Both the position numbers and the translations under genes were made by a program. The notes under the pieces were generated by a model. That model made no database searches, had not been told where the DNA came from, and worked only from the letters and a program-made list of their open reading frames with translations. A stretch of 64,000 bases of DNA from Dermatophagoides farinae (lineage: Eukaryota; Arthropoda; Arachnida; Sarcoptiformes; Pyroglyphidae): positions 3,599,001 through 3,663,000 of the forward strand of contig NC_134677.1 of NCBI RefSeq assembly GCF_024713945.1, read 5' to 3'. Shown here piece after piece: positions 1-64,000 of this stretch. Position 1 is the first letter of the stretch, and each line of letters starts with the position of its first letter.

Positions 1-242
1 CACTAATAGTGTTTTTTGTTTGTTTGTGTGTTTTTACATGGTTTTTTTTTGTTGTTTTCAATTGTTTTGAAATATATAAAAAAACTATATGTAAACAAAT
101 AAATAGTTGCATGGTGTAGGTGTGTAAATTTTTTTTTTCGTTTTGGACAATTTAATTCTGTTATAGATATTGTATTGTATTGGCGGTTGAAACATCAAGT
201 GATGAAAAGGACATGAATGGCATTTAAAAATAGAATTTTTTT
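1..242. other. 3' flank of the tail-anchored protein gene
   Basis: T-rich sequence downstream (on the minus strand) of the stop codon at 243-245. It is probably 3' UTR and flank of the minus-strand gene. No coding signal is visible. Confidence 0.4.
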
Positions 243-3200
243 TTAACGATCGCCTTTCAATGCTTTTATAACCAATATGAATGTAGCCAACAATACAAGA
301 ATGGTTATCAATTTGGCAGCATTATTTAAATTGAATTCAAAACAATCACAATTTTCAACAGCCTCGGTGAATTTTTTGAATGAATCCTCTTTTTCTACTT
401 CAGGATTGAGAATCTTTCTTAGATCTGATACACGTGCACCAGTTGCAGAAGGAATTCCACTCATATAATATGGTGTGGATGTTAACGTGGTTGCTGATGA
501 CGTTTGCGTGATTGTCGATGGACGATGTAGATTTGATGATTGTCCGGCAATGGTTGCTGCTGGTTGTGATGATCTTGGTAAACTAAAACGGCCCCAACCG
601 GTCGCTCTAGGTCTTCGTGGCTGTTGTGTTGGTGGAAGCACGTTTGTTGGTAACGATTGTTGTTGTTGATTCGTTTGGCTTGTTGGCATTGATGGCACGG
701 TCGTTATATCTGATGTTGTCTCAGTGGATTGTTGTTGCGTTTTCATGGACAATATTGGTGAGGTTGAAGGTAATGATGATGAAGATAATGGTACTACAGC
801 TGATGGCTGTAATACAGATGATGGCACTTGTAGATAGTTGACGGACAACTGTAAAGGATTTTTATCCTTATAAACATCAATGGAATCGGTTTGCGATTGA
901 TTGAGCTTATCATTGGCCAAATTCAGCTTTGTTTGTTGATCTATCGTCTGGCCCATCGATTCCATCAATGCGATCGAATTGGAGGAGATTTGATCCTTCT
1001 GTATGATAAAAAAAAGTAATAGATAAAAAAAATTGTTGAAATTTTATTGATAATTGAAAATGCATAGAGTTATGGCTGTTCATATCGGAAATGTGTGTGT
1101 GTGTGTGCGTGCTGAATGAATTTTCAATGAGCTCAACATTTGATTTTCTTTTGTCAAATTTAATTTGCCATTAAACCACATTTACACGCACACACAAACA
1201 AATGAACTAGATATAAATTTATGGCAAAACTTAAAATTGGATGACAAATTTAAATTTGAAACTGAAAATTTCAATCTTGTATCACAACAAAGATTTTTTC
1301 TTTTTATTTTATATTCTTGAGTACACAATCTCCATTCATCTAGGTTCATCTAAACAATGATTGTTTATAATAAATAAAAAGAAAAATAAAAGAAAAGGAA
1401 AGGAAAAAAGTTCAATATTAATCAACTGCCAACAGAAAAAAGAACAAGTTTCTTCATAATATTCTTGTTGTTCTTAGTGCTGGTGTGCGGTTGACATTAG
1501 ATTATTGAAGCGAACAACAATTGACAGTTTATATACAAAGCCTTAGTTATGTCGTTGAATAACTTGTTCATAGAATTCATTTACCATCATTATTTATGAA
1601 ATTTGTCTATGTGTGATATGTGATTAATAGATTTAGTGATTCTCTGTATGCACTTAAATCATTATTGCCATATTATCTATATGGTATATTGAGAGAGAGA
1701 GAAAGAATGAATGATGTTCAGAATTTCATCCTTCTCACATACAAGAATCTATGATGGCCACCATACCAAGCAGGATAATGATGATGATGATGATGCTGTT
1801 GGTTTTCATTTTTTTCTTTTTTATTCTAATACTGGAACAATAAATTCAATTGAATTGTATATATGTTAAACGTTTTATATGACTATAAAAAGTGCTTTTG
1901 TTAAAAAAAAAAACTTTTGTGGCATTCAAGCAAAACTCTTGAATTACACATTCACACTTTCGTTTTTCCCTCATTTATTATTATTATTATTTCTTTTCTC
2001 TATGTAGTGAAAAAAAAATATTCAGCCACATTTGGCCACAATGAAAACAATGATGATGATGATGATGAAAGTCTGCATTCAACATCAACAAAGTTGAATC
2101 AAAATTCCTGAGCCTTTGAAAAAAAAATTCCTCGGTCTACCGCGTTTTATGCTAAATTATATTACACTGTATTAGTAGTTGATGGTGGTGGTTTTGGTTT
2201 TTGGTCGCAGATTTTTTTTTTCAATAGTTACGATTAAAACTATGCGATATTTTTTTTCTATTTCCGCTAGAATTCATATGAAATTCAATGATAATGATGT
2301 AGTTCTCGCTCTTTCTCATCGAATTTTTAAATTTACTTCTTTTGTTCAGTATTCATGTTTTTCATTTCTTTTTCATTCAACGAATTGGCCATTTCAAGTT
2401 TTTTTTCATCTTTTGTATATGAACAAAACGAACGAAAAAAAATTGGGCTTATTTTCGTATAAAAATGATGATGAGAAAAATGGAAATTGTGGCAAAGAAT
2501 CATTAATTTCAGGATTTGCTTCACCCCTTTATCGTAAACATTCTTTGAAATTTGTAATTGAATTTTTTTCAGTTAATTTAAATTCATATTTTCTATAACT
2601 ATCTTATTTCATCGTAAGATTTAAAAAAGAATCGGTAAAATCTGTGCATACATAGGCTGAAAATAAAATCTCACCTATGATAATACCATCACATAGTCTA
2701 TAAATTATTCTTTACTTTTATATTTAATTTTGTATGATGAGAATGAAAAAAATTCTAATATTCTAAAATGGTAAGTATACACACACTTGTTTTGATTCCC
2801 CAAATGGGACCAAAATGGAAATGTCTTATAAAATGATCAATGTAATGACAATCAATATTCGATATGAAAATGAGTTATGAATTTGAATTGAAAATGTCAA
2901 TGTTTTACACACTTATTATTTGATAAATGTCATTTATTCATATTTTTTTACAATTCAAAGTGAGAACGATTTTTTCGTTGAATTTTTTTTATATAATTTA
3001 CTAACCCATACATACATAAACACAAAAAATAATGAATTTTTCCTTTTGTTTTTCACATAATTTATCATCAAATGGATTTTTTTTCCATCATAATTTGTTT
3101 GCTAGCCAGAATTAATTAGATTTTATAATAAAATTTGAAAGAAACAATAATAAAACGGTTGTGAGATGGGTCAGCATTTTTAAACACTTTATACTAGACT

Positions 3201-6200
3201 AGATAATATATCTTTTAATTATCAATGTTCATGGGTCTCTACGTTATGAATGAAAAATTGAAACATTAAACCTATACGGATCAACAGTATTCCATAGAAT
3301 GGCCTGGTTTATTGACATTATAACTTTCATATATACTAAATGTTTTATTATGGAATGGCATTTTTGGATCTAGAAAAATTCTGTGTCATGAATGTTAGTG
3401 GCCAACAACAGCAACAACAACAAAAGAATGACAACAATATATTTTAATATTTTATTACATAACCGGTAGCTTATCATAAGCGGCTTATGATCATATAATG
3501 ATTTATTCTTTCACTGAATTGATAGACCATATCTTTAACTATTGGATTTTGGTCATATTTTGTCTCTGCATATTTTTCCTAGGAATTTCTGTACGGATCA
3601 TAATATAAGGTGATGAACTATTCGAGCAAAAGAAAAAGTAGACCATAACAAAAACGGTATCAAGAAAAAATAAAAATGAAAATTAAATACTGAAAACTAG
3701 TGAAAAGTCTGACTAAACCAACACTGGATAGTAAATGTAGCAGTTCAAAAAAAATTATTGTTGTTGACGATTGGGCATTAATTATGATCAAATGTCCAAG
3801 TGTGAATCGTTTGGATTATTTACGACCAGTTTTTCCAGTTTTTCATTTCGGTATGTGGTCGTTCATGAGAAAGAGAGAAAAAAAAATAATTTATAATTTA
3901 CATCCCTTTCCCAATAATTTATTTTTTTCCGTATGCATGTCTCTGTATATGTGTATCTAGCATGAATTTCAATTTTGCAGACCAAGCAACCATTCGAATC
4001 AAATATATCACAAATGTACAGAAAAAAATCCAGACAATCTTTTATCTATTTCGTTTGCAGAATTTTTTTTTTGTAATTTTACATCTCCAAAGAATCACAA
4101 ACAACAAATATTTATTTTTATTTGTCCACATTTCTTTAAAATTTAAATAAGAAAAATCTATATTTTCCTATTTACTTGATTCGGTATCAATGGATTGTTG
4201 AATTTTAATAATCATATATGTAGAAAACATTATTAGCACGGAACGGCATTTTTTCACATATTCAATCCTAATTCGCCTGAATGTATTTTTTTCCAATACA
4301 ATCATGTCAAATAGAAGAATTAATAATCAATTATTAAATTATTAATGACGATAATTATCATATATTAATTTATTATTAAACTTATCATCATAAATAATTT
4401 GACTTGTTTTTTATCGCCTTGTAAATCAACAAAAATATGTGTTTGTATGTGATGAATGCATAACGGAAGAATTGAACCTATTGAATAAAAAGTAAGATTA
4501 TGAATCCGATGACAACAAAAAAAAAATATAATTTCATTCGGAAAAAATAGATCAAAAAAAAAAAATTGAGAAATGCTATCAACAAATAAGCAAGCAAACA
4601 AACAAACAATAATGATGATGAATATGAACATTGATTGATGATAATGGTCTATTTGTTGTGAAAAGTTAGTTTTTTATATACAAACTTTTTTTTCGCGATA
4701 CAAATACTACTACAACTACTTAATAATAATAATGATAAAAGGATGTACATTAAATTGATCAAAAAAAAAATAGAGAGAATTTTTGTCATCTTTTATAATT
4801 TTGTTGTATTAAAAGAAGATTATTATGATTATGATAGTCAAAATATCTTTACATAGTTTTTATCTAATTTGTTTTTAGGATTTTTTATACTATATGGATA
4901 AATATCATAAAGATCTATCATGAAATTTGTGTGAAAATAATGAAAATGACAAAAATTTTTCAAAATGTCCCTATCGTACAATTCATTCCGTATGATAGAA
5001 TTGATCATACATGTTTTTGTTGATGAAAACGTTGAAGATTCCCAGTTGAATTTCAAATGTTCATTCCATTTCGTTATACTGACCAGCCAGCCAAAAAAAA
5101 AGAAAAAAATTTCAAGACAAAAAATGAATTCCCGGGATTTGCTTGTGTTTTCTAATCGTGATAGTCATCTGGGATCATGGAATAAAAATTAGATTGCATC
5201 ACAACAGGATCCTCAGGATTCAGGTTTTTTTTCTCGACTTGAATGTCGATTGATGTAATTGATGTTCTACTTATCTTTATCGTAAGTGTAAAATTATTAA
5301 TCATTCGGTTATTGTTCCGTTTGTAAAACATGAACCAACATGTACTTATGAATTTCATTCTTGTTTGTGTTTAATTCTAGAGAAAAAAAATACTATACAT
5401 CTAACTGTAATAATCAATTATTAATCATTCGGTTACGTTTGTAAAACATGAACCAACATGTACTTATGAATTTCATTCTTGTTTGTGTTTAATTCTAGAG
5501 AAAAAAAATACTATACATCTAACTGTAATAATCAATTTTCGGTCAATTGATTATGACCTTGTTTGTTTCTCACTAAATTTAATAATTAATTTTGGAACAA
5601 TAAAACATAGATCAAGACAATCAAAGACAGATGTCATCGACAAATCATCATCAAATAGCAAGGATTCTTGTGTGAATTCCAGTAGATAATTTTTTTTTTA
5701 GTTAATTTATCACCCATATTTCATGATGACCATAGTGAATACAAGAAAAATTATTATAAATTTTCAATTCTATGAAATTTCCAACAAACCCAATCATCTG
5801 TATATGGAAAAAATCCATATTCACCAGCAGAAGCCAGCTCATGCTCGTACCTTCATTGATAATAATGGAAATTCTACAGTAAAGCATTGTACATGCCGAT
5901 ACATGCTTTGTCGTCGTCACTATCCATGATATATGAATTCAATTTAGCGTAAGAAACCAGGGACTAGAAAAAGGATACAGACATTTAGATTTATAGATAT
6001 ATTATCGTTAGTACCAATGACTATCACCATTAGAATTTGGACTTATCCTTGATTTTCGGTAGTGGTGGCGGTGGTTTTTATTTCTCACCATCAAGCACAA
6101 AAAAAATCAATCGATATTATTTTTAGTCAATAAAAATTCTGGACATGGATATAACCATTAGAAAGGAAATATTTCTCAAAGAATATGTACAATATTTTAC

Positions 6201-9200
6201 TTGCTCTATGTTTCATAAATTTATATATGTTGACAGTTGAGTTTATTTCATTTCCATCGATCACATCCGGTTTCATAGTCACGATTATTCTAATAATGAT
6301 AATCGACTATACATTAATAGATCGAATTCGAAACAAAAAAAAAAATAAAAGTATCCATGGATACGAATTCTGCCTTGAGCGTTGTTCATTTTATGATTAT
6401 GATGATTATAATTATGATTTGTAAGAGGTATTTTAATGTTATTTATAGAAAATTTCAGAATACATCAGATAAAAAATAAACTGGATATATTCGTTGATCC
6501 AGAAGTGACAAAATATATTAGTTAAATAAAAATTGAATGAAAAAAATAGAGAGTAATAATTAAAAATGGATGAAAACAATGTGGCAAAAAAGATACATTT
6601 TTCTATTCAACTATATTGATCCTCAACATCCGAATAGATTGATAACTGATATGAATGATTTTGATATGATTGTTATCAACATGCTATAGGCTAGATATAT
6701 CGGATTTCGTAAAAAAAAGTCAAAAATCAGTCATCTATTTGTCATTCAGTGATGCATGAATGCATTCGGAAGTTTTGAATGATTTGATTTTCATTCATTT
6801 CCAACGAACATGTAAAAATAAGTCGATCAATATTGATTATAAGCTACAACAATTTTTTCTGCCCACTCAATGCCGCAAACAAACTGAAAACGAATTGAGT
6901 ATTGTAAGTTAATTGTTTTTCTGTTGTTGTTATTTTGTCCAATCAAATTGGCCATTTTTATTGGCCTATTGACATGTCTTTTCCATTCGTTATTCATCAT
7001 CATTTATATTGATGATGGTGATGAAATGATCAGGAAAAATACAGCCATTAATATAGCTAGCTACAATGAATTCGAATGAATGAATAAATAAATATTGGAA
7101 TTCAAATGTCATGTTATTTTGTTTTAAGAGAAAATTCAGGTATGTGATCAACCAGATATAAGTTTTTGGTTAGACAGTCAGGTTGTTATCGTTAATAAAA
7201 ATGGCATGATAAAAAAATAAACGATTGTGCGGGAATTTTCATTATTTTAGATATTTGAATCTTTTCCACTAATGACTAACATCAATGTTGATAAGGAACA
7301 TCACTACACTACTAATCAATGTGCATATGTGTGTTTCAGGCATTCAATTGAACTGAAAAAAAAATTTTAAATTGAAACTAACCGACAAAACACACACACA
7401 CACACACACACACATACATACAACACGAACCATTAAAGGCCCTGATATTGCCAATTCAACCATAAATAAAAAAAATCTACAATCGTTGAAAAATAAAAAT
7501 TTGTGATTCAGGCAATGAATAAGAATTTTCCCGAGGAAAAGAAAACGATTTTTCTAAGAGGTTCTAATTGGCCCTATTTTTTTGCAATTACAAGCATTTC
7601 TTGCGCCTTCTCAATACATATTGTGTAATAGAAAAAGAGAGTAATCAACATTATGCTGGAACGAATTGAACACAATGTTTAAAATGGGTGATAGATATAC
7701 CATAAATTGATTGCTGAATATAGTTTTTTTTGTTACAAAAAAAATTGTATGTTTTACATCACATAACAGTATATATTAGAATAACAACCGAATATAAGAT
7801 GAATATAAATGGATTCCAAAAAAGACTCAATTTTTTTTCATTAAAAAAAATGTTTATTTTGTCAAATCAACTGAAATGAACAAAAAACAAATGTTCAGCA
7901 TCATAAAAGAAATATAATAATGACAATAATTCTTTATCTAACAAAAAAGTTTTCATGAATCCTTTCTTTGCAACCTTTTGGAATATCCTTTAGATTCGTT
8001 ATTTTCTTTGTTTCTCTCTCTCTCGTGGGTCCCATAAAACCGCACATAGACTTACAAAATTTCATTTACTTCACATTCATATTTCGAATTCGGAAATTCA
8101 AAACAAAAATGCTGACATACATGGTGATCGAATCGATCTGATCGTTTTCGTTTTATCGTGATTCTCATTGAAAAAAAATCAAACCATTTCATTCTCTCTC
8201 TTTCTCTTGGGATCAGTATTAAACGAATCGAAATTTTGGTAGCGAAAAAAATTGGCCAAAAATAAGTGATGGTACAACCAGTAAAAAAAAATTTCAAGAA
8301 AAAAATGGCATAAATCATAAATTTGGAAATGAAAATGGCTTTGATTTGATTGTTGTTCACATAAGCTGTCCATGATTTGATAATCATACATTTGAAAGCG
8401 GTAAAAAAGTGAAAAAAGGTAACCGATATGACTAATCATTAAGAATTTGAACATTTGAAAAAATGTGGAATTTAAAACTAATAATAAAAATTTTAAGTGA
8501 TTGCCCATTTGATTCAATTATTCATACATTTTTGTCTCATTTTTTGATTTCATTATGATTCATATTTTTAGGGTACTGGTGATCAAAATTCAAGAATTGA
8601 ATCTAATTAGTTCCACTTAAGTCAAGTCAGGTTTTGATTTGTGTGTGTGTGATTGTTTGATAAATATAATCCATTCTTCATAATTTGTTCTGTTCCAGAT
8701 ATACTCACCATCTCTATGTATTATAGTTGGTTTTTTTTTCATTCAATATATTTATGTGAAAAGTTTCAATGCAAACAAATCAAAACAGAGACAATGATGT
8801 TTTGATGATGAAAGAAATGTCTATTTCTTATCATGATATATACTGAAACTCATAAATAAAAACACATACAAACGTATACAAACAAACCAAGTCAAGGAAA
8901 GAAATCAAACAATCTTTCTTTCTTTTCTTCACGAATAAATAAATAAATAACAAAAATTATTATTCTTTATATGAAATGAGAAGAAAATGACATTGGAAAC
9001 AAAAACCCCAGCTGATACATAATTTTTTTCAGGTCTCTAGAGTTTTATCAAATTCTGTTTTCACCATTTTATAATTACAACATCTACTATTAGATAAACA
9101 GAGACAATATTTTCAAATAATTAAATACAGAATATTGAATGAACAATATTCTATTCAATTTTAATGGTATATTGTTCAAAATTAATTTAATCATTATTAT

Positions 9201-11203
9201 TTGCTGTCTATGTGTGTTAATTATCAACATTGTAATCCCAATGAAAATGTTTTCTCAATGTTGATGATTATATAATCATCATAAACATGATTTCGTTGAT
9301 GTTTTTTTTTGTTCATAGGGAGGGGCTGAACAGAGCAAAAATAAAAATTCTGTTATTACATTAAAAAAAATTCTGCTTTAACTAGAAACAATGACCTAAA
9401 TATTATTGATGTAAAAACATTTTAGTATGGTACAAAATCGAAAATTGCTTCATACAAACAAATACAAACGCATATCGATCGAGTGGGTGGAAAGAAATAA
9501 TCATTTATGACGACAAACACATACACACATACACGCAAGTACAAAGGAAAAGCAAAACCAATCCGACCCTTGCGATTAAACACTCGAATCGAATTAAAAT
9601 ATAGGAGCACACGCACAAAACACAAATGGACACACACACATAATATATATCAATCCGATCGATTAAATTATTATTATATACAATAATAATGGTGGTTAAG
9701 ATTTGAGATTATTTTATCGATCGGATGTGATATTCGCGTATCATAATAATGATGAGCATCATCATCATCATCATCATCATATTATTATTATTGTTGTTGT
9801 TGTTTGTCCATTCAACACAAAAGAATTAATGTTATGTTGTTTCCTATCACTATAGTATATTTTTCTATTGTCTAAATGTTATATTGAATATTGTAAACAG
9901 AACAGTAAAGTAAACCAAAAACACTAACCTGAATTGATTGATTTCCAAAGACTTTTGAATCATCATCATGTCCTGGAAAGATATGTTGTTGTTGTTGTTC
10001 TTTAATTGTATTATTGCTAACATTAGTATTATTGCTACTACTTGTTGGTGAATCCACTTGGAATCGTACGATCGGTGATGGTGAAATATTGGTTATTGAA
10101 TTTTGAGATTTATCCCCATCCATTGTTGTGACACTGTTATTGGATGATAACGATGATAATGAAAGTTTTTTGGCACTATAATTCACATAATGATCAGCTT
10201 TAATATCGGTATTTTCTTGGCATTTATTAACACCACCACCACCACCACCACGAAGAAAAAATTTGAGCAAATTTTTTCGGCCAGATATTTTGCTTTGATT
10301 GAGACTTACACTTTCACTTGTTTCGCTTTCATCATAATGATCACTGGATTTTCGTCGCATTAAACCATTTCCATTACAGATAGATATTTCTTCCGGTATT
10401 TGAATTGGTGGTTTTTTTAATATACCAAATTTAGGCTGTGATCGATCACTAGTAGTCATTATTATTGTTGAATGAGAATTTGTTGATGATTTTGATGTTT
10501 CATTTGTCATAATGTTGACATTATGTTGCTGTAATGGTGGTGGTGGTGGGCTAACTTTAGCATTCTTCAATATGGATCTCAATGGATTACGATTCTTGGC
10601 CGTTGTATTCATCATAATTTGATTCTGGCCCATATGATTATTCTGAGAGCTACAATGTTCTGTTGATGATGATGGTGATGATTGTGGTGACCATGATTGT
10701 TCCATTCTTTGAATAATCGTAGCCGAACCATTGTTTGATTGTTGTTTGACAATTTGATCAGTAATGAAAGATGTGGATTTTTTGGTAGGTGAATCAACAT
10801 CCACTTGAACCAGATCCATAATGTTGCCATCATTTGTAAATGATGTATTAGAGAAATGGTGAGGATGATCACGATTAGGATGATTTGTTGGTGATGTATT
10901 TGAATTATTTGTTGCACCACTTGATGGTAATGATGATAATGTTGATGATAATATGGTCGATGTAGAACCCAAACGTTGTTGTTGTCCTGATTGATGATGT
11001 TGATAATGACCATTCGGTAAAACATTGAATCGTTGACCATTGTTGTTATTTTCATAATTGTGATAAATTGATCCATTTGTTGCTGTAGATCGCTGTTGAA
11101 GAGTTTGTTGTTGTGGTTGTTGTGATCGGAATGGTTTTTGATGTTGTTTATGGCGAAGATAGTGATCATAATGTTCATTGACCATTGTTTGCCAATACTT
11201 CAT
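243..11203 (-). CDS. Unrecognised tail-anchored membrane protein with long low-complexity cytosolic region
   Basis: Two coding exons on the minus strand: 11203-9929 and 998-243, joined by an 8.9 kb intron with a CAG|GTTAGT donor and a TACAG|AAG acceptor. The frame is phase 0 on both sides and gives about 676 aa. The start was taken at MKYWQTMV (11203) because candidate acceptors lie just upstream, so the longer open frame up to 11290 is probably not translated. The N-terminal exon is rich in Gln, His, Asn and Ser, with two similar short motifs (SILKNAKVSP and FGILKKPP). The C-terminal exon has Pro/Ser/Thr-rich sequence, then VSDLRKILNPE, then one hydrophobic helix (AAKLITILVLLATFILVIKAL) only a few residues from the end. 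This is the layout of a tail-anchored ER or mitochondrial outer-membrane protein. I do not recognise the family. A 5' non-coding exon is likely (strong minus-strand donor at 11567). Confidence 0.7.
5293..5537. repeat. 124-bp direct tandem duplication
   Basis: Two head-to-tail copies begin with ATTATTAATCATTCGGTTA at 5293 and 5417. The copies are almost identical over their whole length. The second lacks 6 nt present in the first (about 5308-5314), so it is about 118-121 bp. Each copy carries the short inverted element ACATGaaccaaCATGT. High identity in a non-coding intron suggests a recent local duplication. Confidence 0.9.
7389..7414. repeat. (CA)n microsatellite
   Basis: An uninterrupted CA run of about 13 units inside the large intron of the tail-anchored protein gene. 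Confidence 0.9.
9757..9790. repeat. (CAT)n then (ATT)n microsatellite
   Basis: About eight CAT units followed by ATT units, 140 nt inside the intron from the first coding exon. Confidence 0.85.
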
Positions 11204-12056
11204 TCTGTACGATAATAAAGTTGGCAGATCGATTAATTGCTGCAATCGATGATGATGATGATAATGATGAAACAACGACAGCAGCAACAATTACTTTTTG
11301 TCGATCACAATTGAACAACCACATCATGTCATTTATACAATTAATCATTCAAATAAAAACAAAGTTTCAATCGATCATTCTATTTTTTTAAGAAAAAAAT
11401 AAGAAAATAAAGATGATCTCATCATAATGAATCACGCAATACCACATAAACAAATGGACACACAGTATATCGTACGATGATAATGAATTCTAAAAGCATA
11501 TGAACGATTGTTAATGAAATAGCCGTTAATGAACAAATTGAAAATAATAACCAAAGCAAAAACTTACCAAACTTATTGATTCAAGAGACAATTTCAATTT
11601 TGAAAAATACGACCGCTAGTTGAATATCGAATGACTTTTTCTTTTCTTTCTGTCTTTGAATATTGGTTCGCAAAAGAAAAATATAACAATTATGAATAGT
11701 ATGGTCAATTATTTTTTATCAGGCGGTCGTTTGATCGAATAGAATACCCGGACCAAATATGGGCATGATAGGTGGCCGTAAAGCAATCGGTTTAATGTTT
11801 GAAAAATATGAAATGAATATATCGGACAACAACAAAGATGGTGATGACGACGAAAAATATCGATAAAAAAAGAATCGAATGAATAATGAGAATTCGACAG
11901 CCAGAATTTTTCTTTCGCACGATTTGTGGCCCGGTGTCAATGAAAATGAAATAAAAAAAAATTTCGTTGAGCGCAATCAAGAATCTTTAACGCGCCCAAA
12001 AAAAATCGGGCAACAAAGAATATACAAGCACACATGAACGCGCCAGAAACGAAGTA
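11204..12056. promoter_or_regulatory. Probable 5' leader and promoter region of the tail-anchored gene
   Basis: A strong minus-strand splice donor (TTG|GTAAGTTT, boundary 11567/11568) and acceptor-like sites just above the start codon (about 11207 and 11240) suggest a non-coding 5' exon. The stretch 11720-12056 is less AT-rich than its surroundings and has several CG dinucleotides. It could hold the promoter or first exon. No TATA box was chosen. Confidence 0.35.
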
Positions 12057-15000
12057 ATGACATCAAAAGCTTGCCACAGAATGTTGAGATTTTCTTTATG
12101 GATGAATATCATCATCATCATCATGAAGAATTTAATTTCCACAAACTGTCGTATAAAAAAATTCCACTATCAATTCTTATTCTCTTCTAACTCCTCCTCA
12201 TCCATTACATTCCCATATGCTTCCAGTCTAATATCACTACCACATTTACAGATACTTTATTTTCACAGTTTTTTTTCTGCCGACAACTTTCAAGAAATAT
12301 ATGTCTACCAAGCAACTAAATTCACATACACAATTAGTATATAGTTTTACGAAATACAGGTATGTATTTTTTTTTTTTTTTTTTTTTTGGTCGGCTCTAG
12401 AATAATAATAAGGACATTTTCACATGCAATGCATACACACACACACAATGATCATCCTCCCCATCAATTATGAATCGATCATTAAAATTGTTGTGATCTT
12501 TGATCTAGATCACTTATTGACAATAGAAACAAAAAAGATAATCCTATCGATGTGGGCGTAAAATTTTCTATAATTCATATTCAAATATATTTGATGATGG
12601 TATATAAACTGTCAAACACTCATTTTTTTTGTATTGTCGTGACAACTAATTCATTGAAGAATATTCAAACAAAAAAGAAAAAATTCAATATATTTGATTT
12701 TGATTGAAAAAACTGTTAATCTGAATGAATCATGTGCAAAATCATAACTTTTTTTTCGTTTATTACTACTCAAACAGAAAATGAATAAATAAATAAAAAA
12801 AGAATTAAACAAAATGATGATTAAACGAATGATATAATGGCTCAATATATAAATGATGATGATGATGATGTCGATAATGATATTCGAATCCAATTTGATC
12901 ATCATCACCAATGACAATATCATGATGATCATTTTATTATATATAGGACATTATGAAATTGAAGAATCCGAAGAAATAAAAGTAAAACATTATTCTATAT
13001 ACGTAACAGAATTATTATTGTCATTATCATTTACTTTATTTTTATTTTTTGCTCTATAAATGCCTATTTGGGTTGTGTACCTTTGTGTGTGTGTGTGTGT
13101 ATGAAGAAATTTATTTGTCACAATTGTGTGGTGTCAATCCAATTTCTGTTTCGTTGTTTTGTGTTTCAACAAAATTATTGTTGTTATTATTATTTTTACA
13201 ATGCGTGTCGGCATGAATGTCGATATTTTTTTCCTATTCTGTTATTATTATCTTGATTAGTAATCAAGTCGACTTTTAATATAGACTAGCAACAACAACA
13301 ACAACAAAATAATGCAATGAGATGATGATCCTTGAACAATTACAAATGTTATGTGGATTAGCCACCAACACTTATAACAAGTTTCTGGATAGTGGGGGGG
13401 TCTATGCAGGACAGAATAATATCATTCAACGAATATAATCACTGTTCATACACGTAATCATTTGTGTCCGGTAAAAATTTTTTTTTCAAATATTACATTT
13501 CTCATTCCCGGTCTTCTCTTTGGATAGAATGATTTTGGATAATAATAATTGTTACCATTAAAGTCTAGAAACAACGTGTTCCACACACACATACACACAC
13601 ACAATACCAATTATCAATTCTCATTCTGAATTCATCAGTATATAGAAGTGACCAATCATAACGAAAAAAAACAGAAAAAGTAAAAAAAACAAAACAAAAC
13701 GGCCAATTAAATGATCCCGGGATCAAAAAAAACTTTCTATTCTCTCTTTGTGTATACATGTCCAAAAACAACAACAACAGTTGTGCCTTTTTTTCTCACC
13801 AATAAAAAACAGAAATTTTGTGTCTATCTTGGTTAAAAAAAATTCTGTATTTCACAAGTATGTGTTTTGTGAATGGATGAATGAAAAAAATGGAATTTAT
13901 TTCGATGAGATTTCACCCGTGTGAAACAACCGAATTAATTTGCTTCACACAAACATTTACAGGTTATTAATTGATATTTTTTTCAATGTTCAATTCGGTT
14001 CAACTTGGTTCAGGTTGGTTCAGACTATGAGAATTCATTTTTTTCCAAAAAAAAACAACAAAATTTTCCTCTACAATATATAATTCAAAAAAATTTCTGA
14101 TAAGAATTTTCGTTTTCTCACTCATAATTCTTACATTGAATTCTTCGGGTTCATACCTGTGTGTTTTTTATCATTTTTCTCTCAGACGAATTTTCTTTTT
14201 TTAGACTTGAAATTCATAAACATTTCATAATAGATTGACCTTGTCAAATTTTGATATTTTTTCGAATCAATTCAATTCAGCCAAGTTGATTTACCAAAAT
14301 TCTCAATTGATATTGATACTCGATTTTATGGTGTTCATTGGTCATTATCAACTAACAAACACAAATGGTTCGATAATCCAGCTAGAGCTGCATGTCGCCC
14401 ACTGAATTCGTCCGTTTTTTCGTTATTTGTTTTATTTATAGAGAGCGAAAGAACGTGATTCGAATCGGAATCAAATTTTTATGTAATAATAAACAAAGAA
14501 ATATGAGCTCGAATCATGCATAGAATGCATCCATTGAATTCATAATTAATAATTCCGATTCCTTGTAGACATAATTCAGTGAAAAAAAAGAGTTCGGCCG
14601 AAATCACAAACAGGACGATGGCGCCCAATGTGCTTGTATAATGAGGATGACCGATAATCGGAAAAATCTTCTACTTTCTACTTTTTACTTCTAATTACTG
14701 GAGCTGTAAATTACATTTTAATCATTAATTTAAGATATTCTTACTAAACAAAAGTGAAAATACTTGATTTTTTTACTCTTTTCAGAATAAAAATTCAAAT
14801 TTTTCACACACGAAAACATTGTTATTCAAAATTCAAATTAGAAAATTGTTTGTATTTGAATTTTTTTATGTTAACTAGTTAATAAAATTGTTCGACGGAT
14901 AAAAAAAATTCTTTTGTATGCTTTTGCATGTTCGCAAATAATAACAGAATTTATTTTGGACAATTCTCTCATTCCTTGTGATGACAATTTTGAAAAGAAT

Positions 15001-16188
15001 TTTTAGAACACGATTATTTTGGCCAATTTGTTTTTCACTGTAATCATAATTGAGCCAAATTAGCATTTCAAATCTTTTTCAAACTATTTGTTTTTTTCAT
15101 TATGATGCAATTGGTCATTCGGAATTCCAATTAGAATTTTTATTCCACAATGGTCAATGTCATCCATTTCATGATAAACATATAGTCTGCTTATCCAATT
15201 CATTTGCATAAAACTTGAAAAAAAACTAATTATAATTAGAACATTTAATGAAAATCAACTCGAGTCGAATGAATGCAATGTCCGTTTTAAAGATATTTTT
15301 CTTTCGAATAATTTTTGAGAAAAATCCATTCGATTTAAAATTTGTCGAGACAAACATACAGACTTACAGACAGATTTTACCAATAATGATGAGCTGAAAT
15401 AATTTGACAAACTGCCAGAATTTTTTTAGTGTCTGTTTTTATTTTCTTTGATTTTTAAAGAATCTGAAAATTCTATGTTGTGTTTAATTATGTGTATGTT
15501 TTTGTCAAAAAAAAGAAAAGAAAAATCATCTCTTCATTGTGAGATAATTTCATCATCTTCATCTTAAATAAATAAAGATAGATAGGTTCTATTTAAAGCT
15601 CTGTAAATGGATGGAAAATTGGTCGATGTGAATGAATTTTCGCCTCGATTCTTTGGATTGCTTTGCTTATTTTTCTTGTCGGTTGGTTGACATCGATCAC
15701 CAACAACAACCACAACAACTTTCGAATCAAAGTCGATGATATTCAGTATTCAGTTATTCATCGTATATATGAAACATACAAACGCTAATATAAACAACAC
15801 GAAATGAAAAAATGATTAAGATCATGACGATTTCGTCGAGACAGAGAAAAAAACAAAAGGAAAAAAATTGAAATTCATTCGACCGAACAATAAACGATCA
15901 ACAACAACCGTAAGGCGTAAGAATATTTCTTTGGAAGAAAGATGATAACCGAATTTGTACATTAAGCTTCGATTTTATGCTTGAAATGAAAATGGGAAAA
16001 ATTGTTCCGGTTTTGCGGAAAATTTATCTTGTTTTTTTTTGGAATCGAATAACATGTCGAAAAATAATGATTTTCCCTTTGGTAATGTTGGGGTAGAATT
16101 ATTTTAATTAAATTACGCAAGAATAAATAGGAAAAAATATTTAATATTGTTGAAGATATTTTATTTTTTTTTTTGCTGGTGATAGGAA
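12057..16188. other. 4.1 kb gene-less intergenic stretch
   Basis: No convincing coding sequence on either strand. It holds a 22-nt T run (12367-12388), GT, AC and GAT runs, and scattered A/T homopolymers. Short open frames here lack family features. Confidence 0.55.
12367..12388. repeat. Poly(T) run
   Basis: 22 consecutive T residues. No SINE body or target-site duplication was recognised beside it, so it is recorded only as a homopolymer. Confidence 0.85.
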
Positions 16189-16389
16189 ATGCTTCGTGGC
16201 TTATTGATATTTTCGGCTGGCCTTTATACAGGTATTTACATAACACAAAATTATTCCGATATTCCTCAAGTTGATACACCACAAGATTTATATGCTAAAT
16301 TCAAGCAATGGTGCCAAGATAACCTTCGTCAGAAACAACATCATAATCGTCATCGAAATCGTAATCCTGATGATCCATTCGATTGGTGA
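16189..16389 (+). CDS. STMP1: STMP1-like short transmembrane mitochondrial protein
   Basis: A 66-aa single-exon protein. The first 25 residues follow the pattern of short transmembrane mitochondrial protein 1 (STMP1/Mm47, about 47 aa in vertebrates): ML at the start, a hydrophobic helix with two glycines (FSAGLYTGIY), then QNY and DIP. The family is a mitochondrial inner-membrane microprotein linked to respiratory-chain assembly and dynamics. The C-terminal half here is longer than usual and is a His/Arg/Asn-rich tail ending DDPFDW, with no family counterpart I know. The start follows a T-rich, AG-ending stretch, so a 5' UTR intron is possible. The assignment rests on a short motif; the small size and the position of the helix support it. 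Confidence 0.7.
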   Translation: MLRGLLIFSAGLYTGIYITQNYSDIPQVDTPQDLYAKFKQWCQDNLRQKQHHNRHRNRNPDDPFDW

Positions 16390-16755
16390 AAATAAATGAA
16401 TTAATCTTGTTATTTAGTTTAAATATTTTTTGAAATTTTCTACCTCACTACTTTTAATTACTGAGCACAATCAATTGATAAAAACATTAAAGTAAAAATT
16501 TGGTTTTATTTCGAGTATATCCAAACATTGTCTTAAAACGGCTGCTACAAAAATGACAGTTAAATAATTTTTTTTGTTTGTTGACTTAAATTAAGCAAAA
16601 GCTTAAATTGATATGATAGAGGAAATAGTGACTGTGCTGCCATCATGTAATCAAAATTTCTGCAATAACGATCTTGGTGCTTTTTTGTGTTCCATTTTCG
16701 TTTTTTTTTATAAAAATTTTTAATGTGACTATATCCATCGTCAATTTGAATACTA
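16390..16755. other. Short intergenic spacer
   Basis: AT-rich spacer between the STMP1-like and immunoglobulin-domain genes. It probably holds the 3' UTR of the first and the promoter of the second. No clear TATA box or other element is visible. Confidence 0.5.
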
Positions 16756-18164
16756 ATGATGAATGTGAAAAATGTGGCCAAAACTTTGTTGTTTTTATGG
16801 TCCATTACCATGTCGATTGTTGAATGTAATGTATGGCCGAAAAAAATCGAAATTGTCAATTCGAATGGCGAAATACTTAATGACAGAATAATTGGTCCCT
16901 ATGATCAGGGTACTGATTTAACATTGATTTGTCTAGCTGATAATGATCCTTTTATCCATACATCGGTAATTTGGTATGATGAAAATAACACGAAAATTGA
17001 TTCAACGTTTTGCACCGAATCTAATGGCCTATGGATAAGAAATGAACTAATATTAAAAAATTTGACTTATGAACATTTGAATGCAATGTATATTTGTCGT
17101 GGCTGGAATAGTCATGATGATATTCGAAAACATCAAAAGTACATACCTACTTATATTCAACTTAATGTGAATTTACGTCCCAGACAGATCCGAATCGTAC
17201 TCACAAGAGAATCTATGTATCCAACATCTAAAATGTATGATAATGATTCATTGATATTGATAGCAGATCATCTGGTCGAATTCGAATGTATAGCAACGGG
17301 TTTTCATCCATCGATTGAAATCCATTGGTTATTACGATCAAAAAATTCTCAATTAATCGATATTGATTTACATACAAATACTCCAATTATACAATTCATA
17401 CCACGTATCGAATATGATGGGAATCTGTTGATTTGCTCTGCAATGAATTTGAAAATGGTAAATAATTCCGAATCAATAGTTATACAACCAATTCGAGTTT
17501 ATTGTAAGTAAATTGCTTTGATAAATTTTGTCATCCTAACAATTTGTTTTTTTTTATAGATAAACCCCGTCTGACAATAATGCCAATTGGTGACGATCTT
17601 CTAGAAGAAGGTTCAGATTTGAGATTACAATGTCGGATTGAAGCAAATCCTGACGTATTCTACGAGGGCATTATTTGGATACAAGATGGACAAGTTGTAT
17701 GGAAAACACTATCTAATGATAATGATTATAACCATAATAATGGTATTGTTGAAGCAACAAAAATTTTCAGAAAACTTACACGAGCACAAAATGGATCTAT
17801 TTATCAATGTATGGCTGCCAATGAAATTGGCCAAAATATTTCTGAACCATTTATGTTGTCAATTGTTGAAAATCGACGCAACCAGAGTTTTATAAAATTT
17901 GTCGATAACAATTATAAAAATGAGCTTTTTCATGGCACATCATCATCATGGCCTATTTTGCATAAAAATAACTCAAATTCGCATTGGATTCGATTAGATA
18001 ATCATATATTGGCTGTGTCATTGGCCATATCGATATTAACTTTGATTATCATCATCATCATTATTTTCGTCATTTTTTCATTTCGTTATTGTTGTCATTC
18101 AAAACAAATTGACACTACCAATGAAAACAATGCTTGCACAGTGGTATACGAATCTTCAATTTGA
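16756..18164 (+). CDS. Three-Ig-domain single-pass membrane protein, sidestep-like
   Basis: Exons 16756-17503 and 17560-18164 are separated by a 56-nt intron (TATT|GTAAGT ... TTATAG|AT) and give 450 aa. A signal peptide (about residues 1-24) is followed by Ig-like domains. Domain 1 contains LTLICLADNDP, VIWYDENN and AMYICRGW. Domain 2 contains VEFECIATG, IHWLL and LLICSAMN. Domain 3 contains LRLQCRIEANP, IIWIQDG and YQCMAANEIGQN. Each keeps the Cys...Trp...Cys core. A long Ile-rich transmembrane helix (about 395-422) precedes a short cytoplasmic tail. Several N-X-S/T sites are visible. The EGSDLRLQCRIEANP / YxCxAxNExG pattern of domain 3 resembles the sidestep/nephrin-type cell-adhesion receptors of arthropods. 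The sub-family call is inference; the Ig-receptor architecture is clear. ATG is doubled at the start (MMNVKN). Confidence 0.75.
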
Positions 18165-18510
18165 ATTTATATATGTACAAACGCAAAATATATGCCCTTG
18201 TTGTTTCTTAAGAAATTTATTTATTGTCTATACTTTAACAAATTTTTTTTTACGAAAATACAAATGTACTTTACCACAATTCATACATGGTCGCAGTAAA
18301 TTTTGATTATAAATGTATATATGTGTCGTCAGTTGACAACTCGTTCGTTTGGTGGATAAAAGTCGAAGGAAATTTAATACTCTTCAGAAATAAAAACAAA
18401 CATTCATAGATAAAATCAGTTTTTTTTCTTCTGTACCAAATCAATATATTTTTCTTGGTATAAAAAGGACGTTCATTTGTTGAAAAAATTTCTTGTTCAC
18501 ATCATTTAAA
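18165..18510. other. Intergenic spacer with ALDH promoter
   Basis: 3' flank of the Ig-domain gene followed by the promoter of the aldehyde dehydrogenase gene. No gene is contained. Confidence 0.5.
18459..18467 (+). promoter_or_regulatory. TATA box of the ALDH gene
   Basis: TATAAAAAG lies 52 nt upstream of the ATG at 18511. It would place transcription start near 18490 and give a leader of only about 20 nt. Confidence 0.6.
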
Positions 18511-20095
18511 ATGGCTTCAGAATTCCATTTGCCTGATATAAAATTCACTCAATTATTTATTGATGGACAATTTTGTAATTCCAGCAATGGACAAACATTC
18601 GAATCTATTTGTCCATACACTGATCGTCCGATTGCACGCTTACAGCAAGCATCGAGTGAAGATGTTGATCGTACCGTAATGGCAGCAAGACGTGCATTCA
18701 ATCAATGGAAATCCGTTCCGGCTCCGGAACGAGGAAAATATCTATATCGATTAGCTGATTTAATTGAACAACATCATCAACATATTGCGGTTGGTTTTAG
18801 AAAAATAATTTTAATCAAAAATGAAATTAATTAACATTATTTAATTGAAGGCATTAGATTCATTAGAGAATGGTATACCAATACGAGAAATGTTGCATAC
18901 ATCGTATGCATCGGCGGAAATATTTCGTTTCTATGCTGGTATCGTTGATAAGATCAAAGGTGAAACCATACCGACTGCTTGTGGTGATGATCTTATGACT
19001 ATGACCATTCGTATGCCATTGGGTGTTTGCGCAATCATTATCCCATGGAATAGTCCTACATTGATGTTAGCAAAAACGGCAGCTCCTGCCTTGGCCGCAG
19101 GTAATACGGTCATTGTTAAACCAGCCGAACAAACATCATTATCGGCATTGTTCATTGCTCATTTATCCACATTGATCGATGGATTTCCATCCGGTATATT
19201 TAATGTTCTAACCGGTGATGGCCATGGTGTCGGTGCACCTCTTGCTGAACATATGGACATTGATAAGATAACATTTACCGGATCGACGGAAGTTGGTCAA
19301 TCTATAATGGCCGCTTCGGCTCGTACCAACCTGAAACGTGTAACTCTAGAATTGGGAGGGAAAAATCCTTTAGTCGTATTCGATGATGTACCAGATGTTG
19401 AACAAGCTGCACGATTGGCTACGAATGCTATTTTCGTATCGAATGGACAAGTTTGCTGTTGTGGAAGCCGAACCTATGTACAGGAAAAAATCTATGACCA
19501 ATTTGTTGAGGCATGTGTTCGAATAGCAGGTGATCGAATCGTAGGTAATCCATTGGACAGCAACACTGAACATGGACCACAAGTTGATTCACAATCGATC
19601 GATAAGATAATGCGAATGATCCAAAGTGGTATTGATCAAGGGGCACGATTGATGGTGGGTGGAAAACCAGGAACTGTAAAACCACTGCCTTCAAATCAGA
19701 ATGCCTGTGCACGTTATTTCATTCAACCGACCGTTTTTGCCGATGTGAATGAACAAATGCAAATTGGTAGTGAGGAAATATTTGGTCCAGTTCAGTGTAT
19801 TATGAAATTTAAAACAATGGACGAAATCATCGAACGAGCTAATCGAAATAAATTCGGTTTAGGTGCAGGTGTAATCACACCTAATATTAATCGAGCTTTA
19901 CGATTTGCTCGTGAAGTACGAGCCGGTACTTGTTGGGTAAATTGTTTTTTCGTTGTTCGCCCGCAAACACCGTTCGGTGGTTTTCGTATGTCTGGATTTG
20001 GCCGGGAATTTGGTGAAGAAGCCATGAAAGAATATATGGAAACTAAAACGATATCAATCAATTTAAGAATGAATGATGAATATTTATTTGGATGA
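18511..20095 (+). CDS. Aldehyde dehydrogenase, ALDH1/2-like
   Basis: Exons 18511-18789 and 18851-20095 (intron GTTGGT...GAAG, 61 nt, phase 0) give 507 aa, the usual cytosolic ALDH length. It oxidises aldehydes to acids with NAD(P)+. Visible motifs: IIPWNSP (Rossmann entry), VKPAEQTSLSAL, FTGSTEVGQ (nucleotide loop), LELGGKNP with the general-base Glu, GQVCCCGSR with the nucleophilic Cys, EEIFGPVQCIMKF, and PFGGFRMSGFGRE near the C terminus. In the nucleophile loop the first Cys of the common GQCCCAGSR is Val, but the catalytic position stays Cys. The sequence NPLDSNTEHGPQVD is typical of the ALDH1/2 group. The protein has no mitochondrial presequence, and substrate cannot be inferred. It lies convergent with SNIP1, 54 nt apart. 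The start is ATG in AAAATGG context just after a TATA box. Confidence 0.93.
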
Positions 20096-20149
20096 ATTAA
20101 AAAAAAATTACAATAATATGGATAAAAGAATAATTATAATTTTTCATAC

Positions 20150-21049
20150 TCAATTATTATTATCATCATCATCATGATCATCGTCAGCTTGTGATTGTGA
20201 ATGTAATAAAACGTATTCTCGACTACTAAATCCAAATTTAATCACATCTTTTTCGAATAATTCCACATAACGACTTGGTTCAAGTTTTTTAAAATTAACA
20301 TATGTTCCATTGGCTGAATCAAGATCGATTATATACGGTCGAGTTACTTTTCTCGTGGTACCATCCAGTCGTTCCACAGATATAGAACGAAATTGTATGA
20401 CAGCATGTTGTTTTGAACATGATGGGTGGTCAATAGGGATGTCAGCTACACGTCGTTCGCGACCGAATAGATAGGCACTTTGGTTATGTATATTGATATG
20501 ATCTAATGCTTCAGAACCTTTGAATGGATAAAGGCGCCAATGTTTTGTCGGTTTCTTCGCTTCAGGTGGTTGATTATATTTTATGACAATACCATTGAAT
20601 GTGTTTGTATCACGAGCTAGTGCACCTGTTAATTCGAAATTGGGCCGAATTTCGGGTAGTTTTTCCTCATTTTCTGTTTGGTCATTGTTTTTCTTTCGTT
20701 CAAACTCGTCATCATCGTGACGGCGATGATTCATTCGAAATGAATCGCTACGTTCACGTTCATTTCGCGTATTCGATTCAAATGATCGTCGATGATAATG
20801 AGGACTTCGGCTTCGACTTGGATTACGACTTTTATCATCAAGTTTTCGATCTGAAAGCCTAACTTGTCGGTGATTATTGTCTTGACCGCGATTTCTATCA
20901 CGATGGTGATAATGTCTTTCGCGGCGAGCTTTTTCTTTCAATTCTCGTAGACTTGATTCTTTTCGATTATCTGGTGACGATGATGGCCGATCTCTTTTTG
21001 ATCTTGATTTATAACGATCACCATCATTGTTACGTCGATAATGATCCAT
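20150..21049 (-). CDS. SNIP1: SNIP1, FHA-domain splicing/transcription cofactor
   Basis: An intronless 299-aa protein. Residues 1-120 are Arg/Ser/Asp/His-rich (RS-like, nuclear). Residues about 140-285 carry the conserved SNIP1 block: PPEAKKPTKHWRLYPFKG, then the forkhead-associated domain with FGRERRVADIPIDHPSCSKQHAVIQFR and DLDSANGTYVNFKKL. Human SNIP1 and plant DAWDLE share this layout: basic N terminus and C-terminal FHA domain binding phosphothreonine. The family acts in Smad/p300 signalling, pre-mRNA splicing and miRNA biogenesis. It is divergent from DDX28, with 165 nt between start codons. Confidence 0.92.
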   Translation of the reverse strand: MDHYRRNNDGDRYKSRSKRDRPSSSPDNRKESSLRELKEKARRERHYHHRDRNRGQDNNHRQVRLSDRKLDDKSRNPSRSRSPHYHRRSFESNTRNERERSDSFRMNHRRHDDDEFERKKNNDQTENEEKLPEIRPNFELTGALARDTNTFNGIVIKYNQPPEAKKPTKHWRLYPFKGSEALDHINIHNQSAYLFGRERRVADIPIDHPSCSKQHAVIQFRSISVERLDGTTRKVTRPYIIDLDSANGTYVNFKKLEPSRYVELFEKDVIKFGFSSREYVLLHSQSQADDDHDDDDNNN

Positions 21050-21214
21050 TAGAACAATTTATATTTATTAAAAATTATTGTTGTATTGACAATATCGTCA
21101 TCAGGTGATATTTCAATCATTGTATTTATGAATAACTTCATACATGTGATTCGAAATTTTAATTTTTCGCGAAACTAAAAATTAAAAAAAAAATAATTAA
21201 ATTCTTATCCAATT

Positions 21215-23024
21215 ATGTTTAACCGATTTCTGTGTATAGAACGCTCAATATTTAATCATAGAAAAAGTTTAATTGACCATCAATCTTTTCGTTTGAATCA
21301 TGAAGATATTCCAATCATTAAAATACCAAAATATATGGAAAATAATTTGGGCAATACAATCTATCAAGAACATTGTAAAGTAAAAGAAACGCGTGAAAAA
21401 CGACGTCAAAAAATGGCTAATCCATTAAATCCTAATCATTTAAATAAGAAAATTATCAGCTGGACTGGTGATAAAAAATTATTCCATTATTATGGTCGTC
21501 GATATAATACCAGAGACGTTCCATTGATATCGAAATTTTTTCTTAAAGAAACTTCAAATGGTAAGAACGATTTATTGATTGATCAATATTTTTATTCTAT
21601 TCGCCAACAGGACAATACATGACCGTACATAATTTTGATACGAATCCTTCCTTAATGTCATGTGACCATCCGAAATCATTCGATTCTTTAGGACTAGGCC
21701 AAAACCTCACTCAATCAATTTATGATACAGTAAATAGCGGCCAATCTATTTTTCCTTCAACAATTCAATCAGCAGTCATACCATTGTTACTTCGTTACAG
21801 AAATGTTGTGTTTTCGGCCGAAACTGGAAGTGGCAAAACAATAGCTTATCTTGCCCCATTAATTCAACTTATTCAACAAACTAAAGTTGTAAATTCGAAT
21901 CGTAATCGCAAATGTCCATTTGGATTAATTGTATTACCATCACGGGAACTAACTGAACAAGTTGGAGATGTTGCTAAACAATTGTGTGCAAATACTGATG
22001 TTGGTGTGGCAACAATGATTGGTGGATTACCGAAACATTTACATCAAACGGGTATCGATTTGGTCATCACCACTATTGGCATAATTGAATCACATTTGAA
22101 TAATGGTGTTTATTCTCTTCGAAATTTGAACCATATCGTTTTTGATGAGGCTGATACATTATTGGATGATTCGTTTGCTTATGAAACAATGGATTTACTT
22201 GGAAAGTTAAATGTAATGATAAAAACATGATAATTATTTCATTAATTAAATCTAATTTTTAATTTCCACAGATCAATCATGGTCAAAACCATGATGATGA
22301 CAAAGAGCAATGCAACATTGAATCAGATGAATCACATGTCCTAAATGGTACTCAATTAATATGTGCTAGTGCAACGATGCCAATGGCATTAGATTCTACT
22401 ATTGGCTCATTAGTCGACATGCAAGACGATATTGATCAAATATCGACCAAAAATCTCCATACATTACACCCGAATATAAAACATCGTTTCTTTAGGGTTA
22501 ATCGACATAAAAAAGATATCAAATTGTTCGAGCTATTATTCGAAAGTCAAGCACAAAAATCACCCGTCATTGTGTTTGCCAATCGAGCCAAAGCTGTTGA
22601 TTGGTTGTTTAAATTTATTAACGAAAATGGATTTAATTGTGTTCGATTAACTGGTACGATGGACGAAGAAGAACGTTATCAATCGTTTCAATTGTTTCAA
22701 AAAGGCGAATATGATATACTTGTAGCTACCGATCTTGGCTCACGTGGTCTTGATACAAGTCGAGTGAAACATGTCATCAATTTTGATTGTCCCCATTATG
22801 TTTCCGATTATATTCATAGATCTGGCCGAACAGGACGTCTTGGATCATCATTTATCGGTCATGTTTCTACTTTCGTTTCATTCAAACCGGATGCCTACAT
22901 GTTAATGGAATTGGAACGAGCATTACGTTTAGGCGAACCAATCACTACGGTCAATGCTAATATCAAAGCACAAATCAGTCAACATCGTGTAGATAAATGG
23001 CAAAAAATTCAAAGAAATAGTTAA
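21215..23024 (+). CDS. DDX28: Mitochondrial DEAD-box RNA helicase DDX28
   Basis: Exons 21215-21560, 21611-22212 and 22272-23024 give 566 aa; the two introns are 50 and 59 nt and the phases agree. The basic N-terminal part is consistent with mitochondrial targeting. Helicase motifs in order: the Q-motif region around SLGLGQNL and FPSTIQSAVIP, motif I AETGSGKT, Ia PSRELTEQ, II DEAD (VFDEADTLLDD), III SAT (CASATMP), IV VIVFANRAK, V VATDLGSRGLDTS, and VI HRSGRTGRLG. DDX28 works in mitochondrial large-subunit ribosome assembly in RNA granules. The ATG at 21619 begins an internal open frame, but splicing at 21560/21611 joins it in frame to the N-terminal exon, so the longer protein is preferred. 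The stop lies 35 nt from the convergent ANAPC13 stop. Confidence 0.88.
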
Positions 23025-23059
23025 TAAACAAATTTTTTTTTATTCAGTGATTAAATATA

Positions 23060-23284
23060 TCAATTTAATGTAGAATCCGTAGCGATCGAAGTGAGAGCCA
23101 AATCGGTCCATTTAAGATCCAATTCTTTTAATGTTTCATTCGAAGTACCATTTTCCGCTTCAGGATCAGGTAGATGAATGCTTGGAACAAATATATCTTC
23201 TTGTGGTAGATTAGAAACATCTTCACGCCATGTTGAATCGACCAAAAATGTCAGACGCCCATTACGGATAAGTTCGCTGTCCAT
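23060..23284 (-). CDS. ANAPC13: Anaphase-promoting complex subunit 13
   Basis: A 74-aa intronless protein that matches ANAPC13 from end to end in order and length. It begins MDSE, has a WRED block, the acidic-proline stretch HLPDPEAENGT, and ends with the signature LKWTDLAL. APC13/SWM1 is a small subunit that stabilises the TPR lobe of the APC/C ubiquitin ligase, which controls mitotic exit. It lies tail-to-tail with DDX28 with only 35 nt between stops, so the two 3' UTRs almost certainly overlap. Confidence 0.95.
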   Translation of the reverse strand: MDSELIRNGRLTFLVDSTWREDVSNLPQEDIFVPSIHLPDPEAENGTSNETLKELDLKWTDLALTSIATDSTLN

Positions 23285-23680
23285 TTTTCAATTTTCATTC
23301 AATTGTCTTGAAATTAATACTTGTGTGATAGTGTGTGCTCACCATGCATGCAACTGTGTTTTCGAAATCTCGTTATAAACAACCTACACAAGAAACGAGA
23401 TGGCAGTACATAGCAGAATTTTCAAATCTTGTCCATATTCATTCATTCATTCATTAATTGTTTGTTCTTTTTTAAATAAAATCTATAATCAAATTAGCAA
23501 TTTTGAATAAAATCTTTGAAATGTCAATATCAATTAATTAGATTAGCAATAAAAAAAATAAAATTCCTTCTCGAAAATTGAACGAATGACGTTAAATAGA
23601 GAGAACATTAAGGAATGAAAAGTCATTATTGATCTCGTAGTGTTTGTTTAATTGTTGAATACTGAGTTTATAGACTGAAA
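23285..23680. other. Divergent spacer between ANAPC13 and the orphan gene
   Basis: 396 nt between the two start codons. It holds an imperfect ATTC repeat around 23438-23455 and no gene. It should contain promoters for both neighbours. Confidence 0.5.
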
Positions 23681-24262
23681 ATGAACCGACCAATTAATAC
23701 CAATACTGAAGCAAATCAATCAACATCTCAGCAGCAAACACAGAATGCAGCTACTGATGGTCGAAATTATGCACGTGTTGGCATCCGTCGAAAGATGAAC
23801 CGAAACAATAGGACATTTGCTCGGTTTTTAAAAGAAGACTGGAATCATGGACCATTAGATGATTGGGGGTGGGGTTATGCTTGGGGATATCGTCGTGCTC
23901 AATATCATTATATGGAACGGATCGAACGTTGTATATTCGGCCGAAATCGATTCTATGGACGACGAACATCAAATGTAACGAGTAGTGGTGTTGGTACTAC
24001 TTCTGGTGGTGGTCAGCCAAAATCATCCACAGCGGATACATCATCATCTCCTATTGGAACTAGTTTATCATCCAGTTTAAGCGGTGGAAAACAACCACAG
24101 CCTTCGATGTTACCACAAAGACAATTTCCACAACGAACAATGACATCAGCTGTTGCTAAAGGTCAAATGATCGAAACGCAAAAGATTTCCATACAGAATG
24201 AATCCACTTATTATGGAATAAAAAGCAAAGATGGTGGTGTTGTTCCAAAATCTAAACATTAA
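23681..24262 (+). CDS. Orphan basic protein with Trp/Tyr-rich core
   Basis: A 193-aa single open frame with coding-like composition. I do not recognise it. The N terminus is Asn/Thr/Gln-rich. Residues about 29-90 form a distinctive block with RVGIRRKMNRNNRTFARFLKED, then GPLDDWGWGYAWGYRRAQYHY, then CIFGRNRFYGRR. After that come Ser/Gly/Gln-rich linkers and a Lys-rich end. There is no signal peptide or transmembrane helix. The aromatic and Arg-rich core could bind nucleic acid or protein, but that is a guess. The gene is convergent with GST gene 1 (120 nt between stops). Confidence 0.6.
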   Translation: MNRPINTNTEANQSTSQQQTQNAATDGRNYARVGIRRKMNRNNRTFARFLKEDWNHGPLDDWGWGYAWGYRRAQYHYMERIERCIFGRNRFYGRRTSNVTSSGVGTTSGGGQPKSSTADTSSSPIGTSLSSSLSGGKQPQPSMLPQRQFPQRTMTSAVAKGQMIETQKISIQNESTYYGIKSKDGGVVPKSKH

Positions 24263-24382
24263 AAAGTTTTTAATGTAAAAAATGATTAATGGGAGAAACG
24301 CAAGTTTTTAATCCTGTGCTTTTTTTAATGAATTGTACCATTAAATTAAGAGAACTTGCTTAAATAATTGTCAAATTATCAA

Positions 24383-25147
24383 TCAATTGTTGTTGCTATC
24401 ATTATTAGTTGCTTTACATTGCTGTACATAATGTTTTAATGCTTCGATTGCCTTGACGAAAAAACCATCCGTATCATATGGTTTTAATGAATGGCATACT
24501 CGTTCATACCAGGTTTTAAGATGTGGATAATCAGCAAAATCATAATAATCGGAAGCAACTTCCATCATAGTACATGTAAAATACAAGGCTACATCAGCCA
24601 AAGTAATCTGTTCGGAACCAATAATGAATCGACCATAAAATCCGGCCATTACATCATTTAAAATTTTTAATGTTTCTTTTGCTTGGTTCAATTTGAATTG
24701 ATCTATTGGTAGACCGAAAATTGTGGAATACTTTTTCAGATAAAGATAGAAAGCTTGTTTTTTTACTTTGATTATTTCATCATTATTTGATCAACTTACA
24801 AATGGCACTGCGATCATTGAATAGAAACTTATATCAAATTGAATCCAACGATCGATTTGTGAACGTTTTTTAAGATCGTCATGTGGATATAACGAAGAAT
24901 CAGGATGTTGGCTCTGTATCAAATACATACAGATAGCACGTGATTCATCCAAGACAAAACCATCAACATCGACAAATGTTGGAACCTTATGGAATGGATT
25001 GATCTGGCCAAATTCTGGTAATAAATGTTCTTTTTCAGACAGATTAATCGATTTCATTTCCAAGTCTATATTGAGCATTCGGAAAATGGCAATAACCGTG
25101 CGACATGGTGGACAAGCCGCCGTATAGTATAATACCGGTTTCGACAT
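24383..25147 (-). CDS. Glutathione S-transferase, delta-like, with CPPC active site (GST 1)
   Basis: Exons 25147-24800 and 24730-24383 (69-nt intron, phase 0 after residue 116) give 231 aa. The N-terminal thioredoxin-like domain has NPFHKVPTFVD (cis-Pro), DESRAICMYL (the ES pair that binds the glutathione gamma-glutamyl group) and YPHDDLKKRSQIDRW. The C-terminal helical domain has ITLADVALYFTC, the N-capping box motif. The layout is that of arthropod delta/epsilon GSTs, which conjugate glutathione to xenobiotics. The position of the catalytic Ser, as in the neighbouring GST 2 (PFSGPCR), is Cys here (AACPPCR). This gives a CPPC pair more like thiol-transferases or omega GSTs. It is the tandem paralogue of GST 2 with the same intron position. 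Confidence 0.9.
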
Positions 25148-25440
25148 TTTTTTTGTGGCTAACAGTGGATGTAATTTGTTCCAACCAAAAATAAAAGAAT
25201 AAATAAACATTCATTTCGATTAAATAGCAGATGGAAAAAATGCGCAGTTTGAAATTTAATTCATCATCAATTATCATAGAAATATGATAAACATTGTTGA
25301 TATGGTATATGGTGACATTGACGATTAGCCATAGCCATATTCATTGTACTATTTACATTGCTATCAATTAAATCAAATTGCATCAAGGTCTTTTATTTAT
25401 TCATTTATTTGTCACAGTGTTTTTTTGCAATCACAATCTA

Positions 25441-26187
25441 TTACTGTTTAGCAGATTCGGCCATTCGTTGTTGAGCAAATTGCTTGATCATTTCAATTGC
25501 TTTTGGAATTTCTCCTTCTGTATCGTATTGTTTCAATGCTTCTGCAACTCGTTGATACCAGGATTTCAAATTTGGATAATCATCAAATTTAAAATATTCA
25601 GAATAAATTTCCATTGTATTGCAGCTAAAATACATGGCAATATCGGCTAATGTTATTTGATCGGAACCAGTTAAAAATTTGCCTCCAAAGCTTGCCATTA
25701 CACCATCCAATGTTTTGAGCGTTTCTTTACCTTGTTCTACTTGATGATCTTGAACTGGTTTTCCTCTGAATTTACAATACTATTGGAATGGAAAAACATT
25801 CGATTAATGGTCATCTTGATAAAAAAAAGATTCACTTACCATTGGAGTCGAGATAATAGTTGCGAAGCTAATATCATAATGAAGCCAACGATCAATTTGT
25901 GTACGTTTTTTCAGATCATTATTCGGATATAAGAAAGAATCTGGTTTTCGACTTTGCAACAAATACATGGCAATTACACGTGATTCATCAATAGTGAAAC
26001 CATCGGTGTCGACAAAAGTTGGAATCTTATGGAAAGGATTAACCTTGAGGAATTCAGGTTTAAGATGTTCTTGGGTTAAAAGATCCAATTTTTTCATTTC
26101 CATCTCAACATTGAGAATTTTAGCAACGGTCGAAACAGTTCGGCATGGGCCGCTGAATGGATGAAAGTAAAATGTTGGTTTAGACAT
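25441..26187 (-). CDS. Glutathione S-transferase, delta-like (GST 2)
   Basis: Exons 26187-25840 and 25779-25441 (60-nt intron at the same phase-0 site as in GST 1) give 228 aa. Residues 7-17 (YFHPFSGPCRT) carry Ser12 at the delta/epsilon catalytic position. NPFHKIPTFVD, DESRVIAMYLLQ and QITLADIAMYFSC mark the glutathione site and the C-terminal N-capping box. The protein is predicted to be a cytosolic dimeric detoxification enzyme. A good TATA box lies upstream. It sits in the same direction as GST 1 with about 290 nt between its stop and the GST 1 start codon, consistent with tandem duplication. Confidence 0.93.
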
Positions 26188-26290
26188 TTTTTTTATTATT
26201 CAACGAAGTTTTTTTTTGCAGATTCTCTGATGAAATGATGATTGATGTTATGTTAGATTCAAGTGACAATTTATTCCAATCAATATAGAG

Positions 26291-26298
26291 CTTTTATA
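26291..26298 (-). promoter_or_regulatory. TATA box of GST 2
   Basis: On the minus strand the sequence reads TATAAAAG, about 105 nt upstream of the ATG at 26187. Transcription start would be near 26262, giving a leader of about 75 nt. Confidence 0.6.
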
Positions 26299-28183
26299 CC
26301 TAAAAAACGGTTTCCATTCGTTTCTAGTATTTTCTAAAAAATGGGCTGATAATTTTTTTTTTTTTTTTGAATATACAAAATATTGCGTGCAAACATCAAT
26401 TATTAAATTGAATGGAATAAGTGTTTTTGTATGTTATATTGCACCTATAGGTACGATCGGCTGACAATTCATTTGTTTTTCATTATCTAAAATTGATTGT
26501 GATATTGAATCGACCTTGGCCAATATCATCATCATTGAATATATGTGGTGAAACAAGTAGACAATGATAATTATTATACAATCGTTATATGATTTTTTTT
26601 TTGTATCTTCAATTCACTAAAGTGAGAAACTTTATTATTATTATTATATTTAAATGAAATCTAAAAATTGAACAATTTTACGCATAAAAAGCTGCACCAA
26701 CAATATTATCACAGCATATCATACATGGAGACAGACAAGAAAAAAAAAGAATAAGATTATCATTCAATCATCATAGTTTCCAAAAAAATTTAATGTTTTT
26801 TTTTGCCAATGGTGTTGTTAACCTTGATTTAATCATTTTTGATGATTTGATTTGATGAAAATGATGATATATTTGCCGACAGACAAATCCATCGTTGTTT
26901 GTTGTTGTCATGTCAAAAAATAAAATGGATCAACATCACAAAACACTGATATATAGTCTGTGTGTGTGTCACGTAAGAATATATTGGGAAAAAAACCAAT
27001 ATATAAACATAATTATTATTAGATGAATGCAATGATATGTTCATTCAAATCATATAAGATTATATTTATATAGGAAAGTTATAAAGTACAATGGAAATAT
27101 GCACTTAAAGATATACCAAAAATTTTTTTTCCTGTTACTTATAAGAATGTTTTTTTGGGCTCGAAATAAATAAAACAGATTATAATTTGCTTGACCATCA
27201 TCGATGATGATGATGATGATGATGAGGATCATATTCCGGAAAATTGAAATTAAGATAATAAAAAAAGGATCAATTGATCGATCGAGTGTTGTTTTTGTTT
27301 TTGCAAGCCACACATACAAATAAGAAAAAAGAACTGGATTTATAAAAGAAAAACACTTGCTATTTATGTTTCAGTTTCCATTTCCTTTTGAGGAAAATAA
27401 GTGTCCAAAAATAATTAATCATTGGAAATGATAAATTATCATTGAATATTTTTCAGTTAATAAAACAAAAGAACCACAAACAATCAACAATATAAATTCA
27501 TTGAATGTTTTGCCAGGTTATTGTATAAGAGTATTCATTTTATATAAACTGACCAAACCCTTAATATTGTTTGTTTGTATGTGTCTCTCCACGATGAAAT
27601 GTAATCGGTAAAAATAATATAAAAAACCTAAAAACCTAGATATGTAATGATGACAATAAACAGTAGAAAATTTTTTTTTTTTTTTGACCATTTGAAACAA
27701 TTAAAATACAATTGATTGCTACGCAAAGGTAAATATTTCAAATAATAGAAATGCATCAATGATAAATCGATGAATGGAGAAAAAATTGTTTTTAAGCAAG
27801 AAAACAAAAAAATCAAAAGCTAACTAATTGTATTGGTTTACATAAATCAAATCAGATCAAAGTCAAATCGATCGACTTTGAATCAATAATATGATTGCGT
27901 GTATTCTGTGTATGTGTGTGTGTGTTTTCGATGAATGTAATCGCAAAGTTAATACAATAGTGAAAATTGATCAATCAAAATATCAAACATAAAAAATGAA
28001 TGAAGAAAAAAAAAAAGATTTCAAGGATATTCATTCATGTTGGTAAAATTATATTTTGTTTGGCTATTAAATTCGTACATTTTTTATGGTCTCTTGAATC
28101 AAAGATTGATTTTGACATTTCTTGTTATTATTATTAACCGCTTTTTTGATCGATTCTTTTCAATTTTTTTCCCAATACTTGCG

Positions 28184-28190
<7 letters not shown>

Positions 28191-28214
<24 letters not shown>

Positions 28215-28227
28215 AAGAAAGAGAGAA
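28191..28227. repeat. (GA)n microsatellite
   Basis: About 12 GA units, then interrupted GAAA/GA units, preceded by a short GT run. Confidence 0.9.
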
Positions 28228-29526
28228 ATACAATGTCCGTGTCTGACACGGTCAAATCTATTGAATAACTGAAATGACGACATCAAAACGACAACAAAAA
28301 AAAAACAAATCTGTCCAATTAAATAAGATTTACACATCTTTTTTATGATGTCAAGAATAAAAATTCAGTCAATAAAATCTGACAAATTAATGTATCCACC
28401 TTATGTTTTATATCATTAATAACGGTATTAAATCCATTGGCCAAAATCAACATGGTTAGAAAAAAAAGAAAACAAAAATGTAGGCCAAACAAGGAGTAAA
28501 CGTTTATTTATCCGGTGAAAAAAAAATAACAAAAATGGAAATAAAAAATCATTTGTATGTTGGTGATACATGACACACTATAAACAGTACATATCTACAA
28601 AACACCCGGCAATATGAAACTAATAGAAATTGATTGTCATATTATGGTCATGTCTATGTTTTATACAATAATATGATTTTCTTTACTTGTAAACCACAAA
28701 CAACAACAACAACAACATTATCATCCTTACGACATCGATATGACATTGAATATTTGAATCCGAATACTAATAATAATGATATGAGGATAAAATGTTGCCA
28801 GGAAAAAAATGTGATTACTTACTTACTTATTTTTTTTTCTTTATCAAACTATTGTTGACAATGTTTGTAATGAATTTCTCTTTACATACATTGTCAAACA
28901 ACAACATACAATCAGATTATGATTGACAAATAAAGAATCAACTTGTTGTTATTTATTTTTTGATGATGATGATGATGATAATGATAATAATAATGATTAT
29001 TATTATGGTTGTTTAATATGTGTTGATAATAAATTATTAACATTATCCTGTTTTCATTATTTGGCTTTATGTTCATCGATTCATCCGATTGGTTGTTGTT
29101 GTTGTTGTGCACAATGGCTTCCAAATATTGTTCCTATATACAATACAATTATTTTTATTCAATTTGAATATTTCCTTTTCAATTTGAATGATGAATCCAT
29201 TTCAGGAAAAAAAGAAACAAGAAAACAAAAAAAAAACATTACTCTCCTCTCATCGTTAAACATATAGCATCATCATCATTGTGCTCTCATCATTTTGTTG
29301 ATCACTTGTTGCTGCTATGGACCACCAACACTTGTTATTTTATTCCATCATTCGATCATGTTGATCAGTGAAGTGAAGTGTTCCAATCATACTGGAACGA
29401 ATTAGATCATTTAAAATATAATGAATAGATCGATTCGAATTTTTTTTTCACTTGACAACCAAGTTATCTATTTTCAAATATTTATATTCAAATGTTTTAT
29501 ACTTTGTTACTTTGCTGTAAATAATT

Positions 29527-29557
<31 letters not shown>
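29527..29557. repeat. (CAT)n microsatellite
   Basis: About ten CAT units in non-coding sequence. Confidence 0.9.
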
Positions 29558-32500
29558 ACATCTATTTTAAATCTTCACCCATCGGCAACTTTGACTACAA
29601 ATATCTTCAAATCAGGTGCAAATCCAAAATGATTGATCCATCATTCAAAAACGATAATCAATAATATGATTATCGGCGCAAAAGTTTATCGTAATGACAA
29701 TTTTTTCATTAAAAAAATGAAGACTTGGATCATCATCATCATCATCAATTCAGTGAATTTTTTTCATCATTAATCTCGAATCTTCGGGTTATTGTAAGTA
29801 GACAAAGACAAGGAAAAAAAATAATTTTTCCATCAATTCTCTTGTATATACAATAGAAAAATTGTCAAACCAAAAACAAAAACATTCAACAAAATATGAC
29901 GACAACGATGAAAAAAATTGATGTTTCGTTATTTGTTGGCAATGAACCATAATGATAGTCAATGACACTCATCGTTTGTCATCCGGTTTTTCTTTTCTTT
30001 TCATCATCGTTGTCGTTTGAGTTTGTGTGCATGTATGTATGAATGTTTGACAATCAAAAAATATTTGATTAATTGACAATCATAATAAGCTTCAACATCA
30101 TCATGATCATTGATTGATTGATTGTTACCAGTTTTATAGAAAAGAACATAAACAAAATTAATCAAAGATTTTTTAAAAAATAAAATTTCAACAAGAGTTT
30201 TCGTCGTTTAACAAATTAAATCGTGATCAACAATATCAAGATATATTACCGGAAAAGTAAGTAATTTTGTTGAATTTTTTTTTCGTTAAAAATATTCACG
30301 TATGCCAGGATCATGTCAGATATATTATTTTTCAACTTATTAATTCAAAAAAAAAAAATGAGAACCACACTGGGAAAAAAAATTCAAACTGATTATTATA
30401 TTTCGAATTGAATACTCACAAAAAAGTTTATTCATAGTTAGGTTTGGGTGAGAGCTGTGGATATGAAAACAATAATTCCAGAAGCCACATTATAGCTTTT
30501 GCTTTTTATTTTTTATTTTTTTTTTGCCTTTCTCTTTCATAGTAATGATAATATAATGAATGATGATGATGATCTTTCGTTCATTGAAGCATCTTTATTG
30601 AATAATAATTTATAAATAATTTTATTTACAATTTCAAATATTCAAATTTGGCTAACGTATCATCTTCATTTATTGGTTGAATTGGCATTTGAATTTACAT
30701 TTAGTATCGTCATATCAAAGAAAAAAAAATTTTTTTCCAATACATTAAATTCAAAAGATTATAATACCATTACATTTGATGTTTAATTTCTTGTTTATTG
30801 TTTTTGTTTGGCCATCGATAAGAGATTAGACCTTTTTGCAATGTGGTTTCCTTTTAATTTATTTAATTTCATCATCGTTCGTGATCAGAATTAATTAGTT
30901 GCTTTTTTTCTAATTCGTTTGTTCCTAATAAAATTTTTTAAAATTTAATTCCAAAATGAAATTATCGACGTTGATAAACATCTTTTTTTTGCTTAATCTT
31001 TTTAAATCTTTCATCATATTTGAATATGTTGATAATGTTTTCAAATATCTTCATATCTTCGTTTTGTCACCAAAAACAACAACAACAACAACTACAAAAA
31101 AGATGGTTGTTTAAAGATATGTACATCAAAAGTGGACAATGTCCGCAATGAGACAGTCAAAATTAATAAAGAAAGAGTTATAAATGATCATTTTGATTCG
31201 GCCAAACAGCAGGTGACCATTTGCCTTTTTTTTACGTTGCCGTATGATTTATGATCATCGAAAGTAAGCCATATACATCGGATGATGATGATATTTTATC
31301 AATTTTTCAAATCATTTCAGGTCAGTTTTGGGTAAACTATATATTTTCAATTTCTTAAAATCCTGAAAATTGAAATGATATTTTTTCTTCTTGAATAGTG
31401 AATTCATTCATTCATTCATTCATCATGATACAATCAACATTGTAAAATCAACGCGTTTGTCATCCAACAAGTCATCCGTGGTTTTTTTTCAATGGCTAAA
31501 TTTAGTTACATCAAGAGAAAAAGATTTTTTGGCGGTTGTTTTAAGCTGAATCCACAAATGATAAATGATTCAGCCATATCTTTGTGAATGATCATCATCA
31601 ATACGTTTTTTTCCAATCTTTCTTTCAATGCATATTTAATTTTTGTTTAAAAATCTGATAATTCGATACTATCAGTATTATTGACTACTGTTTAGGTTTT
31701 TTTTGTGTGGATTTATCTGAATAATTAGATGATTAAAAGATTTCGAAATGAATAATATCTTGTGTGACAATCCACTTACAAATTGAAGATTAAAGGGAAA
31801 TTAGCATTTAGAGTACGCATCTTATTGATTTATAGTATATCTGTTTATCGATAATCATCGTTTTAATGAATTCATTGATTTTTTTTCCGTGAAACTAGCT
31901 CTATTTTGTAATTTGTGGTGTATGAATGAAATGATGAAATTGTGAATGGCCATTGGATATTACGCCTTTATAATCCGATTATCGATTGATTTTAGCCGAT
32001 AGCAAACAATATTGTAGATGATCAAATTGACATCATGGAAAAAAAATTTTTCGAGTTTTTTTTTTAAATATTATTCTGCTTGATTGCTACCGATTCGACA
32101 AAAGTGTGCCATCATGTTGCTAAGTTATACTTAAAAAAGTGTGATTTTTTTCTAGTTCAAAAATTTCTTTCTTTCGCTGTCATCGACAACATCAAATGGT
32201 TCATCCGTATTCATCAGTTGGTTTTGTTGTGAAGGCTTCATTCATATTTGCAAATTGATGATGACATTATTTTCTTCACTATTTTTTTCTTGTTTTCTGT
32301 CCGCTGTCAAATTCCATCGCAAAGTGTTAGTTAGTAAATATTTGATCGAATTCGTATCACTATACAACAGTTCCATTAGCAACTTTTTTATTTGTATGTC
32401 GACATTTTGGCCCACTCACATCTTCTTGAGACGATCATTAAGAGGATTGAATGCTAAAACACACACACACAAACAAATCCAATTTTATATGCTTCATCCT

Positions 32501-33356
32501 GTGTGTGTGTGTGTGTATGGGCAACAATTTGGTTTTTTCAGGTTAACTTCGTTTGTTTAGTTTGGTTGTTCTCAATTTTTTTATTATTTTTTTCTTCCTT
32601 ATTTCAATAATATATAACCGGGATTTGAGCGAGGTATATTATGTATGTAGGGATGACTGCTGATGTTTCTCAATTGTTGTAATAAAATTGGCAAAAAGTT
32701 GCTTTTGTCATCAAGAAACGAAAAAAAAATCGGCAATGATCACAAGACACGTTCTCACAAAATCTTATTGCATCATTTTTGTCATGTAATCAGAAAACAA
32801 GAATTGTTGTAGAATAATTCTATGCACACTACACACTATATGAGTAAATTTCATTCATTCAATTTTTTTTATATTATTCCTTATTATTGTTCGCCACTAA
32901 AAAAAAATACGATTCAAAGGGTGGTTTGGAAGATGCGACTGACATTAAGAATTTTTAGACAATTCGTCATTCAAAATATGTTATTTGCAAAAAAAAGTCC
33001 TTTTAATAATAACGATAACAGACGAGAATATTTAAATAACCAACAACAGAAAAAAAAGACATGGATGGATAAATGAATGTATGCTTGGTGGTTATTATTG
33101 AAAAACATTGAATTTAAAGATGAACTGTCATCGTACAGAATAGTAACAGAAAAATATAAATTATTTTTTCATGTCCGATGATCCGTTATTATTATTTGGT
33201 GACATAACCTTAAGCATAATTTTTTTTTTGTTTTAGTTTCTTGATAGCTTTTCATCATCTCTTTTGGTTGGTTAGTTGATTATTCGATAATGTATGTTTG
33301 GTTTCATTTGATCATGTCTAAACCAGTGTTGATGGCATCAATTCATTTCTTTTTTT

Positions 33357-33377
33357 TCTCTCTCTCTCTCTCTCTCT
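33357..33377. repeat. (TC)n microsatellite
   Basis: About ten TC units following a T run, in non-coding sequence. Confidence 0.9.
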
Positions 33378-34676
33378 TTATTTTCCTTACTCTCATCGGT
33401 AGCCTTGCTTTCATTTTATTATTGGAGATGTTTAGTAAATTTTTCATTTTCATCGTTCGCCAAGTTTTTTTCTTCTTACCAGTGTTTAGTTCATTCGTCA
33501 CTTTCAATGATGATGGTTGTTTTGTCGTTTTCGTCACATTCATTCTGATATTAGGATGCTTACAATGATAATCTGTTGGTGATAAAGAAAAAAAAATTTT
33601 TTTTTCTCGGTTGCTTCCGAAAACAACAAACAAACCAACTCAATGATCATCATTGTCATTGCTTGTATCGATGACAATGATGTATGACAATTGTGTTCAA
33701 GATTAATCGATTCTAATATTTGCCTATATATGTTTTTTTTTTTTTGCTTCAACTAACCACGTCAGCCATTTTTTCTTTCTTCCATTATACAAACTCAAGA
33801 TTCTGATGTGGATTTTAGATTTTTCACTAGAGTGTGAACAACAACAACAACAACAACAACGATGTCAACAATTTGCTTCATCGCTCATGTTTTCTGACTG
33901 AATAATAATGGAGAGATTGAAAGAAAAAGAATAAAAAGAATCATCAAAATAAAGTTCAAATAATATTTATGAATCTGTCGTTATTGCTTTGACTCTGCCA
34001 TTTATTCATTCAAATGGCTTCGATGGCTTGATTTTTTAAATTATTATGTTAGATGTTAGATTTTTTTTTATTATAATTGTAGAAATTGAGATTGAATGTG
34101 AGTGTTTTTAGCATAATAAAAGCTTGGCATACGACATTTCGCATGACATGATGAACATTGTCTCAAAAAATTATTGATGCCACATACATATAAAAAAAGG
34201 AAGAAAAAAAATACGATTTCATGTTTCATTTCGTCATTGATTGATCATCATCTTCATTTTGCTAAAATTACCGTTTTTTTTTCTATTTTGTTTTACTCAT
34301 TTATCCCTTACACCCACGTTTCTTTCGCCTATCTCATCTGGTTTTTTCTCGAATGAATTAACGAATTAACGAAACGAAGACAACGACCAAACAGTAATTC
34401 ATCAGACATTCAAACATTTAGCTGCGAAAAAAAAATTCATCCACTAAACATATCCATCGAAAATTCGAAAATCATTTGTGATCATCATCGTCCTCAACAA
34501 TGAAGACCAACAATATTTTGAATTTATTGTTATGGGATAGATTTTTTTCCGAATACTAATACATTCATGATTCGGTTGCGATAAAGTGCCAAAGATAAAC
34601 ATGTCAAGTGAATTGTGACCATTTTTTTGTCTATAAACAATTTGAATTTAAATCGTTAAAAAAATTATTTGTCAAA

Positions 34677-36385
34677 ATGATTGACGATCAACAGGAAATC
34701 AATAATAATAGCCTAAATTTATCGAAACATTCGAACGAAATAGTATTATCACAACCACCACCAACAACAACAGCATCATCGACATCAACATACGATGAAA
34801 CTGTTTCGAATCCACAATCTATGCCTATTATACTTCAGATTGATTCTAGTCATCATCTTGATGATGAAACCGTACTAAACGATTGGATCGAGCTATCCGA
34901 TGAGAATGTTCGAATAAAAAAACTATATGAAAAACTTCGTTGTGAATACAATGATCTTGAATTTCGTTATGAGTCTCTTATGACCGAAAAATCTACACTC
35001 AATCAACTATTGCAACAACAAACTGAACAATTATGGGATGTGAAAAAATCATTAAATAAATCAATCGATTTAAATGAATATGAACGTGTACGACAAGATT
35101 TGGAACATTCCAATGATGAATGTCGTGAACTCGTTGTAAAGAATAAAATTCTTCGTCGTAATTTAGATGGAAAAGAATCAGAATTACAACGATTACAGAC
35201 GATTGCTGATGATCTTGGGGAACAGAATGCTGTTCTTCGTGAGCAGATTATGGTTAACGGTGAAAATCGTGAAATGACCACCAAATTATTGTGTGATATC
35301 GAATCAATGCAGACCAAGATGAATGAATATTTGGTAAGTTACATAACAGCAAATATTTCTTTCATTATTTCCTTTCAAAATAAATAGATTTCAATCACTG
35401 ATCTAAGTGATGAAAATCAAGAATTACGCCGTCTATTGGATGAACAATATAATCATCGTGTCCATGACCTGAATAAAAATCTCAATCGATCATCAACAAC
35501 TTTAACTAGTCATTGTCCATCCTATACGGAAGTGATGGGTACACCACCACAGTCATCACTACAGAATAATGCTGTACAATTTCGGTCTAATTATCCGTTG
35601 TTTAGTGATTCACAAATAAATAATGGTGCCAATGAAAAATTCAGCATCGATAACATGTGTTCATATTCAAATTTGAATCTTAATCAATTATTACCTCGAT
35701 CATCATTTGATTTCAAACAACAACACCGATCATCATCTACAAGAGTTGAAACAATGGCTGATGTTATAATTGATGATCTGGGACAACAAATGGACCAGAT
35801 GAAATCCGAAATCGCTCGTCTAGAAAATGAGAATGAAAAATTTCGAGCTGAGCTTGAACAACGACAACAGCCGATTGATAGTGACAATAACGACGAAGAA
35901 ATGGACAAACGAAGTGAATCGAACGATTATACGAAACCACAGCCTATGGTTGTGTTAGCTCATTCTCCGCTAACTGAAGATCGATCGGCACAAACCGATC
36001 CGATCCCATTGACGATAGAAAGTAGAAAATTTATTCGGTAAGTCAAATTGTTGGTCTGTTATAATGAATAAAAAAAATACTTATTTGCATCCATAGATGT
36101 CCGTTGGATCATACTCACAATGGAATGAATATTGATAATGTTGAACAAAATAATGGTGCCAAACAAAATCATCGACGGCATCGATTTTTGGCAATTGCTT
36201 CTTTGGTTAAATCAAAATCTAGCCATCATCATCATCATTACCATTCTAATCATCTTCATCCGATAATCAAACAACAATCGACCATAATAAATTCATCAAC
36301 TACAACAGTTTCATTGATTAAATCACGAAAACAACAACAACAACAAAAGAAAAAAAGGAAACGACGATTATTTTGTCTATTTTGA
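34677..36385 (+). CDS. Coiled-coil protein with basic C terminus, family not recognised
   Basis: Exons 34677-35333, 35388-36037 and 36097-36385 (introns 54 and 59 nt, GTAAGT donors, phases consistent) give 531 aa. Residues about 75-250 are a long heptad-rich coiled coil, interrupted at the first intron and resuming with SITDLSDENQELRRLL. A second coiled coil covers about 342-382 (QMDQMKSEIARLENENEKF). Between them lies Ser/Asn-rich linker. The C terminus has a His run, then poly-Gln and a strongly basic patch ending KKKRKRRLFCLF. No motor, RING or membrane domain is visible. It may be a scaffold or adaptor protein, but no specific family can be named. The ATG at 34677 is the first in frame. 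A further 5' non-coding exon is possible. Confidence 0.8.
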
Positions 36386-37800
36386 TTCATCTCAACGAAA
36401 TTAAGATTTCTAAGTGGATGGATCCGAAATTGTATCAAATAGAATATCTATGTTTACAAATGATTTAAAAGTATAAGTTATACCAGTTGCAATAATTCTT
36501 GTGTTCTTTTCTCAAAAAAAAATATTTATTTGTTGTATACGAATGAAATAATTATGGCTAAAATATACGATAAAAATCCTAATGATGATAACAATAATAA
36601 CTAACTACCTATTTTTTGTTTGTTTGTTTATTTTCCTAAAGTCAATGGAACTAATCGATTATTATTTATCATTAATAATTATAATCGATCCATTTTTTTT
36701 AGTTTTTTTCATATTTTTGTAGACATAATTTTCATTCTAATGTCGAATGTCTAGTCTGAAAAGATTTCAATCATTTTCAATCCCTTTGGCCAACGAACGT
36801 ATGTGTGTGTGTATGTGTGTGGTCTAGGCCATTCAAGCGGTTTTTTGTCTATGGTTACCAAATTACCTTATGGATCGTTTAAATGATCTAGGATGATAGC
36901 CGCAAACATAGCTTTGATCACCTGGTCTATTACATTGCTCATATGCAGATACCCACACATACGTTATTTAAAACTTAATTATGTTATTATTATTATAAAG
37001 TCTTAATCCATCAAACAACAAGACTTAATAGAGGGTATGTAGAAAAGAAAAGAGAAAGAAAACGTAATTTGCATGAATCTTATTTCAATCCAAACACGAT
37101 TCTATTGATAATGATGGTTGTGTTTGTCTCATGATACAATCAATAGTCTATATTTCTATTCAAAAAAAAAAAAATATTACAATGACAAGATTAACAAGAT
37201 ATCGACAACAACAATCTGGTCATATCGATATCGATATTGTCTGTTATTTTGAAATCATTTTTCCTATAACAATGTTAAAAAATATATATACACCGCATTC
37301 TATAAAATTGAATTCGAAACAAAAAAGAAGATTATCTCTATCTCATGACATATTTATATAAGTTGATCCTGAAACGTTCGGTGCATTTTTATTTGTGTGT
37401 ATGTGTGTGGTTCCGATCATGTGGTTGGTTGGTGGTCTCCAAAAGAAAAGGGACCCGACCACAACAACCAATCTAATAATACCCTCTAATCTCAATAACG
37501 TCAATGTTGTGTGTAAATCTAACCTATTTTCTATATTTTTCATTGTTGTTTAAATATCTGCTCCATAGGGCCATTATGTTGATTATTTGAGGATAATTGA
37601 GTCATTATGAAAGAGAATTGCGGTTTAAGGGGAGCAGGAGGAGGTGACTGTGATGGTGTGGGTATCGACTGACAAGAACCCATAGATTGATCGATTGGGC
37701 CACCAATCATTATTCAGTTTTTTGTTTACGAAAGTTTAGTAGCCATTTGGCAGTCGATCAAAAAGGATTCAAGTATCTTACTTAACTAATAACTTGAAAC
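36386..37800. other. Intergenic region upstream of goosecoid
   Basis: 1.4 kb without a supportable gene. A G-rich purine stretch at 37626-37650 and an initiator-like ATTCAGTT at about 37711 may belong to the goosecoid promoter. Confidence 0.45.
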
Positions 37801-38650
37801 ATGACAACTTCATCAAATACTTCAGATTCGAGGACAAATTCTTCACAAACAACAACAGCAACAGAACCTAGAACTGAAATGAAACGTTCAAAATCGTTTA
37901 CAATCGATAATATACTTCATGATGTTGACAAACAACCACAGCTTAAAAATTTCCACACATCATCATCATCATCATCATATCCGATTTGGTTGATGGCAAA
38001 TTGGATGGCCATCTCATCGAATACAAATCCATATGCCTCGTTGAGGATACCAACATCGTCGTCTTGTCCAACCGGTAATACCTTTGAATTGACAAATCAA
38101 CGAATTATTTTCGATGTGTTAAGTAAGTTACCAGATTTGCAATTTGTATTTGGTGTACAATAATAATTTTGTCCTTTCAATCATAGGTCACAATGGTGGA
38201 GGTATAGTTGCATCGAAACTTGGCCAAAATCAATCATGCACATCTGATGATGAACATAAAGGAAACGAATCGTATGCAAGCAACATCTTGAAGGACCAAT
38301 CATACCTGTCTGATTGTTCCAATGATCATCAACCAGCTAATCATCATGCACACACATCTGAATCATTAAAGTCATTGTTCCCATCAAATACATATTATCA
38401 TTGTCGTAATGGATTTTATAAACGGAAACGTAGACATCGTACAATATTCACTGAGGAACAACTTGAATTATTGGAAGCAGCATTCCACAAAACACATTAT
38501 CCTGATGTTCTTATACGCGAACAATTGGCCGCTCGTATTGATCTACGTGAAGAACGAATCGAAGTTTGGTTCAAAAATCGTCGAGCAAAATGGCGTAAAC
38601 AACAGCAACGACTTGGAGGTCCAACTATTGATATCATAACAAATGATTAA
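37801..38650 (+). CDS. Gsc: Homeobox protein Goosecoid
   Basis: Exons 37801-38122 and 38187-38650 (64-nt intron, phase 1) give 261 aa. Near residue 34 is [10 protein letters not shown], the N-terminal Groucho-binding eh1-like motif typical of Goosecoid. Residues 188-247 are the homeodomain: [31 protein letters not shown] and [11 protein letters not shown]. Position 50 is Lys (WFKNRR), the bicoid/goosecoid/Otx-type specificity for TAATCC sites. The [17 protein letters not shown] and YPDV sequences point to Gsc rather than Otx or Pitx. Goosecoid is a transcriptional repressor acting in foregut/stomatogastric and embryonic patterning. The homeodomain lies wholly in exon 2. Confidence 0.93.
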
Positions 38651-39466
38651 TGTAAACTTTACTTCCGTTACCAACAAATAGATTTTTTTATAGTTGTATC
38701 ATTGTGATTGTATATGCGAATAAATAAAAAAAATGAACAAAAAAATTATGAATAAAATCTATTTTTTATTTCAATACATGTTACGCATATTAGGAAATTT
38801 AATTTCCATTGATGCTGGAATCAGAAACCTGGGATTAAGATTGGATTCAAAATGATCAATCTAATCCTTGGATGAGAAAAACACGCAAAACAAAAGGCAA
38901 CGAAAAACCATTGGCTGGTCCTTGTTCAAATATATTCAATAATCTTTAATCTTCTCAATCATGGTTGAGCTGGTTTTCAATTTCCAATGCAACAAGAGAA
39001 CAGCAACAAAAAAAAAATATTCATTCTATTCAACAATGAATGAATAAAAGTATAACCCAAATGGAAAAAAACGAGCATCGATTTCGGATCAAGCAAAAAT
39101 GACAAATACGATTTACCATGGTTTAATAGACCACAAATAACCGTGCCTGATAATTTGCCATGGATTATATACATTGAAAATAATCATTTTTATGGCTGAT
39201 CGAACAATATATTGATACCATTGTTCATTTCGATTGAGCCGTACATACCTCCATTTGAATGACAATCGAAAACCGGAACAATAGGATAGACGACAAAAGG
39301 CCAATATCCAATGTGCACACACACACACACACACACATGGTGGTCCCAGCACAACGTAAAGATTTATGAAAAACGAAAAATTTTCAGAATTAAAATTTTA
39401 ATTTTTTCATCAAAAAGAACATTATCATCATCGCGATGATGAATGAAATAATTAAATAAATCAAAT
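38651..39466. other. Convergent spacer after goosecoid
   Basis: 816 nt between the goosecoid stop and the stop of the C2H2 gene. It holds an (AC)12 run at 39315-39338. Overlapping AATAAA signals near 38720 probably end the goosecoid transcript. No gene is seen. Confidence 0.5.
39315..39338. repeat. (AC)n microsatellite
   Basis: About 12 uninterrupted AC units between two convergent genes. Confidence 0.9.
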
Positions 39467-41646
39467 TTAGATGCAAATATCCTCACGACATGTTTCTAGG
39501 TAATCATAAGGATTCTGTGTTTGTTCATCCTGTACTATGTTCAATTCCATTTGTTTCTTTTTCGTTCGAGGTAATTTGAAATGACAGACACGAATATGTG
39601 TAATAACGGTGAAACGTTGTTCAGATGCATAACCACAGTCGGGCCATTTACATTTGAAACGTTTAAAATTTAAATGAATACGCACGTGATTCTTTAGGGC
39701 TGAATTATCGGCAAATGCTTTACCACAATCGGGCCATGAACAGGTATAATTTTTAATTTTGTGTAGACTGCTTTTATGACGTTGAAACCGTGAAGCGATT
39801 ATCAATTCACCACAAATAGGACATTTACGATGTCTTTGATGACGTAGTTTTTTATGATTAAGTAGATTTCTACGAAATTTCGATGTAAAATCACAATTTT
39901 CAAACGGACACCGATATTCGCCCTCTTCATGCATGATCCAAATGTGATTAGTAAGGCTATTGCGTGTTGGACAAAGTTTATCGCAAAATTTACAGGTCAA
40001 ATATTCGATCCTATGTTTTTCTCGAACATGTTGATTCAATTTTGATCTGTAAAAAAATTACAATTAGATATGATCGATTCACTTTGTGTTTATACTTACT
40101 TTTCTGTGAATGTTTCAGCGCAGGATTCGTTTGAACATTCAAAGATTGATGTGGATTTTTTCTTAGATTTAGACAAGAGTTCTTGTTTTTCATTGTCACA
40201 ATTATCATCACCAATTTCAATAGTATCATCATCTTTGTCATTATTGCTACCACCACCATCATCATGATCATGATCATCACCATCATCATCATCATCGTCA
40301 TCATTATCATCAGCTTCATTCGAACCAGAGGTTGGCGAATATGGAAGATCCTCTGAAACAGATTTCGGCTTTTTGCCTTTTGTTGTGGATTTTTTCTTCG
40401 ATGCTTTTTCTACATTGTCATGCATCCGTTTAATATGTTTATGTAAATATTTACGTCTTGCAAAACTTTTGCCACAATTACGGCAAGTAAAATGGTCTGT
40501 TGCACCATCCGGATTACTACAGATTGTTGATGGCCTATGTTCATCTTTAATATGTTGCCGTAATCGTGATACATTAGGAAACAATTGTTCACAGCCATCA
40601 ATTTCACACTGGAGTTTTAAATTCAAATGTTCATTTGACATATGTGAATCAAGTTCTTCTTTTCCATTGAACACTGCCTTACAGCCTTCGTATTGACAGG
40701 GTTGTACCTGTTGAACATGACGACGGTTTTCATGATCTTTTACCTGGGATAAAGACTTTGATCGATATCGGCAGCCTTCAAATTGGCAATGAAATTCAAC
40801 TAGCAACAAATCGGTGGCTGTGGTTCCAATCGATCCGGTAGACTGATCATCCTCTTGTTCTATGGTTGATACTTTGGTCGATGATCTCGAACGTTTTGAC
40901 TGACGACGTTTATCACCATCATCATTGGGAGGTCGTTTAGTTGCTTGCGTCTGTGAAAGATTGTCGGTTGAATGATGTTGTTGATTATCAGCCGAGGACA
41001 AAAGGCCATCCAAAAGAGTTGCATGAGCATCTTGTGGTTGACTTGAGGATGATTGCGATGGATTTGAATACAATAAATTAATCTGATGATGTGATTGGTC
41101 AGTTAATATTGATGCTGAATCATCATTCGAATTATGTGTTGAATCAGGTTCATGATTGATAACAACAATATCATTCGGAATTAGTTCCACAGCAATCGAA
41201 TCATTTTGATTGTGATGTTCATTGAACACCGTCATTTTATTACCGCTTTGGCAATTATCACGTTTAAATGGAAAATATGAATCCATATTCTCCAAATAGA
41301 ATCGTTCACGTTTATGAACAAAATCAAAAAATGACGAAGAATCAATCAGTTGAGCGAATTTTTCCGAACAGAATTGTATATCTTCACTGAGTTCGTAGAC
41401 CAACGATTTCGCAAGTTGAGTGGATGGTTCCACCGATTTATCATCCATCATTGAATCTAAATGTTTTTTCATATACATCGACATGTATCGAAAATGTAGT
41501 AGAAGATTAATAAATTGTTTCAATTGTTCAATGAATTTTTCACTTGATTTTTCGGACAATTGTGATGGAATTTGCATGATTTGCGGAACAGATTCGTCAT
41601 TATATTGAATAAAAAATTTAAGCAAATCATTTCGAGATTCCTCCAT
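39467..41646 (-). CDS. Ten-finger C2H2 zinc-finger protein
   Basis: Exons 41646-40100 and 40046-39467 (53-nt intron, phase 2) give 708 aa. Residues 1-120 are helical and charged; residues about 120-260 are Ser/Gln/Asp-rich. Four C2H2 fingers follow (FHCQFEGC, PCQYEGC, LQCEIDGC, FTCRNCGKSF starts), then a linker with a long Asp run, then six more (FECSNESC, LTCKFCDK, YRCPFENC, RKCPICGE, YTCSWPDCGKAF, FKCKWPDCGY). Finger 5 is split by the intron between its Cys and His pairs, and splicing restores it, which supports the exon model. Many fingers have the CX4C spacing and WPDC signature of TFIIIA/ZNF-type nucleic-acid binders. No specific orthologue is named; a DNA-binding nuclear role is the likely reading. 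Confidence 0.85.
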
Positions 41647-42136
41647 CCTTTATTTAAACGATTAGCTGAATAAAATTAAGGGCGAATGATAATGCCAGAA
41701 TAATTTAAAGAATTGAAAAGAATATATTGCCAGTATATTCATGGTCAGAAAAACCAAAACAAACGGGCATGATCCATACAAAAAGGACGTGTATTCGAAT
41801 TTTGGCCACATTAATTAAAGTGGGTCCTAATAAATTATGTGTATTAAGAACATTTTTCGATTGATACGATTGAAAACAACTTAGAATAAAGTACAACAGT
41901 GAAGGTATATAAAATCCTGAGATTAGTGCACCATTCCTATCTAAACAAACGTTTTATTCGAAGATTAAAAGTTGGTGTAAATTTGGTGTAAATGTAAATA
42001 AATTGAATTTTTTGTGGCCGTCTTCTACACGTACATGCAGATAATCAATCAAGTCGAAATAGTGACTTCCTTGATTTGCAGTGTTTTTCTTTTCTTTTCA
42101 TGTGATATTTTGGTTCAACTTTGAAATTTTCAACAA
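41647..42136. promoter_or_regulatory. Divergent promoter, C2H2 gene and TDP/makorin gene
   Basis: 490 nt between two divergent start codons. TATATAAAA at 41906-41914 (plus strand) would start the TDP/makorin-like transcript near 41940. The leader then contains an ATG directly followed by TGA (about 42100), a minimal start-stop uORF, unless a 5' UTR intron ending near 42080 (TTTGCAG) removes the upstream part. Confidence 0.45.
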
Positions 42137-43182
42137 ATGGATCAAAAATCGAAATCTGATAGTAAAAATGTTAATCGTGTGGCTATCTGTGAATGTTTGG
42201 GCAAATTACCAGTCAATGTACCGTTGGAAACCGATGGAACTTTGTACGTGCCAGTTAAGATTTTCGAAATTTGATTTTTGTATCTTACATAAATTCCATT
42301 TAACATGATTTCATTGACAGGTTAGTCTCAGTATTATCAGCTTTTTTTCCTGGTGCTGTCAATATACAATACATGATCGGAGTGAGCCAATGGCGTACAC
42401 CGCAAATCATCGACGGACGAATTCAAGAACCACCGTTCGATTTAGGTGGATGGAAATGTTGTAAATATTTTTATTGTATTATGATTAGAAAACAACTGTC
42501 AGATTTTGATGCAATCAAACATTATGACTCATTGTGTGCAAGAAATTTATGCCAAACTTATGTTCGTGATGGATTCTGTATGCAACAGATTCAGCAAAAT
42601 TGTTATTTCGTCCATGGAGATTTTTGCGACGACTGTCAACTATACACTTTACATCCATTTAATGCGGATTTGCGGCAAAAACACGAAATTGATTGTTTGG
42701 CAAAAAAAATGAAAAACCAAAAAATTGATATCGAAAATTGTCCAGAAAATAATGATCCCAGTGGAATCTATGAAAAATTAATTTCAGGTTCTATTTGTCC
42801 CCGATATGAACGATATGGCCAATGTAATGGGCAAGAAAAACAAAACTGCCACCTGATTCATGGTGATTTATGTGACATATGTGGATATTATTCATTACAT
42901 CCATTTTGTGAACTGGATCGTGAAAAACATACTAAAAAATGTATCGAAGAATTAGAGATGAAAAATACATGTTCAATTTGTTTAGAAATAATTGGTCAAA
43001 CACCCGAATCCGATCGTAACAATGGTGACAATAATGAATGTCAACGAAGTTTTGGTCGGTTGAAAAACTGTTTTCATACATTCTGTTTTAATTGTATACA
43101 AACTTGGCGTACGAAAAGTAATTCGATGGAATGTCCTATCTGTCGTGTACCTTCCGAATCTGTTATCAAAACTAATGATTAA
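42137..43182 (+). CDS. TDP-43-like N-terminal domain fused to makorin-type Cys/His modules and RING (E3 ligase-like)
   Basis: Exons 42137-42243 and 42321-43182 (77-nt intron GTACGT...GACAG, phase 2) give 322 aa. Residues about 13-92 align by pattern with the TDP-43 N-terminal domain: LPVNVPLETDGTLLVS (TDP-43 EPIEIPSEDDGTVLLS), AFFPGAVNIQY (AQFPGACGLRY), VSQW (VSQC), DGRIQEPPFDLGGW (EGILHAPDAGW) and KYFYCI (LVYVVN). The intron falls inside DGT-LL. Residues 113-161 and 195-243 are two makorin-type CX8CX7CX3H modules followed by HGDxCDxC...LHPF...H..C. Residues 253-310 are a C3HC4 RING (CSIC, CFHTFC, CPIC). Usual makorins have N-terminal CCCH fingers instead of the TDP-like domain; those are absent, as is the C-terminal CCCH finger. 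No RRM of TDP-43 is present. Predicted: an RNA-linked ubiquitin ligase that may oligomerise; function is inference. Confidence 0.8.
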
Positions 43183-43857
43183 ATAAGGCTCATTTTTTCA
43201 ACGAAATATTCAATATACAACCACCATACCAAACCAACCATTTTTATACCAAAAATAAATAAATTTTACAAATCTGTCAATATCTTGTATAATCATGAAT
43301 ATGTACCGAGTATTAAAAACATTTTTAAACAAATAAACGAAAATTATACATCCCAGAACATTTGATATTGATTCGATTTATTTGCCAAATACTTGGATCA
43401 TCATTATCGATAATGGTAATGATTGATTACTTCATTGAGAATTACATTTTCCTCGGTCATTTTTTTGGGTGTAGTAACACACATGTCTTTTAGACTTTGC
43501 TCATCTGGCTAAAATTTTATTTTATCTATTTGATTATTATGTGATATCAACCCACTGTTGTATGTTTAGAATTTATCACAGTTCCAATTAAGAAATTGTA
43601 ATAATTGTTTCATAGCAACCGGGAACAATTGTGGAGAAAAAACATCGATTTGTAATATTTTTTTTCCATTTTAACCATCATTTTCACTAATCCAAAAAAA
43701 ATAAAAATAAAAAATAACAATGAAAACATTTAATTGCAGTGAGGAGGGAATGATGTACGTCGTAAATCATTGATGAACAAATTCAAAAACTATCGTTAGA
43801 TTTGATCAGATGTTAATGTAAATATTTTTATTGAATGACATTTGAAAAAAATCCACT
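43183..43857. other. Spacer with decayed TDP-43-like segment before the second makorin copy
   Basis: The last ~100 nt (about 43738-43836) are recognisably homologous to the TDP-43-like coding segment of the upstream gene (about 42378-42481), with shared AAATCAT, GAATTCAA-like and GTAAATATTTTTATTG tracts. The copy has in-frame stops, so it is no longer coding. The rest of the spacer is AT-rich with no visible gene. Confidence 0.65.
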
Positions 43858-44565
43858 ATGTCCGATTTCGATGAATCTAATTATGAATCATTATGTGAGA
43901 CAAGTCTGTGCCAAACTTATGTTCGTGATGGATTCTGCATACAACAGACGCAACAGAATTGTTATTTCGTTCATGGAGATTTTTGCGACGAATGCCAACA
44001 ATATGCCTTACACCCATTTAATATTGATTTACGGAAACAACACGAAATCGATTGTATGATAAACAAATTGATGAAAAAATTGGATAATATTGAAATTGAT
44101 ACGGAAAAATTTAATGAACACAATGATATTGACGAAATATATGATATAGTTAAATCAGGTTCGATATGTCCTCACTATGAACGAAATGGCCGATGTAGTG
44201 AACAGGAAGAACAAAACTGTCAATTTATTCATGGTGATCGATGTGATATATGCGGATATTATTCATTGCATCCATTTTGTGAACAGGATCGTGAAAGACA
44301 TATTAAAAAATGTATCGAAGATTTTGAAATGAAACAAACCTGTGCAATTTGTTTAGAAATAATGGGTCAAACACCGGAATCCAATCGTAACAATGGTGAT
44401 CATGATGAATGTGAACAAATAGAAAAAAGTTTTGGTCTAATGAAAAACTGTTGTCATATATTCTGTTGGGATTGTATACAAACCTGGCGTACTTCAAGCA
44501 ATGCCGTAGAATGTCCAATATGTCGGATACCTTCTGAAACTGTTATAAAAACTGTATTTCAATGA
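43858..44565 (+). CDS. Makorin-like RING protein, tandem copy without the TDP-43-like domain
   Basis: A 235-aa single-exon protein, clearly a tandem duplicate of the gene just upstream. Shared stretches include LCQTYVRDGFC, NCYFVHGDFCD, CDICGYYSLHPFCE and CAICLEIMGQTPES. It has two makorin-type Cys/His modules and a C3HC4 RING (CAIC, CCHIFCWDC, CPIC) with all zinc ligands kept. It starts MSDFDESNYESLC, the counterpart of LSDFDAIKHYDSLC in the first copy, so only the part after the TDP-43-like domain is translated. The open frame is intact with conservative changes, suggesting it is a working gene. Predicted E3 ubiquitin ligase activity comes from the RING family. It may have a 5' UTR in the decayed region. 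Confidence 0.85.
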   Translation: MSDFDESNYESLCETSLCQTYVRDGFCIQQTQQNCYFVHGDFCDECQQYALHPFNIDLRKQHEIDCMINKLMKKLDNIEIDTEKFNEHNDIDEIYDIVKSGSICPHYERNGRCSEQEEQNCQFIHGDRCDICGYYSLHPFCEQDRERHIKKCIEDFEMKQTCAICLEIMGQTPESNRNNGDHDECEQIEKSFGLMKNCCHIFCWDCIQTWRTSSNAVECPICRIPSETVIKTVFQ

Positions 44566-45166
44566 GTGTCATTTTCAATAAAATAATTTGACAAAATAAA
44601 CTGTGAAAAAATCTATTGTGAAAAAATTGACTAAAATAGTTTTTGACAAATAGTAGTAAAAGTTAAATAATAATATTATATTATTATTATCCATGATGTT
44701 ATTCCATGATGCCCTTATTATCATTATCAGATTCATACAACAGTGGATAAATATACATGCTGATAGGAACATGTATGATGTGTATGTGTACACCTACAGA
44801 TTTCTTTTTCGAAGAAATATCATCATCATACATAAAATTTTTTTTTTTTCATCATTACATATAGATTAGCGGACGAAAATTTAAATGAACTCGTGAAAAT
44901 TTTTAAATGTTATCAATGTTATGTGCTCCGTCTATCAAAATGAAAATGGAATTCGCATGTGCATGCGTGTAACGTAAGCCAATCGATTTCAGTGTTAAAT
45001 GGAATGATGATGATGATGATGATGAATCCATTAGAGACAGTACAAATCATAGTTGTCAATCGTTTTTCAACAGGTTCTATTTCTATTTTGCAACTTTTTG
45101 AAACATCGCATTTTTTTCAACAATATATAAAATTTTTTAATTAAATTTTTTACATTTTCCGAATCT
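44566..45166. other. Spacer with ATF4-like gene promoter
   Basis: No gene. TATATAAAA at about 45124-45132 is a likely TATA box for the bZIP gene, placing transcription start near 45155. A (GAT)7 run lies at 45005-45024. Confidence 0.5.
45124..45132 (+). promoter_or_regulatory. TATA box of the bZIP gene
   Basis: TATATAAAA about 30 nt upstream of a T/C-rich start region and about 40 nt upstream of the uORF start. The upstream exon would then be only about 30 nt long. Confidence 0.45.
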
Positions 45167-45363
45167 ATGATTAATCGATATCTGGTAAGTAGGATTTGTT
45201 CCATAAATGTTTGTCATTTTAAATTGTAGAGATTTCGGACAAAATGACGCAACATTTTTTTCACTCATTGTCATATGAAAGTTTCTAGTTTTCAATATCA
45301 TAATTATCAATACTCATAAATATTGTTTATTATCAGGAGGTTAGATATCTGTCTTTCTGGTAA
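45167..45363 (+). promoter_or_regulatory. Spliced 14-codon upstream ORF in the bZIP leader
   Basis: ATG at 45167 opens six codons (to 45184) ending at a strong donor (CTG|GTAAGTAGG). The acceptor TTATCAG|GAGG at 45336/45337 joins them in frame to eight more codons and a TAA at 45361-45363. Only 5 nt then remain before the main ATG at 45369. The layout fits translational control by a uORF, as known for ATF4 mRNAs; the ATF4 link is inference. Confidence 0.55.
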
Positions 45364-45368
45364 AAACA

Positions 45369-46345
45369 ATGGCCGGTGATAATGGCACACCAGAACTGAT
45401 GGATTTTACATTAAATCAAACATCTGAACAGATCTTCAATGTTGCAGCTATGTTTGCTGAAAAAGATACTCCAGAACTTAACAAAGAATTGGATGAATCA
45501 TCGAAAGGATCCTCATCAGAGACGATAACAACAATAGATATTGATAATGAAATAAATTTTGACGAATTTCAACGAAAAGAGACTACTTGCAGTCTGGAAT
45601 CGAATATTTCTGGAACACATATCAAACATATAAAAGATTTTTGCTTCTCTCAAAGTCAATATATGCAAAATTCTCCCAATGATCTCATGACCAGGAACGA
45701 TGTTCCAGAAGTTGATTACGACACTCCTACATACACTGAGCTTCTTTATTATTCAGACCTCGAACGTGATATTCGAATGCAAAATTATTTATCTCGTCTA
45801 GATTACAATAACAATAATGTGATAAAACCATTGGAAAATCCATTGATCAATACGGAACAACAAGCTTCATCGGTTTGTGAAACAATGACAACATCAACAT
45901 CTTCGAAATTTGATGACGGTAATGATTTGTCTGTGGATTCTTATCATCAACCATCACACGGTAAGCTTGTGTTAATTTATGTTAATCTGAAATTTCTAAT
46001 AATCATTACCATTTAGTCTTGTATAAAGAACCAAAAACTGCCACTCTCAAACATCGAAATCCAAACATATCAAAAAGTGCCAATTTATTAAATCAAAATA
46101 AACGAAAATCTCAAAAATCGCAATGTATTAAGAATCGTCAAGAATTTTTAATGGATAGACGTCAAAGAAATTGTGTGGCAGCTCGTAAAGCTCGCCAGAA
46201 ACGAAAGAAAGAAGCTGATGAGATAGAACTGGAAAAAAAGAAACAAGAAAAAAAAAATCAAGCTCTTAAAAACCAAGTCGCAGAACTTGAAAAAGAAATC
46301 AGTTATTTAAATGAACACATTAGGAAGAGGAATGCAATTGTTTGA
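45369..46345 (+). CDS. bZIP transcription factor, ATF4/cryptocephal-like
   Basis: Exons 45369-45960 and 46017-46345 (56-nt intron, phase 1) give 306 aa, plus a non-coding or uORF exon upstream. Residues 1-195 are acidic and Ser/Thr-rich, like a transactivation region, and include DDGNDLSVDS near 182-191, which vaguely recalls a beta-TrCP phosphodegron. Residues about 228-258 are the basic region with RRQRNCVAARKARQKRKKE (Asn249 and Arg257 at the DNA-contact positions). The zipper follows, with LEKKKQEKKNQALKNQVAEL and EKEISYLNEHI. The stretch EKKNQALKxxxxxLEKEIxYL closely follows ATF4 (EKKNEALK...LAKEIQYL). C/EBP-gamma/CHOP-like is the alternative because of NCVAARKAR. ATF4 drives the amino-acid and ER-stress response. 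It is convergent with the DTD gene. Confidence 0.75.
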
Positions 46346-46460
46346 TTTGTATTTGACTTTTTTTTTATTATAAATATTTATTCTGTGAACCACTTCTTGT
46401 CATAAACATTTCATTATTTTTATTAAGTAATATTAAAAAAATATGTTGAATCATTCGTTT

Positions 46461-47060
46461 TCAGCTTTTGTTTCCATCGTTGCTTTTTTGCTTTTCAACA
46501 GGACTCTGAGGTGATTCGATATTGATCGTAACTGGACCATCATTGACAATATCTAAGGCCATAAATGCACCAAATAAACCATCATGAATTTTCAAAGGAT
46601 CATATGAACGACGCATTTTATCCAATAAACATTCGTATACGATACGCGAAGTAGTCGATTCCATTGAATGATGGAAATCCAGTTTATTTCCCTTCATTGT
46701 TGCATATAAGGTAAATTGTGATACACAAAGTATTTCAAGTTGACGGTCAACAACGTTTGATGACCATCGGCGGCCAGATTCAATATTGTCAAATAGACAA
46801 AGTTTCAGAATTTTATTCATGCTACACAAAAAACGATTTGTTAACAAACGATTTGATTGATTTAAGCTTACATCCAATCTGAATCAGTCTCTTTGTCATC
46901 ACGAGATATTCCAATGAGGACACACAATCCTGGACCAATTTTTGAGATCAATTTTCCATCCACTAAAGAATACGAATCAAATAAGTTAAATGGTGAACAT
47001 TTTACCATTCTACATACCAGTCACCGATGCAGATTTGACTCGTTGTATAACAGCTCGCAT
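46461..47060 (-). CDS. DTD1: D-aminoacyl-tRNA deacylase (DTD1)
   Basis: Exons 47060-47018, 46962-46872 and 46821-46461 (introns 55 and 50 nt, phases 1 and 2) give 164 aa. The start MRAVIQRVKSASVT, then GLCVLIGISRDD, SQFTLYA and NDGPVTINIESP match the DTD family. SQFT and the Gly-cisPro motif NxGPVT form the chirality-reading active site that hydrolyses D-amino acids from tRNA, a proofreading step in the cytosol. The length is close to bacterial DTD and shorter than human DTD1 (209 aa), which has an extra C-terminal tail. The first two exons are too small to stand out as open frames; frame continuity and family sequence support them. Confidence 0.93.
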
Positions 47061-48704
47061 TTTTCCAATTCTTGTTCTATTCACGAAAGAAACTTTAAAT
47101 TAACCGATAATCAAATCCATGCTTTAATCATGTGATTGATAAGTAAAGGACGAATTTATCGATAACGATTCGATGGTGTACGCGGAAAATGGTTATTTTA
47201 AGATTACATCTGTTTCAAACTAACGAAACATTAATCATTGTTGATGATATATGTTGAATTCAGTGAATAACCGAATACAAAACTATATAAACTGTGAAAA
47301 TGATTTCGAAATTATATGGAATGGCTTAACCTTGGTGTGACAAGCACAATCAATCATTGTATTGTATGTGCCACCAAACATTTGTTGATGCTCGTTGTCT
47401 AATCATATCATAAAAATTATCATATCTGAATGATAGCAATAATAATCGTATCTATCGACTGAGTAAATATACATTCATTGATCAATCATTTTAAATAAAA
47501 AAAAAGAATCAAAAATGGACCCAAATCTAAATATTTTATATACAAGATGCGAAACGAAAACGAAATAGTTTATCGGAGGAAACCGTTCCAACAATTGCCA
47601 TCATTTATTCTTACCAAAGAACAAAATTACAGTGTGACAAGCTATCGAATACAAGTCTGATATAAAAATACTGACAAAGATTTGAGAATTATCACCAAAT
47701 TACTTGACAAAAAAAAGTATCATCAATAATGATGATGAGCGCATAATGTATCGACCATATCAGCAGTAGCTTATAACTGAGAAAATGATTATGATGATGA
47801 CGGCTGCAATTAAAATTATGACGATGATGATCAAGACAACTATAAACAAGGATAATCACTCGATACAACAACATTGTTCGGTTGTTTGTTTGATGGATCA
47901 CCAGATTTGTTTCTCCGGTTTTTTTATTTTTCAACTTAAATACAACATTTCGTATGATACATCACTGTATCTGGTTTTTTGAAATAATCAAGAGCGGCTT
48001 TTCTTTCTATTCGTCTTGTTTTCAGTGATTCTCAGCATTCCAATTCAAAAGAAAATTCCATCTTGAGGAATAATAAGAAACTGAAGATTGTATCGATTCA
48101 TCTATAAAATGCAACTATAAATATTCTCAATCAATATTCCGTACTTTCATATTTTACCATTTTGAATTCAATTATATCGAGATTTTTAAAAACAGTTGAA
48201 AAAATTACCGCCAGAAAGTGATTTGATGCAATAAAAAATTCATTGTGTCATACAATCGTTGTTAGAAAAATTTTTTGCTTACTACGCCAAACCAAATCGT
48301 CGTTCTCAATATTATAGCTAGCCTCCATGATGATGATGATACTTATCATCATAAACAAAATATAAATGTAGATAATTATCATTAGAAATGATTTTTTTTT
48401 CGTTTTTGATAAGGCTACTTTTTTTGCACAGCTTTGCTGTTGTAGGACTTTGAGGTTTATGTGATCAATGATCCTGATTCACATTGTGAATGAATTCAAA
48501 GAATCATCCTGTTACTAATGGAGTAAAATTGTTGTCTCCTTTTCAAAGTTAAAAATTTTTATAGATAGAATAATGCAACAATCTAATAATTCAATCAGAC
48601 ATTTTATCTGGTAGAACAATGTTCAATTACATCAAATTTATATTGTCTAGTTACAATATGATTAATTCTTAATAGAGCTTGGATCATTTCATGGCGATAA
48701 CATC
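47061..48704. other. 1.6 kb gene-less spacer
   Basis: AT-rich DNA between the DTD start codon and the next plus-strand gene. Open frames on both strands are low complexity (Met/Ile or His runs from GAT repeats). No promoter element stands out. Confidence 0.5.
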
Positions 48705-51397
48705 ATGGAAATAAAAAATGATCATCACCAACAACGACAATTATCATCAACCAACAATATACAAGGGCCAACAACAATATATGAATCGATAAATCAATCA
48801 TTGATAATGGTACCAAGTAAAGAAACAGCAACAAATAATAATATTGATCTTCGATCGAGCAGCAATCAACAACCATCTGATGATTTTGAAGATGACGAAC
48901 ATTCATTACCGATACCTGAGTTGATTGAGATGCTTAAAAATTTAGCCGCTTGTAATGAAAAACTTTACAAATGGGAACAATCAACAGTGAAATTGGAACA
49001 GATACCTGCGGATGATCCGAATAAACGACAGCTAAACGAAATTATCAATTTGTATGTATTAAATATGCAATGAGATATATATCCATTCAATTAATCATTA
49101 ATTTATAACTCATCAACCAAATAGCGTCAATCTGAAAACATCAACTCGAGAAAAAGCCATCTATCTATATCAACAATTGGGCAGAAAATGTAGCCAACAT
49201 GGTAATTATATCGGTGCAGCCAAAGCATTCGAACGAGCAGCCAGTCTATTGATGGATCCGACCGATCAAAGCGAAATGAATAATGCGGATGATAAAACAA
49301 TTATGGAAACGATTCAATGTCTTGAATCGGCCATTCATAATTATGATGCAATACACAAATATAAACATGCCGGAACATTGCATTATCGATGCTCGCGTAT
49401 ATTACGATTGTTGTCGGATTTTTCACGCGAACAAGTCGAACAACATCATATCAAAGCATTGGAATATTTCACCAAACCGGATCATGAACTCAAACAACGA
49501 AAACGAATTGACGTACGTCAATGAGAGGTTTTTTCTTGTCCATATTAATCAATATTGTATCATCAATCTACAGGGTCTGAAAATTAGCTGTTATTCATCA
49601 TCATCGACTTGGGCGCGTATGATATCATCGTCAAACACTCGGATGATGAAGACAAAGAATAAAAACAACACGATGACGACTACACATCATAAAACGATAA
49701 CAACAACCAATCATCATTTGATCAAATTTCTTCATCATCACGATGATGATGAAGATTATGCTGATGAGGAAGATGATGATGATGATGAACTGGTTACACT
49801 TGTTGAATCTGACGTTGAAAACGATAATCATCTAGTCAATCATAGATATTCTAATGATGGATCTGATCATTCAAAACGGAGAAAAACGCTAGCCAAGATG
49901 AATAATGATAACAATATTCCTAGTAGTAACATTCATACTAATTCCGGTTTATCATTATCGTCATCATCATCATTGAGCAAAATATTTCAATCAACGTCAC
50001 CAAAATCAACTTCGTTTGATTTCAATCCAATCAATGAATCTACAGCTAAACCAACGTTGGAAAATTTCCTCGATCAACATCTCTCTCAAAATCAACTTGA
50101 AAATAGACGACAAGATGCTGATGGTGAAGATGCGCCTATACCTTCAGCCATGATATTCAATGAATCATTGCCATCGACACCAACAACACCTTCATCATTG
50201 GCATCGCGTGATTCTATCCCATCATTACCCGTTGGTGGTGGCCAACAACAACGACAACGGCAACGATCAGTATCACCAACTCGTAAATATCATAAAGAGA
50301 ATCATAGTCATCGCAGTGAATCAATCTATAAACAGCAAAAACACCATAATCTTGAAACAACATCGCAAAAATACTTGCATCGACATAGTCGACATCATCG
50401 ATCATATTCAAGTTATCATCATAATTCTAGCAAATCATTATCCAATCATCAACGTCCAGATGATGATGATGATGATGATCATCATCATCATCATCATCAT
50501 CATTACTCGAAATTATCATCATCTTCATCAAACACAGCCGTTTTTCGCTGTATCGAAGATCGAATTGAATCGGCTAAAAAATTGGTGAAAAAACTTCATA
50601 AATTATGTCCTTTTTATGATGTTACTACAACTGGTATTGATGCTGGCCGTGTCTATTGCCGGATTTGTGATCGTTATTTAGGTGCCGTTAGTTCGACACT
50701 CAAGAATCATGTCAACACACAAGAACATCGGCAAGCATTTGAAGATAGTCATCAACAACAACAATACGGAACGACATTGGCTACAACAACCGATGGCATA
50801 GCAACACCACAACTTACATTTGCCGCAACATCAACTACATCAAATAGCCAATCACAAACACTACCAATGGTGACCTATCCAGCGGCTAACAATGGTCAAA
50901 ATGTCGGACAGATTGGAAATTATGTTCCTGTCAATACCAACATCATTAATCGATCATTACAATGTTCGAACATTATTGCCAATCAACAGCAGCAACACCC
51001 ACCGCTTGCATCTACAATAAATCAGATTCAATGGCATAAACAGCCTACAGATCAACATAGTGATACAACGAATAGCAATAGAGAATCAGAATATCAAGCA
51101 CAACAACAATTATATCGATCCTCAGCCGCTACCGTTGTAGTCAATCCAAGTGGTAATGTACAGCCACAATCATTACCATTCTCAGCGACAGCAGCTGTGC
51201 CTACATCAACGACAGCCATGCAATTGAACCATCAACATCTTCAATCTTATAATCCATTCAATCATCAACAGCAATTTAATTCACAACAACAATCAAATCA
51301 ATATTCTACATCATCCAATATTGTTTCGATCATGTCTGCTCCGACAACTATTCAACAACAATCGAATGATCGACCGTTATCTGTTGCTTTTCAATGA
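48705..51397 (+). CDS. Large low-complexity protein with N-terminal helical-repeat domain and one C2H2-type finger
   Basis: Exons 48705-49051, 49125-49512 and 49574-51397 (introns 73 and 61 nt; phases 2 and 0) give 852 aa. Residues about 65-240 form a helix-rich domain with TPR/SNAP-like sequence (REKAIYLYQQLGRKCSQHG, YIGAAKAFERAASLL, AIHNYDAIHKYKHAGTLHY). This resembles the helical repeats of F8A/HAP40 or alpha-SNAP only weakly. Exon 3 encodes an acidic run, Ser-rich linkers, a D7H8 stretch from a GAT/CAT repeat, and, near residues 590-635, RCIEDRIESAKKLVKKLHKLCPFYD followed by a single finger YCRICDRYL...HVNTQEH (CX2CX12HX5H, U1-like). The rest is Gln/Ser/Thr-rich. The family is not recognised. 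Exon 2 to 3 joining is supported by a GTACGT donor, a CTACAG acceptor and frame continuity. Confidence 0.65.
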
Positions 51398-51656
51398 TTT
51401 ATTACATTTTATTATTCAATTTCTAGGTGTTTTAACTAATAGGATTTTTTTTATCTAAAATGATTAAAATATATTGATCGATTAGAAGTGATGATGTGAT
51501 AGTGAACTAAATATAGAGAGAAAATGGGGTAAAACCATCTGATACACAAAGAAAAAATAATGAAAGGGTAGCATAATTGGAATGATAATGACCAGATAGT
51601 TATGGCAAACAATCAAATGTGCCAATTAAATTGGCTTCAATACTTTAATGCAAAAA

Positions 51657-52225
51657 TTATTTCACCAATGGTCGATTCTTATCTTCGTCATCACCATATT
51701 TTTCTTTGTAAGCTCGTACTTCATTCATATAACGGCTCCAAGCAGAATCTTCACGTCCGCTCGAATCATCGTCGTGGTGTCGACCGCCAGTCTTTGTTGT
51801 CGATTTTTTCGTCTTTTCAATAATTCCCACTTTCAATATTTTGGGTTTTCGTTTTGTTTTCTATATGGAAAAAACAACAGCATGCCAAATGAACATTCCT
51901 AAAATATATAAGATCGGAATGCGGATCAAACCTCGATTGTCTCCGATTTAATGCATTTGTTTTCATTAGGAATGGCATTTGTTGATGATGTTGAAACGGA
52001 AGATGTAATTGATGAACTTTGATCTTTTTGTTGTTGCATCTTTTTAAACATTTCCAAAAAGCTTCCATCATTAGCGAATTTATTGATTGGCTTTTCATCA
52101 TCATCTTCATAGTCGTCTTCGTCATCATCACTTTCTTTCGTTCTTTTTCGATCTTCCTTATCAGCTCTTTCAGCTTCAACAAATTTATGTTCGAGCTGAT
52201 CTTTTGATCTTTTAAATGATGCCAT
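51657..52225 (-). CDS. TRIR: TRIR (telomerase RNA component-interacting RNase) homologue
   Basis: Exons 52225-51932 and 51860-51657 (71-nt intron, phase 0; donor GAG|GTTTGA is weak) give 165 aa. Charged N terminus; then NKFANDGSFLEMFKKMQQQ, the hallmark of human TRIR/C19orf43 (NLFANDGSFLELFKRK). After the intron come KVGIIEKTKK (human KTGIVAKKQK), SAWSRYMNEVRAYK (DAWAKYMAEVKKYK) and the C-terminal DKNRPLVK (DKTRPLVK). Human TRIR is a nuclear exoribonuclease reported to act on telomerase RNA. The intact conserved ends show the gene is complete. It is divergent from SWT1, 239 nt between starts. Confidence 0.93.
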
Positions 52226-52464
52226 ATCTTGTACACAATAATAAACAATATATATCAAATTCAGTTCTGAAAAATAAACGAAAATTCAGATGTGTCTATT
52301 TTAACCTAGATATCAACCACGATTGCATCTATTCGAACCAAAAAGTTCTATGTTTTGTATACAAAATCGAATAATAAAATGCAATTGAATCAAATTAATC
52401 TGAATCATTCATGTTAAAAATTAATGTAATTTGTTTTAAAAAATTGTTTGTTCTTCATTTAAAA

Positions 52465-53793
52465 ATGTCTGGCTCGAAAATTGAAATTGAATCCATGGAT
52501 GTTGATGATCTTTGTCCTGTACAGGTTCAAAAAACAAATACAAATACGAAACCGCAAGCAAAAACAGATTCAAAGCATGAAGATGGAATTCAAATCAATG
52601 TACAATCATCTTTATCGTCTCTGTTGATAGATTCTACGGAAAAATTACCCAATCGCAAAATTTTAAAAGCTAAACGTAATTTTTCAAGAGTCCAGACTAA
52701 AAACGGTGACCATAATCATTATTTAATACTTGTTATCGATACGAATGTTTTAGTTGAAGATTTAAACCTTTTAAAAAGATTAATAATCAAATTTAATATC
52801 AACAATGTACAAATTCATAAAATTATTATACCATGGACTGTGATACAAGAATTGGATGGTCTGAAATTGGATCGGGATAATTATCTGGTACGAAAAGTTC
52901 AAAATGCCATACGGTTCATTAATGAACAACTAAAATTGGGTGAACACTCAAGATTAATTTGTCTGGAAAAGTCATTTCAAAATCAAAATGAAAAAGACGT
53001 TTTTAGCAATAATGATGATCTTATACTTGGGTTTTGTATTCAATTTAACAAAAATCCGCAAAAATTTCTGCCCACGCTCACCATTGAAAAACAATGGATA
53101 TTAATTGCATTGATAACCAATGATATAAATTTACAAAATAAAGCTATTGTTCATCAAATGAATTGCTATAGTTTGAAAGAATTGATACAAAAATACAAAT
53201 CACCTGATAAAACGATCCAAATTAACAGCAAGCGTGAGGCGGCCAATTCAACTGACAAGTCCAAAAGGGTTAAAACTGACATTTCCGCTACGAGTTTTCG
53301 AAATCCCTCAAAACGTTTTCGAACAATCAGCCAGTCATCATCTGTCGACCTCGTTAAAGAATTTCCTCGAAAGAATCATCTCACTACGGTGTCAACAAAA
53401 ATGGATTCACCATCACCAAGTCCTATGGATCCAATGACTAGTGGCTCTTGTAAAGAATTGGATTCGAAATACGCTCTCGAAACTCGCCTAGCTGAATTTA
53501 TTATTGCAAAATTCAAGGAAACATTTGGCAATGATTTGTGGCAATCAACTTTGGGTGTATATTCACCTGAAAGCGCAACATTGATCGATTCATTGAGAAA
53601 ATTCAAATCAAATTGGGTGGGTGTATTTTCTGATTATTTTCGTCGCGATAAAAAGGTCATACAGCTCGTCAATGAAATGCTGCAATCGGTAAATAATCGT
53701 ACTGCAGAAAATTGTGAAAAACTTTTACAAATGATTGAATTGGCATTTGAAAGTCAAGTTGCTCAGCGTGAAAATAAATGGAATGATGAATAA
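52465..53793 (+). CDS. SWT1: SWT1-like PIN-domain RNA endonuclease
   Basis: A 442-aa single-exon protein; ATG at 52465 (MSGSKIEIESMDVDD) is preferred over the in-frame 52411 ATG, which would add a short Phe/Leu/Lys segment. Residues about 85-250 are a PIN nuclease domain: LILVIDTNVLVEDL (catalytic Asp92), IIPWTVIQELDGLK (Glu119) and LIALITNDINLQNKAI (Asp in TND). The order and the PWxVIQELDGLK block match SWT1/C1orf26, the endoribonuclease that monitors nuclear mRNP quality control at the nuclear pore. After a Ser/Lys-rich linker, residues about 340-435 (LETRLAEFIIAKFKETFGNDLW ... VFSDYFRRDKKVIQLVNEML) form the helical C-terminal domain. It is convergent with the integrin alpha gene. Confidence 0.88.
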   Translation: MSGSKIEIESMDVDDLCPVQVQKTNTNTKPQAKTDSKHEDGIQINVQSSLSSLLIDSTEKLPNRKILKAKRNFSRVQTKNGDHNHYLILVIDTNVLVEDLNLLKRLIIKFNINNVQIHKIIIPWTVIQELDGLKLDRDNYLVRKVQNAIRFINEQLKLGEHSRLICLEKSFQNQNEKDVFSNNDDLILGFCIQFNKNPQKFLPTLTIEKQWILIALITNDINLQNKAIVHQMNCYSLKELIQKYKSPDKTIQINSKREAANSTDKSKRVKTDISATSFRNPSKRFRTISQSSSVDLVKEFPRKNHLTTVSTKMDSPSPSPMDPMTSGSCKELDSKYALETRLAEFIIAKFKETFGNDLWQSTLGVYSPESATLIDSLRKFKSNWVGVFSDYFRRDKKVIQLVNEMLQSVNNRTAENCEKLLQMIELAFESQVAQRENKWNDE

Positions 53794-53974
53794 AAACTGT
53801 TTAATGAATACTTTAAACAATTAATGTATAATTTCAATAAAACATAAAATCTGTTAATAATGATTATAATTTAAAGTCAGAAATAAAAACGAATAACAAC
53901 TATGAATAAATGTAAAACATTGATTAAAAATTGAAAATAATGATAAAATGACCAATGATTGATTAATTATTCAT

Positions 53975-56900
53975 TCATTCATTCATTTTTCTTGAATCAA
54001 TCCGTCGAGCAGTTTCGGTCGGAGCTCGTTTTCTGCGAAAAAATCCACACTATAGAATAAAAAAAAAATGAAACAATTGAAAATCATTTCAATGGCCATA
54101 TTTACCATGACAAGAAAAACCAAAATTAACGTTAAAAAAAAGAAACCGATCATAATGGCCAATAGAATCCAAAGAAAATATTTTTCAGTAGATTTGGGTA
54201 CGATTCGTTCGAGATTGAAACGTATCTGTCTTGTTTTCGATTCATTCATATCGTCACTCTCAATTTTAATATATTTATCATTGATTTTGGCCTTTAAATC
54301 AATATCGATAGTTATGTACGACAAGGGAAAATGTTCAAATTTTTCGTTGATTTTTCCGATATCCATACGACCAGTCATTGTGACATAAATTTTCGACAAC
54401 GTTCTCGACCACGAACCTAAGCGACAACGAATCATGTTACAAATGATTCGATTGTTAACACAATTCTATCCGAAACAAATGAAAGTGGAAGTAATTTTGA
54501 TTCTGACTTGTGATAAAAAAAATTTTGACTCACCCAATGCATTAATTTAGTGGTATGATTAAACACAGGTTTATTTGAACCATTTGTACTGATTATAACA
54601 GGTTGATCACATTCCAACTGAATGGAAATGGCTGTCGTCTATTTGGATTAAAAAGGATGTTCTAATATAGATGTCCATAGTAAACTCATAGTTACCTTAT
54701 CAATGTCTAAATCGTAAATTAATTTGTTTTCATTATAACTTTCCGTATAAATGAAATCCATTTCAATTGATTCGATATTGCTAGGTCCCAGTCGCTCAAG
54801 ACTTAGCGATGAAGTCAAAAGAATGGTGTTTTTATCAAAATTTGCATATTTTAGATATGTTTTGTTGAAATCAGGACTCAAACTATTTAAAATAAAAAGT
54901 TCAATTTATAAAAAAAATTCTCATAGGCAACTTACATTTGTATATCAAAATCGGCTTTTTTGATTATTCGAAAAGATATGTGATAATCTAGAGTGCTTGC
55001 AGGATGTTTCTGGTTAGATGCATTGATGTTCAGTTTGAACCAAACTTGTTCTATATCTTTAGCTTCGAATGATTTGAATGTTATAAAGACAGAATCATCT
55101 TGGATCAATGGGCTCTCTAATTGACATAAATATGTTCGATTCGTAGCGGTAATCGATGTAAATGATTTTGCTTCGCTACATTTTTTATCCATTTTTTTTA
55201 AAGATATGTTTGCATTGGTTTGGATAATTAATTGAGTATGGAATGCTGGCTCACCAATGTTAATTACTTTTGTAAACAATCTGATGTATTGATATTCGCC
55301 TTCTAAAAATTGTTGTTGAGAATTATTGGCGAAATTTCTCGTTACATTGTCATCAAAAATGAATGATGGTTCTAATCTAAAATTGGACACACAATCGCGA
55401 GCAGTTTTATTGCACATTTTGAAGTAAAGTTCCGTCGAAATATTGGAAATTTTTTCATTTTCCAAAACCGGTACATGAAAAATCTGTTCATTTAATGGAG
55501 AGTGTTTGTTAACAGCGGATTCAAGGGAATAATTTAGTTGAAAAACGACCGAATCAAAAAGATTATCAATTTTATCAAATGATTTAAAATAGACAATGTA
55601 ATAATCGGAGCAATACTTTGTTTGTGGGGGTATTAAAGTAAAACTTTGTTCGATTCTATTTTTTGAAATATATTCTGATTGATCTGCTATTGATAGGAGA
55701 ATGAATGCACGATTAAAAATTGGATCCAATCGTAACGAACATTTTAGAACGGAATCAGTCGAATGCACTTCGAACTTTGATGTGATGTCGAAACAGAATT
55801 TAATTCTAACACACGAGGCCCCATATTTTGGAATTTGATCAGTTTCTTCAACATATTCACATGGTTGTTGCAAATCAACATAATCATTATTCAATTGTAT
55901 CGATGCTTGAATCGAAATTATTGGTCGTGTACTATAGAGAACGATTAAATTTCAATGATATTTAATTAGAAAAAGTAAAAGTAACTCACCGAAGCAGGAT
56001 GGCTTTTTCCGATAAATACGATCCTACAAGTAGATCATTGTATTCATTATCATCGATATCAACATTCGAAGAAAAACTATAACCAAATCCATTCAGGTTT
56101 AAAGACGATAAATGTTTGGCAGATGAAATTTTCTGGAAATATTTTTCAAGTATTCCTTGTGGGGAACCACGATAAATGTAAACAGATCCTTGATAATCAT
56201 CTTCATAAGGTGCACCGATAACTATGTCAGGAAATCCGTCCATATTGATATCTCCAAGATTGGCCATTGCAGTACCGAATCGTGCCATTGGTTTAGGATC
56301 ACCAGATAAAATTTTAGGCTCTTTGAATCCCTGACATGATGAACATTTATCATGATAACATCAAATATGAAGATAAATAAATTACCTGAACACGGTTACT
56401 TTGATAGAAAAATACACGTCCCTCATCATAAAGATTATTTTGCCATGATGAATACATTGGAGCAGCAACCAGTAAGTCATCAAAGCCATCTTGATTCGCA
56501 TCGATAGTCAGTAATGAATGTCCGAAATATTCACAAAGTTGATGGCCATTGAGAATAACTTTGCGTAGATTCGGAAGGTTAGTGAATAAAACAACTGAAC
56601 CTGTTAAATTTTTTCTTGGAATACCCAGAGCAACTATTTCTTGATTACCGCGGAAATAATTACCGGATGTTATGGAATAACCAAGATAAGAATCTATGAT
56701 CAAATAAATTAAATTACTAGATGAGAATTTTCAAATTTCAACACACCTCTTTCATATGGTTCCAATAAATCGAGTTCAACTTGATTGCTATCAATTTTCA
56801 TTGCATCAGGAAAATTATTCAGATTAATTTTGGCAAAAGCTCCACGCCAATCATCGAATCCGGGTACACCCAGATAGATGCGGTCTTGGTTCTATTAGTT

Positions 56901-57718
56901 CAAAATTTACAGAATGATTCACATCAATCAAACAATGTACATACAGCCGAAATGGTAGCAGAAAATCCAGCCATAGCATAAGCATAAAGATAGTCACCGG
57001 ATTCTTTGAATGGTCTATTTTTGTCCATTGGCAATATCAATTTTGGTGTTCTTCTAGGATAATCATCATCTTTGAAATAATCAGGAATTAAAAAACAAGC
57101 ACCATTCGGCACCATCCATGTTTCCAATCGATTCTGACGATTGCGAGCCAAAGTTCTATATGTCCATGAAAATGCACAAGTCAGGAATTCATTTGTTTTA
57201 GAACGTGATACTAGATTCCAGCCAAGATGCATTTTATTGGTAAATAAATTGTCTTCATCTGAAAACAAGAATCATTACAAATGGCATTACATGCATTCAA
57301 TTAAAAGGATATCATAACATACAAAAACTCATCTGATTGACAAGATCAATCATGACACAACTGGTAGTTGTGTTTGACCAATCACAATGGTATATAATAC
57401 CGGTATTATTGTAATTATTCCATTGATTTACTGTTGCATTCGGTGCTCCAATAATAACCCTGTAAGAAATAAATTCAAATTAAAATTAAATCAAATGGTT
57501 TAAGAAAAAAATTACATGCGACCATATTGATCAGAACTATGCATCAAAACGGAATGGCCAAATAATGATGAAGATGATGATGTTCTAGATTGTGGACGTT
57601 CAAATACAATAGGAAATTTCGTATCAATATTTTGAGTCATTACAAATTCGAACACAAGATTGCTGATAGGGATGATCGTGAAAATCAAGAATGATGGAAA
57701 TGATTTGAAGGCCATCAT
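53975..57718 (-). CDS. Integrin alpha subunit
   Basis: Eleven exons in transcript order: 57718-57516, 57459-57323, 57258-56945, 56891-56747, 56693-56386, 56330-55990, 55931-54936, 54882-54696, 54638-54534, 54465-54106, 54049-53975. All phases agree and the total is 1056 aa, the usual integrin alpha size. A signal peptide is followed by a seven-blade FG-GAP beta-propeller: GHSVLMHSS, GFSATISANQDRIYLGVPG, DSYLGYSITSG, FGHSLLTIDANQDGFDDLLVAAP, FGTAMANLGDINMDGFPDIVIGAP. DANQDGFDD and DINMDGFPD are Ca-binding DxDxDG loops; DIDDNEYND is a degenerate third. There is no inserted I domain. Thigh/calf domains follow, then a transmembrane helix (about 1008-1032) and the tail CGFFRRKRAP, the GFFKR motif encoded by the last exon. 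The tail is about 24 residues. It pairs with a beta subunit in cell-matrix adhesion. The PS1/PS2/PS3 clade was not resolved. Confidence 0.93.
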
Positions 57719-58602
57719 TCCTTGATCAGTGAATCAGGTCATGGATCAATCACATAAAACGATTAATGAAAAATAAATCAAACGATTAAATCATCAAGAA
57801 TGAGATCAGTTGCATACATATGATTATGATTGAGGTGAAATAATTATTAGCATCAAATCTTAGAGGTCTGTTTCTAATTGAGAATCCAGTATAATAGTGG
57901 TTGCCAAGTGGATTTTATCATTTTTTTCTTAACACCGACAAACAATTACTAGGTATTGAAACACAATTACACTTGGAAAGACTGACATAAATTTTTAGAA
58001 AAAAAATATAGCGGTTTATATTAGTGTTAGTGAATCAAGAATGAATTAATTATTTATGTTTCGAAAAAAAAACTTGAGAATTATATTGGAAATCAAAATT
58101 TTTTTTTTATTTGCAATCACCAATCAATACAAAGAAAATGATCATCGATCATTCATAATCTATAATGATACAAAACAGAATACAAAGACTTTTCATTGTT
58201 GCGACGAACAATTTTGAACATAGCCAAATAACTGCATTGCAGATAAGATAAGATAATTGAAATTGTCTACCTAGTTTCATATCTAAAAGATAATAGATGG
58301 CGTTAGAACTACACCTATAATTTCCTGTTTCAACATAACATTTTACAAAAAAAAAAAAAATACTCTAATTACTCATTCATCGATTAAAATTCGTTACAAG
58401 ACCATCGTTAATCAAAAAATATATTGTTATTATACTAAAATAGTTGATCTTTAAGAAAAAACTTTATGACACTAACTTAATGATTACATGGAAAAGTTTG
58501 TGAAAAGAAAATGAATATTATTATCGATGGATATCAATTTGAAAACATGTTTTATTAGTATTCTACAATTGTGGAACAAAAAAAAAAATAAACCATCGAC
58601 GA
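57719..58602. other. Spacer upstream of the integrin gene
   Basis: 884 nt between the integrin start and the TIM8 stop. AT-rich, with no gene. It should hold the integrin promoter (minus strand) and the TIM8 3' UTR. Confidence 0.5.
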
Positions 58603-58939
58603 TTATTGCTGTTTTTGAATCAAGCCAGAAAAACGTTGAGCTACGGTCATCGAAGCATCAATGAATCGATTTACGCAATTTTTCAGACAATTTTCCGTAC
58701 GTGAATCTAGTTTTGATCCAGGTTTGTCTGTCACACATTTATCCCAACAAATATCGTTCAAACGATTCACCTAAATAATCGAAAGAGAAGCATGATGAAA
58801 TCTATAACAAATAAGCAATCGTCTGGCATTGACTTACCTGTTGTTGAAATTGAGCTTTTTTTTGTTCCATTAGTAAAAATTCTTTAAGCTCACGATCGAC
58901 ACCACCAGATTCATTGCTGCTAGACAAATCGAATGCCAT
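58603..58939 (-). CDS. TIMM8: Mitochondrial small Tim chaperone TIM8
   Basis: Exons 58939-58838 and 58770-58603 (67-nt intron, phase 0) give 89 aa. The twin CX3C motif of small Tims is Cys42-Cys46 (CWDKC) and Cys62-Cys66 (CLKNC), 15 residues apart. KPGSKLDSR and NRFIDAS match TIM8 (KPGPKLDSR, ERFIDTS in human TIMM8A). With TIM13 it forms the hexameric intermembrane-space chaperone that escorts inner-membrane precursors. It is too split to show as a long frame; the exon join is fixed by phase and family length. It is divergent from the XRCC2-like gene, about 156 nt between starts. Confidence 0.94.
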
Positions 58940-59095
58940 GTTTTTCGATAGTTATAATTTTTTAATAAAGAAAATAAATTTTTTAGCAATTAAATCGCTA
59001 ATATACACCACGAGTTGAAAAAAGCGTGATTTCTTCTAACATATGTTATTTATAGATGCCATGATTATACACTGCAAGTATTGAGAGTAAATTCA

Positions 59096-59809
59096 ATGCA
59101 GACGCACTCAATTGATCGAATATCTCGAAAAATGAATTCAAATCCAATCGAATCCGGTTTATCAATGTTATGTCGAATAATTAATGTAGGACCCACACCT
59201 GATCCAGAAACGATTGATGATACGAAAAAAGTGACAATCATCGATTCAGAAACGAGCGATTTGATAGCTTTGAAAGCATACCTTTATCATTTAATCGAAC
59301 GATCCATTAAGGATGAAGCAAATGCGGATGAAATTAAAGATTGGCCAAATGTCATGATTTTCGATGGAAAATTTATCGTCGATTTTGACGAATGTTGTAA
59401 GTTGTTCCCGACGCTTCAATCGAAACGAGTAAAATTATTCCAACCAATCGATGATTTGATGATGATTGAATATTTACGTGCTCATTTACAAACGCACATG
59501 GTGGTCAATCCAAAACTCAGACTATTCATGATCATAAGTAATCCGGACATATTGTTTCCCACTCTTGTTGATCAAATAAATGCCTTACTATTTGCACAGG
59601 GTATCTGTACTCATATTGTTTTTATTATTGATCGACTCGATCGAAAGCAATGGAATTTTTATAATTCACAGAAATTTTGTCAAATTCTTCGTTGTAAATT
59701 AAGCGGCGATTCTGATATGAATGACGTTGAACAAATCAAGAAATTGAGTATCCATATACACAATATAGTTGATAAAAGTGTTTGTCATAAATCATTTACT
59801 GTACAATGA
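59096..59809 (+). CDS. XRCC2-like RAD51-paralogue homologue, weakly assigned
   Basis: A 237-aa single open frame; ATG at 59096 (MQTHSIDR) is used because the upstream 59081 start would be TTG. Order of features recalls XRCC2: ESGLSMLCRI near the start (ESGTQLLARL), AYLYHLIERSI (MLYHLTARCI), WPNVMIFDGKFIVDFDECCKLF (VEVLFIDTDYHFDMLRLV), RLFMIISNPDILFPTLVDQINAL (LVYCSSSTHLLLTLYSL), and HIVFIIDRLDRKQW (CLLILDSLSAFYW). The Walker A GPEGTGKT of XRCC2 is replaced by IDSETSDL, so ATP binding is doubtful. XRCC2 works in the BCDX2 complex in homologous recombination. The match is by pattern only; alternatively it is an unrelated helix-rich protein. Confidence 0.5.
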   Translation: MQTHSIDRISRKMNSNPIESGLSMLCRIINVGPTPDPETIDDTKKVTIIDSETSDLIALKAYLYHLIERSIKDEANADEIKDWPNVMIFDGKFIVDFDECCKLFPTLQSKRVKLFQPIDDLMMIEYLRAHLQTHMVVNPKLRLFMIISNPDILFPTLVDQINALLFAQGICTHIVFIIDRLDRKQWNFYNSQKFCQILRCKLSGDSDMNDVEQIKKLSIHIHNIVDKSVCHKSFTVQ

Positions 59810-60274
59810 AAATTTTTTATTAAAAAAAATTGTTTTGTGAAAAATTCTCAATTTTTAGATGGAATCGTTTCAATTTTTATCTTGATAAATTCAATCAACG
59901 ATTCGCAAAAAATTTGGAAAAATTTCATTGTTTTTTTTACAAAAGCTTTGGTTAAATTATGAAAAAAATCTATATAGCCTGCACATTTTTTTTGGAATGT
60001 ATGCTAAAATGTACGGTGATGATCGTGAAAAAATATTCAAATATAATATTGATCAGAAAATTTATGATGTGTGTGTGTGTGTGTGTTATGACACACCGAC
60101 TTTCAAAAAGATCGGTCCAGTAATTGAAGAAAAAACAATGAGGATGAATGATATAGAAAAATGTATCGAGAAACATCACAGTAATTATTATTGTCGATGA
60201 TTATGGATGTATTTTTAGTCTATCATAAATTCCATTGGTTGTCGCGTGTAAGATAAAAAAAAATGTGGCCAGAA
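59810..60274. other. Convergent spacer with possible inhibitor-I29-like remnant
   Basis: Between the XRCC2-like stop and the PHACTR stop. A 90-codon plus-strand frame (59928-60200) contains MYAKMYGDDREKIFKYNIDQKIYD, which recalls the propeptide (I29) of cysteine cathepsins, but it runs into a GT microsatellite (Val/Cys repeat). It is not listed as a gene. See findings. Confidence 0.35.
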
Positions 60275-63200
60275 TCATGATCGATGAAACCTGACAAAAC
60301 AATTCAATGAAAAAAGTTGGCTAAAATTTAAAAAATGCTCATATACCTGGTCATGTGACGACTTTCCTCGTGAACTTGCATTTCAGAGCTTTTAAATTCA
60401 TTAAGTTCTTTGCGAATAGCAGCCTATTTGAAAAAAAGTTATATGACGGTAAAACTCATTCTCTGGTCTAACCTTATCTTTGGGTGTCAATCTGGTCCAA
60501 GGTTTATCGGCACGACGATCATAATTGTTTGCCTGTGTAACTTCCACATAATCATTGAATCGAATAATTTTACGTTCTTTCAATTCATCGATGGTTGGAC
60601 GGAAACTCAACTGTTATCATCAGAAGTAAGATTTTAACAATTATTAAAGACCATAAAAGCAAATACCTTTCTTATGAGCGTCTGTTTTTTGTTCTCCTTT
60701 TCTTTCCAGATCTCATCGGGTGATTGTTGTTTGAGAATATTACGCTGTTCTAATTCCTCAGCTGTTGGCCGAAGACTTAATCGTCGATTTAATTTCGTAC
60801 CGATTGCTTCACGTGAATCAAGTTTTTCATTTTCACTCATCGTTTGTATGATATTCTTATCAATAAGTTCTTGCTTATCGGGCCGTTGTGATAGTTTCAA
60901 TTGAAGTGATTCTTTGCGGGCAAGTTTAGCCGCAATTTTACCTATCCAGTAGAACGAAGAAAAAATGAACAAAATTAAAAACTGAATTAAGAAACAATTG
61001 AATGAAGATGAATACCTTTTTCATCATCGCCATAATAGTCTTTCCAATTGACAGCCGATGAAAAGGGATCATTTCCATTAACAGTGGACGTAGTAACTGA
61101 CGAACTACTTATATTGACTGATTTCATTTCAGAATTCGTCAACGTTATTGAGGGCATTATTTGTACTTTGGCTACATGTAATTTAGTGGCTTCATTCAAT
61201 GAATTGGCGTTCAAGTCAAATTGGCGAATCTTAGACAATACGGAGCTTTTGTGTATGTGTTTTTTGTTTGAACAAGAATTAATAAGAATGTAATAAACAA
61301 GATAGTTAGAAATGAATAAATTGAATGAAATTAAAATGAATTGAATCAACTTGATCGACGGCAATAAAATAATAAATAAACAATTCTCTTACCCATTCGG
61401 TATGTTTGTTGTAAAAGTGGAGCTCTTATGATTATGATTATTATGATTATTATTATTCGTAGTTTCAGTGGGTGTTGTAGCCGCAATTGCTGCTGTTGTT
61501 GTTGTTGTTGTTGTATTGACTATAAGTTTGTTTGCATTTACATTGTTATCATCATTATTATTATTGGCAGTTTGGCAATTGGTGTCGGAAAAAACTTTTG
61601 GCTTTTTTAGTGCACTTTTCTTAGGAACGGCTGTCAATTGTGGCTGTTTAGCCGGAACCTCCTCAACTAATGGTGAATTCCATTCGTCAAATTCGTAGTC
61701 ATCATCATCATTATCATGATGAAGGTCATAGTAATCACCAGTGCCATTATCGAATGATTCCATATTCATTATGATATTTATCAAAGATTCTACTCTATCG
61801 TTCGTATTATTATGACTATAATTTATATGATGCTGTTGGATATTATATGTATCCGGATCAAAATCTACATCATCACCAGTCTTATTGCCAACGTCATTTT
61901 CCATTGTTTTTGTCTCACATTGGGCTCCATTTGACATTGATTCAGCTGTCTGTAATGTTGATATAATTGAATCACTAAACATTCGTGGTGGGGGTATTGG
62001 GCCAATATCATCGGAAATATTGGCAAAATGGATACTTGATATGGTCACCGGCGATATTGATTCGATCGGATAAATCTGATTATTATTATGACTATTATGG
62101 TAATTGTTATTGCTGCCTGAATTACAGTGCATGAGATAGTTCTTGGCTTTAGGATGATTTGCAGCCAATGATTCGATCACGTTGTATTTAATCGATGATG
62201 ATGATGATGATGATGATGTTGCAGGTAGGCAAATGGTTGTCGACGAAGTCGGTATCATTATCGTTGATTTTGTTGGCAACGTCGATGTGATCACTACAAT
62301 AAATAAAGAATAACATGTATAAAACTATTTAGAGAAAAGAGTAAAAGCAAACCTTTTTCCACTTTAAATCCATCGATTTTGATCATCTCACTCGTTGTTG
62401 AATTGTTTACATTATTGTTTATTTGTGTAGATTCAAGAGTTTGAATTTTATTATTACTTGGACTGCTGTTGTTGTTGATTTTGGATGAATCTGTCGAATT
62501 GGATGATATCTCATTAATGATGGTTTGTTGCTGCCGTCGATTAATGATCGACATTAGCTGTTGATTATGTTCAGGATTTTTTGCTAAGGCAGCCAATGGT
62601 GTTGCAACGGCACCTTTTAAATAGCTCATCGAATTTAATGGCATCAACATCACTTGACTCGATTGATTGCTTTGACAATCGGCATGAATTTCATCGATCG
62701 ATTTGTTAGTTTCTTCATTGGTCGCTACTGAATCTGCAGATGTTCCTATGAGAATACGATTTTTAAATAAAGAATAACTCAAGCCGTTATTTAGCCACTT
62801 ACCTTTATTCGATTTTCTTTTCCACCGCCAAGGTCTGAACAAACGGGTTAGAATTAAAAGTTTTCGTTTGGCTGATGATAATTTAGCATTAGTTGTCGTT
62901 GTGGTTGCCGTTGTGATCGAAACATGACGAACATCGGAATGATGATCATCAGAAACACTAGCCAAGATGGAATTATTTTGATTAGTACCGGTCATATCGA
63001 TCGATTCTTTTTCAGGTTCGAGTTGCTTATTATTAACATCTTTGTCATTGTTATCACAAGTGGATATTTTCTTAATGATGATCATTTCACTATCAGTCAC
63101 TGTTGATAGCTGCGATGAAGGAGGCGTTGATGAATTCGTTGTCGGTTGATTATTATCACCATTCAGTTTATTAATAATAATATCCTGATTAACATTGGAA

Positions 63201-63388
63201 TGATTATGAATGCCGGATAATGATGTATCAATGACAACGGATTCTGATGCTATTGGTAACGAGATCGCTTTTGTTTTGTTGTTGTTAATGTTATTGTTAC
63301 AACTAATGCCTGTTATATTCGGAATTGTTTCATCTGATCCAATAATCGATGTATTCTGTTGTTTCTTTTTACGTCTATGAAAACTCAT
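60275..63388 (-). CDS. PHACTR: Phosphatase and actin regulator (PHACTR)
   Basis: Eight coding exons in transcript order: 63388-62803, 62745-62353, 62293-61393, 61245-61016, 60941-60667, 60610-60473, 60423-60347, 60290-60275; all phases agree, 871 aa. The N terminus has the conserved [12 protein letters not shown], preceding the usual N-terminal RPEL, which I cannot find. Long Asn/Ser/Thr-rich linkers follow. Near the C terminus are three RPEL actin-binding motifs: [33 protein letters not shown] and [16 protein letters not shown]. Then comes the PP1-binding tail, [21 protein letters not shown] and [25 protein letters not shown], matching PHACTRs almost to the last residue (RFHRP). It links G-actin sensing to PP1 substrate choice. 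The last coding exon is only 16 nt. Confidence 0.9.
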
Positions 63389-64000
63389 CCTAATATGAAA
63401 AATTTCAGATGCTTGTATGAAATTCTTAGGATGAGCTTTTTGTTCTTTGCCAGCGATATATTCGTTGGTTGATTAAATTCGTTAATCTTTATTTTTATCC
63501 AATCAACATGATCAACGGGTTGTTAGTTGGAATTTCCAATCGATTCGAAAAAAATTCTCGGATGATTATAAGGCAAAAAAACGTAGACTTTTTTCTGCTT
63601 GATGTTTACAAATAATCAAGTTGAATGGAAAAAATTCTCGGTACTTGGTAAAAGAAAAATTTTCAATATAATTTGTGAATGAATGAATGATTATTCGAAT
63701 GGTGGAAGGCACATTTGTTGTTGGAAATATAAACCAGGACATATGTTCTTTTCTATTTATCGAGTTGATGTTTCATCGTCATATTAGCCTCTGAAATAAA
63801 TGCTGCCAAATAGGAGTGAAAAAATTGAACTAACTTTTGATAAATGTAATAATATAAATGAAAAAAAATGAAATTCATTTGTTCATTATAATTAAGATTT
63901 GAAATATATGGGCTTACAATCAGAAGGATGTTGTCATTCAAAATTATTATTATATATCAAATGATTTGAGCTTGATTTTAATATCGTTTGCATCTCGTCG
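63389..64000. other. 5' flank of PHACTR
   Basis: AT-rich sequence upstream of the PHACTR start, with no supportable gene before the window end. The PHACTR 5' UTR and promoter, or further upstream exons, may lie here or beyond. Confidence 0.4.

Follow-up and report, generated by a model that had tools for sequence, protein, structure and literature searches.

We describe a chimeric gene in which, as predicted from its sequence, an N-terminal domain (NTD) of the TDP-43 type with an internal intron stands ahead of a shortened makorin-type RING gene. The gene lies at 42137-43182; all coordinates are positions within the window, which is the whole 64-kb stretch of DNA that was analysed. We are highly confident that this architecture is that of a real gene. 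The features of the fusion gene and of the tandem copy that lies downstream of it are as follows.

42137..42243, + strand: exon 1; encodes residues 1-35 and carries two bases of codon 36; NTD residues 14-36 correspond to profile positions 1-23
42244..42320, + strand: 77-nt intron in the NTD, GTACGT...TTGACAG; profile positions 23 and 24 adjoin across it
42321..42480, + strand: NTD part of exon 2; completes codon 36 with its last base and encodes residues 37-89; profile positions 24-73
42321..43182, + strand: whole exon 2; a single open frame to the stop
42550..42615, + strand: first C3H-like finger; residues 113-134; C-x8-C-x7-C-x3-H; zf-CCCH not listed
42625..42696, + strand: first makorin-type CysHis module; residues 138-161; assigned by makorin-3 9p2q (E 0.001) and motif
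42796..42861, + strand: second C3H-like finger; residues 195-216; C-x8-C-x7-C-x3-H; zf-CCCH not listed
42871..42942, + strand: second makorin-type CysHis module; residues 220-243; assigned by makorin-3 9p2q (E 8.1e-5) and motif
42970..43143, + strand: C3HC4 RING; residues 253-310; eight of eight ligands; zf-C3HC4 27.3 bits
43713..43851, + strand: decayed piece of NTD exon 2 with stops and indels; aligns to 42361-42495
43858..44565, + strand: tandem copy of 235 aa with the same modules and the RING but without an NTD

The reading frame of the fusion gene starts with the ATG at 42137, five codons downstream of an in-frame stop, and ends with the stop codon at 43180-43182. Joining of exon 1 (42137-42243) and exon 2 (42321-43182) gives a spliced translation of 322 aa. 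The intron at 42244-42320 has GT-AG borders and sits inside the NTD, and an unspliced reading through it runs into a stop codon. Exon 2 is one unbroken frame that encodes both modules and the RING as well as the remainder of the NTD. A run of 287 stop-free codons would arise with a chance of about 6e-11 in random sequence that has the base composition of the window. The first-pass annotation of this DNA had described a single frame after removal of a 77-nt intron; its coordinates proved exact and the frame of 322 aa was recovered. The gene could in principle be an artefact, with two separate genes or the two sides of an assembly joint read as one. This is very unlikely, because the RING lies in one exon with the remainder of the NTD, in a frame that crosses the junction without a break, and because the same junction recurs, in decayed form, at the tandem copy.

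An in-frame ATG is present at 42481-42483 (residue 90), directly ahead of the part to which the start of the tandem copy aligns. If this ATG were used, the fusion gene would give a makorin-like product without the NTD. The divergent neighbour of the fusion gene is a zinc-finger gene at 39467-41649 on the minus strand, about 490 bp from the fusion ATG. Its frame at 40096-41649 (minus strand) matches zf-C2H2 with 25.9 bits, barely above the cut-off of 25.2, and the adjoining frame at 39467-40057 (minus strand) resembles it, as judged by eye. Elsewhere in the window, a 416-aa open frame at 18845-20095 (plus strand) matches aldehyde dehydrogenase (E 2.4e-140, profile positions 73-461 of 461), and a 464-aa frame at 52399-53793 (plus strand) contains a PIN domain (PIN_4, E 4.2e-23).

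The identification of the NTD is based on the TDP-43_N profile PF18694, which has a gathering score of 27.1 bits. In the Pfam scan this profile matched residues 1-110 of the fusion protein with 38.3 bits (E 1.2e-9) and the whole protein with 35.4 bits, and the alignment pairs residues 14-89 with positions 1-73 of the 74 in the profile. A phmmer search against PDB chains returned ten rows at E 10 or below, of which the first eight are TDP-43, the best being 6b1g_B with E 2.2e-7, and the last two are unrelated proteins (E 0.43 and 0.45). When the two NTD pieces were searched alone, PF18694 was the sole Pfam family listed for each of them: exon 1 matched positions 1-23 (12.5 bits, E 0.14) and the NTD piece of exon 2 matched positions 24-73 (13.1 bits, E 0.093). 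Neither half is significant singly; the intron is credible because the separate halves adjoin in the profile at the very place of the GT-AG junction. When exon 1 was left out and the exon-2 frame was scanned together with the RING part, Pfam listed no TDP-43_N match at E 10 or below, and recognition of the domain therefore depends on the splice. The earlier description of the N-terminal part as similar to the TDP-43 NTD is thus borne out by the profile search that it had suggested as a check and by the PDB matches.

The NTD of the fusion is identical to human TDP-43 at 23 of 64 aligned residues. Outside the interface, human TDP-43 has 22 hydrophobic positions, of which 19 are hydrophobic here as well, as would be expected if the NTD fold is kept. 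AlphaFold2, run on the exon-2 residues, which contain only part of the NTD, with two rows of which the second was the copy, gave a mean pLDDT of 35.1 and a pTM of 0.21. The likeness to the NTD of TDP-43 (TARDBP/TBPH, PF18694) consists in the match over nearly the full domain and in the hydrophobic pattern. The remainder of the protein is different: two RRMs follow the NTD in TDP-43, whereas a RING follows it here, and no RRM family is among the ten Pfam families listed for the fusion up to E 10. The fusion protein is predicted to bear a TDP-43 NTD, yet by its architecture it is no TDP-43.

Behind the NTD, the fusion protein contains two units, each composed of a C3H-like finger and a CysHis module (residues 113-161 and 195-243), which are followed by the C3HC4 RING. 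The cut-off for zf-C3HC4 is 21 bits, and the remaining RING models listed for the fusion in the Pfam scan are under their cut-offs. A search of the PDB with a 215-aa query gave the viral RING 1chc as the top row (E 3e-5). Since other RING proteins fill most of the 44 rows, the RING alone is not makorin-specific, while its CysHis neighbours are. Within this query, unit two matched the makorin-3 chain 9p2q, a CysHis structure, with E 8.1e-5; unit one alone matched the same chain with E 0.001, the next PDB rows having E 0.18 and 0.34. The spacing C-x2-C-x5-H-x9-H-x3-C occurs four times in the six frames of the 64-kb window, each time in the fusion gene or its copy. The two modules scanned alone matched no Pfam family. 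The C3H-like fingers are weak matches overall and have an unusual C-x8-C-x7-C-x3-H spacing. In the Pfam scan up to E 10, the fusion has no zf-CCCH entry, and for the tandem copy this family is a weak match with E 3.3 only. The two C3H-CysHis units (42550-42942) align over 52 residues without gaps, and their sequences suggest that the unit was doubled by an internal duplication within the fusion gene.

A RING-C3H pair has been reported for all Mkrn proteins (PMC3022923). No unsplit C3H-like motif was found in the three forward frames of 43100-43870 and 44480-45370, and the stop codon of the fusion lies 12 residues past the last Cys of the RING. The fusion is makorin-derived, but without the C-terminal C3H finger described for all makorins. 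What it shares with the makorin family (MKRN1-4, Drosophila Mkrn1) is a CysHis module of makorin-3 spacing beside a C3HC4 RING. It differs from the family in having the C3H-CysHis unit twice and with the C-x8-C-x7-C-x3-H spacing, in having the NTD where further N-terminal fingers stand, and in that no C3H was found after the RING. According to PMC7001992, Drosophila Mkrn1 binds RNA through its N-terminal ZnF1; RNA binding by the fusion is uncertain, because the spacing of its C3H motifs is unusual. With regard to PAM2, the makorin motif for poly(A)-binding protein, the sole F-x-P of the fusion protein is at residue 44, within the NTD. The first-pass annotation had named a makorin-type protein with a C3HC4 RING. 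The RING is confirmed by the profile match above the cut-off and by its eight ligands. The makorin-type assignment holds for the CysHis modules, by 9p2q and by spacing, and has to be qualified for the fingers: the C-terminal C3H was not found and the C3H-like fingers are not listed as zf-CCCH.

The tandem copy shares 67% identity with residues 92-320 of the fusion (tblastn), and its RING and module motifs are intact. The relic at 43713-43851 aligns to 42361-42495 with a score of 93, which was reached by none of 200 shuffles (maximum 37). The whole codons of the three gap-free blocks of this alignment, between which the indels lie, were compared with the NTD codons in the frame of the fusion: 11 of the 35 are identical, 4 are synonymous, 15 are nonsynonymous and 5 are stops. 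Because the copy has a decayed NTD piece upstream of its modules and RING, the junction between NTD and RING is older than the tandem duplication. The upstream flank of the copy showed no similarity to exon 1 and the intron (score 32; mean of 200 dinucleotide-Markov shuffles 32.1) or to 41950-42360 as a whole (score 39; mean of 200 shuffles 39.0), and bases 1-40 of exon 2 scored 20 against this flank, a value reached by 12 of 200 shuffles and not clearly significant. No similarity was found in the 3′ flank of the copy either (score 39; mean of 200 shuffles 38.8). The tandem copy has apparently lost its NTD or never had a complete one. In the simplest reading, the duplicated segment started inside NTD exon 2, which would make the fusion gene the parent; loss by decay is the alternative.

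Purifying selection acts on the makorin part: between the fusion and the copy, dN is 0.189, dS is 0.568 and omega is 0.333 (bootstrap 0.225-0.49; 229 codons). For the NTD, neutral evolution was simulated from the present-day sequence, with only stops being scored. Residues 1-92 stayed stop-free in 1.1% of the simulations at 0.28 substitutions per site, which is half of the dS, assigned to the branch of the fusion, and in 14.6% at 0.1 per site; the corresponding values for the NTD part of exon 2 alone are 5.7% and 27.5%. Between the NTD and the relic, 4 of 35 second codon positions differ, versus 23 of 73 first and third positions (Fisher p 0.032). The sequence is suggestive of selection maintaining the NTD itself, and is not proof of it. 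These values bear on the view that the gene is decaying or effectively without an NTD, so that the NTD would be a remnant and the product would be limited to the makorin part, made from 42481 or from the copy. A copy without a working NTD would agree with this view, as would the in-frame ATG from which an NTD-less product would begin. However, the frame, the splice sites and the start of the NTD are all intact, and residues 1-92, if unconstrained, stay free of stops in 1.1% to 14.6% of the simulations, depending on branch length. We consider such a remnant decidedly unlikely.

In human TDP-43, one face of the NTD polymer interface comprises N45, S48, R52, R55 and N76 and the other E14, E17, E21 and Q34; polymerisation is abolished by E17A/E21A or R52A/R55A, and the charge-complementary head-to-tail interface (E14, E17, E21, R52, R55) is termed conserved (all according to PMC5491494). 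Each of the substitutions Y4R, E17R and S48E is reported to break self-assembly singly (PMC5830921). In the printed alignment, human N45, S48, R52 and R55 correspond to I, S, R and Q in the fusion NTD, N76 lying beyond the alignment, and E14, E17, E21 and Q34 correspond to L, N, E and F. Thus three of the eight mapped polar residues are kept (E21, S48 and R52), and the fusion differs from the TDP-43 NTD in the replacement of the other five, on both faces. Only E21 and R52 are kept of the five charge-complementary residues. The S48/R52 face retains two of its four mapped polar residues and the Y4/E14/E17/E21/Q34 face one of four, with Y4 aligned with R. This pairing of Y4 with R14 comes from the alignment end of one PDB row (6b1g_B), the other two printed rows beginning later, and the R-R match may have extended it, since 6b1g_B is itself the Y4R mutant. 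Identity to human TDP-43 is found at 4 of 11 interface positions versus 19 of 53 other aligned positions. The interface is no better kept than the rest of the domain, which makes canonical self-polymerisation doubtful.

A self-assembling ligase, in which the NTD polymerises head to tail with itself and clusters the RINGs, had been put forward in the first-pass annotation. The homology of the NTD to a known polymerising domain stands, E21, S48 and R52 are kept, and the hydrophobic swaps E14 to L, Q34 to F and N45 to I could build another interface. Self-assembly is weakened by the five polar replacements on both faces, and by the change of E17 to N and the alignment of Y4 with R on the same face; in human TDP-43, either E17R or Y4R on this face is enough to break assembly (PMC5830921). 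We regard it as clearly unlikely.

We tentatively propose that the NTD docks the ligase on TDP-43 or on other NTD-bearing ribonucleoproteins, a reading that is possible but falls short of probable. The first-pass annotation had likewise considered NTD-NTD contact with TDP-43 itself, which may occur. The RING would recruit an E2, and the NTD would serve as an address label that brings the ligase to these partners by NTD-NTD contact. The docked partners, or the chimera itself, would then be ubiquitinated. A mixture of the one-face TDP-43 mutants Y4R and S48E is reported to form an asymmetric dimer and not polymers (PMC5830921); because these mutants dimerise, a one-faced NTD could still bind a partner. 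If docking takes place at all, the fusion would more probably cap a partner chain at one end than form a chain of its own. Lacking the NTD, the tandem copy would represent an unaddressed version of the same ligase. Docking is favoured by the PF18694 match with its halves in register, the TDP-43 matches in the PDB, the makorin-3 matches and the RING, and by the hydrophobic positions kept, the stop-free simulations and the second codon positions of the NTD. Against it, the better-kept S48/R52 face is damaged too (N45 to I, R55 to Q), R52A/R55A together being enough to abolish polymerisation of human TDP-43 (PMC5491494), and conservation is no higher at the interface, with 4 of 11 positions identical versus 19 of 53 elsewhere. 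The partner NTD may have changed as well. The more specific proposal of a dedicated TDP-43 ligase, whose borrowed and now one-faced polymerisation domain caps chains, so that the end subunit is ubiquitinated and chain length or TDP-43 level controlled, is unlikely.

The lack of special conservation at the interface, together with the 19 of 22 hydrophobic positions kept outside it, would also fit an NTD that has drifted to a module of ubiquitin-like fold without contact to TDP-43. In analogy to the UBL of parkin, such a module could be an autoinhibitory or E2-side element, or it could serve another protein-protein contact. We hold a drifted module to be rather doubtful. Among the closest known systems is also Znf179, by title an E3 ligase for TDP-43 (PMC6223059). 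As is predicted for the fusion, it is a RING ligase, and it is reported to polyubiquitinate TDP-43. It differs in that no TDP-43 NTD is mentioned in its literature entry, and TDP-43 is a proposed substrate of the fusion.

No description of a TDP-43 NTD paired with a makorin-like RING was found in the titles and abstract openings listed from the open-licence literature. The pairing appears to be new within these listed entries. Short-peptide pattern matches were followed up in viral contigs (viral_contigs), where none of 13 and none of 59 were confirmed as relatives, and in prokaryotic contigs (genome_contigs), where none of 95 were confirmed; these results carry no information on other mites. 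The exon-2 frame matched no PHROGs family. In TDP-43, assembly driven by the NTD is reported to be needed for splicing function and to counteract aggregation (PMC5491494). A natural ligase bearing this domain would show that the NTD has been used in evolution as a transferable address label, and, if a ligase carries the NTD in this way, it would hint at a way of directing ubiquitination to assembled TDP-43. With one member that has the NTD and one that lacks it, the tandem pair offers a ready natural comparison.
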